Below are positions 1 through 64,000 of a stretch of 64,000 bases of DNA, piece by piece. The stretch covers positions 1,392,501 through 1,456,500 of the forward strand of contig NZ_CP101462.1 of NCBI RefSeq assembly GCF_024362205.1. The letters run 5' to 3'. The stretch comes from Exiguobacterium aurantiacum. Lineage in GTDB: Bacteria; Bacillota; Bacilli; Exiguobacteriales; Exiguobacteriaceae. How positions within the stretch are numbered: position 1 is the stretch's first letter; every line of letters begins with the position of its first letter. Made by a program: the position numbers and the translations under genes. Below the pieces are notes generated by a model. The model was not told the origin of the DNA, did no database searches, and worked only from the letters and a program-made list of their open reading frames with translations.

Positions 1-1
1 C

Positions 2-715
2 GTTGTCCATGCGTTGAACGGACTCCGCGTCATCGGGAAGTTTGCTGACTCGGTCACGACCGACCACATCTCACCAGCCGGAGCGTTCTCGAAAACGACA
101 CCAGCTGGCCAATACCTTCAATCAAAAGGTGTCGCACCGCTCGACTTCAACTCGTATGGCTCACGCCGCGGGAACCACGAAGTCATGATGCGCGGTACGT
201 TCGCGAACATCCGTATCCGTAACCAAGTCGCACCAGGCACTGAAGGCGGCTTCACGACGTACTGGCCGACGGGCGAAATCATGCCGATGTACGATGCGGC
301 CATGAAGTACAAAGAGCAAGGCACAGGCCTCGTCGTCTTCGCTGGAAACGACTACGGCATGGGCTCGTCACGTGACTGGGCAGCCAAAGGAACGAACTTG
401 CTCGGCATCCGTGCCGTCATCGCGCAAAGCTTCGAACGGATTCACCGCTCGAACCTCGTCATGATGGGCGTCTTGCCACTCCAGTTCATGGACGGGGAGT
501 CAGCCGACTCACTCGGACTCACAGGCGAAGAAGCGATCGACATCCAAGTTGACGAATCGGTCCGCCCACGTGATATCCTGAACGTCAAAGCGACTCATGA
601 GAACGGTACGGTGACCGAGTTCAAAGTCGTCGCTCGCTTCGATTCAGAAGTCGAGATCGATTACTACCGTCACGGTGGAATCTTGCAGATGGTCCTCCGT
701 AACAAATTGAAGTAA
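2..715 (+). CDS. acnA: Aconitate hydratase A, C-terminal part (5' end outside window)
   Basis: The reading frame is open from base 2, so the gene starts upstream; about 237 of the usual roughly 900 residues are present. They form the swivel domain of AcnA/IRP1-type aconitase, which isomerises citrate to isocitrate in the TCA cycle. Visible motifs are TTDHISPAG near the start, [19 protein letters not shown], and [16 protein letters not shown], whose Ser-Ser-Arg belongs to the substrate-binding site of the family. The large domain carrying the three iron-sulfur cysteines is not in the window. The gene ends in front of a strong hairpin with a T run, so it is the last gene of its transcript. Identity is secure; whether the protein also binds RNA cannot be judged. 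Confidence 0.96.
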
Positions 716-723
716 ACCGACTG

Positions 724-753
724 ACCTTCCTTTGAAAAAAGGAAGGTTTTTTT
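724..753 (+). terminator. Intrinsic terminator after acnA
   Basis: ACCTTCCTT pairs with AAGGAAGGT around a short A-rich loop and is followed by seven T. It lies just after the acnA stop codon. Confidence 0.9.
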
Positions 754-822
754 GGTGAATGTGCGAATATAAGGTGAGACGGTGCATAATATCGGGAAGA
801 GAATGGTGAGAGGGGGGAGTGT

Positions 823-1311
823 ATGGAGCGACAAACGAAATCAGGTAAGAATTGGTGGCAACGGTTGACGCAAAAAGACGTAGTACCGGAGGAAGAGATT
901 GACCTCACACTACCGCAGTTGCGCGAAGCCATCCATGAATATGAACAGACGTTGCCTAAAGGCGTCAATCGCACGGTCTTGCTTGACGAAGCGCAAGAAA
1001 TCAATTTGGCACGGCTGAAAAAACACTTGCCCGGAAAACCGAGACAGCGGTTTTATATGTCAAAAGAGACGTTTCATATCGTCCCTGAGGACGAGCGCGA
1101 ATTGGTCTATGAGATGGATCAAGTGCAACGGGCGCTCGATTTATACTTTGAACAAGAAAAAAAAATACCGTTTCGAAAATTTCAACAGACACTGCAATTG
1201 GATTTGACTCGATTACGCGAGGGCGGCTATTTGAAAGTACTGCCAAAACGGCCTTACTACGTCGTTGACGAGACGTTAATCGTATCCTTGGAACCGAAAT
1301 CGCCAGAGTGA
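823..1311 (+). CDS. Unknown cytoplasmic protein, 162 aa
   Basis: The start ATG follows a GAGGGGGGAG ribosome site. The product is charged and has no signal peptide or membrane segment. The N-terminus (KNWWQRL) is basic and aromatic. The rest is predicted to be mostly helical, with a run reading FYMSKETFHIVPEDERELVY in the middle and a C-terminal part rich in Arg, Leu and Tyr. I do not recognise the family with confidence; a DUF3939-type Bacillus protein is a weak possibility. It stands alone between two terminators, so it is monocistronic and context gives no clue to its role. Confidence 0.7.
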   Translation: MERQTKSGKNWWQRLTQKDVVPEEEIDLTLPQLREAIHEYEQTLPKGVNRTVLLDEAQEINLARLKKHLPGKPRQRFYMSKETFHIVPEDERELVYEMDQVQRALDLYFEQEKKIPFRKFQQTLQLDLTRLREGGYLKVLPKRPYYVVDETLIVSLEPKSPE

Positions 1312-1336
1312 CGAAACCGGACCGTCACTCTTTTTG
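1305..1336 (+). terminator. Intrinsic terminator overlapping a stop codon
   Basis: AGAGTGACG pairs with CGTCACTCT and a T5 run follows. The left arm includes the stop codon of the preceding gene. Confidence 0.85.
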
Positions 1337-1372
1337 TCGTCGCCGCATTTACATGCCAAGGGGTTGAGTCGG

Positions 1373-1399
1373 GTTTATAAACTATGTTACGGTGGGAAA
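1373..1399 (+). promoter_or_regulatory. Candidate sigma-B promoter of the BCCT transporter
   Basis: GTTTAT, 15 bases, GGGAAA. This resembles the Bacillus sigma-B consensus (GTTTAA, 12-15 bases, GGGWAW). It sits about 40 bases before the start codon of an osmolyte transporter, a typical general-stress target. Recognition is inferred from sequence only. Confidence 0.5.
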
Positions 1400-1437
1400 C
1401 GTATATGAAAATAAGAAAATTGAATAGGAGTGAGATT

Positions 1438-3003
1438 ATGGAAAGAAAAAGCCAAGTGACGACCGTTTTCCTCGTTTCAGCCATTATCACGGTCTTGTTC
1501 ACGATTTGGGGAATCTTCCCTGAGCGCCTCCTTGGCAATGCCAGTCTCTTGAACGTGACGACAAAGCTGCAAGGGTGGCTCTCGAACGGGATGGGTTGGT
1601 TTTATTTACTCAGCGCGACTGGGATTTTACTCGTCGCCGTCTTTTTAGTCTTTTCAAGATTCGGCTCGATTCGACTCGGTAAAGATACGGACCGACCAGA
1701 ATTCAGTTATTTGACATGGTTCGCCATGTTGTTCAGTGCTGGAATGGGGATCGGCCTCATCTTCTGGGGAGCAGCAGAACCGTTGTCACATTTCCATGCA
1801 CCGCCGTTTGAGTCGCCGACGCCTGAAGGCGATGCGCGCACTGCGATGCGTTATTCATTCTTCCATTGGGGCTTCCACCCGTGGGCAATTTATGCGATGA
1901 TTGCGCTCGCCATCGCCTACTCGACGTTCCGTAAAGGTCGCCCGGCGACAATCGGGGAGACAATCGGGTCGATTGTCAATGATCGCTATGAACGTCCGGT
2001 CAAACAGACGGTCGATATTTTAGCCGTCATCGCGACCGCTTTCGGTGTCGCGACTTCGCTCGGCTTCGGGGCCCAGCAAATCGCAGGCGGTTTGCATTAC
2101 TTGATTCCAGGCGTACCGAACGCGTTCTCGACGCAATTTATCATCATCGCGGTCGTGACGGTGCTGTACATGATCAGTGCCTCGACGGGTCTCGAGAAAG
2201 GGATTCGGATCTTAAGTAATACGAACATCTTTCTCGCCGTCGTTTTGCTCGGAGCAACATTAGTGGCCGGACCGAGCGCGTTCATCCTCGACTTGTTTAC
2301 ACAGACGATTGGGACATACTTGCAACAGTTGCCATCGATGAGTTTCCGTACCGCTGCATTAGAACCGGTCGAACGGGAATGGATCAACGGTTGGACAATC
2401 TTCTATTGGGCATGGTGGATCTCATGGTCACCGTTCGTCGGGACGTTCATAGCCCGCGTCTCAAAAGGACGTACGATTCGTGAGTTCATCATCGGGATTC
2501 TGCTCGTACCGACCTCATTCGGTCTGCTTTGGTTCTCTGTCTTCGGCGGATCGGCCATCTGGGCCGACTTGTTCGGCGGCGCATCACTGATCGACCAAGT
2601 CAACGAGATCGGGACGGAAGTCGGATTGTTCGCCTTGTTCGAGACGTTCGGTGGATTCGGGACGGTTCTCAGCATCGTGGCCATCTTCCTGATCTCGACG
2701 TTCTTCATCACGTCAGCGGATTCGGCCACATATGTGCTCGGGATGCTGACGACGAACGGGAAACTGATCCCGCCGATGCGCATCAAGTTGATTTGGGGCT
2801 TCATCCAATCTTCAATCGCTGCTGTCTTGCTCTATGCGGGTGGACTTGGAGCGCTGCAAGCGGTCGCCATCCTCGTCGCGTTCCCGTTCATCTTCGTCTT
2901 GATTCTGATGATTGTCGCCTTGTTCAAGGACTTGGCCGACGAACCGGACGAGCGGGACAAATGGATTGAAGCGTATAAAGACGAAGAAGATAAACTCGGA
3001 TAA
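1438..3003 (+). CDS. BCCT-family glycine betaine transporter (OpuD/BetL type)
   Basis: This 521-residue membrane protein has about 12 hydrophobic segments. It carries the BCCT family marks: GMGIGLIFWGAAEPL around residue 105, whose GMGIG motif is that of sodium-coupled betaine carriers such as BetP, and WAWWISWSPFVGTFIAR, the tryptophan-rich substrate-box helix. It would import betaine or a related trimethylammonium compound with Na+ as osmoprotectant. The C-terminal tail is short and charged (DKWIEAYKDEEDKLG), without the long osmosensing tail of BetP. The start at 1438 is chosen for the AGGAG site 8 bases upstream; an earlier in-frame ATG lacks one. It is monocistronic, with a sigma-B-like promoter ahead and a hairpin behind. 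Substrate choice among betaine, choline and carnitine is inference. Confidence 0.9.
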   Translation: MERKSQVTTVFLVSAIITVLFTIWGIFPERLLGNASLLNVTTKLQGWLSNGMGWFYLLSATGILLVAVFLVFSRFGSIRLGKDTDRPEFSYLTWFAMLFSAGMGIGLIFWGAAEPLSHFHAPPFESPTPEGDARTAMRYSFFHWGFHPWAIYAMIALAIAYSTFRKGRPATIGETIGSIVNDRYERPVKQTVDILAVIATAFGVATSLGFGAQQIAGGLHYLIPGVPNAFSTQFIIIAVVTVLYMISASTGLEKGIRILSNTNIFLAVVLLGATLVAGPSAFILDLFTQTIGTYLQQLPSMSFRTAALEPVEREWINGWTIFYWAWWISWSPFVGTFIARVSKGRTIREFIIGILLVPTSFGLLWFSVFGGSAIWADLFGGASLIDQVNEIGTEVGLFALFETFGGFGTVLSIVAIFLISTFFITSADSATYVLGMLTTNGKLIPPMRIKLIWGFIQSSIAAVLLYAGGLGALQAVAILVAFPFIFVLILMIVALFKDLADEPDERDKWIEAYKDEEDKLG

Positions 3004-3009
3004 GTCGAA

Positions 3010-3037
3010 AGGGGTCTCCATATGGAGGCCTCTTTTT
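3010..3037 (+). terminator. Intrinsic terminator after the BCCT gene
   Basis: GGTCTCC pairs with GGAGGCC (one G-T pair) around ATAT, followed by CTCTTTTT. Confidence 0.8.
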
Positions 3038-3108
3038 AGTGGTTAATGTTTTGCAGGACCCTCTCGCTAGTGTAGGATAGTAAGTGAAGAAGATTGGGAG
3101 GGCATTCT

Positions 3109-3792
3109 ATGAAACAACAAGTGAAAAAGCGATTGAGTTGGGTGATTTTTGCCGGGATCCTCATTGTCGGCGCCCTGCTCGCCTATAACTTTTATTTGGT
3201 CACCAATTTGAATGACGACGAGGGCCGCACCAATCGGGCCGAGCCGTTCTATACGTCTGTGGTCATCGGCTATGAAGAGAAAAAATTGCCAGAAAACGGA
3301 GAGACGTTAGAAGTTCGTGAATACAAAGTGACATATGACGAAGACGGACATTTCGTGTCCGAGGTCGTGTCCGGACCGAACGTCGGATCCCGGGCCGAGT
3401 GGGACGGGACTGTCTACCGCGAGTTCAATCCGGACGGTGAGGAGACGAACAGTCAAGAGACGAGCTCAGGCGCGGTCGCCCCGCACCCGTTCTTGTCACG
3501 TGCAACGAACGAACAGATTCGCAAATGGCTAGACGATGGAACGCTCGGATCGAGTGAAGGTGATGTCGATATCATTGGCCGGACGGCACAAGCGTTCGTC
3601 AAGAAAGAATCACCGGAAGCCGTCCCAGCGGAATGGGTCGAGAAATATCCAACGATTTTCAGCGAAGACGAAAACGAAGAAGCGGTGACGTACTACGTCG
3701 ATGCGAACGAGCGCATTTTGCTCGCCGCCGAGTCGCGTAACAACGGCAAGTTGTTCCATTCGATTCGCATGACTTCTTTTGAATCACGATAA
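3109..3792 (+). CDS. Unknown membrane-anchored extracellular protein, 227 aa
   Basis: A GGGAGGG site precedes the ATG at 3109. Residues 8-30 form one hydrophobic segment after a Lys-rich start, so the rest should lie outside the membrane as an anchored domain. That domain is acidic and contains repeated Val/Tyr-rich strands (LEVREYKVTYDEDGHFVSEV). I recognise no enzyme motif and no lipobox. The gene lies 57 bases upstream of the double-AAA ATPase gene on the same strand with no clear terminator between them, so the two may be co-transcribed. A link in function is inference only. Confidence 0.7.
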   Translation: MKQQVKKRLSWVIFAGILIVGALLAYNFYLVTNLNDDEGRTNRAEPFYTSVVIGYEEKKLPENGETLEVREYKVTYDEDGHFVSEVVSGPNVGSRAEWDGTVYREFNPDGEETNSQETSSGAVAPHPFLSRATNEQIRKWLDDGTLGSSEGDVDIIGRTAQAFVKKESPEAVPAEWVEKYPTIFSEDENEEAVTYYVDANERILLAAESRNNGKLFHSIRMTSFESR

Positions 3793-3849
3793 TCCGACGA
3801 GGAGCAGACTGAGACGTCGGCTCCTTTGTCGTCTAAAAAGGAGAATTTT

Positions 3850-6111
3850 ATGAAACAGATCACCTTGGAGCAAGTTCAAACCGACTTGACGGCTTGGGAA
3901 GAAGGCGGACGCGTCGACGAAGCAGCTCTTTTGTCTTACGCCCACTGGTCACGTGCGACCGGGCATCGTCAAGAGTTAATACGCACATTGACGCTGTTAG
4001 CGACGAGACGGTTACAACACCGTCAGTCGATCGACCCGCTGTTAAATCGTTGGGTGAAAGAATTGGAGTCGCTAGGTGCTTTACCGCCAGCCCTCCGTGT
4101 CAGCCAATTATATGATCTTTTGCGGCGCCACAAGCAACAGCTACATGTCGACTGGCCGAAGTTGCGGGAGACGGATTATGCATCGATGAAAGTTCAAATT
4201 TTGACCGAATATGAGGCGAAGACATCCGAATTGCTCGAACATCTCGAACAACTTCATGATGAAATCGACCGTGCCAAATCCGATTTACGTGATTCGGAGT
4301 TCAAAGGCCAACTCGAACGCCTGTTCATCGTCGTCATCGAGGCGATGCAAGAAGTGGCTGCGCTCGAAGACGACACGGCCTCGCTCTTGGCATCGATGCA
4401 AGGAAACTATTTCAGCCGCGAGGCGTTTCACCGCTTCGGTGAACGGGTCGGTCTCGTCAAGGAGCGACTCGAAGGAATCATCGAGTTGTTACCGGAACAA
4501 ACCGAAACGACTCGGTCGAGTGCGATCGAATCGCTTGAGTCGATGATTGGTTTGTCTGACGTGAAACAACGTGTCAAAGCGTGGTATCGGTTCTTGCTGT
4601 TCCAGAAAGAACGTGAGAAGGCCGGGTTCTCGTCCAAACACCAACCATCACTTCATCTCGTGTTCACCGGCAATCCTGGAACCGGTAAGACGACGCTCGC
4701 GCGTCTCATGGCTGAGATTTATTTCGAGCTCGGCCTGCTCGCCCGTCCCGACGTCGTCGAGGCGGACCGGTCGAGTCTCGTCGGTGCCTTCGTCGGCCAG
4801 ACGGAAGAACAGGTCATGAACAAGGTGAAGGAAGCCGAGGGCGGTGTCTTATTCATCGACGAGGCGTATGCCTTGAAACGTCAAGATGCGAGTGGGAGTG
4901 ACTATGGACAAGCGGCCATCGACACGCTCGTCGCTGCCATGACGAGCGGCGAGTACGCCGGAAAGTTCGTCGTGATTCTCGCCGGTTATCCAGAGGAAAT
5001 GCGCCATTTCCTGCTCGCAAACCCGGGACTTCGTTCCCGCTTCCCGGAATCCAACCATTATGAGCTTCCGAACTATAGCGATGATGAACTCGTCGCCATC
5101 GGCGAAAAAGTGGCGGCGGAGAACAACTACGTCCTGACGGTCGAGGCGAAGCGCGCCTTGATTGCGCGCATCGACCGGGAACGGGTCGACGCCACGTTCG
5201 GAAACGCACGTACAGTGCATAACATCTTACTCGATGCCATGTTCAAAAAGGGGTCCCGCTTTGGTGCCGATGCCCCGCTCGACGAGATGGCCTTATTGAC
5301 GGAAGTGGATTTCGAGATGGATGCGACCGAGGACACGTCAGCCCCGACGCTCGACGATTTGGTCGGAATGGACGAGGCGAAACGTCAACTGCGTGAAATC
5401 GAGGCGCTCGTCACGATTCAAAAGCGCCGGCGCGAACTTGGATTGAAGACGGCACCGGTCCAACTTCACGCCGCACTCGTCGGCAACAGCGGGACAGGGA
5501 AGACGACGTTCGCTCACTTGTATGCCCAGCTGTTGAAGAAGACCGGCTACTTGAAACGGGGGCACCTGAAAGTCGTCAGCCGGGCCGATCTCGTCAGCGG
5601 TTATGTCGGTCAAACGGCACAGAAGACGAAGGCGGCGATCCGTGATGCGCTCGGCGGTGTGTTGTTGATTGATGAGGCATACAGCTTGAACGGAGGGCCG
5701 AACGACTACGGGCGCGAGGCCATCGATACGCTCGTTGACGAGATGCAAAAACATGGGGACAACCTCGTCGTCGTCATGGCGGGATATGAGGCGCCGATGC
5801 GTCGCTTGATCGACTCGAACCCGGGGCTCAATAGCCGAATCAAGCGGACGATCCACTTTGAGGACTACTCGAATGAGCAACTTGTCGATATCGCCAAGAA
5901 GTACGCCGCAAAATTTGGCTATACGTGTGATGAAGACGTCAGTCAGGCGCTCCACGATCGACTTAAGGAAATCGACCGTCCGAATGCACGGACGGCCCTC
6001 TCGTTGATCGATGAAGCGATTGCGAGACAGTCGTATCGTTTGATCGAAATGTCGTCGCAAGACGATGACTTGAATCGTATTTTAGTAGTAGATATTAAGA
6101 CCAAGTTATAA
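3850..6111 (+). CDS. Double AAA+ ATPase of the CbbX/SpoVK family
   Basis: The 753-residue protein has a helical, charged N-terminal part (about 1-230) followed by two AAA+ modules. Walker A motifs are GNPGTGKTTLARLM near residue 273 and GNSGTGKTTFAHLY near 543. Walker B motifs are GGVLFIDEAYAL near 333 and GGVLLIDEAYSL near 604. Each module also has the NPGLxSRF/R element typical of CbbX, SpoVK and EccA-type ATPases, which thread or remodel protein targets. SpoVK itself has one AAA module; two modules with a long helical N-terminus recall type VII secretion EccA-like ATPases. No ESX or WXG100 gene is visible nearby, so the client is unknown. The ATG at 3850 is preferred because AAGGAG lies 7 bases upstream. 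Confidence 0.85.
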   Translation: MKQITLEQVQTDLTAWEEGGRVDEAALLSYAHWSRATGHRQELIRTLTLLATRRLQHRQSIDPLLNRWVKELESLGALPPALRVSQLYDLLRRHKQQLHVDWPKLRETDYASMKVQILTEYEAKTSELLEHLEQLHDEIDRAKSDLRDSEFKGQLERLFIVVIEAMQEVAALEDDTASLLASMQGNYFSREAFHRFGERVGLVKERLEGIIELLPEQTETTRSSAIESLESMIGLSDVKQRVKAWYRFLLFQKEREKAGFSSKHQPSLHLVFTGNPGTGKTTLARLMAEIYFELGLLARPDVVEADRSSLVGAFVGQTEEQVMNKVKEAEGGVLFIDEAYALKRQDASGSDYGQAAIDTLVAAMTSGEYAGKFVVILAGYPEEMRHFLLANPGLRSRFPESNHYELPNYSDDELVAIGEKVAAENNYVLTVEAKRALIARIDRERVDATFGNARTVHNILLDAMFKKGSRFGADAPLDEMALLTEVDFEMDATEDTSAPTLDDLVGMDEAKRQLREIEALVTIQKRRRELGLKTAPVQLHAALVGNSGTGKTTFAHLYAQLLKKTGYLKRGHLKVVSRADLVSGYVGQTAQKTKAAIRDALGGVLLIDEAYSLNGGPNDYGREAIDTLVDEMQKHGDNLVVVMAGYEAPMRRLIDSNPGLNSRIKRTIHFEDYSNEQLVDIAKKYAAKFGYTCDEDVSQALHDRLKEIDRPNARTALSLIDEAIARQSYRLIEMSSQDDDLNRILVVDIKTKL

Positions 6112-6141
6112 TATAATCGAGATGAAAGCGAGGACGATTCA

Positions 6142-6561
6142 ATGCATACGATTCAGATTCCGGTCCGTTATCAGGAGACCGACATGATGGGCATCGTCTA
6201 TCATGCAAACTATTTAGTGTATCTTGAGATGGCACGCACCGAGTTGTTGCGCCAACTTGGGGTCGAATATAAAGATATGGAAGAAGCGGGATTTGTTTCC
6301 CCAGTGACGAACGTCTCGGTCGATTATAAGAAGAGCGTGACGTATGGGGATACGGTCCACGTCCGGGTTTGGGTCGACAGTTATTCTAAGGTCCGGACCG
6401 TCTATGGTTATGAGTTGACCGACCAAGACGGCCATCTCGTCGGTTCAGCGAAGACGACGCATGTCGTCGTCAAACGAGGCGATTTCAAACCGATTCGGCT
6501 TGACCGCGAGTTTCCTGAGTGGCATGACATGTACATGCGCGTCATGAGTCCCGTCTTATAA
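6142..6561 (+). CDS. Acyl-CoA thioesterase, YbgC/FcbC type (4HBT hot-dog fold)
   Basis: The 139-residue protein has the 4-hydroxybenzoyl-CoA-thioesterase signature YQETDMMGIVYHANYLVYLE near the N-terminus. Its Asp is the catalytic residue of the family and HxNY follows. Length and the single hot-dog domain fit B. subtilis YneP and YbgC. It would hydrolyse short acyl-CoA thioesters in the cytosol; in proteobacteria YbgC is tied to the Tol-Pal system, which is absent from Gram-positives, so the physiological substrate is unknown. It starts 30 bases after the AAA ATPase gene and probably shares its transcript. A terminator follows. Confidence 0.9.
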   Translation: MHTIQIPVRYQETDMMGIVYHANYLVYLEMARTELLRQLGVEYKDMEEAGFVSPVTNVSVDYKKSVTYGDTVHVRVWVDSYSKVRTVYGYELTDQDGHLVGSAKTTHVVVKRGDFKPIRLDREFPEWHDMYMRVMSPVL

Positions 6562-6575
6562 CAGTGGTTCTTTTG

Positions 6576-6613
6576 TACCGTCAGTATGGTATCATATCTT
6601 GACGGTATTTTTT
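6576..6613 (+). terminator. Intrinsic terminator after the thioesterase gene
   Basis: TACCGTCA pairs with TGACGGTA across a 16-base loop, followed by T6. Confidence 0.75.
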
Positions 6614-6636
6614 GTACAACGAAAGGGGAAGATCGC

Positions 6637-7527
6637 ATGCGAAAACCATCCGCGTTGATGGTGTGCTGCGCCTTGACACTCACATTAGTGGGCTGTACCA
6701 CAAGCGAACAAGCCGATAGCGAGCGGGTTAAACAGCCGCAAGTCACCGAAACAGAACGACCAGCAGAGACTCCGGCCGAAGCGCCGACAGATAAAGAAGA
6801 CAAAGCAGTTGAAGAAGCTCCGGCACCTGAAGCCGAACCACCTGCAGAAGAAAAGCCTGACGTAGAAGAAGAACCTACCGCTGAGGCACCGGCTGAAGAA
6901 GAGCCGACCCAAACGCCGAACGAACCGCTCGAACAGAACGGGACGGCGAATTTGAATCTCGATACACTTATCCTCGTCAACAAGCAAATCGCCTTGCCGG
7001 CGGGTTATCAACCGCCCGATCTCGTGACCGCGAACATCGACTTCGTGGACACGGCGACCGGGGAGCGGAGAATGCTCCGTCAAGAAGCGGCACGGGCCAT
7101 CGAGAAACTGATGGCCGGGGCGAAAGCAGCAAATATCGATTTGAAAGGGACGAGCGCGTTCCGTTCCTACGACTATCAAGTCCAATTGTTCAATAACTAT
7201 GTCGCCCGGGATGGAAAAGAACAAGCGATGAAATATTCTGCGCCACCAGGGCACTCCGAACATCAGACTGGCCTCGCCATCGACGTCTCGAGCGCCTCGG
7301 TCGGCTATCAGCTGACGCAGAGTCTCGAACAGACGAAAGAGGGCAAATGGTTGGCCGACAACGCCCACATTTACGGGTTCATCGTCCGTTATCAACGTGC
7401 GTATGAGGCCGAGACCGGTTATATGTTTGAACCGTGGCATTTACGCTATATCGGGGTCGAGCATGCGACGGCCGTCCACAAGGCGAACGTCCCGCTTGAG
7501 CGCTACCTCGAGCAATTAATGGATTAA
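6637..7527 (+). CDS. VanY-type D,D-carboxypeptidase lipoprotein (peptidase M15B)
   Basis: A lipoprotein signal ends at LVGC (Cys20), so the mature 277-residue enzyme is tethered outside the membrane. Residues about 25-105 are a low-complexity Ala/Glu/Pro linker that probably spans the wall. The catalytic domain shows GTSAFRSYDYQVQLF, then SEHQTGLAIDVS (Zn ligands His and Asp, near residues 209 and 216), and EPWHLRYIG (catalytic Glu and third Zn ligand His near 268). The family removes the terminal D-Ala from peptidoglycan stems. No vancomycin-resistance genes accompany it, so a housekeeping role in wall trimming is likely. The stop is 11 bases from plsY, so the two are likely co-transcribed. 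The start at 6637 gives a complete signal peptide and a good GGGGAAG site. Confidence 0.9.
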   Translation: MRKPSALMVCCALTLTLVGCTTSEQADSERVKQPQVTETERPAETPAEAPTDKEDKAVEEAPAPEAEPPAEEKPDVEEEPTAEAPAEEEPTQTPNEPLEQNGTANLNLDTLILVNKQIALPAGYQPPDLVTANIDFVDTATGERRMLRQEAARAIEKLMAGAKAANIDLKGTSAFRSYDYQVQLFNNYVARDGKEQAMKYSAPPGHSEHQTGLAIDVSSASVGYQLTQSLEQTKEGKWLADNAHIYGFIVRYQRAYEAETGYMFEPWHLRYIGVEHATAVHKANVPLERYLEQLMD

Positions 7528-7538
7528 GGGGAATTGCG

Positions 7539-8153
7539 ATGCCTTACATGACAGAAATCATCATCATTTTAATCAGCTATTTACTCGGTTCAATTCCGTT
7601 CGCTCTCATCGTCGGAAAGCTTGGCTATAAGGTCGACGTCCGTGAGCATGGGAGCGGGAATTTGGGCACGACAAACACGTTTCGTGTGCTCGGCAAAAAA
7701 GCCGGTACGCTCGTTCTGCTCGGGGATATGGGCAAAGGATTGGTCGCAGCCCTCTTACCGCTCCTCTTCGGAAGCGAGATGAGCTTGCTCCTCGCCGGGA
7801 TCCCGGCCATTATCGGCCATTCGTATCCGGTGTTCGCCAAGTTCAAAGGCGGGAAATCGGTCGCGACGAGTGCGGGTGTCCTGCTCGCGGCGTTCCCATG
7901 GTTTTTCGTCGTCGTCGTCGGGACGTTCATCGTGACGCTCCTCGTCTCGAAGATGGTATCACTGTCTTCGATGGCAGCCGCGGCCGTCGGACTCGTGACC
8001 GTCGTCGCCTATGGCATCATCGCCAAGGACTGGTTACCACTTATCGTCATCGTTCCGCTCGCCTTGTTCATCATCATCAAGCATCGAACGAACTGGCAAC
8101 GAATTCGTTCAGGTACGGAACCGAAAGTGCCGCTGTTTCAAAAGCGAAAATAA
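7539..8153 (+). CDS. plsY: Acyl-phosphate:glycerol-3-phosphate acyltransferase PlsY
   Basis: This 204-residue integral membrane protein has about five membrane segments. It contains the PlsY loop motifs SYLLGSIPFALIVGK, GSGNLGTTNTFRVLGKKAG and GHSYPVFAKFKGGKSVATSAG. These bind the acyl phosphate and glycerol 3-phosphate. It makes lysophosphatidic acid, the first committed step of phospholipid synthesis in Gram-positives. GGGGAA lies 8 bases upstream of the ATG. The distance from the VanY-like gene is only 11 bases. A hairpin terminates the transcript. Confidence 0.96.
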   Translation: MPYMTEIIIILISYLLGSIPFALIVGKLGYKVDVREHGSGNLGTTNTFRVLGKKAGTLVLLGDMGKGLVAALLPLLFGSEMSLLLAGIPAIIGHSYPVFAKFKGGKSVATSAGVLLAAFPWFFVVVVGTFIVTLLVSKMVSLSSMAAAAVGLVTVVAYGIIAKDWLPLIVIVPLALFIIIKHRTNWQRIRSGTEPKVPLFQKRK

Positions 8154-8159
8154 CGATAG

Positions 8160-8206
8160 ATGACTGTCCCCTTCTCGATATACAGAGAACGGGCGGTCAT
8201 TTTTCA
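8160..8206 (+). terminator. Intrinsic terminator after plsY
   Basis: ATGACTGTCCC pairs imperfectly with GGGCGGTCAT, followed by T5. The rest of the gap to 8395 (about 190 bases) holds presumed promoter DNA of the next operon and no gene that I can support. Confidence 0.7.
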
Positions 8207-8395
8207 TGTAAAAAACGAGGGACTAAAGCCGTAACCGTCATCGTGAAGCTGTCTTTTTGTGGATTTCCGTTGATTTTTGCCGAAAAGTTCGAAAAAAGTG
8301 TTGGATTTGCCCGTTCTTTACTTTCTGTTTACGTTAAATTTACATCCGTTCGCTACACTGAAAAAGGAAGCGATATTTGCGGAGGAGGCAGGGAA

Positions 8396-9166
8396 GTGTC
8401 TTTAATTGGAGAAGAACGTAAACAAAAGATTGTTGAATGGATTGAGCGGGAAGGTAAAGTGAAGACGAGCGAGTTGATTGAACGGCTGAACGTCTCGGGG
8501 GAGTCGATTCGCCGCTACTTAGAAGAACTTGAGAAAGAGCATCGCATCAAACGGGTGTACGGCGGAGCGGTGCTCCATCAGAGCGTCTCGTTTCAACCGA
8601 TGATGATCTCGAACATGGACGGGATTCGTCGCATCGCCTATACGGCGTTCCAACTGGTCGAGGATGACATGTTGCTCTATATCGGACACGGTGTCGCCCC
8701 GGAGCAAGTTGCTGCCAGACTTCGCGGACGGAATTTGACCGTCGTCACGCCGTCGCTTATGGTCGCCAAGGCGCTCTTCGAGCAACGGGCCAAGGGCGTG
8801 TTTACTGGAGACATCCAATTGCTCGGCGGGACGATCGACCCGAAACATCTCGTCACCGTCGGCGAGCACGTCCTGCAGCAACTGAAGGCATACGTGTTCG
8901 ATATGGCCATCCTGTCCGTCGAGGGCGTCGATGCCTCGCTCGGTTTGACGTGTGATGCCCATGGTCTCTCGACCGTGACGCAGGCGGTACTCGATCAAAC
9001 GCGTCAATGTTACTTGCTCGCCGACCACACCCAGTTCAATCAACAAAAACGCTATCGGGTCTCCGACTTTTCAAAGGTGACGACCATCATCTCTGATTTT
9101 CCGGAACCGACGGATTGGAAGCGCGCCTTGGCGGAGCATGAGGTCGAGTGGCGTTTCGCACCATAA
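8396..9166 (+). CDS. DeoR-family transcription regulator
   Basis: The 256-residue protein has an N-terminal DeoR helix-turn-helix (ERKQKIVEWIEREGKVKTSELIERLNVS, then SIRRYLEELEKEHRIKRVYGGAV). A DeoR C-terminal sensor domain follows (IGHGVAPEQVAARL, LSVEGVD, LLADHTQF), which in the family binds a phosphorylated sugar or nucleoside. The start is the GTG at 8396, preceded by GGAGGAGG. The frame is open far upstream, but there is no other start with a ribosome site. Only 14 bases separate it from cutC, so they form an operon. The regulated pathway and effector cannot be read from the sequence. Confidence 0.9.
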   Translation: MSLIGEERKQKIVEWIEREGKVKTSELIERLNVSGESIRRYLEELEKEHRIKRVYGGAVLHQSVSFQPMMISNMDGIRRIAYTAFQLVEDDMLLYIGHGVAPEQVAARLRGRNLTVVTPSLMVAKALFEQRAKGVFTGDIQLLGGTIDPKHLVTVGEHVLQQLKAYVFDMAILSVEGVDASLGLTCDAHGLSTVTQAVLDQTRQCYLLADHTQFNQQKRYRVSDFSKVTTIISDFPEPTDWKRALAEHEVEWRFAP

Positions 9167-9180
9167 CGAGGAGGGATTTC

Positions 9181-9843
9181 ATGATTGAAGTGATTGTGAC
9201 GACATTGACCGAAGCCAAAACGGCTGAGCGGTTCGGGGCGGATCGGCTCGAATTGATTGCCGATCTGCCGGCCGGCGGGACGACGCCGAGTTTCGGGACG
9301 ATACGGAACGTACTCGAACAGGCGACCATTCCCGTCCACGTCATGATTCGCCCCCATGCGGACTCATTCGTCTATAACGAGGAAGATGCGGAGACGATTT
9401 TGGCGGACGTCGGTCTGTGCCGTGAGCTCGGGGCCGATGGCATCGTCTTCGGGGCGTTGACGAGCGAGGGGCGCATCGATGAGGCGCTGCTCGGAGAAGT
9501 GATTAAACATAAGGGGGAGATGGCACTCACGTTCCATCGGGCCATCGATGACGCGGTCGACTTGATGGACGCGATCACGGTGTTGAACGACTTCCCGGAA
9601 GTCGACCACGTCCTGACGTCCGGCGGGCAAGCGACGGCGTTAGAAGGATTAAATCGTTTGAGCGCGATGCATGAGGTGGCGGAGATGAACGTCCTCCCGG
9701 GTGCCGGCATCACGGCCGACAATGTGGCACAACTCATCGACCGGCTAGGCGTTGATTTCGTCCATGTAGGGGGCGGTGTGCGCACCGATGGCCGCTTGGA
9801 TGAGTACAAGTTTAAGGCAATCAAACAACAGATGGCACGCTAA
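9181..9843 (+). CDS. cutC: CutC family protein (TIM-barrel)
   Basis: The 220-residue protein matches CutC throughout: MIEVIVTTLTEAKTAERFGADRLELIADL at the start, VHVMIRPHADSFVY, GADGIVFGALTSEGRID, and DHVLTSGGQATALEG with a closing Gly-rich phosphate-site-like loop (FVHVGGGVR). CutC was named for copper tolerance, but the family is a TIM barrel whose true reaction is unsettled. Sitting directly behind a DeoR-type sugar-sensing regulator argues here for a role in sugar metabolism rather than copper, though this is inference. GAGGAGGG precedes the ATG at 9181. Confidence 0.9.
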   Translation: MIEVIVTTLTEAKTAERFGADRLELIADLPAGGTTPSFGTIRNVLEQATIPVHVMIRPHADSFVYNEEDAETILADVGLCRELGADGIVFGALTSEGRIDEALLGEVIKHKGEMALTFHRAIDDAVDLMDAITVLNDFPEVDHVLTSGGQATALEGLNRLSAMHEVAEMNVLPGAGITADNVAQLIDRLGVDFVHVGGGVRTDGRLDEYKFKAIKQQMAR

Positions 9844-9867
9844 AAACAGTCGGCTGACTGTTTTTTT
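9843..9867 (+). terminator. Intrinsic terminator after cutC
   Basis: AAACAGTC pairs with GACTGTTT around GGCT, followed by a T7 run. Confidence 0.85.
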
Positions 9868-9869
9868 GC

Positions 9870-9875
9870 TATAAT
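9870..9875 (+). promoter_or_regulatory. Probable -10 box for the DUF975 gene
   Basis: A perfect TATAAT lies directly after the cutC terminator and 28 bases before the next start codon. The -35 region overlaps the terminator and is poor. Confidence 0.45.
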
Positions 9876-9902
9876 GAAGAAAACGATACTGTAGGTGAAG
9901 TC

Positions 9903-10553
9903 ATGCAATCATCAGTCTATAAACAATTTGCCCTCCGGATGTTGTCCGGCAACTGGGGCATCTCGCTCCTCGCGGTCGTGGCCACGATGCTCGTTCAGGC
10001 GGTCATCACGACACAGCTCGATTTGGAATCGACCGACCCGAGCGTCCTGTTCGTATCAATCGGTCTGCTTTACGTGGCGACCGTCTTGCTCGCGCCGCTC
10101 GAACTTGGCCGCAACTGGGTATTTCTTGATATCGCCAAAGCCGAGAAACCTTCGTTCGGGCTCTTGTTCGATGCGTTCGGTTCGCTTAAAGATTACGTCC
10201 GGGCGGTCACGTATTATGCCGTCTTTTATCTCGGGTTGAACGTGCTCATGCTGTTCTTGATCGTCCCTGGCGTCTGGTTCTATTTGACGTATCGAATCGT
10301 CCCGTTCGTGTTACGGGACCAGCCGGAACTGTCTGCGTTTCAGGCGATGCGGGAAAGCCGGCGTCTCATGCGCGGCCATAAACGGACGATGCTGCGCTTG
10401 TACGCGAGTTTCATCGGCTGGTATGTCCTCGTCTTGTTCACGGGCGGATTGGCCTATATCTTCGTACAGCCTTATATCAACACGGCGCTCGCCGGATTAT
10501 ACGTTGAAATCAAAGCAGCGAAAGATGCAAACGAACAACCGGTCGGCTCATGA
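9903..10553 (+). CDS. DUF975 family membrane protein
   Basis: This 216-residue protein has about five membrane segments. It shows the DUF975 pattern: a central FYLTYRIVPFVLRDQPELSAFQAMRESRRLMRG stretch with alternating Arg, and a C-terminal QPYINTALAGLYVEI. The function of the family is unknown. It is monocistronic, between a -10 box and a bidirectional hairpin that covers its own stop codon. Confidence 0.75.
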   Translation: MQSSVYKQFALRMLSGNWGISLLAVVATMLVQAVITTQLDLESTDPSVLFVSIGLLYVATVLLAPLELGRNWVFLDIAKAEKPSFGLLFDAFGSLKDYVRAVTYYAVFYLGLNVLMLFLIVPGVWFYLTYRIVPFVLRDQPELSAFQAMRESRRLMRGHKRTMLRLYASFIGWYVLVLFTGGLAYIFVQPYINTALAGLYVEIKAAKDANEQPVGS

Positions 10554-10570
10554 GCCGACCGGTTGTTTTT
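10534..10570. terminator. Bidirectional terminator between convergent genes
   Basis: A perfect inverted repeat of 17 bases per arm, AACAACCGGTCGGCTCA against its complement, has T5 on the plus side. It covers the stop codon of the DUF975 gene and closely follows the stop of the YdaT-like gene on the other strand. Confidence 0.9.
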
Positions 10571-10802
10571 ATGTTCCGTGCCGATCCGACTTTTTCGGGT
10601 CAGGAGCGGCGCGGAACTCAGCTTTCTCTTCTTTTGAGGCGTGTTCATGCCATTTCTTCGCTTGTTCCGTGGCGATTGGAATCGCCTTTTGATCGGAGTA
10701 TCCTTGGGCGAGCAAGGCGTTGGCGATATCGATGGCTTTCTTTTTGACGAGTGGGTCGAAATTTTTCAGTGATTCCGGATAATCTTTCATATTCCATGGC
10801 AT
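10569..10802 (-). CDS. YdaT-like small stress protein (DUF2188-type), 77 aa
   Basis: The product opens MPWNMKDYPESLKNFDPLVKKKAIDIANALL and continues QGYSDQKAIPIATEQAKKW, the pattern of the small Bacillus YdaT-type proteins. The molecular role is not known. GGGAGCG lies 7 bases ahead of the ATG. A sigma-B-like promoter lies 27-52 bases upstream, consistent with a general-stress gene. A less likely alternative is a ChaB-like protein. Confidence 0.65.
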   Translation of the reverse strand: MPWNMKDYPESLKNFDPLVKKKAIDIANALLAQGYSDQKAIPIATEQAKKWHEHASKEEKAEFRAAPDPKKSDRHGT

Positions 10803-10828
10803 CTGTCATCGCTCCCTTCTGTACTACT

Positions 10829-10854
10829 AATTCCACGAGCGGGACGATTCAAAC
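10829..10854 (-). promoter_or_regulatory. Candidate sigma-B promoter of the YdaT-like gene
   Basis: Reading on the minus strand: GTTTGA, 14 bases, GGAATT. The -35 is good and the -10 is weak. It overlaps the 3' end of the upstream dehydrogenase gene. Confidence 0.35.
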
Positions 10855-11721
10855 GTCCTGATGCATGTAGTATTCGATGAGCGCCTGGGTCCCATTCTCG
10901 CCGTAGGCGTTCTCTTCAAGGATGGAGTACAGCTTATGGGCCAACTCAAGGCTCGGCAGTTTGATGTTCAACTGGTTGGCACTTTCGAGGGCGAGCTTCA
11001 TGTCCTTTAGGAAATGCTTGATGAAGAAACCAGGAGCATAGTCCTCGACAATCATCCGCGGAACAAGGTTCTCGAGCGTCCAACTACCGGCGGCACCGCC
11101 CCGGATTGTCTGGCGCAATTGATCGGGATTGAGCCCGGCTCGTTTCGTGAAGGCGAGCATCTCGGCGTTGCCCATCATGATGCCGGCGATGGCGATCTGA
11201 TTGGCGAGCTTCCCGTATTGGCCACTACCGGCATATCCCATCCGCTCGATCGATTGGCCCATCGCCTCGAACAGCGGTCGCGCCTTCGTGAAGGCGTATT
11301 CGCCGCCGCCGACGAGAATCGACAACGTCCCGTTTTTGGCACCGACGTCACCGCCCGTGACCGGTGCGTCGAGCGGGAGCAAGCTACGATCGATTGCGGC
11401 CTCGGCGATCCGCTCGGCCAGGAGCGGCGAAGACGTCGTCATATCGATGACGAGCGTCCCCGGCTCAGCCGATTGCAAAATCATACCGTCTCCGAAATAA
11501 AGGCTCTCGACATCAGACGGATAACCGACGATGGTGATGACGGCATCGGCGTTTTGACAGACGGCTTCGACAGAATCACACCAACGGACACCTTCCGCCA
11601 ATAAATCAGCCGCCTTCTCTTTCGTCCGCGTATACGCTTGGACTTCGAATCCCGCCTTCATTAAGTTTCTGACCATTGATTGACCCATCACACCGAGTCC
11701 GATAAATCCGACTGTCTTCAT
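10849..11721 (-). CDS. NAD(P)-dependent beta-hydroxyacid dehydrogenase (3-hydroxyisobutyrate dehydrogenase family)
   Basis: The 290-residue enzyme has an N-terminal Rossmann fold (GFIGLGVMGQSMVRNLMKAG, residues 5-24). It has the family substrate motif DAPVTGGDVGAKNGTLSILVGG near residue 120 and the catalytic lysine in GSGQYGKLANQ near 170. The family oxidises or reduces beta-hydroxyacids such as 3-hydroxyisobutyrate, tartronate semialdehyde or glyoxylate; which one here cannot be read. The start codon overlaps the stop of the ABC exporter gene by 4 bases (ATGA), so the two are translationally coupled. Confidence 0.88.
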   Translation of the reverse strand: MKTVGFIGLGVMGQSMVRNLMKAGFEVQAYTRTKEKAADLLAEGVRWCDSVEAVCQNADAVITIVGYPSDVESLYFGDGMILQSAEPGTLVIDMTTSSPLLAERIAEAAIDRSLLPLDAPVTGGDVGAKNGTLSILVGGGEYAFTKARPLFEAMGQSIERMGYAGSGQYGKLANQIAIAGIMMGNAEMLAFTKRAGLNPDQLRQTIRGGAAGSWTLENLVPRMIVEDYAPGFFIKHFLKDMKLALESANQLNIKLPSLELAHKLYSILEENAYGENGTQALIEYYMHQDV

Positions 11722-13451
11722 AGTTGATTGCCTCCTAAAAGTTGTTGTTTCACGAGTCGTTCATAGAGCGCGTTGTTCCGAAGCAACTCTTGATGCGTTC
11801 CGAGCCCGCTGATGCCGCCGTCCTCGAGCACGACGATTTGGTCGGCATGTTGGACGGTCGAGAGCCGGTGGGCGATGACGAGTGTCGTCCGTCCTGTCAT
11901 GAGCCGATCGAGCGCTTCTTGGACGACGCGCTCAGATTCCGAGTCAAGGCTCGATGTCGCCTCGTCAAGCAGTAAGATTTGCGGGTCACGTAACAGCGCC
12001 CGGGCGATGGCGAGCCGTTGGCGCTGTCCGCCCGATAGACGGACGCCACGCTCACCTATCTCTGTATCGAGCCCGTCCGGCATCGTCTCGATGAACGACC
12101 AGGCGTTGGCCATGTCACAGGCGTGACGAATCTCGTCCTCGGTCGCTGCCCGGTTCAAGCCGTACAAGATATTTTGCCGCACCGTCCCGGATAGGACAGG
12201 CGAATCTTGGGCGACGTAGCCGATGACTTGCCGCCATTCGTTGCGGCCGTAGGTTGAGATGTCCCGGTCCCCGTAATGGATGTGTCCGCTCGACGGAAGG
12301 TAAAACTGCTCGACGAGGGCGAACAGTGTCGTCTTGCCGGCACCGCTGCGTCCGACGATGGCCGTCGTGGCACCGAATGGGACGGTGAGCGACACGTCGT
12401 CAATCACAGGTTGGTCGCCATAGCGGAACGTGAGTCCCTCGAATGAGAGCGACGACTGTCGAATCGTCGACGGCTCATCCGTGTACGGTTCTGGCTCGAT
12501 GGCGAGCAGCTCGGAGATTCGTTCGGTCGCCCCGCGTGCTTTCTGGAGCCGGGTGATAAACTCCGTCATCGTGATGAGCGGCGTGATGATTTGGAACAAG
12601 TACAGCATGAACGCGAGCAACGATCCGGTCGACAAGGCGCCGGTCGAGACCCGGTAAGCCCCGAAGCCGAGAATGGCGATCAGCATCGCCGTCAACGTGA
12701 CGTTCAAGAGCGGAATCAAAATCGCTTGAATCCGTCCCTCGCGCACACCGAGGCCGAAGAGACGCTCGATCCGGCGTTGTCCTTCTGCGACCTCTACGGA
12801 TTCGGTCGCTTGTGATTTGACGAGCCGGATCTCGCCGAGCAATTCGGCGAAAAACCCCGACAAGTCGCCGAGCTCGTGTTGCGTCGCCTTGGCGATCTTC
12901 CGAAGTTTACGCCCGAGCGGGATGACGATGAGGAGCGTCGTCGGCACCGAGAACAAGATGACGAGCGTCATCTGCCAATCGAGCGTGAACAAGATGCCGA
13001 CAGCGCCGATGACCGAGACGAACGACGTCAACAAACGGACGCTCTGTTCCGATAAGAGCTGTTGCAACGTCGTCGTGTCGTTATTTAACCGCGAAACAAG
13101 ATCCCCTGATTTGACGCCGTCATAGAACGGGATCGGGAGAGCGACAAGATGTTCCCATAGCGTCGTCCGCAAATTGGCGACGACCCGTTGTCCGACGATA
13201 TGTAACCAATAAATCGAAATCGCGCTTGAGACGACTTGGATGAGGAACGCGATCACGAAGATGGTGACGAGACGGGCGTCGAGCGCGGCCTCGCTCCAAT
13301 TGTCGACGACGCGTTGCAAGATGAGCGGGATGGCGAGTGACGCCATCGCTTGAATCAATGAAATCAATACGGCACCGATGAACAGACCTTTCGGTGGTCG
13401 AGCGACACGGAACAAGCGCAGAAACGCTTGCCATGTGGATGTGGACTCCAT
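11718..13451 (-). CDS. ABC exporter half-transporter (permease fused to ATPase)
   Basis: The 577-residue protein has six membrane segments (about 20-310) and an ABC ATPase. ATPase motifs are Walker A GRSGAGKTT near residue 367, signature LSGGQRQRLAIARALL near 472, Walker B ILLLDEATSSLDSES near 492 and the switch His in VIAHRLSTV. The architecture and length are those of homodimeric exporters such as BmrA (multidrug) or MsbA-like lipid exporters. The substrate is unknown. The ATG at 13451 is chosen because AAAGGGGGACG lies just upstream; the frame is open further but without a site. The gene is followed by and coupled to the dehydrogenase gene. Confidence 0.92.
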   Translation of the reverse strand: MESTSTWQAFLRLFRVARPPKGLFIGAVLISLIQAMASLAIPLILQRVVDNWSEAALDARLVTIFVIAFLIQVVSSAISIYWLHIVGQRVVANLRTTLWEHLVALPIPFYDGVKSGDLVSRLNNDTTTLQQLLSEQSVRLLTSFVSVIGAVGILFTLDWQMTLVILFSVPTTLLIVIPLGRKLRKIAKATQHELGDLSGFFAELLGEIRLVKSQATESVEVAEGQRRIERLFGLGVREGRIQAILIPLLNVTLTAMLIAILGFGAYRVSTGALSTGSLLAFMLYLFQIITPLITMTEFITRLQKARGATERISELLAIEPEPYTDEPSTIRQSSLSFEGLTFRYGDQPVIDDVSLTVPFGATTAIVGRSGAGKTTLFALVEQFYLPSSGHIHYGDRDISTYGRNEWRQVIGYVAQDSPVLSGTVRQNILYGLNRAATEDEIRHACDMANAWSFIETMPDGLDTEIGERGVRLSGGQRQRLAIARALLRDPQILLLDEATSSLDSESERVVQEALDRLMTGRTTLVIAHRLSTVQHADQIVVLEDGGISGLGTHQELLRNNALYERLVKQQLLGGNQL

Positions 13452-13556
13452 CGTACGTCCCCCTTTCCTTTTAACTTTCGCTGTTTCGAAAACAAGTGTC
13501 AAGACGTCGAATCGTACACCGGAATAATGCTAGAATGGAAAAAGAGGTGAAGTCGC

Positions 13557-14663
13557 ATGAAATGGATACATACGGCCGATTGGCATTTAGGTAAAATCGT
13601 CCACGGCCGCCATATGACAGAAGAACAACAAATCATTTTATTTGAGTCATTTTTACACATCGTCGATGAGGAGAAGCCTGATGCCATCGTCGTCGCCGGT
13701 GATTTATATGACCGGGCCGTGCCGCCCGTCGAGGCCGTCGACTTGCTCGATGAGATGTGGCGCGCGCTCGTCCTGGAGCGGGGCATCCCGGTGCTCGCCA
13801 TCGCCGGCAATCACGATTCGGCCGAGCGGCTCCAATACAGCTCCAAACTGTTGACGAAAGTCGGCCTCCATATCGTCGGGAAATATGATTCGAGTGCTGG
13901 ACCGATCGTCGTGAACGACATCCCATTCTATTTGATGCCGTTCCTCGAGCCGGCACGTATCCGTTACGCGTTCGGCGACGAGTCGATTCGGACCCATCAT
14001 GACGCGCTCGCCGCGGTCGTCGAGTCGTACGGGGCGATTGACCCAAAATCCGTTGCCGTCGGGCACAGCTTCGTCGCCGGCGGACTCGAGACCGACTCCG
14101 AACGGCAACTGTCCGTCGGGACGGCCGGACAAGTCTCGAAAGGGCTATACGCCCCGTTCGGCTATACGGCGCTCGGACATTTGCACAACCGTGACGCCAT
14201 CCGCGATGACCGGATCGCGTACAGCGGGTCGCTCATGAAATATTCGTTCTCCGAGGCGACCCATGTGAAATCGGTCGACATCATCGAGTGGGAAGGGAAA
14301 TGGACACGCCGTCGGCGCCCGCTAAAAGCGCGTCGTGATTTGCGCATCCTGACCGGGACGCTGAACGAGCTGCTCGAGCCGTCGTTTTATCAAGACGAGG
14401 CCGTCGACGACTATTTGAAGATCGTCTTGACCGATGAACGTGCGTTGTTCGACCCGATGGCGAAGTTACGGACCGTCTATCCGAACATCTTGCACCTCGA
14501 ACTTGAGTTGTTGCGTCGCCAAGACCAGACGTCCCGCTTTGAACGGGAAAAGCTCGAGCGGCAGTCGGTCGAGGATGTATATATGGACTTTTTTAAAGCT
14601 GTCCACGGCCGTGATGCCGATGCGACGGTGCAACGTTTCTTAGAAGGGGAGGAGTTGAGTTGA
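13557..14663 (+). CDS. sbcD: Exonuclease SbcCD subunit D (Mre11-type nuclease)
   Basis: The 368-residue protein begins MKWIHTADWHLGKIVHGRH and shows all metallophosphoesterase motifs: DxH in TADWHLG, GDLYDR, AGNHDS and GHLHNRD. With SbcC it forms the nuclease that opens and trims hairpin and blocked DNA ends. GAGGTGAAG lies just before the ATG. The stop overlaps the sbcC start by four bases (TTGA), so the two subunits are translationally coupled. Confidence 0.96.
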   Translation: MKWIHTADWHLGKIVHGRHMTEEQQIILFESFLHIVDEEKPDAIVVAGDLYDRAVPPVEAVDLLDEMWRALVLERGIPVLAIAGNHDSAERLQYSSKLLTKVGLHIVGKYDSSAGPIVVNDIPFYLMPFLEPARIRYAFGDESIRTHHDALAAVVESYGAIDPKSVAVGHSFVAGGLETDSERQLSVGTAGQVSKGLYAPFGYTALGHLHNRDAIRDDRIAYSGSLMKYSFSEATHVKSVDIIEWEGKWTRRRRPLKARRDLRILTGTLNELLEPSFYQDEAVDDYLKIVLTDERALFDPMAKLRTVYPNILHLELELLRRQDQTSRFEREKLERQSVEDVYMDFFKAVHGRDADATVQRFLEGEELS

Positions 14664-17600
14664 GACCGGAACAATTAACCATCACCGCCTTCGGTCCTTA
14701 CGCCGAGACGGAACACATCGATTTTACACAGCTTGAGGGTCGTTCGATGTTCGTCATCAGCGGCCGGACCGGTGCCGGAAAAACGACCATTTTTGACGCG
14801 ATGACGTTCGCACTCTATGGGCGGGCCAGCGGTGCACTCCGAAACGCCAGCGATTTTAGAAGTCAGTATGCGGATCCGGAACGGAAGACTGAAATCGACT
14901 TCACGTTCACGATTCGGGATGAACGGTATCGCATCGTTCGCCAGCCGCAACAACCGCACTCGAAAAACAAGACGCCAATCCCGCACGAGGCGGTGCTCTA
15001 TGAGTGGAAAGACGCTTGGAAACCGATGGCGACGAAAGTGAACGACGTCGAGCAGACGATCGAATCGTTGCTACAGCTGAGCTATGAGCAGTTTAGTCAA
15101 ATCTTGCTGTTGCCACAAAACCAGTTCCGCCAGCTCCTCGATTCCGATTCGACGAAGAAGCAACAGATTCTACAATCGATCTTCAAGACGGAGGCGTACC
15201 GCGCCTTCCAGGAAGACTGGATCGAACGATATGGCAAGTACCGCAAACGAGTCGAATGGGCGGTCGAGACGACGCGCTTAAAACTGTTAGAACTCGAAGA
15301 TGAGGCCGTCGAGGACGTATCGACCCGCAACTTGCCTGAAATCGTGACGTGGCTCGACACCCGGGAGGAGAGTCTCTTGGCTGCGAGGGACACGCTACAG
15401 GAACAGCGCCGGACTGGTGAGGAACGGCTTGAGGCGCTGCGCCGAGAAGTGAATCAGGCGGCAGCGCTCGCCGAGTTGATGGAAGAACGGGACATGCGCG
15501 CGACCGCGCTCCAAGCATTCCAGCAAGCGGTAGAGGCGCGCGAACAACGCCAAGCGCTTATCCAGCGACTGGAACAAGTGGCGAGCGTCAGCCCGCTCTA
15601 TCAACGTACCGAAACGGTGCGACACGACATCGAGCGGTTGACCCGTGAGCGCGATGTCTCACAACAACGGGACGAAGGCTACACGAGACAGTTGGAAGAG
15701 TTGAAGGCAGAAGCAGAAATCATGACGAACATGCGCCAGGAAGCGGATCAAGCCACAAGTCGTGTCAAGGCGATTGATGAGATGCTGCCTTACGTCGATG
15801 AATGGCATCGAGCCACGAGACGTCGGGACGACTTAAAGCGACAGTTGGAGCCGCTCGGCCTGTTCTCCGAAGAAGCTCGTCTCAAACAGCTCCAAGCGAC
15901 CGAAGTCGAACTCTTGGCAAGGCTTGAGCATGCCCCGGCCCCAGACCAACTCGTCGAGGCCGAACGGCTCTATAGTCAGCTCCAACATCAGGTCCGACTC
16001 GAGGCGAAAGTGGAAGAGGTCACGGAACGGCTCGGTGCTTGTGAGCGCAACGGGAAAGAAGTCCAACGACAATTCACGGCACAGACGGAACGGGTCGACC
16101 AATTCGTCGAGGCCGAGCATGCGCTCATGGCCGACACGTTGCGCGAACAGCTCGAAGCCGGGGAACCTTGTCCGGTTTGCGGTTCGTTGACCCACGGACA
16201 CGTCGAGCGAACGGAAACGTCTATCGACCAAGCTGGTCACCGCTCAGCCGTCGAGACGCTGAAACGGATGGAGGCTGAACTACATGAAGCACGGGCGGAT
16301 TATCGATCGCTCAAACGCCAACTCGATGAGCTGACCCGCGAACGCGATCTTGCTCGGCTCGAGTTGAAGCTCGACGGTCCGGCTGTCACTGCGATGCATA
16401 GCCAAGACGACCGTGTCCGACAGTTGCGTCAACAGGCCGATGAGCGACAACGAATTGAGCGTCTCGTTCGTTCGACCACGACCGAATTGAAGCAACTCGA
16501 GACGGCCAAGCGGGCGCAGGCCGATGAGCGGCAGAAGCTGTTTGAACAACTCCAACACGTTCAAGAGCAGCTCCAGTCGATGCGTCAACCGGATGGGACG
16601 ACGTTAGAGATGTTGCAGGCCGAGCGGAGTCAACTCGCGACGCGACTCGCCCACATCGAACAGAAGGTATCCGCGTATGAACGTCGGCTCGAAGAACTGA
16701 ATCGATTGAAGTGGGGAGAGGCGGAGCGACTCCGTCTCCTCGGCGAACAACTCGAGTTCGAGCACGTTCGCTTATCCGATGCGACGGCTCAACTAGAGAC
16801 GGCTCTCGAGAAGGTCGATTTGACCGAAGACATATTCATGGAGTACCGCGCACGCGTCGAGCAACTTCCTGAACTGCGTGAGCGCCAAGCGTCTGAACTC
16901 GAGGAAGGTGTCCGACTCGAACATGCCGTCAAGGCGTTGAACGAAAAAATCGGGGACCGTCCGCGACCAGACCTCGAACAGCTCCAGGAGCGGTTGCACG
17001 AGGAGGGCCGTTCGTTCGAGGTACTGTCCGAACGGCTCGTGACGGCAGACGGGCAATTGAAACGCCACCGCCATATTGTCGCCGAATGGAACGGGCTCCG
17101 GGAGAAGACGGATGAGGACCAACGAAATCTCGAGACAGTCAAATTGATCGCCGATACCGGACGTGGGCTCAACCCGCAAAAGTTGACGTTCGAGACGTAC
17201 GTCCAGACGGCGTTCTTCGATCAAATTCTCCATGCGGCCAACGTCCATCTCGATCAGATGACGAGCGGACAGTTCCAATTAGAACGGAAAATCGAGACGG
17301 CGAAAGGAAATGCCAAGTCTGGCCTCGAATTATTAGTCTTTGACGCCTATACCGGTCAGTCACGCCGGGTCCAAAACTTATCGGGTGGTGAAGGGTTCAA
17401 GGCTTCGCTCTCGCTCGCCCTCGGACTGGCCGAGGTCGTCCAGCAGCTGAGTGGCGGGGTCAGTCTCGAGACGATGCTGATTGATGAAGGCTTTGGGACA
17501 CTCGACGCCGAATCACTCGATCAAGCGATCGAACTGCTCATGTCGCTCCAATCGAGCGGCCGGCTCGTCGGGGTCATCAGCCACGTCCAAGAATTGAAAG

Positions 17601-17671
17601 ACCGGGTCGACGCCCGGATTGAAGTGAAGAAATCAAGGAGCGGGTCGACGATCCAGCTCATCGTGGAGTGA
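14660..17671 (+). CDS. sbcC: Exonuclease SbcCD subunit C (Rad50-type ATPase)
   Basis: The 1003-residue SMC-like protein has Walker A GRTGAGKTTIFDAMTFALYG near residue 38. Two long Glu/Gln/Arg-rich coiled coils flank a zinc hook (CPVCG near residue 502). The C-terminal lobe carries NLSGGEGFKASLSLALGL near 906 and Walker B METMLIDEGFGTLDAES near 940. It holds DNA ends and drives the SbcD nuclease by ATP hydrolysis. The start is a TTG overlapping the sbcD stop, with GGGGAGGAG upstream. The gene ends 6 bases before the AAC(3)-like gene. Confidence 0.96.
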   Translation: MRPEQLTITAFGPYAETEHIDFTQLEGRSMFVISGRTGAGKTTIFDAMTFALYGRASGALRNASDFRSQYADPERKTEIDFTFTIRDERYRIVRQPQQPHSKNKTPIPHEAVLYEWKDAWKPMATKVNDVEQTIESLLQLSYEQFSQILLLPQNQFRQLLDSDSTKKQQILQSIFKTEAYRAFQEDWIERYGKYRKRVEWAVETTRLKLLELEDEAVEDVSTRNLPEIVTWLDTREESLLAARDTLQEQRRTGEERLEALRREVNQAAALAELMEERDMRATALQAFQQAVEAREQRQALIQRLEQVASVSPLYQRTETVRHDIERLTRERDVSQQRDEGYTRQLEELKAEAEIMTNMRQEADQATSRVKAIDEMLPYVDEWHRATRRRDDLKRQLEPLGLFSEEARLKQLQATEVELLARLEHAPAPDQLVEAERLYSQLQHQVRLEAKVEEVTERLGACERNGKEVQRQFTAQTERVDQFVEAEHALMADTLREQLEAGEPCPVCGSLTHGHVERTETSIDQAGHRSAVETLKRMEAELHEARADYRSLKRQLDELTRERDLARLELKLDGPAVTAMHSQDDRVRQLRQQADERQRIERLVRSTTTELKQLETAKRAQADERQKLFEQLQHVQEQLQSMRQPDGTTLEMLQAERSQLATRLAHIEQKVSAYERRLEELNRLKWGEAERLRLLGEQLEFEHVRLSDATAQLETALEKVDLTEDIFMEYRARVEQLPELRERQASELEEGVRLEHAVKALNEKIGDRPRPDLEQLQERLHEEGRSFEVLSERLVTADGQLKRHRHIVAEWNGLREKTDEDQRNLETVKLIADTGRGLNPQKLTFETYVQTAFFDQILHAANVHLDQMTSGQFQLERKIETAKGNAKSGLELLVFDAYTGQSRRVQNLSGGEGFKASLSLALGLAEVVQQLSGGVSLETMLIDEGFGTLDAESLDQAIELLMSLQSSGRLVGVISHVQELKDRVDARIEVKKSRSGSTIQLIVE

Positions 17672-17676
17672 GACCG

Positions 17677-18459
17677 ATGAAACATATGGAAACGAAAACA
17701 ACGTTACTGGCCCACCTGCAAAAGGCGGACATTCGACGAGGGGACGCATTGTTCGTCCACACGTCGCTATCAAAACTTGGCTGGGTGTGCGGCGGGCCCC
17801 AGACGGTCATCGAGGCGCTCCAAGAAGCGGTCGGACCGGACGGGCTTATCATGATGGCGACCCAAAGCGGGGACAATTCAAATCCCGCCGAATGGGAAGC
17901 CCCACCCGTTCCGGTCGAATGGTGGCAGACCATCCGTAATGAGATGCCGGCGTATGACCCTGCAAAAACATCGACCCGAGGGATGGGGCGGGTACCTGAG
18001 CTGTTCCGCTCGTATCCGGACGTGTTCCGGAGCGATCATCCGATGTGGTCGGTCGCCGCTTGGGGGAAGGATGCCGAGAGAATCGTCTCGGGCCATACAC
18101 TCGACGTCGGCTTCGGACCAGGGTCGCCGATTGAACGGATGATTGAGCGCGATGCAAAAATTGTACATCTCGGCTCACCGCTCGATGCGACGACGTTATG
18201 GCATTATGCCGAATATGGGATTGAGGGGCCGGTGAAGCCGTTCGAATGTGCGTTAGTCGAGGACGGTCAACGTGTATGGAAGACGTTCGAGCATCCGGAT
18301 GTCAACAGTGACCCGTTTGGTCCAATCGGTGAAAATATCGTCAGACGTGCCGATGTGACGACGTTTCAGATTGCAGATGCGACGTGTTATGTCATTCCGT
18401 CTAAGACGTGGGAACCGGTGCAACACGCGTTGATTGCTTTACGGAGTTGGCTCCGATGA
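17677..18459 (+). CDS. Aminoglycoside N(3)-acetyltransferase family protein (AAC(3)/YokD-like)
   Basis: The 260-residue protein has the AAC(3) fold marks: LFVHTSLSKLGWVCGG at the N-terminus, DGLIMMATQSGDNSNPAEWE, RGMGRVPELFRSYPDVFRSDHPMWSVAAWG and GFGPGSPIERM. Family members transfer acetyl from acetyl-CoA to the 3-amino group of 2-deoxystreptamine antibiotics, but chromosomal homologues often have other or unknown substrates. The start ATG at 17677 has GGAG 8 bases upstream, inside the end of sbcC. Its place directly behind sbcDC looks like a core chromosomal gene rather than an acquired resistance gene: no integron or transposon ends are near. Confidence 0.88.
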   Translation: MKHMETKTTLLAHLQKADIRRGDALFVHTSLSKLGWVCGGPQTVIEALQEAVGPDGLIMMATQSGDNSNPAEWEAPPVPVEWWQTIRNEMPAYDPAKTSTRGMGRVPELFRSYPDVFRSDHPMWSVAAWGKDAERIVSGHTLDVGFGPGSPIERMIERDAKIVHLGSPLDATTLWHYAEYGIEGPVKPFECALVEDGQRVWKTFEHPDVNSDPFGPIGENIVRRADVTTFQIADATCYVIPSKTWEPVQHALIALRSWLR

Positions 18460-18499
18460 ATCAACTTAAAGCAAGTCGACAATGGAGAGGGGCAGTTCA

Positions 18500-19387
18500 A
18501 TGAATCGCTGGGTCAAATATGTAGGAATCGCTGTCGGGGTGTTGGTTCTCGTCGCGTTTCTTGCCGTCGTGGGCATCTCGGCCCACATTGGGGATCAATT
18601 GACGTCACCTGAACGGGAGACGTTGACATTTACCCCGAAGACGCTAGGCGTCAAGTATGAGAACATCACGATTGAATCAGAGGATCAACATGATTTATAC
18701 GGCTGGTGGATTCCACACCCGACGCCGCGCGCGACGATCGTCTTCGCACATGGTTACGGGAAGAACCGGGAACAATCTGATTTGCCACTCAAGGAATTAA
18801 TTCCGGAGTTCCATGAGCAAGGGTATCAGTTTCTGACGTTCGATTTTCGTGGATCAGGTATTTCAGAAGGTGACCGTGTGACGGTCGGGGCGAAAGAACA
18901 AGCAGACCTTGCTGCCGCTATCAAATACGCGAAGGAACGTTCGGACGGGCCAATCGTCTTGTTCGGTGTCTCGATGGGTGCCGCGACGGCGCTCGCGACG
19001 GCTGACGAGACAGATGTGGCCGCCGTCATCGCCGATAGCCCTTTCAGTGATCTCCGTGGCTATCTCGAGACGAATCTGCCGATTTGGAGCGATTTGCCGA
19101 ACTTTCCGTTCACACCGGTCATCATGACGGTGACGCCGTGGTTCACGGGGCTCGATGCGGATATGGTCAAACCGATTGACGATATCGCTCAAATCGAGGC
19201 ACCGGTGTTATTGATTCATAGTCAAGGTGACGATGCCATCCCAGTGAGCGAGAGCGAGCAATTGGCCGCGGCCGGGGAGGAAGTCGAGCTGTGGGTGACC
19301 GAGAATGATGGGCACGTTCAGTCGCACCGTTCGTTCCAAACCGAATATCGCCAGACGGTATTCGAATTTTTAGAGCGCGTGTTGTAA
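18500..19387 (+). CDS. Membrane-anchored alpha/beta hydrolase (YqkD-like)
   Basis: The 295-residue protein starts with a membrane anchor (residues 8-30). An alpha/beta hydrolase domain follows: HGYGKNREQ (oxyanion loop), nucleophile elbow GVSMG near residue 154, the acid in HSQGDDAIPVSES and the base in ENDGHVQSH. It should act on the outer face of the membrane or at the wall interface on an ester or amide. The substrate is unknown. GGAGAGGGG precedes the ATG at 18500. A second homologue lies at 53082-53981 on the other strand. Confidence 0.85.
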   Translation: MNRWVKYVGIAVGVLVLVAFLAVVGISAHIGDQLTSPERETLTFTPKTLGVKYENITIESEDQHDLYGWWIPHPTPRATIVFAHGYGKNREQSDLPLKELIPEFHEQGYQFLTFDFRGSGISEGDRVTVGAKEQADLAAAIKYAKERSDGPIVLFGVSMGAATALATADETDVAAVIADSPFSDLRGYLETNLPIWSDLPNFPFTPVIMTVTPWFTGLDADMVKPIDDIAQIEAPVLLIHSQGDDAIPVSESEQLAAAGEEVELWVTENDGHVQSHRSFQTEYRQTVFEFLERVL

Positions 19388-19506
19388 ACGAGGAGTCTGG
19401 GGAAACCTGGACTCTGTTCGCTCAAAAGGTTCCGAATTAATCTATGGAACCGAATCGAACATGCACGAGTCATTATTAGAGGCAAGGTAGGGAATGGAGT
19501 GAGCAG

Positions 19507-19917
19507 GTGGCGATCATTAAGAATCAAGAATTGTATATCAAGTTGTTTCCTAGAAAGTATGCCGAAAACGGGGATGACCCGTTCATCGCTTCTCTGTTCC
19601 ACATCAAGGTTCAGAATGAAATCGTCTTCGATTTTTACGGTTCGCTGCTCCTAAAGTCGGAGTATGAGGACTTATTGAGTCATATGGAATTGATGTTGAG
19701 TGGTTTGTTAAAGCGGGTTATATTGAATCCGGTCGAACCTTATTTTGTGTTGCGAATCGAAAATGATCAGGATGACCTTTTCAAATGGGTATTCTATAAC
19801 AAGCTAGGACCGAAGCGGGTTGATGCGTTGCTTGTCACGAAGGACGAGATGGTGGAATTCCATAGACAGTTACAACAAGAGATGACTAAAATCTTGCCGC
19901 CGCCGTTTCTACCTTGA
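19507..19917 (+). CDS. Unknown protein, 136 aa (first of a three-gene cluster)
   Basis: The GTG at 19507 follows a GGAG. The product is soluble, mixed alpha/beta in appearance, with an aromatic C-terminus ending PPPFLP. It looks like the small WapI or Imm-type immunity proteins only in size and composition; I see no family motif. Base composition and codon use are more AT-rich than the genes on either side (TTG, AAT and ATT are common), which suggests transfer. The two following genes share this character. Confidence 0.6.
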   Translation: MAIIKNQELYIKLFPRKYAENGDDPFIASLFHIKVQNEIVFDFYGSLLLKSEYEDLLSHMELMLSGLLKRVILNPVEPYFVLRIENDQDDLFKWVFYNKLGPKRVDALLVTKDEMVEFHRQLQQEMTKILPPPFLP

Positions 19918-20001
19918 CGTACGTTGCGAAAAGCAAACAATTAGGGGCCGATTACGTATTCGATGAATTCGCTGCAACTAATGAATAATGGAGTGGTAGG
20001 T

Positions 20002-20757
20002 ATGGAGACAATTTCGTTAATGTTCTGTTTTGAACAGGACATTGGGACAAGAAGTCACGCAGAGAACTTTTTGGAATTGTTGAATCAGTTCGAGGTACAA
20101 CTGTCAAGAGTTGGATTTTTCGAGCCGGTCAAGCAATCGTTCACTACAGAAATATTTAAAGAAATGTGGATCGAAGGACTCGAGGATACCTATAGTTTTA
20201 TCGGCAGATTAGAGAAACGGCAGAGCTACACGAATATTTACCCTCGAGGCGGATTGTCAGGCAGTGCAGGCTTTCACTTTGCAATCAGTAAACAGCAATT
20301 TCAGTTAGAACAAACCAAATGGACAGACTTGTTTCGCTTTGTATGTGAGACGTGGAGACCTTATCGGGCATCAATTGAACTAGATTTGGATAGGGACGTA
20401 TTTGTCGATACAGACCAACTTTTAAACGAGACGATGTTCTGGACGTATGAACGGGATGATTTCTGGTTCTTGAAAGTGCGTGAGGTGAGTTGGATTAACT
20501 ATTGGAGTCACGCGTTACTGGAGCATGGAAACATCGAAACAATTGAAGCGTTTGATTGGGTAGCGGTTGATACTGGAGCGGATGGAACGTACTTTCAACT
20601 GACCGAAGCTTTCGACGACATATGCTTCGTGGCACGACGCGAAGCGGCCCGGACGCATATCGGACCCGGCATATTATTGGAAAAAGTGATAGATGAAGAC
20701 TTGATGCGAGAAGCGGAGCGGCTGCGGTCTTCTGACTTCTCGTTCGATGACGTTTAA
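20002..20757 (+). CDS. Unknown protein, 251 aa (second of a three-gene cluster)
   Basis: The soluble product is rich in Trp, Phe and Tyr, with patches such as DLFRFVCETWRPYRASIELDL and WINYWSHALLEHGN. There is no signal peptide, membrane segment or recognisable catalytic motif. The ATG at 20002 is chosen over 19963 because GGAGTGGTAGGT precedes it. Large aromatic, acidic orphan proteins of this kind are common among immunity proteins of polymorphic toxins, but that is only a suggestion. It ends 19 bases before the third gene, so these two are surely one transcript. Confidence 0.6.
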   Translation: METISLMFCFEQDIGTRSHAENFLELLNQFEVQLSRVGFFEPVKQSFTTEIFKEMWIEGLEDTYSFIGRLEKRQSYTNIYPRGGLSGSAGFHFAISKQQFQLEQTKWTDLFRFVCETWRPYRASIELDLDRDVFVDTDQLLNETMFWTYERDDFWFLKVREVSWINYWSHALLEHGNIETIEAFDWVAVDTGADGTYFQLTEAFDDICFVARREAARTHIGPGILLEKVIDEDLMREAERLRSSDFSFDDV

Positions 20758-20776
20758 AATAGAAGGAGCGACTGAA

Positions 20777-21133
20777 ATGGAAGAAAAAATAGAACAATTT
20801 GTAAAAGAAGTATACGCGACCGTCGTACAAGATGCCCTTTCAGACTATAAGGATATGTATGAACAAGAAGTGTCGATATCAGATACCGAACTGTATAGTC
20901 AAGCGATTCATATGTATCAACAGATGGACGCAGAGCAACAAAAGTTAATGATGCATATCATTGAAGTCGTGATGGTAGACACGGTCTCTCACATCTTCGG
21001 GGTGATTGACGGTAGTTCGCCACTGAATGATTCAGACATGGAAGCGACATTACTGCTCGATGATGTGGACTCAGAAGGGGAACTGCAAGATTCCTTTATT
21101 GGCTACTTACAGGAGGAAGACTTGTATCCGTGA
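20777..21133 (+). CDS. Unknown acidic protein, 118 aa (third of a three-gene cluster)
   Basis: AGAAGGAGCG precedes the ATG. The protein is very acidic and mostly helical: MEEKIEQFVKEVYATVVQDAL, a Met/Gln-rich middle (IHMYQQMDAEQQKLMMHIIE) and an Asp/Glu tail. No known domain is recognised. A strong terminator follows. The high acidity would fit a small inhibitor or immunity protein, but no toxin gene is present in the window. Confidence 0.6.
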   Translation: MEEKIEQFVKEVYATVVQDALSDYKDMYEQEVSISDTELYSQAIHMYQQMDAEQQKLMMHIIEVVMVDTVSHIFGVIDGSSPLNDSDMEATLLLDDVDSEGELQDSFIGYLQEEDLYP

Positions 21134-21153
21134 TTGATGTAACGTTAATTTTT

Positions 21154-21179
21154 GGGGGCGCAACATGCGCTCCTTTTTT
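21154..21179 (+). terminator. Intrinsic terminator after the three-gene cluster
   Basis: GGGGCGCA pairs with TGCGCTCC (one wobble) around ACA, followed by T7. Confidence 0.85.
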
Positions 21180-21220
21180 GTTATGATTAGTTATGAAAAG
21201 GAAAGAAAGAAGGGACTACC

Positions 21221-22069
21221 ATGGATGTAATGGCATTACTATCGTTTCTACTGCTTGGGACGCTCATCGGGATTTTGAGCGGTTTCTTCGGCATCGGGGG
21301 CGGGATTTTACTCACGCCGCTCCTGCTCGTCTTCGGATACGAGGCGAGTGCAGCCATCGCCCTCAGTCTCATGCTCACACTCGGGTCGACGACGGCCGGC
21401 ACGATCTCCCATCTTAAATTAAAGAACGTCAATCCGAAACACGCCCTTTTGATTGGAGTGTTTGGGGTTGTCGGGACATGGGTGGCAACGCCGCTCGTAT
21501 TCTATCTCGAGACGCTCGACGGGGCGACACCGGTCATCTCGCTAGCCTATATCGCGCTATTGACGTATTTCGCCGTCTCGTTCTTCCGGTCGAAACAGCA
21601 TGAAGAGGGAAGTGTAGGTTCTGAGTCGGTCCCGCGCCTTGGTTTCATCGGTTTGTTCGGCGGGTTCATCTCGTCACTCATGGGTGTCAGCGGCGGGTTC
21701 GTGTTGACCCCGCTTCAAGTCAAACTGCTCAACACCGAGATGAAACGGGCCGTCGGGACGAGTATCGCCGCCGCGTTCCTCATCGTCGTCTCAGGCGTGA
21801 TCAACTATGCCGTCGCCGGGGCAGATGCGAACTATTGGCATGGCCTCGCGCTCATCGCCGGGGCGATGATTGGCTCGCCAATCGGGGCGAAACAGTTGCA
21901 GCGGTTCAGTTCGCAACTCGTCAAGAAGGCGCTCGGTGGCTTCTATGTCGCTGTCGCCATCAGCGTCGCGCTTAACTTGCTCGGCTTCAACGACATCTCG
22001 CTCGGACTGCTCGTCGTCCTCGCGCTTTCGTTCATCATAGCGCTATTTATCCGGCCGCGTTCGAAGTGA
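21221..22069 (+). CDS. TauE/SafE family sulfite or sulfonate exporter (YtnM-like)
   Basis: The 282-residue protein has about eight membrane segments with the twofold family repeat. The two Gly-rich motifs are GILSGFFGIGGGILLTPLLL and FIGLFGGFISSLMGVSGGFVLTPLQ. The family moves sulfite, sulfonates or other small organosulfur anions. No sulfur genes flank it, so the substrate is unknown. GAAGGGA lies 7 bases before the ATG, and a terminator follows. Confidence 0.85.
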   Translation: MDVMALLSFLLLGTLIGILSGFFGIGGGILLTPLLLVFGYEASAAIALSLMLTLGSTTAGTISHLKLKNVNPKHALLIGVFGVVGTWVATPLVFYLETLDGATPVISLAYIALLTYFAVSFFRSKQHEEGSVGSESVPRLGFIGLFGGFISSLMGVSGGFVLTPLQVKLLNTEMKRAVGTSIAAAFLIVVSGVINYAVAGADANYWHGLALIAGAMIGSPIGAKQLQRFSSQLVKKALGGFYVAVAISVALNLLGFNDISLGLLVVLALSFIIALFIRPRSK

Positions 22070-22073
22070 TGAT

Positions 22074-22106
22074 CGACCCTCGTCTACAGACGGGGGTCTT
22101 TCTTAT
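22074..22106 (+). terminator. Intrinsic terminator after the TauE-like gene
   Basis: GACCCTCGTCT pairs with AGACGGGGGTC (one G-T) around ACA, then TTTCTT. Confidence 0.75.
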
Positions 22107-22177
22107 AGGGGTAGTCGGAGTATGATATATCCTACGTATAAACATCACCATCGGTATAACGCATGCTGAAGCGCATC

Positions 22178-22202
22178 AAAAAACCCTGTCCGAGGACAGG
22201 GT
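22178..22202 (-). terminator. Intrinsic terminator of the 64-residue protein gene
   Basis: On the minus strand CCCTGTCC pairs with GGACAGGG around TCG and is followed by T6, just after the stop codon. Confidence 0.85.
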
Positions 22203-22203
22203 G

Positions 22204-22398
22204 TTAACGTCTGGCGATATGATCAATGTTCTCTTGAATCTCTCCGACTTTGCTCTTCGCTTCACGCAACCGTCGTTCGAACGCCTCGGTGTCGCGTTTT
22301 TCACGTTGCGGCTCGTCTTTGCCGCGACGCTGTCCTTTCGGGGAGCGATGGATATGGGTCGCTTTCATCAAGCGCTTTTTAAACGTTGAATCGCTCAT
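22204..22398 (-). CDS. Small basic protein, 64 aa, unknown
   Basis: The product (MSDSTFKKRLMKATHIHRSP onward) is strongly charged and helical, ending in a heptad-like FERRLREAKSKVGEIQENID segment. A GGGGGTGTC site precedes the ATG at 22398, and a terminator follows the stop, so this looks like a real monocistronic gene. No family is recognised. Confidence 0.6.
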   Translation of the reverse strand: MSDSTFKKRLMKATHIHRSPKGQRRGKDEPQREKRDTEAFERRLREAKSKVGEIQENIDHIARR

Positions 22399-22461
22399 CA
22401 GGACACCCCCTTCCATACTATATACGTTCCACCTCTTCTTTCCGATGAAACGTTTGAACGT

Positions 22462-22992
22462 TCACGAGGCGAGGGTTCGGCGCATTTGCGGGTTCGTCGA
22501 GACTTTATAGGCGATGGCTGCGGCTAGGATGGCTTTGATTAGGTCGCCGATGATGAATGGGATATTCACCTTCAGCGCGTCGATGAACGTCATGCCGAAC
22601 ACGGCTTGGAGACCGAGGCTGCCGACTACATAGACGAAACCGAGGCCGATTAGGATGTTATACGCGACGAGAGCGGGGAACGAACGATGCCGTTCCGATA
22701 ACCAACCGATCAAAAAGGCAGCGATCGGGAAGGCGATCAAGTAACCGACCGTCGGACCGACGAACGGGGCGAGCCCGCCCGAACCACTTAAGACGGGTAG
22801 ACCAATCAAACCGAGCAGTAAGTAGACGACGACGGCGAGACCGCCTTTTTTGGCCCCGAGGACGGAAGCGACCGTCATGATGCCGAGCATCTGCAGGGTG
22901 ATCGGAACGGGTCCGATCGGGATGGCGATGGAGCCGATACTTGCGAGCAAGGCGGCGCCGATGGCAACTTGTGTCAAATCATGAATTCTCAC
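22462..22992 (-). CDS. bioY: Biotin transporter BioY (ECF S component)
   Basis: The 176-residue protein has six membrane segments. Family motifs are IPIGPVPITLQMLGIMTV, GLIGLPVLSGSGGLAPFVGPTVGYLIAFPIAAFLIG and the C-terminal PFIIGDLIKAILA. It binds biotin and works alone or with the general ECF module, which is not in this window. The GTG at 22992 (context AAAAGGGGTTTACATAGTG) is chosen as start. The longer frame to 23058 would run through a perfect BirA operator, which must be non-coding control DNA. Confidence 0.93.
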   Translation of the reverse strand: MRIHDLTQVAIGAALLASIGSIAIPIGPVPITLQMLGIMTVASVLGAKKGGLAVVVYLLLGLIGLPVLSGSGGLAPFVGPTVGYLIAFPIAAFLIGWLSERHRSFPALVAYNILIGLGFVYVVGSLGLQAVFGMTFIDALKVNIPFIIGDLIKAILAAAIAYKVSTNPQMRRTLAS

Positions 22993-23009
22993 TATGTAAA
23001 CCCCTTTTC

Positions 23010-23038
23010 TGTTAACGTTTACTAAAGTAAGGTTAACA
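23010..23038 (-). promoter_or_regulatory. BirA operator of bioY
   Basis: TGTTAAC, 15 bases, GTTAACA: a perfect inverted repeat with the arms and spacing of Firmicute BirA (biotin repressor) operators. It lies 18 bases upstream of the bioY start, so biotinyl-AMP-loaded BirA should block bioY transcription. Confidence 0.85.
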
Positions 23039-23061
23039 TCATTTTTTTCGTCTGACAAGCA

Positions 23062-23101
23062 GAAAAATGAGGACCTGGTCGCAAATTGACCGGGTCCTCA
23101 T
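23062..23101 (-). terminator. Intrinsic terminator of argGH
   Basis: A long near-perfect stem (ATGAGGACC on each side) follows the argH stop. On the minus strand it continues into T5. Confidence 0.9.
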
Positions 23102-23104
23102 CGT

Positions 23105-24487
23105 TTAGGCATATGTCGGTAGTTTTTCTTTCGCTTCGGTCAGTTGAATCCGAACTGAGTCGAAGCCCGTCCCGCCGTAACTGTTGCGACGTTTGACGGC
23201 CGTCACCGGCGAGAGTGCCTCGTACACGTCCGCTTCAATCAACTCAGAGTGGGTTTGATACGTCTCGATCGGTAATTCTGATAAATACAGACGTTGGTCG
23301 ATACAATACCGGACGAGCGTGCCTGTCACTTCATGGGCCTCACGGAACGGCATCCCTTTCGCCGTCAAATAATCGGCGAGTTCGGTCGCGTTCGAGAAAT
23401 CACGCTCGGTCGCTTGCTTCATCGTCTCGGTGTGGAACGTCATGTCTTGAATCATGCCGGCCATGATGCTGAGGCTACCTTGGACCGTCTTGACCGTGTC
23501 GAACATGCCTTCCTTGTCTTCTTGCAAATCTTTGTTATAGGCGAGTGGCAATCCTTTCATGATGGTGAGCAGCCCCATCAGATTGCCGACGACACGACCT
23601 GACTTTCCGCGGACGAGTTCGGCCATGTCCGGGTTCTTCTTCTGCGGCATCATGCTCGATCCCGTAGAGAACACGTCAGAGATCGTGATGAACCGATACT
23701 CTTCGCTGCTCCAAAGGATCAACTCCTCGCAGAACCGTGACAAGTGCATCATGAGCAGCGACGCATTCGACAAGAACTCTAAGATGAAGTCACGGTCGCT
23801 GACGGCGTCGAGGCTGTTCGGATAGACTTGGGCGAAACCGAGCAACTCGGCCGAACGGTGGCGGTCGATCGGGAACGTCGTCCCGGCGAGGGCTCCGGCA
23901 CCGAGCGGGCTCATATCAATCCGTTTCAAGCTGTCACTGAAGCGCTCCTTGTCACGCTCGAGCATCCAGAAGTAAGCGAGCAAGTGATGGGCGAGCGAGA
24001 CCGGCTGGGCCCGTTGCAAGTGCGTGTAACCCGGCATGATCGACTCGACGTTTTGAGCGGCGTGGTTATAGAGCGCCGTCTGCACGGCTTCGATCCCTTC
24101 AATCGTCTCGAGGACGCGGCGCTTCAAATAAAGGTGCATGTCGGTCGCGACCTGGTCGTTCCGACTGCGGGCCGTGTGCATCTTGCCAGCGACCGGGCCG
24201 ATTTCCTCATGCAACAGCGCCTCGAGATTCATATGGATGTCTTCATGGAAGACGTTGAACATCAATTCATCTGCTTGCGCTTTCTTTGCTAGCGTCTTCA
24301 ATCCCGCGACAATTTGCGCGACTTCGTCTGCTGTCAAAATGTGTTGTTCCCCGAGCATCGTCACGTGGGCGATGCTCCCTTCGATATCTTCTAACACGAG
24401 CTGGGCGTCGAAATGAATCGAGGCACCGAACTCGTCGACCCATTCACTGGCCGTCTGTTCGAACCGGCCGCCCCATAGTTTACTCAT
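23105..24487 (-). CDS. argH: Argininosuccinate lyase
   Basis: The 460-residue enzyme cleaves argininosuccinate to arginine and fumarate, the last step of arginine synthesis. It has the fumarase-superfamily signature [18 protein letters not shown] near residue 280, whose loop holds the catalytic Ser. It also has [17 protein letters not shown] and [20 protein letters not shown]. Length is standard. The start overlaps the argG stop by 8 bases, so the pair is coupled. A strong terminator follows. Confidence 0.97.
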
Positions 24488-25691
24488 GCACCATCGTTCC
24501 TTTCTCCGCTAGTACTTCCGCTTGAACTTTCGTCGGCAGCCCCCATAGCTTGATAAAACCGACGGCCGCTTGTTGGTCGAACGTGTCGGCCGACGTGTAC
24601 GTCGCGAGATGTTCATCATAGAGCGAGATCGGTGATTTCCGTCCGTCGACGATGGCTTGCCCTTTGAACAGTTTCATCCGGACCGTACCGGTCACGGTCT
24701 GTTGCGTTTCATCGATGAAGGCGAGGAGCGCTTTCGTCAACGGGGAGTACCATAAGCCGTTATAAATCGTCTCCGTCAATTTCTGTTCGACGATTGGTTT
24801 GAAATGGGCGACTTCACGGACGAGCGTGAGCGCCTCGAGCGCTTGGTGTGCCGTGATGAGCGTCATCGCACCCGGTGCCTCGTACACTTCCCGTGATTTG
24901 ATGCCGACGACCCGGTTCTCGATATGGTCGATTTTTCCGATGCCGTGTGCCCCGGCGACGATATTGAGTTGCTCAAGAATCGCTGTGAACGTCGCCGCTT
25001 GTCCGTTGATGGCGACCGGGATCCCGGCATTGAATTCAATCTCGACATACGTCGGTTCGTTCGGTGTGTCTTCGAGCTGTGCTGTCAATTCATAGGCGCT
25101 CGCTGGTGGAGCGGCCCAAGGGTCTTCAAGAATACCGCATTCGACGGCCCGGCCCCAAATGTTTTGGTCGATCGAGAACGGCTCTTCTTGCACGATTGGG
25201 ATTGGAATGCCGTGCTCGGCGGCATAGGCGATTTCTTCTTCCCGTGACCATTTCCATTCCCGGACCGGTGCGATGATTTCAAGCGACGGGTCGAGCGCGT
25301 GGATGGATACTTCGAACCGGACCTGGTCGTTTCCTTTACCGGTACAACCGTGGGCGACGGCGATAGCCCCTTCGGCTTGTGCGACCTCGACTAGCTTCTT
25401 CGAGATGAGCGGGCGCGATAGGGCAGAGACGAGTGGATAGACGCCTTCATACATTGTATGCGCCTGCATCGAATAACGGGCGAAATCGTTGACGAACTCA
25501 TCGACCGCATCGATGACGACCGATTTGACGGCCCCGACTTTAAGTGCTTTTTGTTGAATGCGCTCTAAGTCTTTCCCTTCGCCGACGTTCAAACAGCAGG
25601 CGATGACGTCATATCCTTGTTCATCCAACCATTTGATTGCGACCGATGTGTCAAGTCCACCTGAATAAGCTAATACGAGTTTTTGTTTCAT
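24480..25691 (-). CDS. argG: Argininosuccinate synthase
   Basis: The 403-residue enzyme joins citrulline and aspartate using ATP. It has the PP-loop [15 protein letters not shown] at residues 8-22, [13 protein letters not shown] and [13 protein letters not shown]. The ATG giving [12 protein letters not shown] is chosen, with GTGTAAGG upstream; an ATG seven codons earlier lacks a good site. It is the first gene of argGH. The AT-rich region ahead holds possible ARG boxes. Confidence 0.97.
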
Positions 25692-25706
25692 TTCCTTACA
25701 CCCCTT

Positions 25707-25742
25707 ATACATAATTATTCATCTGTATTTATAAATATACGA
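25707..25742 (-). promoter_or_regulatory. Possible tandem ARG boxes upstream of argG
   Basis: On the minus strand GTATATTTATAAATAC and ATGAATAATTATGTAT stand next to each other. Both resemble the AT-rich imperfect palindromes bound by the ArgR/AhrC repressor (core TGAATwwwwATTCA). The match is imperfect. Confidence 0.4.
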
Positions 25743-25785
25743 CTTACTTTAACGTATGATTCGCGGTAAAGCAACCTTTTTGGCG

Positions 25786-25815
25786 AAAAAAAAGAATCAC
25801 TTGTGAAAGTGATTC
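25786..25815 (-). terminator. Intrinsic terminator of the CapA-like gene
   Basis: GAATCAC pairs with GTGATTC around a short loop; on the minus strand it is followed by a T run (eight A on the plus strand). Confidence 0.85.
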
Positions 25816-25816
25816 T

Positions 25817-26965
25817 TCATTGGACGATTTCGAGCTCGGGCATCCACTGTGACATATGTTCGCTCGTGGCATCGAACAACTCAGGCTTGGCCGACTGTAA
25901 CGGCACAACCTCGAACGGTCCGTCAGCATTTGAGCGACGGGTGAACGTCGGATAGAACATCGGGTTGGCGAGTTCGAACGTTGTCTCATCCGCCTCGACC
26001 GTTTTGACGACATCGATGCCGACGATGCCACCTGTATTCCGGTCGTCACCTTGTTGACCGGATAGGAAGTTTCCGAGTGAGTAGGCGACGAACGTCCGAT
26101 TGCCTTCAGCGCCATCCACCCAGGCGACCGGTTGGAGGACGTGAGGATGGTGGCCGATGATGATGTCGACCCCGAGGTCGGACAGTTGTTTGACGAGCGT
26201 CTGTTGTGCCTCGTTCGGGACCGTTTCATATTCGTTTCCGAAGTGGAGTGAGACGACGGTGATATCGGCTGCTTGCTCGGCCGCTTCAATCTCAGGAGTC
26301 ATCGCCTCAAGGTCAATATAATTGACGTGATACGGTTGTTTCGGAACGACACCATTCGTGCCGTACGTATAGGCGAGAAACGCGAACGAGATGTCATTCT
26401 CAGTCAACGTCCGAATCTCGGCTTTGTCCGCTTCCGATAAGAACGAACCCGTATACGGCATACCGATCTCGTTCCAGTGCGCAATCGAATTCTCGATGGC
26501 CGTGACACCACGATCGAGCGTGTGGTTGTTCGCCGTCGTCACCAAATCGACGCCTGAGTCTTGGAGCGCGTCGCCGACCTCATACGGACTGTTAAAAGCC
26601 GGGTAACTCGATAAGCCGATCTCACTGCCACCGATCATGCTCTCTTGGTTGGCGATAGCGATGTCGGCCTCGGTCAAAATCGGGGCGATTGGTTCGAAGG
26701 CGGCCGTAAAATCATAACCGTCTCCGCTCTTGGCGGCGTTATACACCGTATCATGCAATAAGATGTCGCCAATCGCATAGACTGACGACGTCGTTACTAC
26801 AGGTTCTGGTTCTTCTGGAACGGGGGCAGGCGCCTCCGCTTCGGTCTCGGGCGGTGGGGTCTCCGATTGTTCCGGGGACGTCTCGACATCGGCGGTCGCG
26901 CAACCGAACAGCAGGAGGAGGGGCAAGGTCAACAGGGCTTGTTTATACGGGATTACTCGTTTCAA
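25817..26965 (-). CDS. CapA/PgsA-like metallophosphatase-fold lipoprotein
   Basis: The 382-residue protein has a lipoprotein signal ending LLFGC, then an acidic Pro/Glu linker. A bacterial capsule-synthesis domain follows: SVYAIGDILLHDTVYN, DIAIANQESMIGG, NHTLDRGVTAIENS, VVSLHFGNEYE and DIIIGHHPHVLQPV. The family includes PgsA/CapA for poly-gamma-glutamate export and RapZ-unrelated orphan hydrolases. There are no capBC genes here, so polymer synthesis is unlikely and the role is open. A TTG at 26965 is the better start, because AAGGAAGTGA lies 8 bases ahead. The alternative GTG at 26977 overlaps that site. Confidence 0.85.
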   Translation of the reverse strand: MKRVIPYKQALLTLPLLLLFGCATADVETSPEQSETPPPETEAEAPAPVPEEPEPVVTTSSVYAIGDILLHDTVYNAAKSGDGYDFTAAFEPIAPILTEADIAIANQESMIGGSEIGLSSYPAFNSPYEVGDALQDSGVDLVTTANNHTLDRGVTAIENSIAHWNEIGMPYTGSFLSEADKAEIRTLTENDISFAFLAYTYGTNGVVPKQPYHVNYIDLEAMTPEIEAAEQAADITVVSLHFGNEYETVPNEAQQTLVKQLSDLGVDIIIGHHPHVLQPVAWVDGAEGNRTFVAYSLGNFLSGQQGDDRNTGGIVGIDVVKTVEADETTFELANPMFYPTFTRRSNADGPFEVVPLQSAKPELFDATSEHMSQWMPELEIVQ

Positions 26966-27049
26966 CGGACGAGTCACTTCCTTTCATCTGATTCAATTTG
27001 ATCTATATGTACCATTCGTTATGAAATCTAGATTTCCTTGTTAGGCGAC

Positions 27050-27082
27050 AAGAAAAAGTGCCAGGCTATAGTAGCATGGCAC
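27050..27082 (-). terminator. Intrinsic terminator of putP
   Basis: AGTGCCA-TGCTA pairs with TAGC-TGGCACT; on the minus strand T5 follows. Confidence 0.75.
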
Positions 27083-27090
27083 TCCGATTG

Positions 27091-28578
27091 TTAAATCCGT
27101 TCTGTCTTCAAGATGTGTTCCATTTCCTCGAACTCGTTCGTGATCGTCGAGCTCGGTGGTGGTGTCATCAGACTGACGACATAAATAGCAAGGCTCGACA
27201 AGAAGAACGCTGGAATCATTTCATAGAGCTCACCGACGGTCCCGAACCAATCGGCGGCAAAGTTTTTCCAGACGATGACGATGAATGCCCCGACAAGCAT
27301 ACCTGCGAGTGCTCCTTGTCGCGTCGTCCGTTTCCAGAACAGGCTGAACAAGATGAGTGGACCGAACGACGAGCCGAATCCGGCCCAGGCGTAACCGACC
27401 AAGTTCAAAATCGTATCGTCCGCGCCGAATGCCAGCCAAATCGAGATGAGCGACACGAGGATGACCGTGATCCGGCCGACCATGACGAGCTCACGGTCGC
27501 CAGCCGTTTTTCGGAAGAACTTCTGATAGAAGTCTGTCGTCGCAGCACTCGATGAGACGAGGAGCTGTGACGAGATGGTCGACATGATCGCCGCGAGCAA
27601 CGCCGCGAGCAAGACGCCGGTGATGAGATCGATGAATAATAAATCAGATAGATTGATAAAAATGTTTTCTGGGTTATCGATCTCAAGTCCGCGCTGGGTA
27701 TAATAGGCCAGGCCGAACAGACCGGTCGCCATCGCGCCGACGACAGTGAACAGCATCCACGAGATGCCGATCCGTCGTGCCTTCTTGATGTCCTGCAACT
27801 TCTCGATGGCCATGAATCGGACGATGATGTGCGGTTGCCCGAAATAACCGAGCCCCCAGGCGAAAAGTGAGACGATGCCGATGAGTGACTGACCGGTCAG
27901 CGGATCAAGCAACGCCTCATCGATGTCACCGATTGTCTGGAAGGCGGCGCTTACCCCGTCGGTCGCCGCGATGGCGATGGCCGGGACGAGGATGAGGGCG
28001 AACAACATGATGAGTCCTTGGACGAAGTCCGTCCAACTGACCGCCAAAAATCCTCCGATGAACGTATAGATGATGATAATCGATGCCAAAATCAAGACGC
28101 CGGTCCCGAACCCGATTCCAAAGACGGCATTGAACAAGCGTCCTCCGGCCACGAACCCGCTCGTGGCATAGAGGGTGAAAAACACGAGTGTCACAGCCGC
28201 CGAGAACGTCCGCAACGTGCCGCGTGAATCTTTAAATCGTTTCTCGAAAAAGTCCGGGATCGTGATGGCATCTTCGGACAAATACGAGTACGTCCGCAAG
28301 CGAGGTGCGACGAGCAACCAGTTCAAGTACGCGCCGATCGTCAACCCGATGACGATCCATCCGCTCGAGAGCCCGGTCGCGAACATCGCACCCGGTAGTC
28401 CCATCAACAGCCAACCACTCATGTCGGAAGCACCGGCCGACAAGGCGGCGACGGCCGGACCTAGGCCTCGTCCTCCGAGCATATAGTCGCCGATGCTCTC
28501 CGTCCGCCGATAGGCGATGACGCCGAGTAGTACCATGAGCGCCATGTAAACGGTGATGGATATTAAAATCCCGTTCAT
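27091..28578 (-). CDS. putP: Sodium/proline symporter
   Basis: The 495-residue SSS-family carrier has about 13 membrane segments. PutP marks are GDYMLGGRGLGPAVAALSAGASDMSGWLLMGLPG at residues 30-64, including the Na+ site region, FTLYATSGFVAGGRLF and TISSQLLVSSSAATTDFYQKFF. It imports proline with Na+, for nutrition or osmoprotection. The cre site in its leader suggests a catabolic role under CcpA control; no putBC catabolic genes are adjacent. AGGGGGATG precedes the start. Confidence 0.93.
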   Translation of the reverse strand: MNGILISITVYMALMVLLGVIAYRRTESIGDYMLGGRGLGPAVAALSAGASDMSGWLLMGLPGAMFATGLSSGWIVIGLTIGAYLNWLLVAPRLRTYSYLSEDAITIPDFFEKRFKDSRGTLRTFSAAVTLVFFTLYATSGFVAGGRLFNAVFGIGFGTGVLILASIIIIYTFIGGFLAVSWTDFVQGLIMLFALILVPAIAIAATDGVSAAFQTIGDIDEALLDPLTGQSLIGIVSLFAWGLGYFGQPHIIVRFMAIEKLQDIKKARRIGISWMLFTVVGAMATGLFGLAYYTQRGLEIDNPENIFINLSDLLFIDLITGVLLAALLAAIMSTISSQLLVSSSAATTDFYQKFFRKTAGDRELVMVGRITVILVSLISIWLAFGADDTILNLVGYAWAGFGSSFGPLILFSLFWKRTTRQGALAGMLVGAFIVIVWKNFAADWFGTVGELYEMIPAFFLSSLAIYVVSLMTPPPSSTITNEFEEMEHILKTERI

Positions 28579-28600
28579 AAAACATCCCCCTCAATCATAA

Positions 28601-28614
28601 TGAAAACGCTCTCA
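28601..28614 (-). promoter_or_regulatory. cre site (CcpA operator) in the putP leader
   Basis: TGAAAACGCTCTCA fits the cre consensus TGWAANCGNTNWCA at every position. It lies 23 bases upstream of the putP start codon, a place where bound CcpA would block transcription. Confidence 0.75.
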
Positions 28615-28633
28615 ATGCTTATGGTATGCACCA

Positions 28634-28649
28634 TGACAAAATTTTGTCA
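28634..28649. promoter_or_regulatory. 16-base palindrome upstream of putP, possible operator
   Basis: TGACAAAATTTTGTCA is perfectly self-complementary. It lies 20 bases upstream of the cre site between the divergent putP promoter side and the tag 3' end. It may be a second operator or contain the putP -35 element (TTGTCA). Confidence 0.4.
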
Positions 28650-28701
28650 CAAAACTGAATCAAGTGCACGATTTTATTGAGGGATTGACCAAATAATCAA
28701 A

Positions 28702-29259
28702 TTATTTAGCGAAGCAAGCGGTCAAGTGGTCATTGACGAGTCCGGTCGCCTGCAGATGTGCATAGACAGTCGTAGGTCCTAAAAATTTGAATCCGCGCCG
28801 CTTCAGGTCTTTGCTCACTTGATGAGACAGTTCGGTCGTTGCGGGGATGTCGTCATTGGCCGCCCATTGGTTATTGATCACCGTATTGTCGACGAACGAC
28901 CAGATGTAGGCATCGAACGTCCCGAACTCTTGTTGAATCTCGATGAAGCGCTTGGCATTATTGATTGACGCCTCGATTTTCCGGCGGTTCCGAACGATAC
29001 CGGGATTGGTCAACAACCGTTCAAGATCCGTTTCATCGAACGAGGCGACCGCTTCGACGTCGAAGTTGGCGTAGGCTTCCCGGTAACGGTCGCGCCTTCG
29101 TAAAATCGTGATCCAACTGAGGCCGGCCTGGGCGCTCTCAAGGGTCAAACATTCGAAGTGCTTCTGATCATCATGGACGGGTTTGCCCCATTCCTCGTCG
29201 TGATAACGGACGTACATGGGGTCCGTGCCACACCAAGGGCAACGTATCGGTTCGTTCAT
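28702..29259 (-). CDS. tag: DNA-3-methyladenine glycosylase I
   Basis: The 185-residue enzyme excises 3-methyladenine from alkylated DNA. The zinc-site ligands keep the spacing of E. coli Tag: Cys7 and His20 in RCPWCGTDPMYVRYHDEEWG, and His/Cys in GLVNDHLTACF at the C-terminus. It also has LTLESAQAGLSWITILRRRD with the catalytic Glu region. The ATG at 29259 follows GAGGAAAC. It is monocistronic. Confidence 0.95.
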   Translation of the reverse strand: MNEPIRCPWCGTDPMYVRYHDEEWGKPVHDDQKHFECLTLESAQAGLSWITILRRRDRYREAYANFDVEAVASFDETDLERLLTNPGIVRNRRKIEASINNAKRFIEIQQEFGTFDAYIWSFVDNTVINNQWAANDDIPATTELSHQVSKDLKRRGFKFLGPTTVYAHLQATGLVNDHLTACFAK

Positions 29260-29361
29260 TGTCGTTTCCTCGCTTTCGTTCAAGTACTTCATTTTAGCAC
29301 GTCGGGACGGTTTTTGATGTGAGGTGAGGGGTATAATAGGGGATAGTGGAGGTTGAACGAT

Positions 29362-29991
29362 ATGAGAGAGTGGATGATCCAGGTCATTGAACAGTTCGGT
29401 TATTTCGGTATCGCGTTCATGATCTTTATTGAAAATGTGTTCCCGCCGATTCCGTCAGAGGTCGTGCTCTTGTTCGGTGGATTCTTTGCCGTGAAGACTG
29501 ATTTGAATGTCCCGCTCGTCATTTTCGCTGCGACAGCCGGTGCCATTTTAGGAGCCGTTTTATTATACGGCATCGGTCTCTATCTCGATGTCGAACAGAT
29601 TGAGAAGTGGACGAAGAAATACGGGAAATGGATTCGACTCGATATCGCGGACGTTCGACGGGCAGATGCTTGGTTCGACAAGTATGGGGGCTGGATGGTG
29701 TTCTTTGGACGATTGATGCCCGTCGTCCGAAGCTTGATCTCGTTACCGGCCGGCATGTCGAATATGCCGTTTCTGAAGTTCTTGTTACTCAGTACGGCCG
29801 GCACGGTCATTTGGAACATGATTCTTATTTATATCGGCATCCGTGTCGGCGAGAATTGGGAATCGATCTTACGATATTTAGATGTGTATTCGTACGCGAT
29901 TTATGGGTTATTGGCCGTCAGTTTGATTGTCTTTTTCATCTGGCGCAAGAAACGCAAGAAAAAACAGTCGAAACAAGCATCATCATTTTGA
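29362..29991 (+). CDS. DedA family membrane protein
   Basis: The 209-residue protein carries the DedA/SNARE-associated marks: FIENVFPPIPSEVVLLFGGF near residue 25 and FGRLMPVVRSLISLPAGMSNM near 110, with re-entrant hydrophobic segments and a Lys-rich tail. DedA proteins support envelope homeostasis and lipid carrier recycling; members such as UptA flip undecaprenyl phosphate. Which activity this one has is unknown. GGAGG lies 9 bases before the ATG. Confidence 0.9.
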   Translation: MREWMIQVIEQFGYFGIAFMIFIENVFPPIPSEVVLLFGGFFAVKTDLNVPLVIFAATAGAILGAVLLYGIGLYLDVEQIEKWTKKYGKWIRLDIADVRRADAWFDKYGGWMVFFGRLMPVVRSLISLPAGMSNMPFLKFLLLSTAGTVIWNMILIYIGIRVGENWESILRYLDVYSYAIYGLLAVSLIVFFIWRKKRKKKQSKQASSF

Positions 29992-29994
29992 CGA

Positions 29995-30030
29995 ACAAAG
30001 GAGGACCTTCACGCGAAGGTCCTCCTTTGT
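29995..30030. terminator. Bidirectional terminator between convergent genes
   Basis: ACAAAGGAGGACCTTC pairs perfectly with GAAGGTCCTCCTTTGT around ACGC. It serves dedA and the convergent antiporter gene. Confidence 0.9.
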
Positions 30031-30036
30031 GTCCTA

Positions 30037-31212
30037 TCATTGATCTTCTTTATTTTTTGTCTCATCGGGAAGTACTTTCTCAAGTTTTTCTTCCATCTTG
30101 TTAGCAAGAATCTCAGAGAAGCGGAACAAGACGATGCCGACGATGGCTGAGACAAAAATATAAAGGCCGACGAACAAGTTGATCGCTCCGTTCGATAGGG
30201 CGGTAAAGAGAATCGAGAACTCGCCGCGCGGGGCGAGTGAGAATCCGGCCTCGTTCGCCTGCACCCGCGTCAAGCCATACATGCGACCTCCGACGCGGCC
30301 GACAATCCACTTTGACAAAACTCCCCAAACGATCAGGACGAAGAAGAGCGCATTGACGATGACGCCTTGCTCGAGGTTGATCGAGATCCCGAACGAGATG
30401 AAGAAAATCGGTAAGAACAAGTCGCGGACGGGGACCGTCAACCGTTTCAATGGCCGCACGTCATGGATACCCGCAAGCATGATGCCGGCGATGAACGCCC
30501 CGAGGATTTCGGACAGCCCAAACACCATCCCGATCCCGGCGAAAAATAGAATCAACCCGATCAACCCGATGCTCGCATCATCTTGTCGCAACAAATGTTT
30601 GACGAACCGCTGTCGGTTCAAAACGAAACGAGACCCGATGAAGAGGAGCACTCCAAAAATCACAAATCCAGCGAACACTTTCCCGATGTCGGTGAAAGCG
30701 ATCGGTTCGTCTTGGATGATGAACGGGGCAACGGTCAAAATGAGCGGGGCGAAAATGTCCTCAAAGATGAGGAGCGCCAGTACAAACTCTTTCACATCTT
30801 CATGTTTTTCAGAATGTCGCTCGAGAAGTTTCGCTGAAATAGACGAACTCGTCGCATATAGGACGGCGCCGATCAAAAATGCTTGTGAGAAGTCGAGACC
30901 AAACAACAAAGCGATTCCAATCGTGACCCCGAAGGCGAGAAGGACATCTAGAACTCCTGCTTTCCATACTTGTTTCATTCGCTTGACGAGCTCGCTCAGT
31001 GGAAACTTTAAACCGAGTAGGAAAAATAACAAGATGATTCCGATCTCCCCGGCAATCTTGAAGACCTCATTCCCGTCCCAGAAGAAGCCGATGGCGACCC
31101 CAATGGCGATGAACGCGAGAATACTCGGAAAGAACAACCGCTCGATTAGGAGGCTAAGGATAGAGATGACTGCCAGCGCCAAGCCGAGCAAAACAATCAG
31201 GTTCGAATCCAT
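30037..31212 (-). CDS. CPA2-family monovalent cation/proton antiporter (KefB-like membrane domain)
   Basis: The 391-residue protein has about 12 membrane segments and the CPA2 motifs ILLFFLLGLKFPLSEL, FLIGAVLYATSSSISAKLL, ALLIFEDIFAPLIL (with the transport Asp) and LGAFIAGIMLAG. It lacks the KTN/RCK nucleotide-binding domain. In B. subtilis the similar YhaU works with YhaT/YhaS as K+/H+ antiporter, but no such partner genes are next to it here. A role in K+ or Na+ efflux is inferred. Long open frames on the opposite strand are shadows. Confidence 0.87.
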   Translation of the reverse strand: MDSNLIVLLGLALAVISILSLLIERLFFPSILAFIAIGVAIGFFWDGNEVFKIAGEIGIILLFFLLGLKFPLSELVKRMKQVWKAGVLDVLLAFGVTIGIALLFGLDFSQAFLIGAVLYATSSSISAKLLERHSEKHEDVKEFVLALLIFEDIFAPLILTVAPFIIQDEPIAFTDIGKVFAGFVIFGVLLFIGSRFVLNRQRFVKHLLRQDDASIGLIGLILFFAGIGMVFGLSEILGAFIAGIMLAGIHDVRPLKRLTVPVRDLFLPIFFISFGISINLEQGVIVNALFFVLIVWGVLSKWIVGRVGGRMYGLTRVQANEAGFSLAPRGEFSILFTALSNGAINLFVGLYIFVSAIVGIVLFRFSEILANKMEEKLEKVLPDETKNKEDQ

Positions 31213-31252
31213 ATGTCACCTCCTGCGTATTAAAGTCGGATCCGGGGACATA

Positions 31253-31672
31253 TCAGTCCTGCTTCCACTGATATTCCATCCCGACCGACTCGGGTCGAGA
31301 GTAGTCAAATCCAAAATGGCGGTACAGTCCGTCAGCCGGGATATCGGCGATTAAACTGATGATCGACGTGTCGTCTGCTTCTTGCAGAATCCACTCCATC
31401 AACTGTTCCATAATCAATTTACCGAGCCCAAGACCTTGACACTCGGGATCGACGACGATGTCGACAAGATGGAACACCATCCCGCCATCCCCGACGACGC
31501 GGCCCATGCCGACCATCGTGTCGTCCTTATATAAACAGACGCCATATAGCGTGTTGGCGAGGCCCTTCACCGTCCCCGAGTCGGAACGCTTCGGCATGCC
31601 CGCTTTGACGCGAAGACGCTGATGCTCCTCCGGTGTCGGTGTCTCGATTCGAACTTCTACTTCATTCACCAT
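31253..31672 (-). CDS. GNAT family N-acetyltransferase
   Basis: The 139-residue protein has the acetyl-CoA-binding motif VDIVVDPECQGLGLGKLIMEQL (Q/RxxGxG/A) in its middle and the GNAT C-terminal ADIPADGLYRHFGFDYSRPESVGMEY. The substrate is unknown. The ATG at 31672 follows GAGGGAGTAGCG. A sigma-B-like promoter stands 35-60 bases upstream, so stress control is likely. Confidence 0.88.
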   Translation of the reverse strand: MVNEVEVRIETPTPEEHQRLRVKAGMPKRSDSGTVKGLANTLYGVCLYKDDTMVGMGRVVGDGGMVFHLVDIVVDPECQGLGLGKLIMEQLMEWILQEADDTSIISLIADIPADGLYRHFGFDYSRPESVGMEYQWKQD

Positions 31673-31706
31673 ATCGCTACTCCCTCTCTGCATAAGTTAA
31701 AATTAT

Positions 31707-31732
31707 TTTCCCGCTATATTGAATCGGTAAAC
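31707..31732 (-). promoter_or_regulatory. Candidate sigma-B promoter of the GNAT gene
   Basis: Minus strand: GTTTAC, 14 bases, GGGAAA, close to the sigma-B consensus, with correct spacing to the GNAT start. Confidence 0.55.
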
Positions 31733-31796
31733 CTTGATTTCCGCTTGTCGTTATTCAGATAATGAAAACATGATATGCAGAAAAGGACGTGTCCAT

Positions 31797-32345
31797 ATGA
31801 TAGAAGGTCAAACCATTTTACCCGCGCTCCGAGACATGCGAGACATCGAGACGTTTGTGAAAGGACCGTTCAACGTCGGTGTGCTGCTCGAAGTGCACGT
31901 CGCCCGGCTCGATGGCGTATTCCAGTTGTTAGCGGCCCATGACAAGCAAGTGTTCGTCCATCTCGATTTGATTCAAGGACTAAAAGCAGATGAATATGCG
32001 ACCGAGTATATTTGTCAGACGTATCGCCCGTATGGGATCATCTCGACAAAAGGCAGTGTCATCTTAAAGGCGAAACAAAAACAAGTCAAAACGGTACAAC
32101 GTCTGTTTTTGATCGATTCGAGCTCGCTCGAGAAGAGTTATCGCCTCATCAACCGCACCCAGCCGGATTACATCGAGGTGTTGCCTGGCCTTGTCCCGAA
32201 ATATATCCGGTCCGTGAAGGCAGCGACGAATATCCCGGTCTTCGCTGGTGGGCTGATCTCATCGTCTGACGAAGTCGAGGCCGCCCTCGAGGCCGGGGCG
32301 ATGGTCGTGACGACGTCAGACCAACGTCTGTGGACGATCAAATAG
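31797..32345 (+). CDS. glpP: Glycerol uptake operon antiterminator
   Basis: The 182-residue protein matches GlpP: LPALRDMRDIETFVKGPFNVGVLLEVHVARL, VFVHLDLIQGLKADEYATEYICQ, YGIISTKGSVILKAKQK, QRLFLIDSSSLEKS and VLPGLVPKYIRSV with a Gly-rich phosphate-site end. GlpP binds glycerol 3-phosphate and lets transcription pass the terminators in glpFK and glpD leaders. None of those genes is in the window, so glpP is encoded away from its targets here. AAAGGACG precedes the ATG. Confidence 0.92.
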   Translation: MIEGQTILPALRDMRDIETFVKGPFNVGVLLEVHVARLDGVFQLLAAHDKQVFVHLDLIQGLKADEYATEYICQTYRPYGIISTKGSVILKAKQKQVKTVQRLFLIDSSSLEKSYRLINRTQPDYIEVLPGLVPKYIRSVKAATNIPVFAGGLISSSDEVEAALEAGAMVVTTSDQRLWTIK

Positions 32346-32394
32346 GACTCGTTTACGTTGAATCCGGGTATGTGAGTCTCCAGGAGGGATGTAT

Positions 32395-33099
32395 ATGAAA
32401 CAAATCATGATTATCACGGGCGTCAGCCAAGGGATTGGGTATGCACTGGCCCGTCACTTCAGCGACGACTATCGAGTCATCGGACTCGATATCGGGGAAG
32501 ACCCACAACTTGACGGGGTAACGTTCCATCAGATGGACCTAGGGGATCATCAAGGTGTGGCCCGTGTGTTCACGAAGATTCAGCAAGAAGTCGGCACCGC
32601 CCACGTGCTCATCAATAACGGTGGCGTGTCTTCACTCGTCAAACCGATGACCGAACTCGACGTCGAGACGTTCAAACACGTGATTGACGTCAATCTCGTC
32701 GGGACGTTCGCATGTTCGAAATCATTTTTAACGTTAAATGAAGGGGCTGACTTCGGTCGCATCATCAACGTGGCGTCGACCCGGGCACTCCAGAACGAGG
32801 CAGATTGGGAAGCGTACGGCGCTTCCAAAGGTGGAATCGTTTCGTTGACCCAGTCGATGGCGGTCTCCTTGGCTGAGCGACCGATCACGGTGAATGCAAT
32901 CAGTCCCGGATGGATCCATACCTCGGAGGAAGACCTTCGTGAGATCGACCACGCGCAACATCCGTCAGGGCGGGTCGGGGAGCCGGATGATATCGTTCGG
33001 GCCGTCGCCTATTTGATTGATGAGAAAAATGATTTCGTTAACGGGCAAAACTTGATCGTCGATGGTGGCATGACGAAAAAGATGATATATGAACCTTAA
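32395..33099 (+). CDS. Short-chain dehydrogenase/reductase
   Basis: The 234-residue SDR enzyme has the TGVSQGIG cofactor motif at residues 7-14, NNGG, the catalytic Ser in NVASTRA and Tyr-x-x-x-Lys in YGASKGG. ISPGWIH and a C-terminal VDGGM complete the classical pattern. The Asp in VIGLDIGED after strand two suggests NAD(H). The substrate is unknown. CAGGAGGGATGT is the ribosome site for the ATG at 32395; the ATG six bases earlier is too close to it. Confidence 0.9.
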   Translation: MKQIMIITGVSQGIGYALARHFSDDYRVIGLDIGEDPQLDGVTFHQMDLGDHQGVARVFTKIQQEVGTAHVLINNGGVSSLVKPMTELDVETFKHVIDVNLVGTFACSKSFLTLNEGADFGRIINVASTRALQNEADWEAYGASKGGIVSLTQSMAVSLAERPITVNAISPGWIHTSEEDLREIDHAQHPSGRVGEPDDIVRAVAYLIDEKNDFVNGQNLIVDGGMTKKMIYEP

Positions 33100-33209
33100 G
33101 TCACAAAACCGGGACCATTACCCTATCTTTTAATGGAGGGTATGCGTGCAAAGACCTAGTGATGGGTATAGGATGGGGAGTACATTGAACATGTGAAGGA
33201 GGAAGCGTC

Positions 33210-34058
33210 GTGCATCAGCTGATTGAAGAGGCACTCCGATTCGCGGCCGTCCGTCATGACGGACAGTTTCGAAAAGGAACGAACATTCCCTACTTGACCC
33301 ATCCCGTCGCCGTCTCGATGTTGCTCGTCGAGGATCGACAACCCGTCCCGGTCGTCACGGCCGGACTGCTCCATGACTTGCTCGAAGATACGTTGACCAC
33401 ACCGGACGAACTGAGTGAGCGTTTCGGACATGAGGTGACTCGATTAGTCGAAGCTGTGTCCGAGCCAGGGAAACACCTGTCTTGGGAGGAACGTAAGCGG
33501 ATGACGATTCAGAATGTGCGGACGATGCAGTATGATGAAGTGGCACTCTTGGCGGCAGACAAGTTACATAATCTGCGCTCGATTCGAATCGACGTCGAGT
33601 CTGCCGGCAAACAAGTATGGGACCGCTTCAAACGACCGCTTCGCGACCAGTCCTGGTATTATCACGAACTGCTCCAAGCGTTGAAGCCGTTCGCGCAGAC
33701 AACGACGCTCATCGAAGCGTTCGAGACGGAATTGAATCTGCTGTTTTACGGTGTCGAAGAAGGGCGGACCGAGAAGCTCGAGAAGCTCTTCGACGTCATC
33801 AAACACGGGTTCCGCGAAGAAGATTGGCTTCAAGAGACGACGACGCTTTGTCAGACCGCTTTTGAACTGAATGAGACGATGCGTGAAGGGTATCGCCACG
33901 GATTCGAGGTCAACCAACCTGAACTTGACGCCTTGTCGGCTCAATTGAAAGAAGCAGGACTTTGGGAACACTTGTCGCTCCCGGCACTTCAAGCGATTGA
34001 TGAATTATCGTATCGAATGGCACTGCAATCGGACGATATCGTCGCGCAGCTCGAGTGA
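33210..34058 (+). CDS. HD-domain phosphohydrolase (SpoT/MESH1-like)
   Basis: The N-terminal part (residues 1-130) resembles the hydrolase domain of RelA/SpoT and MESH1: FAAVRHDGQFRKGTNIPYLTHPVAV, TAGLLHDLLEDTLTTPDEL (HD pair with ED), and LLAADKLHNLRSI. These supply the metal-binding His/Asp set. Such proteins hydrolyse (p)ppGpp or related nucleotides. Residues 140-282 are a separate helical region I do not recognise. The GTG start follows AGGAGGAAGC. Substrate assignment is by analogy only. Confidence 0.8.
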   Translation: MHQLIEEALRFAAVRHDGQFRKGTNIPYLTHPVAVSMLLVEDRQPVPVVTAGLLHDLLEDTLTTPDELSERFGHEVTRLVEAVSEPGKHLSWEERKRMTIQNVRTMQYDEVALLAADKLHNLRSIRIDVESAGKQVWDRFKRPLRDQSWYYHELLQALKPFAQTTTLIEAFETELNLLFYGVEEGRTEKLEKLFDVIKHGFREEDWLQETTTLCQTAFELNETMREGYRHGFEVNQPELDALSAQLKEAGLWEHLSLPALQAIDELSYRMALQSDDIVAQLE

Positions 34059-34063
34059 AATGA

Positions 34064-34092
34064 TTGTCAAGTGACCTTAAACGTGATATATT
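34064..34092 (+). promoter_or_regulatory. Sigma-A promoter of the Mn-riboswitch transcript
   Basis: TTGTCA, 17 bases, TATATT, placed so that transcription would start near 34099, just before the riboswitch aptamer. Confidence 0.75.
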
Positions 34093-34098
34093 CGTCGT

Positions 34099-34200
34099 GA
34101 ACATAAGAGGGGGAGTAGCGACCACGAATGTGGTCGGTGGGTCGTCATTACGGTGCAATGCACTCGGTCCATCGAGCTTCTGAACCAAGTCCGCGAGACC
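34099..34200 (+). ncRNA. yybP-ykoY (Mn2+) riboswitch
   Basis: The leader shows the conserved parts of this class in order: GGGGGAGTAGC, a helix (GACCAC/GTGGTC), GTCGTCATTACGG, and the closing CCAAGTCCGCGAGACCTTT. Family members bind Mn2+ and turn on manganese efflux genes. The 3' end overlaps the left arm of a strong terminator, so the switch probably works by antitermination. Confidence 0.85.
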
Positions 34201-34243
34201 TTTTTATGGATGCTTATTCGGCGTCCATAAAAAGGTCTTTTTT
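34196..34243 (+). terminator. Expression-platform terminator of the Mn riboswitch
   Basis: AGACCTTTTTATGGATGC pairs with GCGTCCATAAAAAGGTCT and is followed by T6. The first bases are shared with the aptamer's last helix. Confidence 0.85.
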
Positions 34244-34273
34244 GAATTTTTGAAAAAGGGGAGACACAGGAAT

Positions 34274-35263
34274 ATGGTATTCATTTACTTCATCTTGGCC
34301 GCTGCACTGACCGTGTATGCCGCCATCAAACTATCGACGTACGCCGACGTCATCAGCGAGAAGTCAACGATGAGCGGCATGCTCGTCGGGACCGTGTTGC
34401 TTGCCGGGGCGACATCATTGCCGGAAGTGACGACGAGCGTCTCGGCCGTCATGATCAACAACCCGGATATCGCTATCGGGAACATGCTCGGCTCGAACTT
34501 GTTCAACATCTTCATCTTGGCGATGTTCGACTTGTATTATCGTCAGAAACGTCTATTTAACGAAGCGAGTCGGGACCACCTCTACACGGCAAGTCTCGGT
34601 TTGATGTTGACACTCGTGACGATGCTCGCACTCGTCATCCGCATCGACTTCACGATTCTTGGGATCGGCATCGATGCATTATTGATTGCCGGGTTGTACG
34701 CGATTGGAATTTACTATATCGGAAAACGTCCGAAAGAACCGTCGACAGAACGGGAAGTCGAGCAAGAGGTTGGCGTCAGCGTCACCGACTCGATTCCGAT
34801 CAAGCGTGCGGTTATCGGCTTCATCATGGCCGCCCTCGTCATCATGGCGGCCGGAACAGCGCTCTCGGTATTAGGTGATCAAATCGCCGTCGTGACCGGA
34901 CTCGGTTCAAGCTTTGTCGGTAGCTTCTTGATCGCGGCCTCGACATCGCTCCCAGAAGCGGTCGCCGTCTTCGTCGCCTTGAAGCTTGGTAACGTCAACT
35001 TGGCATTCGGTTCAATCTTGGGGAGTAACATCTTCAATATGCTCATCATCGCGATGTCGGACGTCTTCTACCGAGGCGGCTCGATTTTGGCTGATGTGTC
35101 AACGTCACACTTGGTGACGGCGATTGGAATCACGATTTTGTCGGTCTTGGTCATGTACAGTGTTCTTCGCAAAGATGTCACGTCGAAGTTCCGCTACGTC
35201 TTGCCGTCCGTGCTCGTCGTCCTCGTCTATTTCGCGTCGTCTTACTTTATCTTCATCGGTTGA
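34274..35263 (+). CDS. CaCA-family sodium/calcium exchanger-like transporter, probable Mn2+ exporter
   Basis: The 329-residue protein has two inverted Na_Ca_ex repeats. Each holds the cation-binding signature: GATSLPEVTTSVSAVMINNP with GNMLGSNLFN, and AASTSLPEAVAVFVALKLGN with GSILGSNIFN. A charged cytosolic loop (residues 150-180) separates them. YrbG/CaX-type proteins exchange Ca2+ for Na+ or H+. The Mn2+ riboswitch in its leader argues that this one exports Mn2+. A terminator follows, so it is monocistronic. Confidence 0.88.
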   Translation: MVFIYFILAAALTVYAAIKLSTYADVISEKSTMSGMLVGTVLLAGATSLPEVTTSVSAVMINNPDIAIGNMLGSNLFNIFILAMFDLYYRQKRLFNEASRDHLYTASLGLMLTLVTMLALVIRIDFTILGIGIDALLIAGLYAIGIYYIGKRPKEPSTEREVEQEVGVSVTDSIPIKRAVIGFIMAALVIMAAGTALSVLGDQIAVVTGLGSSFVGSFLIAASTSLPEAVAVFVALKLGNVNLAFGSILGSNIFNMLIIAMSDVFYRGGSILADVSTSHLVTAIGITILSVLVMYSVLRKDVTSKFRYVLPSVLVVLVYFASSYFIFIG

Positions 35264-35268
35264 TTAAC

Positions 35269-35300
35269 CACACGGTGTCCTCGGACATCGTGTTTTTTGT
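35269..35300 (+). terminator. Intrinsic terminator after the exchanger gene
   Basis: ACACGGTGTCC pairs with GGACATCGTGT around TC, followed by T6. Confidence 0.85.
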
Positions 35301-35365
35301 TTGAGGCGGTTCGAGGAATCACTTTTCACTCACTTGGGTATAGAAGGAGGGAAGGAGGGGTGGCG

Positions 35366-36424
35366 ATGCAAATGCATTCCGTGGAACGTCTTGATGATTA
35401 CGTCATATTAATCCCCGCATATAACCCCGATCAAGCGCTCGTCACACTTGTCCGGGAGTTGAAAGCAGAAGGATTCGTCCATCTGTTCGTCGTGAACGAT
35501 GGGAGTGCAGAGACGTCCCGCCCTGTCTTTGACGAGGTCGGGAAATGGGTCACGGTGCTCGAACATGCTCGAAATCAAGGGAAGGGTGCAGCGTTGAAGA
35601 CCGGGATTCGACATGTCGTTCAGCATTTCCCTAGAACGAACGGGGTCATCACGGTCGATGCGGATGGGCAACATCTGCCGGCCGACGTCTTAAAGCTGTA
35701 TGAAGAGGGGGTCCGTTGGCCCCACCATTTGATTATGGGCTGCCGCGACTTTTCCGGGTCCGACATCCCGTTCCGGAGCCGATTCGGAAATCAGATGACG
35801 CGTGGTGTCATGTTGCTCGGGAGCGGTCTTCGTCTGAAGGACACGCAGACCGGCCTCCGGGCGATCCCGCTCCGGTATGCGGAACAATTGCTCGATGTGC
35901 CGGGGAACCGTTACGAGTTCGAGATGAACATGTTGACGTTCACGAAACGACTGCAAGTCCCGATCCATCAGACACCAATTCAGACCGTCTATGTGGCCGA
36001 GAACGCCTCGTCCCATTTCCGGCCGGTGATTGACTCGATTCTCATTTATCGCATGTTTTTGGCCTATTCCTTGTCATCGGTCGCATCGTTTTTGTTAGAT
36101 ATCGGGTTCTATGCCTTGTTCGTCTATTTGTTGAATCCATGGTTCGAGACGACGCACGTCTTGATCGCGACGGTTGTGGCCCGCATTATGTCATCGTTGT
36201 TCAATTATTTCGTCAATCGGAAGATCGTGTTCCATTCGAAGGCGAAGCGGGCGATGCCGAAATACTTCGGGCTCGTCGGATTGCAGATGGCGCTGTCGGC
36301 CGGTCTCGTCTTTGCGCTGTTCTATGTCATCCGCGACGGTGAAGTGTGGATTAAAGTGTTCGTCGACAGCTTCTTGTTCGTCGTCAGCTATTATGTCCAG
36401 AAAAAATGGATCTTTAAACGCTAA
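35366..36424 (+). CDS. Glycosyltransferase family 2 fused to a GtrA-like membrane domain
   Basis: Residues 1-225 form a GT-A fold: ILIPAYNPDQALVTLVREL, VVNDGSAET, NQGKGAALKTGI and the DxD-type VDADGQHLP, as in dolichyl-phosphate mannose synthase-like enzymes. Residues about 230-352 are a four-segment GtrA domain (SSVASFLLDIGFYALFVYLL, FNYFVNRKIVFHSK). Together such proteins make and flip an undecaprenyl-phosphate-linked sugar used to decorate wall polymers or glycolipids. Usually the two domains are separate genes. AAGGAGGGG precedes the ATG at 35366. Confidence 0.9.
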   Translation: MQMHSVERLDDYVILIPAYNPDQALVTLVRELKAEGFVHLFVVNDGSAETSRPVFDEVGKWVTVLEHARNQGKGAALKTGIRHVVQHFPRTNGVITVDADGQHLPADVLKLYEEGVRWPHHLIMGCRDFSGSDIPFRSRFGNQMTRGVMLLGSGLRLKDTQTGLRAIPLRYAEQLLDVPGNRYEFEMNMLTFTKRLQVPIHQTPIQTVYVAENASSHFRPVIDSILIYRMFLAYSLSSVASFLLDIGFYALFVYLLNPWFETTHVLIATVVARIMSSLFNYFVNRKIVFHSKAKRAMPKYFGLVGLQMALSAGLVFALFYVIRDGEVWIKVFVDSFLFVVSYYVQKKWIFKR

Positions 36425-36451
36425 CAGGCCAAGACGATCGTCTTGGCCTGT
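36424..36451. terminator. Hairpin between convergent genes
   Basis: ACAGGCCAAGACGA is followed directly by its perfect complement. There is no long T run on either side, so efficiency is uncertain. Confidence 0.6.
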
Positions 36452-36467
36452 CTGGTATGCATATCGG

Positions 36468-37034
36468 TCAATAAGCGAGCTTTCCGAGCTTGACCGATGT
36501 GTACCGATGCAACTCTCGCGGGTCATGGATACCAGTTTTGAGCATCATGTCGCGCACGAGCAGCGCACAGACACGGGCATCCTCGGCTGCATCGTGATGG
36601 ACGAACGGGACGTTCAAATACTCGGCCATCGTGTTCAGCTTATGGTTCGGCAGACCCGGATACAGTTTTCTCGACAGCTTGACGGTACAACCGTATTCAA
36701 TCGTTGGAAACGTGTATAAATCATATTTGGCGATCGCTTTCTTGAACGCGCCCATATCGAATGAAGCGTTATGCGCCATGACAAGGTCGACATCCCTGAG
36801 CGTCGGATAGAGCTGTTCAAGCACTTCGGGCAAAGCCGGTGCGTCCCAGACGTCGCTCGGCCGGATGCCGTGGACGCGGATGTTGCCGGCATCGAAGTCT
36901 TCCTCCGGATTGACGAGCAGTTGGTTCGTTTCGATGATTTCACCGTCGACGAGCAGGCTCCACCCGACGGAGCAAATGCTCCGGCTATCGCGGTTCGCCG
37001 TCTCGACGTCGATGGCAAGAATTGAATGTGACAT
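36468..37034 (-). CDS. DnaQ-like 3'-5' exonuclease (DEDDh)
   Basis: The 188-residue stand-alone exonuclease domain has motif ExoI AIDVETAN, ExoII VMAHNASFDMGAF and ExoIII HHDAAEDARVCALL, giving the D-E-D-Dh residue set. It is like the proofreading domain of PolC or small DnaQ-type repair and RNA-trimming exonucleases. Its substrate is not known. The ATG at 37034 follows GAAAGGGACC. Confidence 0.87.
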   Translation of the reverse strand: MSHSILAIDVETANRDSRSICSVGWSLLVDGEIIETNQLLVNPEEDFDAGNIRVHGIRPSDVWDAPALPEVLEQLYPTLRDVDLVMAHNASFDMGAFKKAIAKYDLYTFPTIEYGCTVKLSRKLYPGLPNHKLNTMAEYLNVPFVHHDAAEDARVCALLVRDMMLKTGIHDPRELHRYTSVKLGKLAY

Positions 37035-37063
37035 AATCGGTCCCTTTCTCATAAAACAAGTAT

Positions 37064-37095
37064 AAAAAAAGTCTAACATATCGTTAGACTAAAAA
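37064..37095 (-). terminator. Terminator of the Cys-rich copper protein gene
   Basis: AGTCTAAC pairs with GTTAGACT around a short loop, with A/T runs on both sides; on the minus strand T7 follows. Confidence 0.8.
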
Positions 37096-37099
37096 GCGA

Positions 37100-37432
37100 T
37101 TATGCGGCCACGAGGTTGCGACACGCCTCGGCACAGCGGAGACACGCTTCGGCACAACGTTGACAATGGTCATGCAAGTGACGGCCGCATTCGACGGCGC
37201 ACGTGTCGCACACTTGGGCACAGAGGGCCGCGATCGGTTTGGTGAACGCCGAATCGGTCTCGAGTGCGTTCAAGGTGAGGGCGCAGATGTCGGAGCATTC
37301 TCGAGTCAGACGAATGCACTCTTTTACCATCAGCACATCTTCTTCTTGTAAACTTTTTGAAAAACAATGATTGCTCGTCCGCATACAGTCAATAATCGCT
37401 GAAATTGTATCTTCAATTGAGTCTCGGTTCAT
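37100..37432 (-). CDS. Four-helix-bundle copper-binding protein (DUF326/Csp type), 110 aa
   Basis: The 110-residue cytosolic protein has 14 Cys spaced along four helices: CMRTSNHC, CIRLTRECSDIC, CAQVCDTCAVEC and CQRCAEACLRCAEACR, plus His. This is the pattern of Csp3-type copper storage proteins, whose bundle core is lined with Cys that bind Cu(I). It lacks a Tat or Sec signal, so it would act in the cytosol. No copper exporter or CsoR gene is adjacent. Confidence 0.9.
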   Translation of the reverse strand: MNRDSIEDTISAIIDCMRTSNHCFSKSLQEEDVLMVKECIRLTRECSDICALTLNALETDSAFTKPIAALCAQVCDTCAVECGRHLHDHCQRCAEACLRCAEACRNLVAA

Positions 37433-37510
37433 GATAAGTCCCCCTTGGCAGAATAATGTATCTTCAAATCATTACCCGATACCATATCGCTTAAACCGCG
37501 CCAAGACGAC

Positions 37511-37540
37511 AAAAAAGTCACTTCACAAAAGTGAAGTGAC
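37511..37540 (-). terminator. Terminator of tRNA-Ala
   Basis: GTCACTTCAC pairs perfectly with GTGAAGTGAC around a 4-base loop; on the minus strand T6 follows, 8 bases past the tRNA end. Confidence 0.88.
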
Positions 37541-37547
37541 CAAGTTA

Positions 37548-37620
37548 TGGAGCATAGCGGGCTCGAACCGCTGACCTCCACGCTGCCAGCGTGGCGCTCT
37601 CCCAGCTGAGCTAATGCCCC
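37548..37620 (-). tRNA. tRNA-Ala (anticodon GGC)
   Basis: The 73-base cloverleaf reads GGGGCATTAGCTCAGCTGGG at the 5' end. The anticodon stem CCACG/CGTGG encloses CTGGCAG, and the T loop has GGTTCGAGCC. The acceptor stem carries a G3-U70 pair, the alanine identity element, and an A73 discriminator. CCA is not encoded. It is a single tRNA with its own terminator. Confidence 0.95.
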
Positions 37621-37688
37621 GTTCGAAAATTATTATATCATCCTAGTAAAACATTTGGCAATGGGTATTTTTAATTTTTTTGAACAAA

Positions 37689-37714
37689 GTTTAATCAGCG
37701 CTGAACGTGGGAAA
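37689..37714 (+). promoter_or_regulatory. Candidate sigma-B promoter of glcU
   Basis: GTTTAA, 14 bases, GGGAAA: a near-perfect sigma-B pattern 40 bases ahead of the glcU start. Confidence 0.65.
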
Positions 37715-37753
37715 ATCACAGATGATGTTATATTACGAAAGCAGGTGTCATCC

Positions 37754-38617
37754 ATGGAAATGATTTTACTCGCACTCTTACCTGCCTTGATGTGGGGGAG
37801 TATCCCTCTGATCGTCTCAAAGGTCGGCGGGAAACCGATTCAACAGTTGATCGGGACGACGATGGGGGCGATGGTGATGGCGGTCATCATCGCGCTCGTG
37901 TTCAATCCGGAGTTCACGACACTCGCGCTCGTGACCGGTTTCATCTCCGGGGCGTTCTGGGCGCTCGGTCAGTATCTACAGTTCCAATCGTTTCAAATTT
38001 TAAGTGTCTCGAAGGCGATGCCGATCAGTACCGGCATGCAACTCGTCGGGACGTCCTTGTTCGGTGTCATCGTACTCGGCGATTGGCAGACATCGACCGA
38101 GTTGTGGCTCGGCTTTTCGGCACTCGTCTTGATTATCATCGGGGCGGCACTGACGTCATACCAGCAACAAAAAGATGGCGACAGTAGCGGGGCCTTGAAG
38201 AAAGGCTTGCTCGTCCTGCTCGTGTCGAGTATCGGTTATGTGACGTACGCCGTCCTGACGAACTATTTCGAGGTCGACGGGATCACGGCCATCCTGCCGC
38301 AATCGATCGGGATGTTCATCGCGGCGCTGTTGTTCAGCCTGCGTGAGAAAGATGTGAAGAAGTTCGATCCAAAAACGTTCAAAAACATCTTGGCCGGGAT
38401 CGCCTGGGGAATCGGGAACTTCGGGCTGTTCGTGTCGAGCGGAGAGGTCGGGATTGCGACGTCGTTCGCTTTGTCCCAATTGAACGTCGTCGTGGCGACG
38501 CTCGGCGGAATCTATCTATTGAAAGAAGAGAAGACGACTAAAGAACGTGTCTTCGTCTTTATGGGTATCGGCCTCATCGTCGTGGCCGGATTCATGCTCG
38601 GGATTGCGAAGAGCTGA
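37754..38617 (+). CDS. glcU: Glucose uptake protein, GRP family
   Basis: The 287-residue protein has ten membrane segments. The GRP/GlcU pattern is MILLALLPALMWGSIPLIVSKVGG at the start, GFISGAFWALGQYLQFQSFQ, SVSKAMPISTGMQLVGTSLFGVIVLGDW and GIAWGIGNFGLFVSS. GlcU moves glucose with H+, independent of the PTS. No glucose dehydrogenase gene follows, unlike B. subtilis and staphylococci. The ATG at 37754 follows AGCAGGTGTC, and the stretch between the tRNA and this start holds the sigma-B-like promoter. Confidence 0.92.
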   Translation: MEMILLALLPALMWGSIPLIVSKVGGKPIQQLIGTTMGAMVMAVIIALVFNPEFTTLALVTGFISGAFWALGQYLQFQSFQILSVSKAMPISTGMQLVGTSLFGVIVLGDWQTSTELWLGFSALVLIIIGAALTSYQQQKDGDSSGALKKGLLVLLVSSIGYVTYAVLTNYFEVDGITAILPQSIGMFIAALLFSLREKDVKKFDPKTFKNILAGIAWGIGNFGLFVSSGEVGIATSFALSQLNVVVATLGGIYLLKEEKTTKERVFVFMGIGLIVVAGFMLGIAKS

Positions 38618-38636
38618 ATGAATTTGTTAACGATGG

Positions 38637-38671
38637 ACCAAGTTGCTTGATGCGACTTGGTTCTTTTTTTG
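38637..38671 (+). terminator. Intrinsic terminator after glcU
   Basis: GACCAAGT pairs with ACTTGGTT across an 11-base loop, followed by T7. Confidence 0.8.
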
Positions 38672-38860
38672 TTGAGTTGGAATATGGACGGTGATTTGTC
38701 ATGATTAGAAAAAGAATGGGAAAAAGTAAACGAGAATATGCGAGAGAAGAGAAAAGAGAACTAGCATTTCAGATATCATACTCGAACGCCTTTGTTTTTA
38801 AGTGGCAATAAAGGAATCAAGGAATGGAGTGAAGGTGGCTTATCGTAAGTTACATTTAAG

Positions 38861-39127
38861 TTAAATGTAGTCAATATATGTCCCAGTTCCTACATAATTT
38901 ATAGACACGAATGACATCTCCGGGAATCTTTCCGGGTACATAAATTTTCTCGAGTATATCAATAAGATTTCTTCGTGGTTCCTCGGTGTCTGCTTTAATT
39001 CTAACCACTCTATGTACTTGTAGTCGCCAAGTTTGAAATAATAATACCACTCAGCATCCCATGATGAAACATAGCCGGTTTCAATATCTTTTGTTCGCCA
39101 TTGGTAGTTGATAGAGTGATTGCACAT
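38861..39127 (-). CDS. Unknown protein, 88 aa, in an AT-rich island
   Basis: The product is rich in Tyr, Trp and Ile (DAEWYYYFKLGDYKYIEWLEL). There is no membrane segment or known motif. GGGA lies very close to the ATG, so the start is uncertain. The region 38690-40030 is clearly more AT-rich than the rest of the window, which suggests foreign origin. It may be a small immunity-type or orphan gene, or a remnant. The upstream gap 39128-39267 shows nothing I can name. Confidence 0.45.
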   Translation of the reverse strand: MCNHSINYQWRTKDIETGYVSSWDAEWYYYFKLGDYKYIEWLELKQTPRNHEEILLIYSRKFMYPERFPEMSFVSINYVGTGTYIDYI

Positions 39128-39267
39128 CGTCCCTTTAATTTATTCCTAATTTTGTATTATTTATTCCTAAATCAGCATGATAATTGGTCATTTGTAGTTG
39201 CCTCCCGAATCTTAATAGGTTGTTCAAGATCTTCGTAGCCTGATTAGATGAACAAAAGATTGTAGCT

Positions 39268-39906
39268 TCACATCAATTGTTTGCTATTAGTTATTAATGA
39301 ATCTAAGAATGGTTTACGCCCACTGTTATCGGCGATTATGTCCGGGGGTAAGTATTGAATGAGCAGGTTTCGAAGCTCTTGTTTCTCAGCCTTACTTATT
39401 CTTGCATCACTAATAGGGATGATTACTCCCTCTTTAGATTCAAGATAATATAAAAAAAGACGATTTTCGTCGTTACCCAATCTTTCAATAGATTCCCAAG
39501 TAACTTTAGTAATTTTGTTGATTTGATTATTGATCGAATGGATTTCTATTCCAGTTTCTTGAAAGTGCAAAATTAAATCTCGTGGAAAGTGATTGTTTTT
39601 TTTAGAAAAGAACCTATAAATTAAGAGCCTCACAAGATCGGAAATTTTGCTTATAGCCGGCATCATCAATAAAATAAATAAAACGCCTCCAAATGCTCCA
39701 AGGATAGAAAGTATGTCATAGAATGGACTTGTCGATGAAGTCGGTTTGAATAGAAGTGATGCAAAGAATAACCCAATCCAATATACAAAGAAAATTGTTG
39801 CGATGATTAGGGTGGTCTTTTTTTGTCGACGAGACCTGGTTTTTTTAAAATACTCCTTTTGAAGTGCGATAATGTCTTCGGATGTCAATTGATAGTTAAT
39901 GATCAT
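39268..39906 (-). CDS. YcxB-like membrane protein
   Basis: The 212-residue protein has two membrane segments (about residues 30-52 and 62-85). A YcxB C-terminal domain follows: DLILHFQETGIEIHS, ITKVTWESIERLGNDENRLFLYY, GVIIPISDARIS and a closing LIQYLP. The function of the family is unknown. AAAAAAGGAGAG is an excellent site for the ATG at 39906; the frame is open to 40059 but without a site there. Codon use is AT-rich, unlike the neighbours. Confidence 0.75.
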   Translation of the reverse strand: MIINYQLTSEDIIALQKEYFKKTRSRRQKKTTLIIATIFFVYWIGLFFASLLFKPTSSTSPFYDILSILGAFGGVLFILLMMPAISKISDLVRLLIYRFFSKKNNHFPRDLILHFQETGIEIHSINNQINKITKVTWESIERLGNDENRLFLYYLESKEGVIIPISDARISKAEKQELRNLLIQYLPPDIIADNSGRKPFLDSLITNSKQLM

Positions 39907-40041
39907 TGAGATTCTCTCCTTTTTTATGTCATTATTATCTATTGTTGCATTAATCTTGTCTGAAGCCCAATAAAGTCTACTACGGATTGGTGTATTTGCT
40001 ATTAACATTTCATTCGTACGATCAGTGTCAAGATAGTCGAA

Positions 40042-40075
40042 AAAGCGCGACCATTTCAAGATGGTCGCGCCTTTT
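40042..40075 (-). terminator. Intrinsic terminator of msrA
   Basis: GCGCGACCAT pairs with ATGGTCGCGC around a short loop; on the minus strand TTTTTC follows. Confidence 0.85.
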
Positions 40076-40093
40076 CATTTTCAAATATACTTG

Positions 40094-40618
40094 TTAAACC
40101 TTTTCCGCCCACACCACATCAATAAATTCATCACGTCCTGAAATAGCCCGATCTTCCTTATAATGTTTCGGATTCTTCTTATGGAAGTCTTGATGGTATT
40201 CCTCGGCCGGATAAAACGTGTCGGCCGGTAAGATTTTCGTGACGATCGGCTGTTTGAAACGTCCACTCGCCGCGAGCGCGTCGCGACTCTGTTCTGCTTT
40301 CACGCGTTGTTCTTCCGTATGATAGAAGATGGCCGGCGCATACTGTTGCCCGCGGTCTTGGAACTGGCCGCCGTCATCGGTCGGGTCGGTCTGAATCCAA
40401 TACAGTTCGAGCAGGCGCTCGTATGCGAACAGCGTCGGGTCGAACGTGATCTCGACGACCTCATAATGACCGGTCGTCCCTGTTTTCACTTGTTCATACG
40501 TCGGATTGTCGACGTGACCTCCGGTATAACCGGATACAATCGACTCGATGCCAGGTTGTTCCTCGAACGGCGTCACCATGCACCAAAAACAGCCGCCTGC
40601 GAATGTTGCTTTCTCCAT
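40094..40618 (-). CDS. msrA: Peptide methionine-S-sulfoxide reductase MsrA
   Basis: The 174-residue enzyme begins [19 protein letters not shown] with the catalytic Cys in GCFWC (residue 10). It has [29 protein letters not shown] and [22 protein letters not shown], all typical. It reduces methionine-S-sulfoxide in proteins or free, using thioredoxin. The ATG at 40618 follows GAGGGGGAC. Its leader is a SAM-I riboswitch with a terminator, which ties the enzyme to methionine supply. Confidence 0.95.
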
Positions 40619-40642
40619 TAATAAGTCCCCCTCGATCAATTT

Positions 40643-40679
40643 CCCAAAAAAAGCGCCCATGTCATCGACATGAGCGCTC
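40643..40679 (-). terminator. Expression-platform terminator of the SAM riboswitch
   Basis: On the minus strand AGCGCTCATGTC pairs with GACATGGGCGCT around GAT, followed by T7, between the aptamer and msrA. Confidence 0.9.
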
Positions 40680-40680
40680 A

Positions 40681-40793
40681 GTCATATCGGCCAAGGCAAA
40701 CGCCTTGCTGGAAGTAGCACCTTGCCGAAGCAGGTTGCTGTGAAGTCATAGAGCCAGGTCTCTCGTTCACTCAAGATATCGATATGTAGTTGG
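40681..40793 (-). ncRNA. SAM-I (S-box) riboswitch upstream of msrA
   Basis: On the minus strand P1 (CATATCG/CGATATG) encloses the S-box core: AACGAGAGACCTGGCTCTATGA, CAGCAACC, a tetraloop helix, then AAGGTGCTACTTCCAGCA and a GGC-rich P4 (AAGGCGTTTGCCTT). These match the four-way-junction consensus. Binding of S-adenosylmethionine should favour the terminator and switch msrA off. Confidence 0.92.
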
Positions 40794-40800
40794 TGACAGC

Positions 40801-40830
40801 ATCATACCATCAGATTTGAAGCGGCGTCAA
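40801..40830 (-). promoter_or_regulatory. Sigma-A promoter of the SAM riboswitch-msrA transcript
   Basis: Minus strand: TTGACG, 18 bases, TATGAT, ending about 8 bases before the aptamer. The -35 overlaps the stop codon of the small membrane protein gene upstream. Confidence 0.7.
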
Positions 40831-40988
40831 CGGTTTGGCTTGCGTCGGAGTTGGAACAAGGTGGCGCCAAGAATCAAGATGACGAGCACGACCGAGGCGG
40901 GTGTCGAATAAGCCTCTTCCCGGGCGTACAGTTGTAAAAAGAACAAGGCGAAGACGGCAAGTAAGACGAGCACATAAGAACGGGTCAT
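40827..40988 (-). CDS. Small membrane protein, 53 aa
   Basis: On the minus strand a GGGAGGTTACC site precedes an ATG opening a 54-codon frame: MTRSYVLVLLAVFALFFLQL, a polar AREEAYSTPAS, then VVLVILILGATLF and a basic end RRKPNR. Two hydrophobic segments and a positive-inside tail make a credible helical hairpin in the membrane. The strong ribosome site supports translation. Function is unknown. Confidence 0.65.
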   Translation of the reverse strand: MTRSYVLVLLAVFALFFLQLYAREEAYSTPASVVLVILILGATLFQLRRKPNR

Positions 40989-41099
40989 GGTAACCTCCCT
41001 TTTCTTTCAGTGTACCAAGTTACACATTCGTTGGCGATAAGAAACAGGAAATGGTTCGTCGCTAGCGAATACCATCCATTGACAAAAGGAGGAATCATC

Positions 41100-42503
41100 A
41101 TGACTCACACATACGATTTCATGGAACTCGATATAAAATCTGCTCATCGCGGCTATAAAGAAGGGACGTTCACGGCACGTGACGTGACGGCCCACTATTT
41201 GACACGGATCGCCAAACTAAACGACAAACTGAAGGCGGTCATCCAAGTGAACCCGGACGCCTTGTTCGAGGCCGAGGCGGCCGACCGGGCCTTCCGTCGC
41301 GGAGTGCGCTTGCCGCTGCTCGGCATTCCTGTCTTGATCAAAGACAATGTCGAGACAGCCGGACTCATGAAGACGACGGCCGGCGCCGTCGCGCTCGAAC
41401 ATCACTTCGCGGGCAAGGACGCGCACCTCGTCCGACTTCTTCGCGACAACGGGGCCATCATCCTCGGGAAGGCGAACTTGTCCGAGTGGGCCAACTTTTT
41501 GACAGAAGGTATGCCAAACGGGTGGAGCGGTGTCGGTGGACAGACGCTCAATCCATATGGCGACAAGCTTGATGTCGGCGGATCGAGTTCAGGATCGGCC
41601 TCCGCGGTCGCGGCGAATTTGACGCTACTCGCCGTCGGCAGCGAGACGAGCGGCTCGATTATCCATCCGAGCGTGCACAACGGCATCGTCGGCATCAAAC
41701 CGACCGTCGGACTCATCAGCCGCAGTGGGATCATCCCGATCTCCCGGTCGCAAGACACGGCAGGACCGATGGCGCGGACGCTCGAGGATGCGGTACGGGC
41801 GCTTGAAGCGATGGTCGGGGAAGACCCGACGGACCCGGCGACACTCAACCTCCCGGCCGGCCCGCCGTATCGGACGTGTCTCGATGAGCGCCAAGCGGCA
41901 GGGATGCGTGTCGGGGTCGTCAAGACTGATCTGTCGGAAGAAGAACAGGCGCTCTACGACGAAGCAATCGCCTTGCTGAAACAGAGCGGTATCGAGGTCG
42001 TCACCGTCGAACTGCCGTCGAAAGCGGTACTCGACCAAGGCGACATCTTGTACCACGAGTTCAAACTCGGAATCGAGGCGTATCTGGCTACGACGACGCT
42101 CCCGTACGAGACGTTGTCTGATTTGATAGACTGGAATAATGAGCATCTTGAGACGATCCCGCACGGGCAAACAACGTTCGAGAAAGCGGATGAGCTGTCG
42201 GGACGTCTCATCGAGGCGGCCTATTTGACGCGCCGCCTCGACGACGTCTATCACGCCAAGACGGACGGCATCGACCTACTCTTAGCCGAGCAGGACCTTC
42301 ATGCACTCGTCTTACCGCATGACCACAACTATGACATGGCCGCAAAAGCCGGACACCCGACCATCACGATTCCGTTTCGATTGAAAGCGAGCGGGGCGCC
42401 GTTCGGCCTGTCGTTCACCGGGACGAGTTATGCCGAACGCGACTTGATTCGTCTCGCCTATGCGTTCGAGCGACATATTTCGCGTCCCGTCCCCCCGTTA
42501 TAA
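41100..42503 (+). CDS. Amidase signature family enzyme
   Basis: The 467-residue enzyme has the Ser-cisSer-Lys triad of the amidase family: Lys in GIPVLIKDNVETAG near residue 81, and the two Ser in GGSSSGSASAVAAN and GSETSGSIIHPSVHNG (about 160-187), followed by GIKPTVGLISRSGIIPIS. It hydrolyses an amide in the cytosol; it is not GatA, since gatC and gatB are absent and the length and tail differ. The ATG at 41100 follows AAAGGAGGAATC. Confidence 0.9.
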   Translation: MTHTYDFMELDIKSAHRGYKEGTFTARDVTAHYLTRIAKLNDKLKAVIQVNPDALFEAEAADRAFRRGVRLPLLGIPVLIKDNVETAGLMKTTAGAVALEHHFAGKDAHLVRLLRDNGAIILGKANLSEWANFLTEGMPNGWSGVGGQTLNPYGDKLDVGGSSSGSASAVAANLTLLAVGSETSGSIIHPSVHNGIVGIKPTVGLISRSGIIPISRSQDTAGPMARTLEDAVRALEAMVGEDPTDPATLNLPAGPPYRTCLDERQAAGMRVGVVKTDLSEEEQALYDEAIALLKQSGIEVVTVELPSKAVLDQGDILYHEFKLGIEAYLATTTLPYETLSDLIDWNNEHLETIPHGQTTFEKADELSGRLIEAAYLTRRLDDVYHAKTDGIDLLLAEQDLHALVLPHDHNYDMAAKAGHPTITIPFRLKASGAPFGLSFTGTSYAERDLIRLAYAFERHISRPVPPL

Positions 42504-42572
42504 GAACGTTGCACCGGTCGTCCACGTCCGCTACAATGGTACGTATGCGGATTGAAGAAAGGACAGATAGCA

Positions 42573-43634
42573 ATGAAACCATCTATATACGGGCTGACAT
42601 TTGATCAGCTGACGGAAGCCTGTGTCGCTTGGGGATACAGCGCCTTCCATGCGAGACAAATTTGGGACTCGCTCTACATCGACCGAGTCAAGCAAATCGA
42701 GGACATCTCGGTTCGGGCTGAGGTGCGTGAGGCGCTCGCCGCCGAATACGTCATCTCGACGCAAGACCTGTTCGTCAAACAAGAGGCTGGCGACGGGACG
42801 GTCAAATTTTTACTTAAATTACACGATGGGCACTATATCGAGACTGTGCTCATGCGACACAAATACGGCCGCTCGGTCTGTGTGACGACCCAGGTCGGCT
42901 GTAATATTGGCTGCAGTTTTTGTGCGAGCGGACTGTTGAAAAAGACACGTGATTTGACGGCAGGTGAAGTCGTCGAACAAATCATGACCGTGCAACACTA
43001 CTTGGATGAGGTCGGGGAAGGTGCCCGGGTCAGCCATATCGTCGTCATGGGAATCGGCGAACCGTTCGATAACTTCGACAACTTGGTCGATTTCCTGCGC
43101 GTCGTCAAGGACGAGCGCGGTCTCGCCATCGCGCCGCGTAAAATCAACGTCTCGACGAGCGGACTCGCCGACAAGATTTACAAGTTCGCGGACCTCGACT
43201 TGCGCATCAACTTGGCACTGTCGCTCCATGCGCCGAACGATGCTCTGCGGACGCAAATCATGAAAATCAACCGGGGGTTCCCACTCGACAAGCTCATGCC
43301 GGCCATCCGGTATTACGTCGAGAAGACGAACAAACGCATCACGTTCGAATATATCCTTCTGTCGAAAGTGAACGATTTGCCGGAGCACGCCGAGGAATTA
43401 GCGGCGCTCATCGACGATATCAAGGACAAGTCGTACGTCAACTTGATCCCGTATAACCCGGTCAACGAGCATATCCAATACGAGCGCAGTACGTCCGAGG
43501 ACATCATGGCGTTTTATGACGTCTTGAAGAAGCGTGGCATCAACACCGGTGTCCGTCTCGAGCACGGGACTGACATCGATGCGGCATGCGGCCAGTTGCG
43601 CAGTAAACATATGAACGTCGAAGGTGCGAAATAA
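42573..43634 (+). CDS. rlmN: 23S rRNA (adenine2503-C2) methyltransferase RlmN
   Basis: The 353-residue radical-SAM enzyme has CNIGCSFC (Cys110, 114, 117 for the 4Fe-4S cluster), VVMGIGEPFDNFDN, NVSTSGLADKI, LALSLHAPN and the C-terminal methyl-carrying Cys in DIDAACGQLRSK near residue 338. It methylates A2503 of 23S rRNA and A37 of some tRNAs. The sequence follows RlmN rather than the resistance enzyme Cfr (for example KPSIYGLTFDQL, GDGTVKFLLKLHDG). AAAGGACAG precedes the ATG at 42573, and a terminator follows. Confidence 0.95.
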   Translation: MKPSIYGLTFDQLTEACVAWGYSAFHARQIWDSLYIDRVKQIEDISVRAEVREALAAEYVISTQDLFVKQEAGDGTVKFLLKLHDGHYIETVLMRHKYGRSVCVTTQVGCNIGCSFCASGLLKKTRDLTAGEVVEQIMTVQHYLDEVGEGARVSHIVVMGIGEPFDNFDNLVDFLRVVKDERGLAIAPRKINVSTSGLADKIYKFADLDLRINLALSLHAPNDALRTQIMKINRGFPLDKLMPAIRYYVEKTNKRITFEYILLSKVNDLPEHAEELAALIDDIKDKSYVNLIPYNPVNEHIQYERSTSEDIMAFYDVLKKRGINTGVRLEHGTDIDAACGQLRSKHMNVEGAK

Positions 43635-43636
43635 GT

Positions 43637-43671
43637 GGACTCCTTGAATCATTCGATTCAAGGAGTTTTTT
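43637..43671 (+). terminator. Intrinsic terminator after rlmN
   Basis: ACTCCTTGAATC pairs perfectly with GATTCAAGGAGT around ATTC, followed by T6. Confidence 0.92.
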
Positions 43672-43805
43672 CATAGAGCCGCTCCGGCGAAGGGAAAACG
43701 GACATCGCCTCCAACTCTGCGGAACGATTTTGAAAAATATTGAATAGACCTCGTCCGCTCAGGGAATAGTCAGTTGAAATCAATGTAGAGAGTGGAGGCA
43801 ATTCA

Positions 43806-44687
43806 ATGGAGACAGTAAACGCTGCGTTATGGATTCGAGTCAGAAATACGCTTGGGGAAGGCCCGTGTTGGGATGCTGAACTAAAACGGTTCTATTGGGT
43901 CGACATCGAAGGACACACGCTTTGGTGGTACGACGAAAAGGAAGATGAGCTGTCTTCGTTCGATATGGGACAACAGATCGGGTTTGCGGTCCCGAAAGTG
44001 ACGGACGGCGTCGTCGTCGGCTTGAAAGACGGCATCTATGAATGGGACGAGGTGTCGAAGCGACTCGATAAACTCGTCGAACTCGACGACCCGGAAGGGG
44101 ATCTTCGCTTCAACGACGGAAAGGCCGACCCGTACGGACGAATCTTCGCCGGGACGCTCCATCTCAACGACGAGGAGAACGAGGCGACGCTCTATCGCTT
44201 GAACCGTGACGGCACGACCGAGGTCATGTTGAGTGAATTGACATTATCGAACGGTCTGACATGGTCCCCGGACCACTCGACGTTCTATCATATCGATACA
44301 CCGACCGAGACGGTCCGTAAATACCCGTTCGACTTGAAAACGGGAACGCTCGGGGAGGGGGAAGTCGTCATCGATTTCAAAGACGAGGAAGGATTCCCGG
44401 ACGGCATGACATCCGATGAGGACGGATTCTTGTGGATCGCCCACTTCGCCGGCGGAAAAGTGTCGAGATGGAATCCGGATACTGGTGAGAAAGTGCTCGA
44501 GGTGCTCGTGCCGGCCCCGAACGTCACGTCGTGCTGTTTCGTCGGCGATGACTTGAAACAACTCGCCATCACGACGGCGCGTGAAGGGATGGATGACGCG
44601 GCGCTCAAAGCTCATCCGGACGCAGGGTCGGTCTTTAAAATCGATACGGACGTGAAAGGGATGCCGCTCTATCGGTTTGGACGATAA
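43806..44687 (+). CDS. SMP-30/regucalcin-like lactonase
   Basis: The 293-residue six-bladed propeller enzyme has LGEGPCWDAELKRFYWVDIEGH (metal-binding Glu), RFNDGKADPYGRIFAGTL, LSNGLTWSPDHSTFYHIDT (Asn and Asp ligands) and PDGMTSDEDGFLWIAHF. The family hydrolyses aldono-lactones such as gluconolactone with a divalent metal. The ATG follows GAGTGGAGGC. It ends 12 bases before the small gene at 44700, so the two are one transcript. Confidence 0.92.
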   Translation: METVNAALWIRVRNTLGEGPCWDAELKRFYWVDIEGHTLWWYDEKEDELSSFDMGQQIGFAVPKVTDGVVVGLKDGIYEWDEVSKRLDKLVELDDPEGDLRFNDGKADPYGRIFAGTLHLNDEENEATLYRLNRDGTTEVMLSELTLSNGLTWSPDHSTFYHIDTPTETVRKYPFDLKTGTLGEGEVVIDFKDEEGFPDGMTSDEDGFLWIAHFAGGKVSRWNPDTGEKVLEVLVPAPNVTSCCFVGDDLKQLAITTAREGMDDAALKAHPDAGSVFKIDTDVKGMPLYRFGR

Positions 44688-44699
44688 GGAGGTACGAAG

Positions 44700-44963
44700 A
44701 TGGTGAAGCGATTGCTCGTTCGTGCGGGAGTCGGTTTGGCGCTCGCGGCGGTGGCCCGGGTCGGCATTCACAAGCTGTTGGAGGCGAACCGGGAAGAAGA
44801 TCATACGTATCTGGACCCGCGGTGGGATGAGACGCCGAGTGTCGATGCGGACAAGGACCTGGATGAGGTCGGTCTGACCCAGCTCGACTCGATTTATCGG
44901 GCCGAATGGCAGGCGAACGCCTATCCGCGCTCAGAAGCTGAACGGAAAGCGTTAGAAGAATAG
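44700..44963 (+). CDS. Small protein with N-terminal membrane segment, 87 aa
   Basis: AAGGAGGTACGAAG precedes the ATG. The N-terminus (MVKRLLVRAGVGLALAAVARV) is a basic, hydrophobic membrane or signal segment, and the remainder is acidic (EEDHTYLDPRWDETPSVDAD). No family is recognised. It follows the lactonase gene closely. Its presumed terminator appears to be split by the insertion sequence downstream. Confidence 0.6.
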   Translation: MVKRLLVRAGVGLALAAVARVGIHKLLEANREEDHTYLDPRWDETPSVDADKDLDEVGLTQLDSIYRAEWQANAYPRSEAERKALEE

Positions 44964-45071
44964 GGAACGTCAACACGTCCGGGGTGGGCTAACCTAAATT
45001 TTTGAGACAATATAAAAACACCTTCGCAGTGGTACACTTTAAAAAAGTGCTAGCATCGGAGGTGTTTTTGC

Positions 45072-45389
45072 GTGGGCAAAAACGTATATTCAAGTGAAGT
45101 GAAATGGGCAGTGGTAAAAGACAAACTGAGCAGTGAGTTGACGAATAGAGAGATCATGGAGAAACACGGAATCAAAAGTGAGTCCCAGATCCACACATGG
45201 ATGAGATGGTATCGGTCCAATGAAATCTATCGATTTGACCAGCCGATCGGTAAGCAGTACACCTACGGACTTGGTCCTGATTCCGCCAGCGAGGATGACA
45301 AGAAAGAGCGTCAACTATCCCACCTGAAGACGGAGAACGAAATCTTAAAAAAATTCATGGAGATCGAAAGAGAGTTGAGAAAGAAGTAG
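45072..45389 (+). CDS. IS3-family OrfA (helix-turn-helix DNA-binding protein)
   Basis: The 105-residue protein starts at GTG with GGAGG upstream. An N-terminal helix-turn-helix (VKWAVVKDKLSSELTNREIMEKHGI, then SESQIHTWMRWY) binds the element ends. A C-terminal leucine-zipper-like coil (LSHLKTENEILKKFMEIERELRKK) allows dimers. Within it, the A7 run at 45347-45353 is a frameshift site leading into orfB. Confidence 0.9.
   Translation: MGKNVYSSEVKWAVVKDKLSSELTNREIMEKHGIKSESQIHTWMRWYRSNEIYRFDQPIGKQYTYGLGPDSASEDDKKERQLSHLKTENEILKKFMEIERELRKK
45347..45353 (+). other. Programmed -1 frameshift site (A-AAA-AAA)
   Basis: In the orfA frame the codons read TTA AAA AAA TTC. A -1 slip continues without a stop through KKIHGDRKRVEKEVVLKTVELLKRK straight into orfB, giving the OrfAB transposase as in IS150. 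Confidence 0.8.
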
Positions 45390-45409
45390 TCCTAAAGACT
45401 GTAGAACTT

Positions 45410-46234
45410 TTGAAGAGGAAATATACGATCACGACGATCCTACGTGTCCTAGACGTGCCACGGGCAACCTATTACCGTTGGGTCAGAGAACCGGTGAAGC
45501 ACCCTTCGGTGCTAGAGCAAGCAATCGTCGAAGTATGTAAGCATACGAAATATCGATATGGACATCGAAAGATAAAGGCCCTGTTAGAGCAAAACTATGA
45601 GTTAACAGCAAACCGGAACACCGTACAGAGAATCATGAAGAAACACCATCTCCAGTGTCGGATCAAACCCAAACGAAAATGGAGGTCTCAGGGTGAGAGC
45701 ATCATCATCGCACCTGACCTTCTCAAACGAGACTTCACGGCCAGTGAACCGAATAAGAAGTGGGTGACGGACATCACCTATATCCAATACGGGAGCACGA
45801 CGAAATATCTTTCGACCATCATCGACCTATTCAACAATGAAATCGTTGCCTACAAGTTGTACGAGCATCAACAGACGCCCCTCGTCATCGATACGTTAAA
45901 GAAGGCGTTGGAGAGCCGGAACAACCCCGAAGGGGTCATCATCCATTCGGACCAAGGAAGTGTCTATACCTCATATGCCTTTCAAGATTTCGTTAAGAGG
46001 AACCATCTGACGAGCAGCATGTCTCGAAGAGGCAACTGTTGGGACAATGCGGTGATCGAATCATTCCATTCGAACTTGAAGTCTGAGGGCTTCCAGTACG
46101 TCAAGTTCAACTCGTTAAGCGACCAGGAAGTGCATGAACGGGTGAACCATTACTTGACCTACTACAACGAAGAACGTATCCAAGAAAAATTAGGCTACCT
46201 CACACCGATAAAATACGGTGGGATGGCAGCCTAA
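45410..46234 (+). CDS. IS3-family OrfB (DDE transposase domain)
   Basis: From the in-frame TTG at 45410 there are 274 residues. It contains the HTH_21 region YRYGHRKIKALLEQNYELTANRNTVQRIMKKH and the rve integrase core with catalytic residues Asp in KKWVTDITYIQYG, Asp in VIIHSDQGSVYTS and Glu in NCWDNAVIESFHSNLKSE. The -1 frame is open upstream into orfA, so the active product is most likely the OrfAB fusion rather than a protein starting here. No stop or frameshift damage is seen. Confidence 0.9.
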   Translation: MKRKYTITTILRVLDVPRATYYRWVREPVKHPSVLEQAIVEVCKHTKYRYGHRKIKALLEQNYELTANRNTVQRIMKKHHLQCRIKPKRKWRSQGESIIIAPDLLKRDFTASEPNKKWVTDITYIQYGSTTKYLSTIIDLFNNEIVAYKLYEHQQTPLVIDTLKKALESRNNPEGVIIHSDQGSVYTSYAFQDFVKRNHLTSSMSRRGNCWDNAVIESFHSNLKSEGFQYVKFNSLSDQEVHERVNHYLTYYNEERIQEKLGYLTPIKYGGMAA

Positions 46235-46298
46235 TCAAGGTGTTTTTATTAGTGTCTCATTTCGCTAGGTCAGTCTAGGGAACGGGCGTGTTTTTTTC

Positions 46299-46327
46299 TT
46301 GACAAGACGAGGGCGACCCGTCATTAT
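46299..46327 (+). promoter_or_regulatory. Sigma-A promoter of the CobW-family gene
   Basis: TTGACA, 17 bases, CATTAT, directly followed by the Zur box. The -35 is only 26 bases from the right end of the insertion sequence. Confidence 0.7.
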
Positions 46328-46329
46328 CT

Positions 46330-46350
46330 AAAAAGTAATGATTACGATTT
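46330..46350 (+). promoter_or_regulatory. Zur box
   Basis: The 21 bases with core GTAATGATTACGATTT match the Bacillus Zur operator AAATCGTAATNATTWCGATTT in all but two positions. It lies just past the -10, where bound Zur would block transcription under zinc-replete conditions. Confidence 0.8.
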
Positions 46351-46363
46351 AGGAGTGGGCAAA

Positions 46364-47557
46364 ATGAAACGAATTCCAATCACCGTGCTGTCCGGTTATT
46401 TAGGAAGCGGTAAGACGACGCTATTGAACCACATATTGAACAACCGGACGGGCAAGAAATATGCCGTCATCGTCAACGACATGAGTGAATTGAATATCGA
46501 TGAGCGATTGATTGAGCAGGGCGGCTTCTCGAGGACGGACGAAAAGTTGGTCGAATTATCGAACGGTTGCATCTGTTGCACGCTCCGTGAGGATCTGCTC
46601 GAGGCGGTAGCAGAGCTCGCGAACGACCGGGAACTCGACGGGATCATCATCGAGTCGTCAGGCATCTCGGAACCGATCCCCGTCGCCCAAACGTTTACAT
46701 ATGCCGACGACGCCCTCGGCATCGACTTGACGAGCCGAGTCTACATCGATGCGATGGTGACCGTCGTCGATGCGTATCGGTTCTTAAAAGATTTCAACTC
46801 GGGCGAGTCGCTCCATGAACGCAAGCAAGCGATTGACGCGACGGACGTCCGCGAAGTCGTCGACCTGCTCGTCGACCAAATCGAATTCGCGGACATCATC
46901 GTCTTGAACAAGGCGGATCGCGTGACCGAGATGGAACTCGACGAGATGGTCGGACTGTTGAAGGCGCTCAACCCGACCGCGAAGCTATTGACGTCGGTGC
47001 ACGCGAACGTGGAACTGACCGAGCTGTTAGACGTCAATCTGTTCGATTTCGAGCAGGCGATGCATGCCGCAGGGTGGATTCAGGAATTAGAGGCAGACGT
47101 TCACACCCCGGAGACAGAAGAGTACGGCATCAGCTCGTTCGTCTATCGCCGGCGCCGACCGTTCCACCCGGAGCGTCTCCACGCCTGGATCGAGGCGTTC
47201 CCGGAACAAGTCGTCCGCGCGAAAGGCTTCTTATGGATTGCTTCCCGGAACGACCTCGCCTGCCTGTTCTCGCAAGCAGGGTACGCGTCGACGCTCGAAC
47301 ATGCGGGACGTTGGCTCGCGACACTGCCGGAGGAGGAACGTCGTCTCATGTTCGCCGCCGAATCGGAACTTGCCGCCGACTATGTCGAACCATACGGGGA
47401 TCGCCAGACGGAACTCGTCTTGATCGGGCAACGGATGGAGCGTTCGGTCATCGAGACCGGACTCGACGCGTGTCTGTTGACAGACGAGGAGATGACTTCT
47501 GACTGGACGACGTTGCCAGATACACTTCCGGGGAACGGTATCGTGACTTTCACATAA
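46364..47557 (+). CDS. CobW/COG0523 GTPase metallochaperone, zinc-limitation type (ZagA/YciC-like)
   Basis: The 397-residue GTPase has Walker [17 protein letters not shown] (residues 9-24), the metal motif CxCC in [13 protein letters not shown] near residue 69, [22 protein letters not shown] and a C-terminal CobW_C domain ([21 protein letters not shown]). In B. subtilis the homologue ZagA (YciC) delivers zinc under starvation, and its gene is repressed by Zur. The Zur box here supports the same role. GGAGTGGGC precedes the ATG at 46364. The gene is monocistronic and ends shortly before the TPP leader promoter. Confidence 0.92.
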
Positions 47558-47561
47558 ACCG

Positions 47562-47590
47562 TTTACAAATTCGCAGTGGTCGTCTATACT
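47562..47590 (+). promoter_or_regulatory. Sigma-A promoter of the ykoFEDC transcript
   Basis: TTTACA, 17 bases, TATACT, placed about 30 bases before the TPP aptamer. Confidence 0.75.
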
Positions 47591-47619
47591 TTTCGTTGCA
47601 TAGACAACCGCATACATTG

Positions 47620-47712
47620 GACTACACTAGGGGTGCTTCGGCTGAGATGTGAGCATGGCTCCAATCCCTTATGACTCGATCCGGGTAATACCGGCGTGAG
47701 GAAGTGTGGCAC
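47620..47712 (+). ncRNA. TPP riboswitch (THI box)
   Basis: The leader has the conserved blocks ACTAGGGGTGC, GCTGAGATG, and GATCCGGGTAATACCGGCGT followed by GAGGAAGTG. They define the thiamine-pyrophosphate aptamer. Bound TPP should favour the terminator at 47745 and shut off the ykoFEDC genes. Confidence 0.95.
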
Positions 47713-47744
47713 TTTTTCTAATGATTTTTTAAATTGGACGAGTG

Positions 47745-47773
47745 GCCGCATTCTCATGGATGCGGCTTTTTTG
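47745..47773 (+). terminator. Expression-platform terminator of the TPP riboswitch
   Basis: GCCGCAT pairs with ATGCGGC across a short loop, followed by T6, 28 bases before the ykoF start. Confidence 0.85.
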
Positions 47774-47800
47774 TGTACACATAATAAGGGGGAATGGAAC

Positions 47801-48394
47801 ATGAACAACCAATGTGGAACGAGTCCGATCGTCGGATTCCGCTTTACGCTGAGCCCGATGACGTCTGATTTTGTGAGTGTCATCAAAGGGGCATTGAAGG
47901 AGACGAATTTGCAAAACGTTTGGCGGCATACCGATGACGTCTCGACGGTCATCCGGGGACGGGGTGAGCATGTGTTCGACGTGGCAAAAGCCGTCCTGTC
48001 ACACGCGACGAAGACAGGGGAGCATGTGTCGATGAGCGGGACGTTCTCGGTCGGCTGCCCAGGCGACACGGCGGGAGACAACCTGCTCGACGTGACGACT
48101 GCGCCGGTGAACGGACGAGTCGGCTCGCAATATGTATCGTCGCAGTTCGCGCTCTATCCGCTCGGGGATGTGAACTATATGAATATCATCTACGAGGAAA
48201 TTGCCTTTGCGAGAGAGCGTGGCGTCTTCAACGACGCGATGCACTATGCCTCTGGTATTCACGGGGACATCGAGCCGGTGTTCGCCTTTTATGAGGCGAC
48301 GTTCGACCGGGTTCGTGAGAAAACGAGCCACGTCGTCATGACGGTGACGTTCAGTGTGAACAGCCCATCACACGAGGGACGCACCGATGCTTAA
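47801..48394 (+). CDS. ykoF: YkoF, thiamine/HMP-binding protein of the Yko ECF system
   Basis: The 197-residue soluble protein has the twofold YkoF repeat: SPIVGFRFTLSPMTSDFVSVIKGAL with VWRHTDDVSTVIRG, and SSQFALYPLGDVNYMNIIYEEIAFA with VFAFYEATFDR. B. subtilis YkoF binds thiamine and takes part in hydroxymethylpyrimidine (HMP) uptake. The ATG follows AAGGGGGAATGG. The 3' end overlaps ykoE by 8 bases. Confidence 0.93.
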   Translation: MNNQCGTSPIVGFRFTLSPMTSDFVSVIKGALKETNLQNVWRHTDDVSTVIRGRGEHVFDVAKAVLSHATKTGEHVSMSGTFSVGCPGDTAGDNLLDVTTAPVNGRVGSQYVSSQFALYPLGDVNYMNIIYEEIAFARERGVFNDAMHYASGIHGDIEPVFAFYEATFDRVREKTSHVVMTVTFSVNSPSHEGRTDA

Positions 48395-48962
48395 ATCGTG
48401 GAAGCTAAAAGAAATCGTCTTGTTGGCCATCCTATCGGTCGTGTTCGCTGTCGTCTATTTGGCGTTCGTCCATGTCGGCAATCTATGGGCCGGCTTAATC
48501 GGACCGATCGCATACGAGTGGATCTTTGGGATTTGGTTCATCGTCTCGATTATCGCGGCCTATATTATTCGAAAGCCTGGCGCCGCGTTTTTGTCGGAAG
48601 TGTTAGCGGCATCGATTGAAATGATGATTGGCAACGCCATCGGACCTCGTATCATTTTAGTCGGGATCATCCAAGGGCTCGGGGCCGAAGCGGCGTTTGC
48701 GGTCACTGGCTACAAGCGATATGACCTATGGGTGCTTATGTTGGCAGGTTTCGGTGCGGCTGTGACGAGCTTCGCGTACACGTATGTCATGGGTGGACTC
48801 GCTGCCCTTAGTCCGACGTATGTGGCGACGATGTTCGCCCTGCGCGCGACGAGCGGAATGCTCATCGCGGGGCTCGGAGGGAAGATTTTGAGCGACTTAT
48901 TGCTTCGGACGGGTGCGCTTGAAGGGTATGCTCTTGCACGGCAGGGACGTATACATGGTTGA
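48387..48962 (+). CDS. ykoE: YkoE, ECF transporter S component for thiamine precursor
   Basis: The 191-residue membrane protein has six segments. YkoE marks are EIVLLAILSVVFAVVYLAFVHVGNLWAGLIGPIAYEWIFGIWFI, EVLAASIEMMIGN and VGIIQGLGAEAAFA. It binds the substrate (probably HMP) and docks with the YkoC/YkoD energising module. It overlaps both neighbours by 8 bases, so translation of the operon is coupled throughout. Confidence 0.93.
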   Translation: MLKSWKLKEIVLLAILSVVFAVVYLAFVHVGNLWAGLIGPIAYEWIFGIWFIVSIIAAYIIRKPGAAFLSEVLAASIEMMIGNAIGPRIILVGIIQGLGAEAAFAVTGYKRYDLWVLMLAGFGAAVTSFAYTYVMGGLAALSPTYVATMFALRATSGMLIAGLGGKILSDLLLRTGALEGYALARQGRIHG

Positions 48963-50286
48963 AGCGGAACAGCTGACGTTTCGTTATCCGAACAAGGCAT
49001 CCAACGTCTTGACGGATATCGCGCTTCGACTGACAGAAGGAAGGACACTCATCGCCGGGGCGAGCGGGTCAGGGAAATCGACTTTGTTCTCTTTGATGAA
49101 TCGTTTGTATCCGGATAACTGTGATGGAATTGTGACGGGCAGACTGCACTTGTTTGACCGCTCTTATGAGACGTATGCAGCTGGCGAAGTGAATCGTCGA
49201 GTTGGAACGGTGTTTCAAGACCCGGACAGTCAGTTCGTCATGCAGACGGTCGAGGAGGAATTGATCTTCACACTCGAGAATGTTGCCGTCGCGAGGAATG
49301 AGATGATGGGTCGTGTGGCCACGATATTAGAAGAATTGCAGTTGACTGACTATCGTCACCGCACCATCCATGACTTATCGGGGGGAGAGAAGCAACAAAT
49401 CGCCGTCGCCTGTGCCTTAATCGGTCGGCCGGAATGGCTCCTGCTCGATGAGCCGCTCGCACACCTTGATCCCGAGACCGCAAAACGTTTCGTGCAGTGG
49501 CTCGATGACGTCGCCTGGTCGGTAAACGTTGTCGTCATCGAGCATCGGCCCTTCATCTGGGACGATTTCTTTGATAGGGAAGTGGAACTCGTGAACGGAC
49601 GCATCAGTTATGATGGACCTTTCATTGCCCGACCGGATTATACGTTCTCTCCGGTTAAAGTGACAAAAGGAAATGATATGTTATTTCACGTACCGCAATT
49701 TAACACCAAAAAATTTCAACTAGCAGCGAGCAAGCTAAAGGTCGCCGAAGGAGAGGTCATCGCAGTCCTGGGTCGAAACGGTAGTGGAAAATCGACTTGG
49801 CTTAAGAGCCTTGCCCGCGAACATCGTGAAGTCGGCCTCGTCCCGCAATCTCCGGCACATCTGTTCGTCACGAGTGATGTGACACGAGAACTCGCGTACG
49901 GCCACAACCTTCCGATTGAAGACATCTTGACGCGGCTCGGGCTTGGGCCGGTTCGAAACGATCATCCACTCTCGCTTAGTCACGGTCAAAAACGAAGGCT
50001 CGCCATCGGGGTGATGATGCTCTCGAATAAACGGCTCATCGCGTTCGATGAGCCGACCGCCGGACAAGACGAGGTGTCGCTTCGTGCGCTCTATGAATTG
50101 ATAGCTGAACGAGTCCGTGCCGGTCAGACAGTTCTGTTTGTGACGCATGACTTAAGTTTCGCCCGAATCGCGAGCACATATTACTTGATGTGTGACGGCG
50201 ACTTGAGCGGTCCATACGACGCTTCGCTCTGGGATGAACCGGAGTTACTGAGGTCCCATGGTTTGTTGATGGAGGAATCGCGATGA
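48955..50286 (+). CDS. ykoD: YkoD, ECF transporter energising ATPase (two ABC domains)
   Basis: The 443-residue protein fuses two ABC ATPase domains. Domain 1 has GASGSGKST, VFQDPDSQF, LSGGEKQQIAVACAL and LLLDEPLAHLDPE; domain 2 has GRNGSGKST, LVPQSPAHLF, LSHGQKRRLAIGVMML and AFDEPTAGQDEV. Domain 2 has Ser-His in the signature motif instead of Ser-Gly, so one composite ATP site may be weak. The ATG at 48955 is chosen for its CAGGGACG site. It overlaps ykoE by 8 and ykoC by 4 bases. Confidence 0.93.
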   Translation: MVEAEQLTFRYPNKASNVLTDIALRLTEGRTLIAGASGSGKSTLFSLMNRLYPDNCDGIVTGRLHLFDRSYETYAAGEVNRRVGTVFQDPDSQFVMQTVEEELIFTLENVAVARNEMMGRVATILEELQLTDYRHRTIHDLSGGEKQQIAVACALIGRPEWLLLDEPLAHLDPETAKRFVQWLDDVAWSVNVVVIEHRPFIWDDFFDREVELVNGRISYDGPFIARPDYTFSPVKVTKGNDMLFHVPQFNTKKFQLAASKLKVAEGEVIAVLGRNGSGKSTWLKSLAREHREVGLVPQSPAHLFVTSDVTRELAYGHNLPIEDILTRLGLGPVRNDHPLSLSHGQKRRLAIGVMMLSNKRLIAFDEPTAGQDEVSLRALYELIAERVRAGQTVLFVTHDLSFARIASTYYLMCDGDLSGPYDASLWDEPELLRSHGLLMEESR

Positions 50287-51017
50287 CGTTTCAAGAGATG
50301 AACCCGACGATTAAATTTATGACCGTGACCTGTGTCATGTTCGGTCTCGCCTTTATGTATAACCCATGGACACCGCTTATTGTTTTCCTCGGTACACTGA
50401 TCCTTCAAACGTTATTCTCTGACGTGAGCTGGAGACGGTGGGGGCTGTTCATGATTCCGTTTTTATTGACCGCGCTCGGGACATTGTGGACGACGCTCGT
50501 CTTTGGAAAGGAGACGAGCGGGGAAGTCCTATTCAAGCTGTTAGGCAACGACGTCACCGAGGAGAACGTGATGCTAGCAGCGACGCTCTCCTTACGGGTG
50601 TTGGCATTCACCGCGTTGTCGCTCCTATTCACTCTGACGACGGACCCAAAACGGTTCGTCTACAGTTTGATGCAACAAGCGAAGTTGTCACCTAAAATCG
50701 CTTACAGTGTCTTCGTCGGCTTTCGTTTTTTTCCCATTTTGAAACAGGAACTGATGCAGCTGTATGAAACGCACGCGTTACGGGGAGTACGTTTAGAGAC
50801 GCGACTCGATCACATTCGGCACGTCCCAAAAATAATCATCCCACTTCTCGCCGGGGCGATCCGCCAAGCGGAACGAATCGCGTTCTCGATGGAAGCACGC
50901 GGGTTTACGGGCGAGCCTCGAGCGACGTACGAGGTGGTCCCCGTCACACAACGCGATTATTTGCTGGCGACGCTCTTGTTTCTATTGTTCGGAGTGAGTG
51001 TGTGGATTGGCGCGTAA
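50283..51017 (+). CDS. ykoC: YkoC, ECF transporter T component
   Basis: The 244-residue protein has about five membrane segments and the T-component coupling motifs: the Ala-Arg-Gly type THALRGVRL and SMEARGFTGEPR. These helices couple the ATPases to YkoE. It starts at ATGA overlapping ykoD and ends the operon in front of a bidirectional terminator. No ThiD or ThiE genes are present in the window. Confidence 0.92.
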   Translation: MTFQEMNPTIKFMTVTCVMFGLAFMYNPWTPLIVFLGTLILQTLFSDVSWRRWGLFMIPFLLTALGTLWTTLVFGKETSGEVLFKLLGNDVTEENVMLAATLSLRVLAFTALSLLFTLTTDPKRFVYSLMQQAKLSPKIAYSVFVGFRFFPILKQELMQLYETHALRGVRLETRLDHIRHVPKIIIPLLAGAIRQAERIAFSMEARGFTGEPRATYEVVPVTQRDYLLATLLFLLFGVSVWIGA

Positions 51018-51020
51018 TGA

Positions 51021-51055
51021 AAAACAAGACGACTCACTCGGAGTCGTCTTGTTTC
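51021..51055. terminator. Bidirectional terminator after ykoC
   Basis: AACAAGACGACTC pairs with GAGTCGTCTTGTT around ACTCG. It overlaps the 3' end of the convergent gene. Confidence 0.88.
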
Positions 51056-51621
51056 GTTTCTTTCACAATTCTAAATTTCGGTTTGACCGATTCGTTATTG
51101 AACGCCTCGAGTACGGTATTCTCGTTGGCCATACGAATCTGTTGCGGTTCGCCTTTGGACGTCGTGCCGATACAGAACATGTGAGCCTCATGGTCGGCGA
51201 AGAGCGCCTTATACGGGGTGGCGTGGTGCATCAAACGCCCCGGCGAGCCCCAGCCGACGATAATCATGCCGCCGCTCGCCTCGACCTCGTCGAGCGTTTC
51301 CTCGACGTAATGAAAATTCACTTCGTCGAGTTGCGATTCGACGTACGGTAGATTGTCATTGATGGCGAGCGTCGGGACGAGGCTGATGACGCGCATCTCA
51401 CGGATCGGTTGATCAAGGTGGTTCCGCATGAGCATATACGCCCGCTGCGTGGTCGTACCGGACAAGAAAGCATCGCTCATCCGGGGTGAGTAGATGATGA
51501 CGGCACAGATGACGCCATCGACGACATCCGTGAATTCGTACGAACGTAAATAGCGCTTCGTCTTATCTTCATTGAAGACCGACTTGACACGGATCGTCAC
51601 TTCCTCGATATGGGTGTTCAT
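51034..51621 (-). CDS. DUF1643-like protein, 195 aa
   Basis: The soluble product fits the DUF1643 pattern loosely: VVDGVICAVIIYSPRMSDAFLSG, RAYMLMRNHL, RVISLVPTLAINDN, MIIVGWGSPGRLM and FCIGTTSKGEPQQIRMANE. The family has no known reaction. There is no signal or membrane segment. It lies 34 bases downstream of the transglycosylase gene on the same strand, so both may be one transcript. Confidence 0.65.
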   Translation of the reverse strand: MNTHIEEVTIRVKSVFNEDKTKRYLRSYEFTDVVDGVICAVIIYSPRMSDAFLSGTTTQRAYMLMRNHLDQPIREMRVISLVPTLAINDNLPYVESQLDEVNFHYVEETLDEVEASGGMIIVGWGSPGRLMHHATPYKALFADHEAHMFCIGTTSKGEPQQIRMANENTVLEAFNNESVKPKFRIVKETKQDDSE

Positions 51622-51655
51622 AAAATTTCCTCACTTTTGATCAAATAGTGCCGGG

Positions 51656-52348
51656 TCAGACCCAGCCAGCGAACCATTCCAGATAGCGAATCGTATAGCG
51701 TGCAACTTGTTGAGTCGCCGACGCCTTGTCGTCCGGTAAATAAGACACGTCGGTTTGATACGACTCATAAAACGACATCACATCGTTGACATACTGCTCA
51801 CTTCGATTGTACTCGAAGATGGCGTTCCGAATCGAATCCGTCGAGTCTGCCGTCGTCCCGCCGTGCTCACTCAAATAATAAGCGGCCGTATGGGCCGAAT
51901 CGACGAGACTGTGCGGGTCGGCCAGACCGTCATTGTTGCCGTCGCGTCCGAGACCCCCATACTGTTCGATAAGGCCGAGATCTGTCAAATCTACCTCGTC
52001 CTCAGGGACGTCTCCTTTTTGGTCATCCGTATCATACTGCCAACCGAGCCACGTCCGCGGCATGAATTGGAACGGACCGATCGCCCCGACCGATGAGCGC
52101 ATCGACGAGCTATGGGAGAAAATCGTCTCGACGCGATGGACCGCGGCGAGCAGTCGCCAATCGACGTCGTACGTGGCCGCGGCATCCTCATACACATCAC
52201 GATGGACGGCCGGGACGCCGTGGTCCCCGTAATAGGCCCGGTAAAGGGCGTTGTTCACTTTATCATGTTGACCAAACCAGCCGATTGCGCCGAGGCACAG
52301 CACGATCACAAGCATGAGACCGGTCAGTCGCAAAATCAATCGTTTCAA
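51656..52348 (-). CDS. Membrane-anchored lytic transglycosylase
   Basis: The 230-residue protein has an N-terminal membrane or signal segment. A transglycosylase domain follows: YDVDWRLLAAVHRVETIFSHSS (catalytic Glu), SSVGAIGPFQFMPRTWLGW and GNNDGLADPHSLVDSAHTAAYYLSEHGG, then an Asn-Arg-Ser region near the end. It would cleave glycan strands to give anhydromuramyl ends. The TTG at 52348 follows a perfect AGGAGG with 7-base spacing, better than the upstream alternative. Confidence 0.88.
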   Translation of the reverse strand: MKRLILRLTGLMLVIVLCLGAIGWFGQHDKVNNALYRAYYGDHGVPAVHRDVYEDAAATYDVDWRLLAAVHRVETIFSHSSSMRSSVGAIGPFQFMPRTWLGWQYDTDDQKGDVPEDEVDLTDLGLIEQYGGLGRDGNNDGLADPHSLVDSAHTAAYYLSEHGGTTADSTDSIRNAIFEYNRSEQYVNDVMSFYESYQTDVSYLPDDKASATQQVARYTIRYLEWFAGWV

Positions 52349-52426
52349 GATTCCGCCTCCTAGCTTTCTAGACAATACCCGAATAGTGTAGCATATAGCT
52401 AACAGGAAGGACAGGAGTGGATATTT

Positions 52427-53125
52427 ATGCTCGAACAGGCCGTCTTTACCATCATTCTCATGTATTTATTGATCGTTCAACTGTTCAATGCCCGGTTGAT
52501 GAAGCCGATGATCGAAGCGCTCGGGCGAGGGCGCGTCTATGAACAGACGGTCAAGTCGTCTTGGGGGCTCAGCTTGCTGTTGCTCGCCCTCGTATTCTTG
52601 TTCGGCGTCCCACCCGAGGCGGTCGGGCTCGGATTCGCCCCGGTCGAAGGGAGCATGTCCGCTTGGAAGTTCTTCTTTTTCACGACCGTCCTCATCGCCG
52701 TGCTGCTGGCGTTCTACTTGGTCGTCAAAACCTCGCCTCGTTTACGGAAACGGTTACGACCGTACTATGAACTCGAAATCGAGCGGTTGCTCTTGCCCCA
52801 TACGGACGTCGAGGCGAAAGCGTGGGGCGCCGTCTCGTGGACGGCCGGTGTGACCGAGGAGTTCATCTTCCGCGGTGTGCTCCTCTATACGTTATCCCTT
52901 TATATAGATGTTTCGTCACTGATGCTCGCTTTCATCGGCGGAGCCATGTTCGGGTTGGCCCACGCCTATCAAGGCGTCAGGGGTATCCTCGTCACCGGGC
53001 TCGTCGGTTGGGGTCTCGGCTATCTGTATTTGGCAATGGGCGTGCTCTGGCCGGTGATGGTCGTCCATGCCTTGCTCGACCTCATCGCTGGACCGATTCA
53101 TGTCGCCGATTCAGAAACTGACTGA
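52427..53125 (+). CDS. CPBP-family intramembrane metalloprotease
   Basis: The 232-residue membrane protein carries the abortive-infection/CAAX protease motifs: TEEFIFRG (EExxxR) near residue 145, FGLAHAYQG near 180 and HALLDL near 215. In the family the Glu and His residues bind the metal in the membrane. Targets are unknown; members process prenylated peptides, bacteriocins or regulatory proteins. Its last 44 bases overlap the convergent hydrolase gene. Confidence 0.87.
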   Translation: MLEQAVFTIILMYLLIVQLFNARLMKPMIEALGRGRVYEQTVKSSWGLSLLLLALVFLFGVPPEAVGLGFAPVEGSMSAWKFFFFTTVLIAVLLAFYLVVKTSPRLRKRLRPYYELEIERLLLPHTDVEAKAWGAVSWTAGVTEEFIFRGVLLYTLSLYIDVSSLMLAFIGGAMFGLAHAYQGVRGILVTGLVGWGLGYLYLAMGVLWPVMVVHALLDLIAGPIHVADSETD

Positions 53126-53981
53126 CGGCCGCCTCGTAGGCGGGTTGATCTTTCAAGATACAGTTCGTATGCTCGGCCCCGTGGATGAGGGCAAGCTCAT
53201 TTTGTCGGTTGAGCGCGTTCATCTCGACCGACATCCACGTCGGCACGAAATCATCTTTTGTCCCATGGATGAACAGCACCGGCGCGCCAATCGCGGCGAG
53301 TTCGTGTTTCGGTCGGACTTGGTGCATCCGGAAACCGGCCCGTGTCCAAAGGAAATAGTCGATTCCGGGCAAAAGGAGGTCACCGGGCAATCGGTGCAAC
53401 ACGTTCAACTGATGACGCATGAGTTGTCTCATATCGTCGAACGGACACTCGGCGATCAAGAAGTCGACATCGGTCAACGGTCCGGCCTGTAAAATCGAGG
53501 CGGCTCCCATCGAGACACCATGCAATCCGATTTCCGAGACCGCTTCGTTGGCTCGCAACCAATCGACCCAATCGGCGATATCGTGTTTTTCATGGTAGCC
53601 ATAAGAGGCGTATACGCCCTCGGACTCTCCGTGCGAACGTAAGTCGACGGCGAGCAGGTTGTAGCCGAGGCGATGGAACATCGCCAAATGTGGGGCCATG
53701 AAACTGTGGGAGGCGGTGTAGCCGTGCACGAACACGATCCATTTCGTGGACCCTTCGTTGCGATAGACGCGCCCATATAGCCGGTATCCATCCTGAGAAC
53801 GGAGCGAGACGTGCTCGAACGGCACGTCATGGTAAAACGATTGATCTTCTTTCGTGTATGGGGCCAAGAGCATCTCGGGCGTCTTGCGTTTACCTCGTGT
53901 CATGCGCTTGAACGCATAGTAACTGATGGCATAATAGCCGGTGAGTAATGTGGCGAGTCCAACTTTCCATCTCTTCTGCAT
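53082..53981 (-). CDS. Membrane-anchored alpha/beta hydrolase (second YqkD-like homologue)
   Basis: The 299-residue protein has an N-terminal anchor and an alpha/beta hydrolase domain: VFVHGYTASHSFMAPHL, DLRSHGESEGVYASYGYHEKHD, nucleophile GVSMG near residue 155, acid in HGTKDDFVPTW and base in HGAEHTNC. It is similar in plan to the protein at 18500-19387. The ATG at 53981 follows AAAGGAGCGG. The 3' ends overlap those of the convergent protease gene. Confidence 0.85.
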   Translation of the reverse strand: MQKRWKVGLATLLTGYYAISYYAFKRMTRGKRKTPEMLLAPYTKEDQSFYHDVPFEHVSLRSQDGYRLYGRVYRNEGSTKWIVFVHGYTASHSFMAPHLAMFHRLGYNLLAVDLRSHGESEGVYASYGYHEKHDIADWVDWLRANEAVSEIGLHGVSMGAASILQAGPLTDVDFLIAECPFDDMRQLMRHQLNVLHRLPGDLLLPGIDYFLWTRAGFRMHQVRPKHELAAIGAPVLFIHGTKDDFVPTWMSVEMNALNRQNELALIHGAEHTNCILKDQPAYEAAVSQFLNRRHESVQR

Positions 53982-54170
53982 CTGATCCGCTCCTTTCTCC
54001 ATTATTGTACCCGAAAAGGCGATAACAGTTCACGTGCCGTGTGAGTTTGATTGCGGGTTAATGCCGTTAAGCGTAAGGCTTATCAATGATGACCTCGTTC
54101 GTCCGTTCGGTGACGTGCCGGTATGATGGGACTGAACAATCATCAAGGTGACGCGGGAGGGTACGAAGCG

Positions 54171-54599
54171 ATGGGGCGAGAAGTGATGGATCGATTATTA
54201 CAAGCGTGCTTGACGGGACAAGTGGATTACAAGAGCGCCGAAGGGGTGACGTTCTATCGTGCCCCGACGAGCGGCCATCGTCAGCATGCAATCGTACTCG
54301 ACATACTGATCGACCGCTATGTGCTCGAACCAGGACGACCGATCGAACTGTCGGTAGCTGACGTGGCGAACTCGATTGGACTATCGGCGGACGAGGTGTT
54401 CCGTTCGGTCATGGCGCTCGCCCGAATCACCCTTGTCTCGCAACATATCGAGGAAAGACTGATTCGATTCGATTCGGCCGGGATCGATGAACGAGGGAAA
54501 ATGACGCTCATCATCGGTTTCAACGCCTGGCTCACGCATCACTTGGGAACACTTGCAGCGGAATCGATCGAAAGATCGCTTCATGCACACGTCATATGA
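54171..54599 (+). CDS. Unknown protein with winged-helix-like segment, 142 aa
   Basis: The small soluble protein has a possible helix-turn-helix (IELSVADVANSIGLSADEVFRSVMALARI, residues about 60-90). That suggests a DNA-binding or regulatory protein, but the match is generic. CGGGAGGGTACG precedes the ATG at 54171; an ATG 5 codons later is an alternative. A strong terminator follows. Confidence 0.55.
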   Translation: MGREVMDRLLQACLTGQVDYKSAEGVTFYRAPTSGHRQHAIVLDILIDRYVLEPGRPIELSVADVANSIGLSADEVFRSVMALARITLVSQHIEERLIRFDSAGIDERGKMTLIIGFNAWLTHHLGTLAAESIERSLHAHVI

Positions 54600-54605
54600 C
54601 AACGA

Positions 54606-54644
54606 ACAGGGAAGACCGCGTCAAACGCGGCCTTCCCTGTTTTG
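54606..54644. terminator. Bidirectional terminator between convergent genes
   Basis: ACAGGGAAG-CCGCG pairs with CGCGG-CTTCCCTGT around TCAAA, with a T4 run on the plus side. It also overlaps the hrtA 3' end. Confidence 0.85.
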
Positions 54645-55289
54645 ATGCCGGGGCGAAGGTTGGAGCAATCCGTCTTGTAGCAAGAGGACCCGGTCACAGA
54701 CGTCGAGCATCCGTTCGTCATGGGTGATGACGATGACCCGTCGTCCGCTGACGCGTGCTTCGGTGACGAGCAACTCCATGACGCGTCGGCCGTTCTCGAA
54801 ATCGAGACTCGCCGTCGGCTCATCGGCCAAGATGAGCCGGGGCCGGTTGACCAAGGCCCGGGCGACCGCGACGCGTTGTCGTTCCCCTCCGGACAATTGG
54901 CTTGGCAACTGGTCGAGACGATGGCCCAAACCGAGCGACTCGAGCAGACGAATCGGATCTTGTTTCGATTCGCTGTCGGCCTGGACGAGTTCGAGTTGTT
55001 CCCGGACCGTCAAATAAGGCACGAGGTGCGCCTGCTGGAACACAAACCCGATCTCGTTCAACCTCAAGAGGCGTCGCTCTTCTTCACCGGCACCGAGCAA
55101 GTCACGTCCTTCGAGTTCGATTTGTCCCGATGCCGGCCGTTTCAACAGACCGAGAATTTGGAGCAACGTACTTTTGCCGCTACCACTCGGCCCGATAATA
55201 CCGATACATTCACCGGGTTCGACCTGTAAATCGATGCCACGCAGTACGGGTTGTCCGTCATAGTCATGGCTGATGTTCATCAGTTTCAT
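54621..55289 (-). CDS. hrtA: HrtA-type heme exporter ATPase
   Basis: The 222-residue ABC ATPase is of the LolD/MacB class: Walker A GPSGSGKSTLLQILG, Q-loop FVFQQAHLVPYLTV, signature QLSGGERQRVAVARAL and Walker B LILADEPTASLDFENG. Length equals staphylococcal HrtA. It overlaps hrtB by four bases. The heme assignment rests on the adjoining hssRS genes and HssR box. Together with HrtB it should draw heme from the membrane and expel it. Confidence 0.85.
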   Translation of the reverse strand: MKLMNISHDYDGQPVLRGIDLQVEPGECIGIIGPSGSGKSTLLQILGLLKRPASGQIELEGRDLLGAGEEERRLLRLNEIGFVFQQAHLVPYLTVREQLELVQADSESKQDPIRLLESLGLGHRLDQLPSQLSGGERQRVAVARALVNRPRLILADEPTASLDFENGRRVMELLVTEARVSGRRVIVITHDERMLDVCDRVLLLQDGLLQPSPRHQNREGRV

Positions 55290-56293
55290 TGTAATGTCCC
55301 TCCTAAAGCATCTGCTGCGTCAAGGTGACGCAATTTCCAAAGTGGCAACAGCGTCCCGATGAGTGAGAGCACGAACATGATCACACTATAGAACAACACG
55401 TGTCCGGCTTCGAAACGGAATGGGATGTCGGATGGGACGAACGAGGCGACGAGTGCCGTCAAGACGGCAGCCGATAAACTCGCGACGAGTACAGTCGTCA
55501 TGACTTGCGTGACGAGCGCCGTGCCAATCACGCGAGGGCGAATCCCGATTGCTTTTAAAATCCCGAGTTCCGGTAGTTTCTGGAGTGTCAACATATAAAA
55601 GAAAGCGGTCAAGATGAAGGCGCCAATGAACAGTAAAAAACCGCGCATCATCGTGAACGTTCCTTGTTCGGCCGTATAGCCGGGAACGGCCTCGACGACC
55701 TCTTGTTTGGACAGCGCCGTCAGTGAGGTCGGCGCCTCACCAAGCCAGGCCGAGACGTACTCCGGTTGGCCGCCGTGGGATTGAAACGCCTCCCACGTCT
55801 CCATCGACGCCCAAATGACGGGTGCGTGACTATAGCGTCCGTCCGTCGTCCCGGCAATGGTGAATTGGTAGCCGGTCGTGAAGTCTTGAATCGTGTCCCC
55901 AAGGGCGAAGTCACCGAGAAAGCTCGGGTCGACGAGCACATCACCGACGGCGAGATCAAGCTCGGGTCCGACATCAGAATCCGCAGGCAACGTGAACAGT
56001 GTGGCGTCTTGTTTGACGGTCCCCTGGACGAGCGTCAACGGTTTGACCCCTAGCGGTGTAAGCGTTTCGGGTGTCGGCAACTCGATGAACGAGCGGGGCA
56101 ATTGACCATCTGCGTCCTCGGCCAGCTGAAACGTCTCGACATCGAGTTCACGCAAGCTGGCCCCGTTGTCGTAGGCGAGCCCGTCCGCGAGCCCGGTGAT
56201 CAACGTCGACAATAAGACGATGAGTAGGGTGATGACGAAAATGAGTGAAAATTTTCGTTTTTGCCGCCACATCTCTTTAAATGCTAACTTCAT
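55286..56293 (-). CDS. hrtB: HrtB-type heme exporter permease (MacB/FtsX fold)
   Basis: The 335-residue protein has an N-terminal membrane segment (FSLIFVITLLIVLLSTLITG). A large extracytoplasmic domain (about residues 40-220) follows, then three C-terminal segments beginning MMRGFLLFIGAFILTAFFYMLTLQKLPELGILKAIGI, the FtsX signature. This is the four-segment layout of HrtB and MacB-like permeases. AAGGAGGC lies ahead of the start. The HssR box is 45 bases upstream, so hrtBA has its own heme-induced promoter. In S. aureus the order is hrtAB; here hrtB comes first. Confidence 0.85.
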   Translation of the reverse strand: MKLAFKEMWRQKRKFSLIFVITLLIVLLSTLITGLADGLAYDNGASLRELDVETFQLAEDADGQLPRSFIELPTPETLTPLGVKPLTLVQGTVKQDATLFTLPADSDVGPELDLAVGDVLVDPSFLGDFALGDTIQDFTTGYQFTIAGTTDGRYSHAPVIWASMETWEAFQSHGGQPEYVSAWLGEAPTSLTALSKQEVVEAVPGYTAEQGTFTMMRGFLLFIGAFILTAFFYMLTLQKLPELGILKAIGIRPRVIGTALVTQVMTTVLVASLSAAVLTALVASFVPSDIPFRFEAGHVLFYSVIMFVLSLIGTLLPLWKLRHLDAADALGGTLQ

Positions 56294-56337
56294 ACAAAAA
56301 AGCCTCCTTCATAGCGATGAGGGAAGCATAACCGACG

Positions 56338-56357
56338 AATATGAACAGAATATGAAC
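56338..56357 (-). promoter_or_regulatory. HssR box (tandem repeat) upstream of hrtBA
   Basis: On the minus strand GTTCATATT, two bases, GTTCATATT: a perfect direct repeat identical in unit and spacing to the HssR site known from the staphylococcal hrtAB promoter. It lies between hssS and hrtB. Confidence 0.9.
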
Positions 56358-56361
56358 GGGG

Positions 56362-57708
56362 CTAGAGCCGGACATAAAAGATGCTTCCGGCACCGAGGCG
56401 AGATTCGACCTTCATCTCGCCGCCGTGCAATCGGACGATGTCTTGGGCGATGGCGAGTCCGAGACCCGTGCCCCGACCGGTCCGAGAGACGTCGCCTTTA
56501 TAGAAACGTTCGAACAGCCGGGCCTGCGTCGCCTCGTCCATCCCGATGCCGCTGTCTTGAATCGAGACGGTCGGACGGTCGGCCGCATACGTTTTAATGG
56601 TGATCAGTCCCCCGTCGTGAGAAGCGTGGATCGCATTCGTCAACAAGTTGGTCCAAACTTGAGCCAATAGGAGCGGGTCGCCGGTCACGACGAGCGATTC
56701 ATCGAGCTCCGTCGCGACGGCGATTCCTTTCTCATCGAGCTGGAACGCGTGGCGACGGATGACGTCCTCGATCGAAGCGCTGACATCGACCGCTTCCGTG
56801 AGCGAGACGTTCGATTCGTCGAGCCGGGCGAGCAGTAGTAACTGTCTCGTCAAATCTGACAGCCGCTCCGTCTCGTCCCGGATGACCGTGGCATACGTGA
56901 ACGCTTCCCCTTCGGTTCGGACGGCGAGTTCCGAGGCGTAGCCTTTGATTGAGGTGAGCGGCGTTTGGAACTCGTGCGAGACGTTCGAGACGAAGCGGCG
57001 TCGTTCGCCTTCCGATTTCTCAAGGGAGTCGACCATATCAGAAAAACGACGCGCGAGCGTCCCAATCTCATCGTTGCGCTCAATCGGGAGGCCGAGCGGT
57101 CGAGCGCCGGATGCGACGGAACGGGTCGCCTCGGTTAACGTGCGTACCGGACGGACGATCAGGCTCGTCGACAGGGCGATCAAGATGAAGGCGAGCCCGG
57201 TCAGGAGTGCGAAGAACAGGCCGACGAACAAGTGCAACTCGCGGATTTGGGCACCGAGGTCGGGGCGGATGAAGACGGCGTCATTCTCGTCAAGGCTGAA
57301 GCCGTACGTGTTGACGACTTCGTTGTCGAACAAACCGAGCCAAAACAAGTGGAACGGATAAGCGCGCATCCCGTCGTAGCGGTCACCGGACCGGACCGAG
57401 GCGATGATGTCGGCGACAAGCGACTCGTCCCGGAATGAACCTCCATAACGGTCGATATCGCCGTCGGGCCGCACGACGAGGAGTTGGTAACCCGTCTGAG
57501 CGAGCAGGCGATAAAAGGCCGACGTCTCTCCGTCCGTATGCGTCTCGAAATAGTCGAGGGCGGCTTGAGCCGTCTGTTCGGTCTTTTCGCTGTATGACGG
57601 TTGCCACCAGACGTAATAGGCGACATTGCTGACGAGAAGGGCGATGGCGCCGGACAAGAGCAAAATCATGAACACCGTCAGGACGATCCGGGTATAGAGC
57701 GTCTTCAT
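56362..57708 (-). CDS. hssS: Heme sensor histidine kinase HssS
   Basis: The 448-residue kinase has two membrane segments around an outer sensor domain of about 130 residues, then HAMP, HisKA (VSNVSHEFQTPLTSIKGY) and HATPase (TNLLTNAIHAS, DSGIGMDE, GRGTGLGLAI). The sensor contains GSFRDESLV, YPFHLFWLGLFDN and AVFIRPDLGAQIRELHLFVG, which line up with S. aureus HssS (GEPFREDTL, ALFVTGFFDN, AVFMRPDIGETF). It should sense excess membrane heme and phosphorylate HssR. It overlaps hssR by four bases. Confidence 0.9.
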   Translation of the reverse strand: MKTLYTRIVLTVFMILLLSGAIALLVSNVAYYVWWQPSYSEKTEQTAQAALDYFETHTDGETSAFYRLLAQTGYQLLVVRPDGDIDRYGGSFRDESLVADIIASVRSGDRYDGMRAYPFHLFWLGLFDNEVVNTYGFSLDENDAVFIRPDLGAQIRELHLFVGLFFALLTGLAFILIALSTSLIVRPVRTLTEATRSVASGARPLGLPIERNDEIGTLARRFSDMVDSLEKSEGERRRFVSNVSHEFQTPLTSIKGYASELAVRTEGEAFTYATVIRDETERLSDLTRQLLLLARLDESNVSLTEAVDVSASIEDVIRRHAFQLDEKGIAVATELDESLVVTGDPLLLAQVWTNLLTNAIHASHDGGLITIKTYAADRPTVSIQDSGIGMDEATQARLFERFYKGDVSRTGRGTGLGLAIAQDIVRLHGGEMKVESRLGAGSIFYVRL

Positions 57709-58373
57709 GGGGCCACCTCGAGCGTATAGCCGACGCCTCTCACCGTTCGGATCGTGACCGCCTCGTCATGCAGGCGTCCCCGTAACCGTTTGATGTGCAC
57801 GTCGACGGTCCGGTCATCGCCTTCGAAGTCGAGACCCCATACTTGTTCAATCAATTCATCCCGTGTGAACACCCGGCCCGGGAACGCTGCCAACTGAAAG
57901 AGCAACTCGAACTCTTTTTTGGGCAGATGCATCGTCTCGCCGTTCAGTTCGAGGCGATAATCGCGCAAGTCGAGCTTGATCGGACCGGCTGTGACAAGGG
58001 AGGACGCATTTTTCGCGTAACGTTTTGCGACGGCTTGAAGGCGGAAGAGCAATTCTTCTGGGATGAACGGTTTTGTCATATAGTCGTCGGCCCCGTGTTC
58101 GAATCCGCTGCGTTTTTCTTCCCATTCTCCGAGAGCGGTCAATAAAATGACGGGGACGTCTGCCAATTGCTTCAGGCGCGAGCAGAGCGTCCGTCCGTCG
58201 AGACCCGGTAAAAGGATGTCGATAATCGCGGCATCGGCGGGATTCGCCATAAACAGTCGTTCGGCGTCGGCGCCGTCCGTGGCCGTGGTCACGGTATGGC
58301 CGACCCGCTGTAACGTCGTTTCAATCAGATGCAGGATGGCCACATCGTCCTCTACAATCAGTACGTGCATCAT
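57705..58373 (-). CDS. hssR: Heme response regulator HssR (OmpR/PhoB type)
   Basis: The 222-residue regulator has a receiver domain (VLIVEDD, phosphoacceptor Asp in AAIIDILLPGLDG, Lys in DDYMTKPF). Its winged-helix effector domain includes LPKKEFELLFQLAAFPGRVF and DFEGDDRTVDVHIKRLRGRL; the second is nearly identical to S. aureus HssR (DYEGDERTVDVHIKRLR). It should bind the tandem box before hrtB. It is the first gene of the four; AAAGGAAGAG precedes the start. No clear promoter is seen between the hairpin at 58396 and the gene. Confidence 0.9.
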   Translation of the reverse strand: MMHVLIVEDDVAILHLIETTLQRVGHTVTTATDGADAERLFMANPADAAIIDILLPGLDGRTLCSRLKQLADVPVILLTALGEWEEKRSGFEHGADDYMTKPFIPEELLFRLQAVAKRYAKNASSLVTAGPIKLDLRDYRLELNGETMHLPKKEFELLFQLAAFPGRVFTRDELIEQVWGLDFEGDDRTVDVHIKRLRGRLHDEAVTIRTVRGVGYTLEVAP

Positions 58374-58395
58374 TCTCTTCCTTTCTAAATCGACA

Positions 58396-58428
58396 TCGAA
58401 AACAGGTGACCCATGTCAGGTCACCTGC
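58396..58428 (-). terminator. Hairpin between the unknown 296-residue gene and hssR
   Basis: CAGGTGACC pairs with GGTCACCTG around a short loop; on the minus strand TTTTC follows, so termination may be partial. Confidence 0.65.
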
Positions 58429-58431
58429 GCG

Positions 58432-59322
58432 CTATGCTGTTTTGGTCAGCTCTTTATGCAGAGCCCGAAGCGCCCGCAAGAAGGCGTCTTTGAAATACTT
58501 GTCTTCTTGTGCCTCGAGCGTCTCGAGCGCGGATGTGTCGCCGGCGCTCGCCTTGACGAGCAAGTTGACGACCGTGCCCCACCGTTTGACGTGCTCAGGC
58601 TTCGGATGATTCATCGCGACGGTCAACATGAACCAGTACGGTTGGTCACGGCGTTGGAGCGTGGCGATCGTCTGCTTGGCCGTCATCGCTTCCGCTTCGG
58701 ACGGTAACGTGGCGGTGGCGAACCAACCGAGCAATCCGGCGCTCATTTCCTCGAGACGGGCTTTGGTATCCGGGTCGATCGGTTCGCGCCCGAATTCGGA
58801 AATGTTGACGAAGACGAGTCGGTCTTTCCGGTCGAGGTGGGTGATCCATCCTTTGACCGATTTGAGTTTTTCCTTGTCTTTCGACTGGGCTTTGACGGTA
58901 TACCCGTTCAACTTGCCGATATAAATCCGGAATTGGCCGCGGTCGAGCTGTTTATCGACCTTGAACTCGATATCTTGTCCGACTGTGAATGGCTGATTCT
59001 GCTTGTTGAGGGTCTCGCCTTTCTTCAGCTCAGGACGGCGCACGATATAGCGAAGTGCCTCCTGTTCGGTCCGGTCGTCAAGCGTCCACAGGTTGTTCGG
59101 CGTGACGTTTTTGAAGCGGTGCCGCCGGACGTAGATGTATTGGTCGAGCGCCTCGACGGCGTCGGCGACGGAATTTTCCCCGCTCAAATAGTCGTCTGCG
59201 ATATCCCGGAGCGTGATCGACTCAAGCCGATCGATATGCCCGGCGTACGGGACGTTCCCGACGACGAACAAGGCGGTGGCGATCAATTCACTCTCGCGAG
59301 GGGTCAAAGGGCGTTTGGCCAT
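58432..59322 (-). CDS. Unknown cytoplasmic protein, 296 aa
   Basis: The protein is charged and has no signal or membrane segment. The N-terminal third is helical (RESELIATALFVVGNVPYAG). The middle is rich in beta strands with Lys/Arg (PFTVGQDIEFKVDKQLDRGQFRIYIGKLNG). The C-terminal third is helical with Trp and Arg. I recognise no family. It lies just upstream of hssR on the same strand, but a hairpin separates them and no link to heme is evident. Confidence 0.6.
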   Translation of the reverse strand: MAKRPLTPRESELIATALFVVGNVPYAGHIDRLESITLRDIADDYLSGENSVADAVEALDQYIYVRRHRFKNVTPNNLWTLDDRTEQEALRYIVRRPELKKGETLNKQNQPFTVGQDIEFKVDKQLDRGQFRIYIGKLNGYTVKAQSKDKEKLKSVKGWITHLDRKDRLVFVNISEFGREPIDPDTKARLEEMSAGLLGWFATATLPSEAEAMTAKQTIATLQRRDQPYWFMLTVAMNHPKPEHVKRWGTVVNLLVKASAGDTSALETLEAQEDKYFKDAFLRALRALHKELTKTA

Positions 59323-59490
59323 ACTGCACTTCCTCTCTTCATGTCATCCCATTCAGTATACCAAAAACAGATTTCGTCATGTTGTATGAATCGACCAGAT
59401 GGAAAATTTTACAGGCACACAGGATTTCGCGGTTTCGCTCCGAATATTTGTTAAGATAGAGCTATGTGGATGTTGAGATGAGGTGATGAG

Positions 59491-59898
59491 ATGAAGTTAT
59501 CGATTGATCCGGGGGACTATGTCGTCTTGATAGAAATCAATAAAGAGGTCTTGAAATGTACGTCCCTCGATCAAGCCGAGTATGCCGACCGAGACCGCTA
59601 TGAATTGGTCGGCCGCATGAGTGAGCGGCTGCCGGCCGAGGTGATCGTACCTTCCATCATCGATTATATCCGGTTCGGGAGCGGCTATATCGGCGACAAT
59701 ATCGTCTGGGACAAGGAGACGGAATCGTTCTTTTGTCAACAGTTCGAGACGATCGACGGCTCACCGCTCGGCGAGGACTTGGAAGGGTTCACGCCCGACC
59801 CGTATCGGACGGAATTGGCGCGCTATTATACGTATTTGACGATCGGTAAAATCATCGAGTATGAGATGCATGACCCCGACCAACCGGACTACTGGTAA
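59491..59898 (+). CDS. Unknown protein, 135 aa
   Basis: The acidic soluble protein (MKLSIDPGDYVVLIEINKEV at the start) has a Tyr-rich C-terminal half (DPYRTELARYYTYLTIGKII) and no known motif. GATGAGGTGATG precedes the ATG. It stands alone between the divergent 296-residue gene and the protease gene. Confidence 0.55.
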   Translation: MKLSIDPGDYVVLIEINKEVLKCTSLDQAEYADRDRYELVGRMSERLPAEVIVPSIIDYIRFGSGYIGDNIVWDKETESFFCQQFETIDGSPLGEDLEGFTPDPYRTELARYYTYLTIGKIIEYEMHDPDQPDYW

Positions 59899-60003
59899 GC
59901 GTCGCAAAAGATTCACAAACTATTTTTTGAAAAAAAGGGAAATTAGACACGTGATTTGAGATAATAGGCACATCTTATGAAGGGTGGATTGGAGCGGAAG
60001 GCG

Positions 60004-61458
60004 ATGAAAAAAATTATGATCGTGGCGGCGCTCGCGCTGCTCGTACCGACGTCTGTGGACGCGGCAAAACCGGTGCTGTTGGAGAAGCATGGCTATGTCG
60101 TGGCCGAGCCGAGGGCCGGTCATCAATACTATATCAAACAAACGGGTACCGACTTGACGTGGAATACGACGCGCGGGACCTCGGACATCGTCATCGCCTT
60201 GATCGACTCATCGGCCGATCGGAGTCATAAGGAGTTGTATAACGTCCCGCGTGTTGTCCACTCGATGAAAGGCCCATACAGTGTCGATTATCACGGTACC
60301 CATACGGCGGGTATCATGTCGGGACGACACAATAAGTTCGGGATGGCGGGACTCGCCCCGAACGTACGCTATCATTTTTATAACGTCTTCTACGGCAAGA
60401 ACTCGGAGTACACCGATTCATGGACGGTCGCCAAGGCGGTCGATACGGCGGTCGTGAAAGGGGCGAACGTCATCAACTTGTCGCTTGGCGGCCAAGATTA
60501 CGACCGTGTCCTTGCCGACTCGATTCGTCGGGCCCGGACCAAGGGCGTCGTCGTCGTCGCCTCTTCCGGGAATGATGGGTTGAAGAAAGTGTCGTTCCCG
60601 GCCAACATGAAAGAAGTCATTGCAGTCGGGGCAATCGACGCGAATCGTCGCGTCGCCGGCTTCAGCAACATGGACGGCCAAGTGAAAATTGTCGCACCGG
60701 GTGTGAACATACTGTCGCTCGGCGTCAAAAACAGCTTCGTCTACATGGACGGGACGTCGATGGCGGCGCCGATGGTGTCGTCTGGGATTGCGCTCGTCAA
60801 ATCGGTCAATCCATTCCTGACGCCGGCTGATATCGACGCGCTGATTCAAAAGATGCCCCGTGCGAGCGGGAAGACGTATACCGAGCTCAACACGAAACGC
60901 ATGATCGATGCAACACCACGGCCGGTGACGCTCTCGGTGCCGTCGACGCTTAAGAGCCGTTACGTCAAAGAAGCGAAACTGACGGTCATGAAACGACCGA
61001 ATTTAAAAACGACGTACACGTTATATCAAGGAACCCGCAAAGTGAAGACACTCTCGGCCGGCAAATCGATGTTCACGATGTATGCTGGCGGCGACTGGCT
61101 GCCGAGCGGTTCGTACAAACTCCAAGCCGTCGTCACGGACGGGAAACACAAACGGACCGCCAGTCGCTCATTCAAATATGTGAATCCCGTCAAACCGGCG
61201 ATTGCGGTCAAGGCGTCTGACGAGAGCACGTTCGAACTGGCGACGACACGGAAAGGGGTCGTCACCGTGCTCGATGCCAACAAAAAGGTCGTCTATGAAG
61301 CGCTCCACGTCCCGGGCAAGTTCCCGGTACGGAGCGACACGAGCGCTGCTTACACTGTCGTGTTGAAACCGACCGATGTCTCTGAGAAAGTGGTGACGGT
61401 CAAATATGCGCCACAACCGGTGAAAGTCGAGACGGCGGACAGCGTCGAATCAACTTAA
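60004..61458 (+). CDS. Secreted subtilisin-like serine protease (S8)
   Basis: The 484-residue protein has a Sec signal (MKKIMIVAALALLVPTSVDA, cleavage after AxA-like VDA). The S8 catalytic domain shows the Asp in VIALIDSSAD near residue 66, the His in HGTHTAGI near 98, Asn-rich SSGND as oxyanion region, and the Ser in DGTSMAAPM near 250. No obvious propeptide precedes the domain beyond about 40 residues, which is short. Residues about 310-484 are Lys/Thr/Val-rich beta strands, probably two Ig-like or wall-binding domains. The Asp motif has DSSAD where many members have DTG. GGAGCGGAAGG precedes the ATG. Confidence 0.92.
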   Translation: MKKIMIVAALALLVPTSVDAAKPVLLEKHGYVVAEPRAGHQYYIKQTGTDLTWNTTRGTSDIVIALIDSSADRSHKELYNVPRVVHSMKGPYSVDYHGTHTAGIMSGRHNKFGMAGLAPNVRYHFYNVFYGKNSEYTDSWTVAKAVDTAVVKGANVINLSLGGQDYDRVLADSIRRARTKGVVVVASSGNDGLKKVSFPANMKEVIAVGAIDANRRVAGFSNMDGQVKIVAPGVNILSLGVKNSFVYMDGTSMAAPMVSSGIALVKSVNPFLTPADIDALIQKMPRASGKTYTELNTKRMIDATPRPVTLSVPSTLKSRYVKEAKLTVMKRPNLKTTYTLYQGTRKVKTLSAGKSMFTMYAGGDWLPSGSYKLQAVVTDGKHKRTASRSFKYVNPVKPAIAVKASDESTFELATTRKGVVTVLDANKKVVYEALHVPGKFPVRSDTSAAYTVVLKPTDVSEKVVTVKYAPQPVKVETADSVEST

Positions 61459-61460
61459 CA

Positions 61461-61498
61461 AAAACACCCGAACCTCTCATGCAGGGGTTCGGGTGTTC
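61461..61498. terminator. Terminator between the protease gene and the convergent unknown gene
   Basis: AACACCCGAACC pairs with GGTTCGGGTGTT. A-rich DNA on the left supplies the T run for the minus strand. Confidence 0.8.
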
Positions 61499-61500
61499 GT

Positions 61501-61905
61501 TTATGGTTTCGTGATGGCTTCACCGCTCCAGCGGATGTTCGCTTCTAAGACGTTGCCGTTATCGTCGATATGTTCAAAACTCAGTTTCCCATCGACGATG
61601 ATCTCGCAGAGACCGACACGAACGTCGTCGCTCCAAGCGCGACGTGTCTGTGTCGACGCGTCGAACGTCGGAATCGATTCAGGAAAACGTTCCTGTAAGT
61701 GGGCCAAGTTATGATGGTCGAAGTGATACGGGCGTTTAGACAGTTCATTTGGTGCTTTGATGTCAAACGGCTCGAATCCTCGAACGAGTCGATTATTTCG
61801 GTAGAAGGCGAACACGCCGTTGTTCGGGTGGAGCGCTTTAATGTCATCGATTTCAATCACATAGGTCAGTCGTTGAATCCAACCGTTTTTTGCGTCTTGA
61901 CGCAT
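61501..61905 (-). CDS. Unknown protein, 134 aa
   Basis: The soluble product has GVFAFYRNNRLVRGFEPF, a His-rich YHFDHHNLAHLQERFP and DDNGNVLEANIRWSGEA. No family is recognised. CAAGGAGGG precedes the ATG at 61905. It is transcribed toward the protease gene and divergently from rnpB. Confidence 0.6.
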   Translation of the reverse strand: MRQDAKNGWIQRLTYVIEIDDIKALHPNNGVFAFYRNNRLVRGFEPFDIKAPNELSKRPYHFDHHNLAHLQERFPESIPTFDASTQTRRAWSDDVRVGLCEIIVDGKLSFEHIDDNGNVLEANIRWSGEAITKP

Positions 61906-61981
61906 CAAAATCCCTCCTTGTTCAATGGAACACGCCTTATTTTAGCGCTGACGCCCATGAAAATCAAGTTCAGGTTCTCGG

Positions 61982-62010
61982 TTGTCATTTCGCGGGTTAT
62001 CCGCTACAAT
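61982..62010 (+). promoter_or_regulatory. Sigma-A promoter of rnpB
   Basis: TTGTCA, 17 bases, TACAAT, positioned to start transcription at about 62017, the 5' end of RNase P RNA. Confidence 0.85.
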
Positions 62011-62016
62011 GGGTAA

Positions 62017-62408
62017 AGTGACTATGAGGTCTGGGCAATCGCGGGACGCAAGTCTTGAGGAAAGTCCATGCTCGCACAGCCTGTGATGGCTGTAGTGATC
62101 GTGCTACACGAAAAGATAAGTGTAGGCAACGCAAGTTGACGGCAGAAGAAGCACCTAAGTCCTCGGATATGGTGCAAGCTTCTTGAAAGTGCCACAGTGA
62201 CGGAGTCTGATCGGAAACGTTCAGAGTGGAACGAGGTAAACCCCACGAGCGAGAAACCCAAACTATGGTAGGGGAACTTCCTGACTGGAACCGAACGGGA
62301 CGGAAGGCGCCACTCGGCGCAGATAGATGATTGTCACTCCATCGTGCCAGGGAGACCGTTATGAGCACCGGAGTACAGAACATGGCTTACAGGGCAGCAT
62401 AGTCTCTC
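62017..62408 (+). ncRNA. rnpB: RNase P RNA, Bacillus type (class B)
   Basis: The P1 arms GACTATG (62020) and CATAGTC (62398) enclose about 390 bases. They hold the universal blocks GAGGAAAGTCC ATGCTCGCAC, GGTAAACCCCACGAGCGAGAA with ACCCAAA, and the 3' ACAGAACATGGCTTACAGG. The P4 strands and the B-type peripheral helices fit Bacillus rather than E. coli. This is the catalytic RNA that trims tRNA 5' ends. It has its own promoter and a terminator behind. Confidence 0.96.
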
Positions 62409-62421
62409 ATTTAACATTGAC

Positions 62422-62457
62422 CAGGAGTTCAAGCAATCCTACTTGAGCTCCTTTTTA
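62422..62457 (+). terminator. Intrinsic terminator after rnpB
   Basis: AGGAGTTCAAG pairs with CTTGAGCTCCT across an 8-base loop, followed by T5. Confidence 0.88.
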
Positions 62458-62500
62458 CATGACCATTTTAGGAGTAACACTTATAGAAAGTAGGGATATT

Positions 62501-63664
62501 ATGGCAAAACGAAAACTAATTGCCACCGCGGCAATGGGCATCGAAGCGCTCGTCGCCAAAGAAGTGCGCGACCTCGGCTACACGTGTGAGGTCGAGAATG
62601 GACGCGTCTATATTGACGCAGAGATGGAAGACATTCCGCGATTGAACCTGTGGCTCCGGACGGCAGACCGTGTCAAGCTCGTCGTCGCCGAGTTCAAAGC
62701 GACGACGTTCACGGAACTGTTCGACGGTGTCGTCGAATTGCCTTGGACGGACCTCATGCCGTGGGACGCCCGATTCATCGTCGACGGCCGCTCGGTCAAG
62801 TCGAAGCTGTTCTCGATCCGCGACTGTCAGAAAATCACGGAGAAGGCGATTGTCGACGCGATGCAACGCGGCTACGACAAGCCGGGCGAGTGGCTCCCGA
62901 AGACGGGCGCCTACTATCCGATTGAAGTCGCCTTGTTGAAAGATGTGGCGACGATCACGATCGACACGTCAGGTGACGCGCTTCACCGTCGCGGCTACCG
63001 TGAGCTCCACTCACAGGCACCGCTCAAAGAGACGATGGCCGCGGCGATGATCCAGCTGACGAACTGGAAGCCGGACATGCCGTTCTATGACGTCTTTACC
63101 GGTTCAGGAACGCTCGCTATCGAGGCGGCGCTCATCGGCCGCAACATCGCGCCGGGTCTCAACCGTGAGTTCTGTTCACAAGACTGGCCGTGCGTACCGA
63201 AGAAAGCCTGGTATGATGCCATCAATGAAGCGAACGAGAAAGCCGAGTGGGACAAGCCGCTCAAAATCTACGGTATCGACCTCGACCCACGCATGGTCAA
63301 GCTCGCCAAGGATAATGCCGAGCTCGCCGACGTCCGTGACGCGATCACGTTCGTCCACAGTGACGCGGCTGCCTTGAAGCCGAAAGAAGAGTACGGCGTC
63401 ATCATCGGCAACCCGCCATACGGCGAACGGTTGCAGACCGAGGAAGAGATTATCGACCTGTACGAGCGAATCGGCCAGCAGTTCGCCAAGTATCCGGGCT
63501 ATAGCGTCTATATGTTGACGAGCTATGAGGACTTCGAGAAGGCGTACGGCCGTCCGGCAACGAAACGCCGCAAGCTGTACAACGGAAATATCGAGACACA
63601 GTACTACCAGTTCTTCGGTAAACGTCCGCCGAGACGTCCGCTCGAGTCGACAGAGACGAAATAA
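62501..63664 (+). CDS. THUMP-domain class I RNA methyltransferase (YpsC/RlmL-like)
   Basis: The 387-residue protein begins with a THUMP RNA-binding domain (KRKLIATAAMGIEALVAKEVRDLGY to about residue 165). A Rossmann methyltransferase follows: FYDVFTGSGTLAIEAALIGRNIAPG (SAM site), IDLDPRMVKLAKDNAE and the base-flipping GNPPYGERL. It matches YpsC, which is related to the RlmL guanine-N2 methyltransferase of 23S rRNA G2445. The exact target here is not shown by sequence. Its place right after rnpB is the usual Bacillus arrangement (rnpB and ypsC are neighbours there too). AGGGATATT precedes the ATG. Confidence 0.93.
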   Translation: MAKRKLIATAAMGIEALVAKEVRDLGYTCEVENGRVYIDAEMEDIPRLNLWLRTADRVKLVVAEFKATTFTELFDGVVELPWTDLMPWDARFIVDGRSVKSKLFSIRDCQKITEKAIVDAMQRGYDKPGEWLPKTGAYYPIEVALLKDVATITIDTSGDALHRRGYRELHSQAPLKETMAAAMIQLTNWKPDMPFYDVFTGSGTLAIEAALIGRNIAPGLNREFCSQDWPCVPKKAWYDAINEANEKAEWDKPLKIYGIDLDPRMVKLAKDNAELADVRDAITFVHSDAAALKPKEEYGVIIGNPPYGERLQTEEEIIDLYERIGQQFAKYPGYSVYMLTSYEDFEKAYGRPATKRRKLYNGNIETQYYQFFGKRPPRRPLESTETK

Positions 63665-63687
63665 GTCAATCAGCGCAACAATCAGTC

Positions 63688-63720
63688 CAAGGATCATAGA
63701 CATTCGTCTATGGTCCTTTC
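63688..63720 (+). terminator. Intrinsic terminator after the methyltransferase gene
   Basis: GGATCATAGAC pairs with GTCTATGGTCC around ATTC, followed by TTTC. Confidence 0.75.
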
Positions 63721-63728
63721 AGATTGTA

Positions 63729-63769
63729 GACAAAGTCACGTTTCAGGCGAACTGAAACGTGACTTTGTC
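63729..63769. repeat. Perfect 18-bp hairpin near the end of an insertion sequence
   Basis: GACAAAGTCACGTTTCAG is followed after five bases by its exact complement. It lies just past the stop codon of the IS1182-type transposase, where it may be the element's end or its terminator. No T run is present on either side. Confidence 0.6.
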
Positions 63770-63806
63770 GTTTTCGGGCCTTGAGGCGCTCTGCCCGAGC
63801 CCCTTT

Positions 63807-64000
63807 TCAGGCGGGCTGGGCGTTCTTCCATGCCCAGCCCGCCATCTTCTTGAGATTGAGGGCAGCAAAAGTAAGCATCGCCTGCATTGAAACTTTTTCA
63901 AGTCCCCGATAACGGGTCCAACGCATGCCATGCTTCTCTTTTGCGTCCGCGAACACGCGCTCGACCGTCTGTTTACGACGGTCATAGATGTTGCGGTTCA
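63807..64000 (-). CDS. IS1182-family transposase, C-terminal end (rest outside window)
   Basis: On the minus strand a frame runs in from beyond the window edge and ends at 63807. The visible 64 residues (NRNIYDRRKQTVERVFADAK, then MRWTRYRGLEKVSMQAMLTF and ALNLKKMAGWAWKN) match the end of DDE_Tnp_1 transposases of the IS1182 type. The Glu in QTVERVFADAK is the likely third catalytic residue. Completeness cannot be judged. Confidence 0.85.
   Translation of the reverse strand, partial: NRNIYDRRKQTVERVFADAKEKHGMRWTRYRGLEKVSMQAMLTFAALNLKKMAGWAWKNAQPA

Follow-up and report, generated by a model that had tools for sequence, protein, structure and literature searches.

A leader RNA of the yybP-ykoY class upstream of a CaCA-superfamily gene in Exiguobacterium aurantiacum and its probable link to manganese export

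Layout of the locus

The window analyzed here, a 64-kb stretch of Exiguobacterium aurantiacum DNA, contains a compact transcription unit that runs from position 34064 (start of the -35 element) to 35263 (end of the open reading frame). It consists of a promoter, a structured leader RNA in which an aptamer and an intrinsic terminator overlap, and a gene encoding an exchanger of the CaCA superfamily (Table 1). The earlier note on this DNA had described a promoter, an aptamer, a terminator overlapping the last helix of the aptamer and an exchanger gene; all of these could be located, and both outer coordinates are correct. The host genome has a size of 3.15 Mb, and the closest orthologue within the genus is 98% identical over the exchanger.

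Table 1. Features of the leader RNA and the exchanger gene, with positions counted from the first letter of the window.
Feature	Position	Strand	Basis
Upstream gene, HD-domain protein (PF13328)	33210-34058
Sigma-70-type promoter, TTGTCA-17-TATATT, TG before the -10 element	34064-34092	+	10/12 consensus positions; 19/19 genus genomes
Aptamer assigned to the yybP-ykoY (Mn2+) riboswitch class	34102-34207	+	R1 match, fold, covariation
P1.1 switch helix, 5' strand (partner 34199-34207)	34103-34111	+	Predicted folds
L1 5' strand, GGAGUA	34112-34117	+	Invariant in 50/50 aligned aptamers
L3 loop, UCAUUAC; A34147 corresponds to A41 of Lactococcus lactis (L. lactis) by its place in L3	34145-34151	+	U, C, A and final C unchanged in 50/50
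P4, short hairpin GCUU/AAGU	34176-34190	+	Fold
P1.1 3' strand, CCUUUUUAU, contained entirely in the 5' arm of the terminator (switch)	34199-34207	+	19/19 genus leaders
Intrinsic terminator stem-loop, 20 pairs, followed by a T-run	34195-34239	+
Likely ribosome binding site, GGGGAG	34258-34263	+	Read from the sequence
CaCA-superfamily exchanger, 329 aa, ATG at 34274	34274-35263	+	PF01699; NCX/CAX fold
Terminator-like hairpin 3' of the exchanger gene	35270-35293	+

Promoter-like sites are not enriched in the region as a whole (2 found, 1.7 expected from shuffled sequences), but this promoter is conserved, together with its 17-base spacer, in 19/19 genus genomes. The aptamer is composed of the helices P1.1, P1.2, P2, P3.1, P3.2, and P4. 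In each of the 19 genus sequences the ATG is preceded by a purine-rich GGGGAG or GGAGGA. The terminator-like hairpin 3' of the exchanger gene suggests a monocistronic unit.

The window also contains other RNA elements. A SAM riboswitch aptamer (40682-40782, minus strand, 63.7 bits) immediately precedes the coding region of a peptide methionine sulfoxide reductase (PF01625; 40094-40660, minus strand), apparently a methionine-repair gene under the control of a SAM switch. A TPP riboswitch aptamer (47619-47719, plus strand) and a class B RNase P RNA (62027-62394, plus strand) both score over their Rfam cut-offs.

The leader RNA and its class

The leader is far more stable than expected from its composition (folding z = -4.9; 0/200 shuffled sequences equally stable), a value that includes the terminator, and 18/19 genus leaders fold unaided into an aptamer with a four-way junction. 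Step-wise folding predicts that window transcripts ending at 34207, 34213, 34219, and 34225 adopt the aptamer fold with P1.1 closed, and that in the transcript to 34231 P1.1 is opened and the terminator has the shared strand; once the terminator is formed, the predicted fold reaches -58.1 kcal/mol. Comparable predictions are obtained throughout the genus. In aptamer-length transcripts of 19/19 leaders at least 8/9 P1.1 pairs are predicted to form, and in the full leaders, again 19/19, at least 8/9 bases of the P1.1 3' strand are predicted to reside in the terminator.

The earlier note identified this leader as a yybP-ykoY (Mn2+) riboswitch and proposed the score of the Rfam model as a check. 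That score did not materialize: RF00080 gives no match at the window leader up to E 10, and in the host genome there is none at E ≤ 0.001 and none at the leader position up to E 10. Rfam alone, taken at face value, speaks against a switch at this locus, a reading that was set aside. The same model matches the orthologous leader in 9/19 genus genomes (24.6-37.4 bits, E 1.5e-8 to 9.3e-5), in all nine below its cut-off of 45 bits, and three of the genus alignments span L1, P2, P3, and L3. The mntP leader of E. coli, which is annotated upstream of a Mn2+ exporter, also scores below the cut-off (41.6 bits). Because the nine orthologues and the E. coli leader fall short in the same way, the miss in the window appears to be a property of the RF00080 model. 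In a survey of the class in 299 genomes, RF00080 matches at E ≤ 0.001 in 144 and exceeds the cut-off in 24, and among 12 CaCA-linked loci that were found outside the genus with the model R1 described below, it matches 3 at E ≤ 0.01, all below the cut-off. The RF00080 cut-off does not divide members from non-members here, and the current model with this cut-off misses many Mn2+ riboswitches in Bacilli. Weak matches of the leader to other Rfam families (mir-3747, RefA9, SSRC10, and others) are all below the respective cut-offs and were rejected. SSRC10 aligns along the leader (15.2 bits, cut-off 56) and possibly represents a related leader; a search of the genus with SSRC10 gave none at the leader position among the matches listed (114 candidates scored per genome).

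R1 is a covariance model constructed from the 19 aligned genus leaders only, with the four-way-junction structure. It scores the window aptamer with 110.4 bits, the window sequence being a member of its training set. At E ≤ 2.1e-5, R1 recovers 29/30 of the best RF00080 loci of the class (L079 is missed). The genes adjoining these 30 loci separate by BLAST into a group of 28 and a group of 2, and among four adjoining genes analyzed with Pfam, three from the larger group encode TerC proteins and one from the smaller group a P-type ATPase. Thus, a model trained solely on CaCA leaders recovers the switches of classical-regulon genes. At E ≤ 0.01 R1 fails to detect the mntP leader of E. coli, which RF00080 detects, and is therefore too narrow for distant copies. 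Because the hairpins are symmetrical, R1 also matches the opposite strand in 4/6 genus leaders searched (21.2-32.1 bits); four opposite-strand loci were left out of the covariation count, for which a new alignment was made. A further R1 match in the window (44246-44334, 18.2 bits, E 0.018), where Rfam finds nothing, was taken as chance. In view of the orthologue matches, the class survey, the recovery by R1 and the mntP score, the RF00080 miss is no refutation of the class assignment.

Covariation within the genus alone is uninformative, as there is too little variation (162/500 shuffles as high), and a wider set of 50 aptamers was used for this reason. It contains 31 CaCA-linked aptamers (2/19 genus leaders and 29/32 matches from outside the genus) and 19 TerC/ATPase-linked aptamers (19/30 class RF00080 loci). 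Standard pairs occupy 94.8% of the pair cells, and changes on both sides are found in 28/36 pairs. They amount to 356, whereas shuffles give 95.4 and slid partners no more than 72, in an alignment that was fitted to the structure and is biased towards it. These both-side changes also bear on the reading of the leader as a simple attenuator or terminator hairpin that binds no ligand and resembles yybP-ykoY by chance. Such a hairpin would be in line with the missing RF00080 match of the window copy; however, it is contradicted by the homology detected in both directions, by the both-side pair changes and by an invariant pocket, and we consider it hardly credible.

The pocket is formed by L1 and L3. 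GGGAGUA of L1 is unchanged in 50/50 aptamers, and the same holds for U, C, A, and the final C of L3, the window copy included. At these invariant positions the CaCA-linked switches do not differ from the TerC/ATPase-linked switches. In the L. lactis switch, N7 of A41 is described as binding Mn2+ (PMC9190785; PMC6754395). At the sixth position of L3 the window has A and L. lactis has U, and A prevails in both groups of switches (25/31 CaCA-linked and 15/19 TerC/ATPase-linked). This difference from L. lactis, together with the position of the window copy beyond RF00080 and the statement in a review that common yybP variants with altered specificity probably exist (PMC7266159), could point to a yybP-like variant that senses another ion. 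Yet CaCA-linked and TerC/ATPase-linked switches have identical bases at the invariant positions of L1 and L3, and A is the commonest sixth base in both, which makes a variant of this kind very unlikely. The class named in the earlier note is upheld by the structure and covariation of the leader, by its pocket bases, and by the detection of each set of switches with the model of the other. The leader RNA is almost certainly a yybP-ykoY (Mn2+) riboswitch, with Mn2+ as its presumed ligand in E. aurantiacum.

The exchanger and its relatives

The encoded protein is matched by PF01699 in two stretches (115.9 bits, cut-off 24.9) and contains two alpha repeats, GATSLPE/GSNLFN and STSLPE/GSNIFN. In a structure comparison it reaches Z 19.6-31.7 to 26 NCX, NCLX, CAX, and VCX1 entries, including human NCX1, NCLX, VCX1, CAX, YfkE, and NCX_Mj, and the next row scores 8.4. 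The model used in this comparison was predicted from 45 sequences (pLDDT 86); a first model based on 17 close sequences (pLDDT 40) was discarded. The protein fails the NCBI models TIGR00367, "calcium/sodium antiporter" (95.9 bits, cut-off 179.65), and PRK10734 (72, cut-off 432), which represent the type to which E. coli YrbG presumably belongs. The expectation that homology would make this protein a sodium/calcium exchanger is borne out as far as the CaCA superfamily is concerned, by Pfam and by fold, and fails at the NCBI cut-offs for a calcium/sodium antiporter.

The Na+/Ca2+ exchanger NCX_Mj (MJ0091) shares the fold and the two alpha repeats, and its residues T50, S51, E54, S77, N81, T209, S210, E213, and S236, as counted along the pairwise alignment, are identical in the window protein. 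E54 and E213 correspond to E51 and E228, the glutamates of the ion pocket. The two proteins differ at D240, which is N255 in the window protein and is reported as N in eukaryotic NCX as well (PMC8366772), and at the helix-breaking glycines G49 and G208 of GTSLPE, which are replaced by A46 and S223; the Ca2+-binding and helix-breaking roles are those described for NCX_Mj (PMC8366772). YrbG of E. coli belongs to the same superfamily and also has N in place of D240, but differs from the window protein in that it retains both glycines.

Every riboswitch-linked protein (38/38) has A at the first glycine position, whereas the second position carries T in 25 proteins, S in 9, and A in 4. Unlinked relatives mostly share these changes, with A at the first position in 27/29 and G at the second in 0/29, and the changes are therefore a mark of the subfamily and no proof of a choice for Mn2+. 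In both TSLPE motifs the residues T, S, and E, which bind Ca2+ in NCX_Mj, are kept in 38/38 riboswitch-linked proteins, so that transport of Ca2+ is possible. The position of E228 is occupied by D in 8/29 unlinked relatives. Overall, the ion-site residues are mostly common to riboswitch-linked and unlinked relatives and do not separate Mn2+ from Ca2+.

The pairing of switch and exchanger is constant within the genus: each of the 19 genomes contains a single CaCA gene and a single R1 match. In the host genome the window exchanger is the sole PF01699 gene found, and the window leader the sole R1 match at E ≤ 0.001. In the sister genus (G019-G037) 19/19 genomes contain neither a PF01699 gene nor an R1 match. 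Outside the genus, R1 is found upstream of the CaCA gene at 32/61 loci, or 31/60 when L090 and L116, which are the same place, are counted once; the 32 loci encode 31 distinct proteins. The 61 loci comprise 16/23 places from the class search and 45 from a scan of named genomes, which favours close relatives because it relied on two peptide patterns characteristic of the genus. Its matches share 41-71% identity with the window protein or its alignment. The named R1-linked genera are Jeotgalibacillus, Halalkalibacter, Alkalihalobacillus, Alkalihalophilus, and Alkalihalobacterium, and further Anaerobacillus, Evansella, Salipaludibacillus, and Bacillus. As their names indicate, many genera of this Bacillota CaCA subfamily are alkaliphilic or salt-loving. 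The presence of the riboswitch is clustered on the protein tree (10 changes, compared with 22.9 in shuffles), a tree with long branches and an uncertain root.

At 29/61 loci outside the genus neither R1 nor, at E ≤ 0.01, RF00080 finds a match, with the reservation that for tandem second copies the switch may sit beyond the sequence searched. These loci include a clade that has D for the E of the second repeat (Sediminibacillus, Virgibacillus, Aquibacillus, and one more genome), a Planococcus clade, Shouchella, and second copies in Jeotgalibacillus. Three loci taken from a plasmid search for far relatives (105 records) have no RF00080 match at E ≤ 0.01.

Individual loci vary in arrangement. In J. 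soli (L090/L116) two tandem CaCA genes (1501-2502 and 2652-3638) follow a single riboswitch, and the second copy is strongly diverged. The Jeotgalibacillus loci L117, L124, L130, and L162 have no switch in the sequence searched. In Halalkalibacter urbisdiaboli a CaCA gene is preceded by a leader (L149, 1240-1500) in which R1 finds no match and which has, as judged by eye, a terminator-like hairpin like that of the linked leaders. Perhaps this leader represents the switch minus its aptamer.

The exported ion and comparison with known systems

The locus is best explained, and in our view probably correctly, as a manganese exporter gene controlled by a transcriptional ON switch. Transcription would start from the promoter at 34064-34092, and RNA polymerase would produce the aptamer first. 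At high cytosolic Mn2+, the ion would bind where L1 and L3 meet and stabilize P1.1. The stabilized helix would retain 34199-34207, the strand that the terminator needs, so that transcription could proceed into the exchanger gene. At low Mn2+, the stronger terminator would capture 34199-34207 and transcription would stop. The product, with the two glutamates E51 and E228 in its ion pocket, would act as a CaCA antiporter that expels Mn2+, with Na+ or H+ as the most probable driving ion.

Mn2+ is likely to be the principal ion that this protein exports, as the pairing with a Mn2+ riboswitch recurs in related bacteria and has a precedent in BP3410 of Bordetella pertussis, a CaCA protein behind a yybP-ykoY riboswitch that, according to the published description, exports Mn2+ (PMC8546581). 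In that account, induction of BP3410 required manganese bound to the riboswitch, strains without a working BP3410 contained about five times more manganese when grown with manganese, and calcium had no effect on expression in the experiments described (PMC8546581). A switch that senses Mn2+ could nevertheless control an exchanger that moves mainly Ca2+, or Ca2+ and Mn2+ alike, with Mn2+ serving only as the signal in a balance of divalent cations. This would suit the retained T, S, and E residues in the 38 riboswitch-linked proteins that align with the Ca2+-binding residues of NCX_Mj, and as the only PF01699 gene found in the genome, the exchanger gene would then encode its sole CaCA-type Ca2+ exporter. 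The mgtA switch of pneumococcus, a member of the same class, is stated in a review to bind Ca2+ as well and to control Ca2+ efflux (PMC9495176). Against this stand the absence of PF01699 from 19/19 genomes of the sister genus, the identity of the switch pocket with that of TerC/ATPase-linked switches, and BP3410 as the tested precedent, and we regard a Ca2+ or dual exchanger as unlikely.

Other genes may take part in the handling of Mn2+ in this family. A gene for MntP is absent from 38/38 family genomes, and the host genome encodes two TerC and three CDF proteins as possible Mn2+ handlers. In the sister genus the number of TerC genes is 3-4 per genome, compared with 1-2, and in many genomes two of them lie side by side. 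The extra TerC genes of the sister genus are perhaps an alternative way of handling Mn2+.

Manganese export as the function of the window protein has wider implications. Since the pairing recurs in many Bacillota, genes named sodium/calcium exchanger may be Mn2+ exporters, and annotation based on homology would mislabel a whole CaCA subfamily. The regulatory RNA would in such cases be a better guide to the substrate of a transporter than the homology of the protein. It is conceivable, though we hold it with some doubt, that the CaCA subfamily of Bacillota consists of dedicated Mn2+ exporters that travel as one cassette with a riboswitch subtype of their own, and that the changes of both GTSLPE glycines (A; S/T/A) are part of a shift from Ca2+ to Mn2+. 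Natural sequence pairs are available for studying how a CaCA pocket selects Mn2+ over Ca2+.

Compared with the RF00080 class, the window leader shares the L1 sequence GGGGAGUAGC, UCAnnnC in L3, GC(A/G)AGACC, and the four-way junction. It differs in the P4 of the genus, which is a very short hairpin, and in that the current Rfam model does not detect the window copy. A further difference lies in P1.1, with AAAAAGG/CCUUUUU in most CaCA-linked copies and CAAAGG/CCUUUG in most TerC-linked copies. With the L. lactis switch, in which Mn2+ is described to stabilize P1.1 and thereby to prevent the terminator, the window leader has in common that P1.1 is shared with the terminator (PMC11087558). Among the matches listed in a search of the open-licence literature, there is no report of a Bacillota CaCA protein behind a yybP-ykoY riboswitch, and only the Bordetella study was retrieved (PMC8546581). 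The locus resembles that of BP3410, by its published description, in having a CaCA-type protein directly behind a yybP-ykoY riboswitch, and differs in belonging to another phylum. A CaCA protein that is paired with this riboswitch and exports Mn2+ is thus already known in kind from BP3410, and the present analysis adds a Gram-positive branch with widespread occurrence of the pairing.
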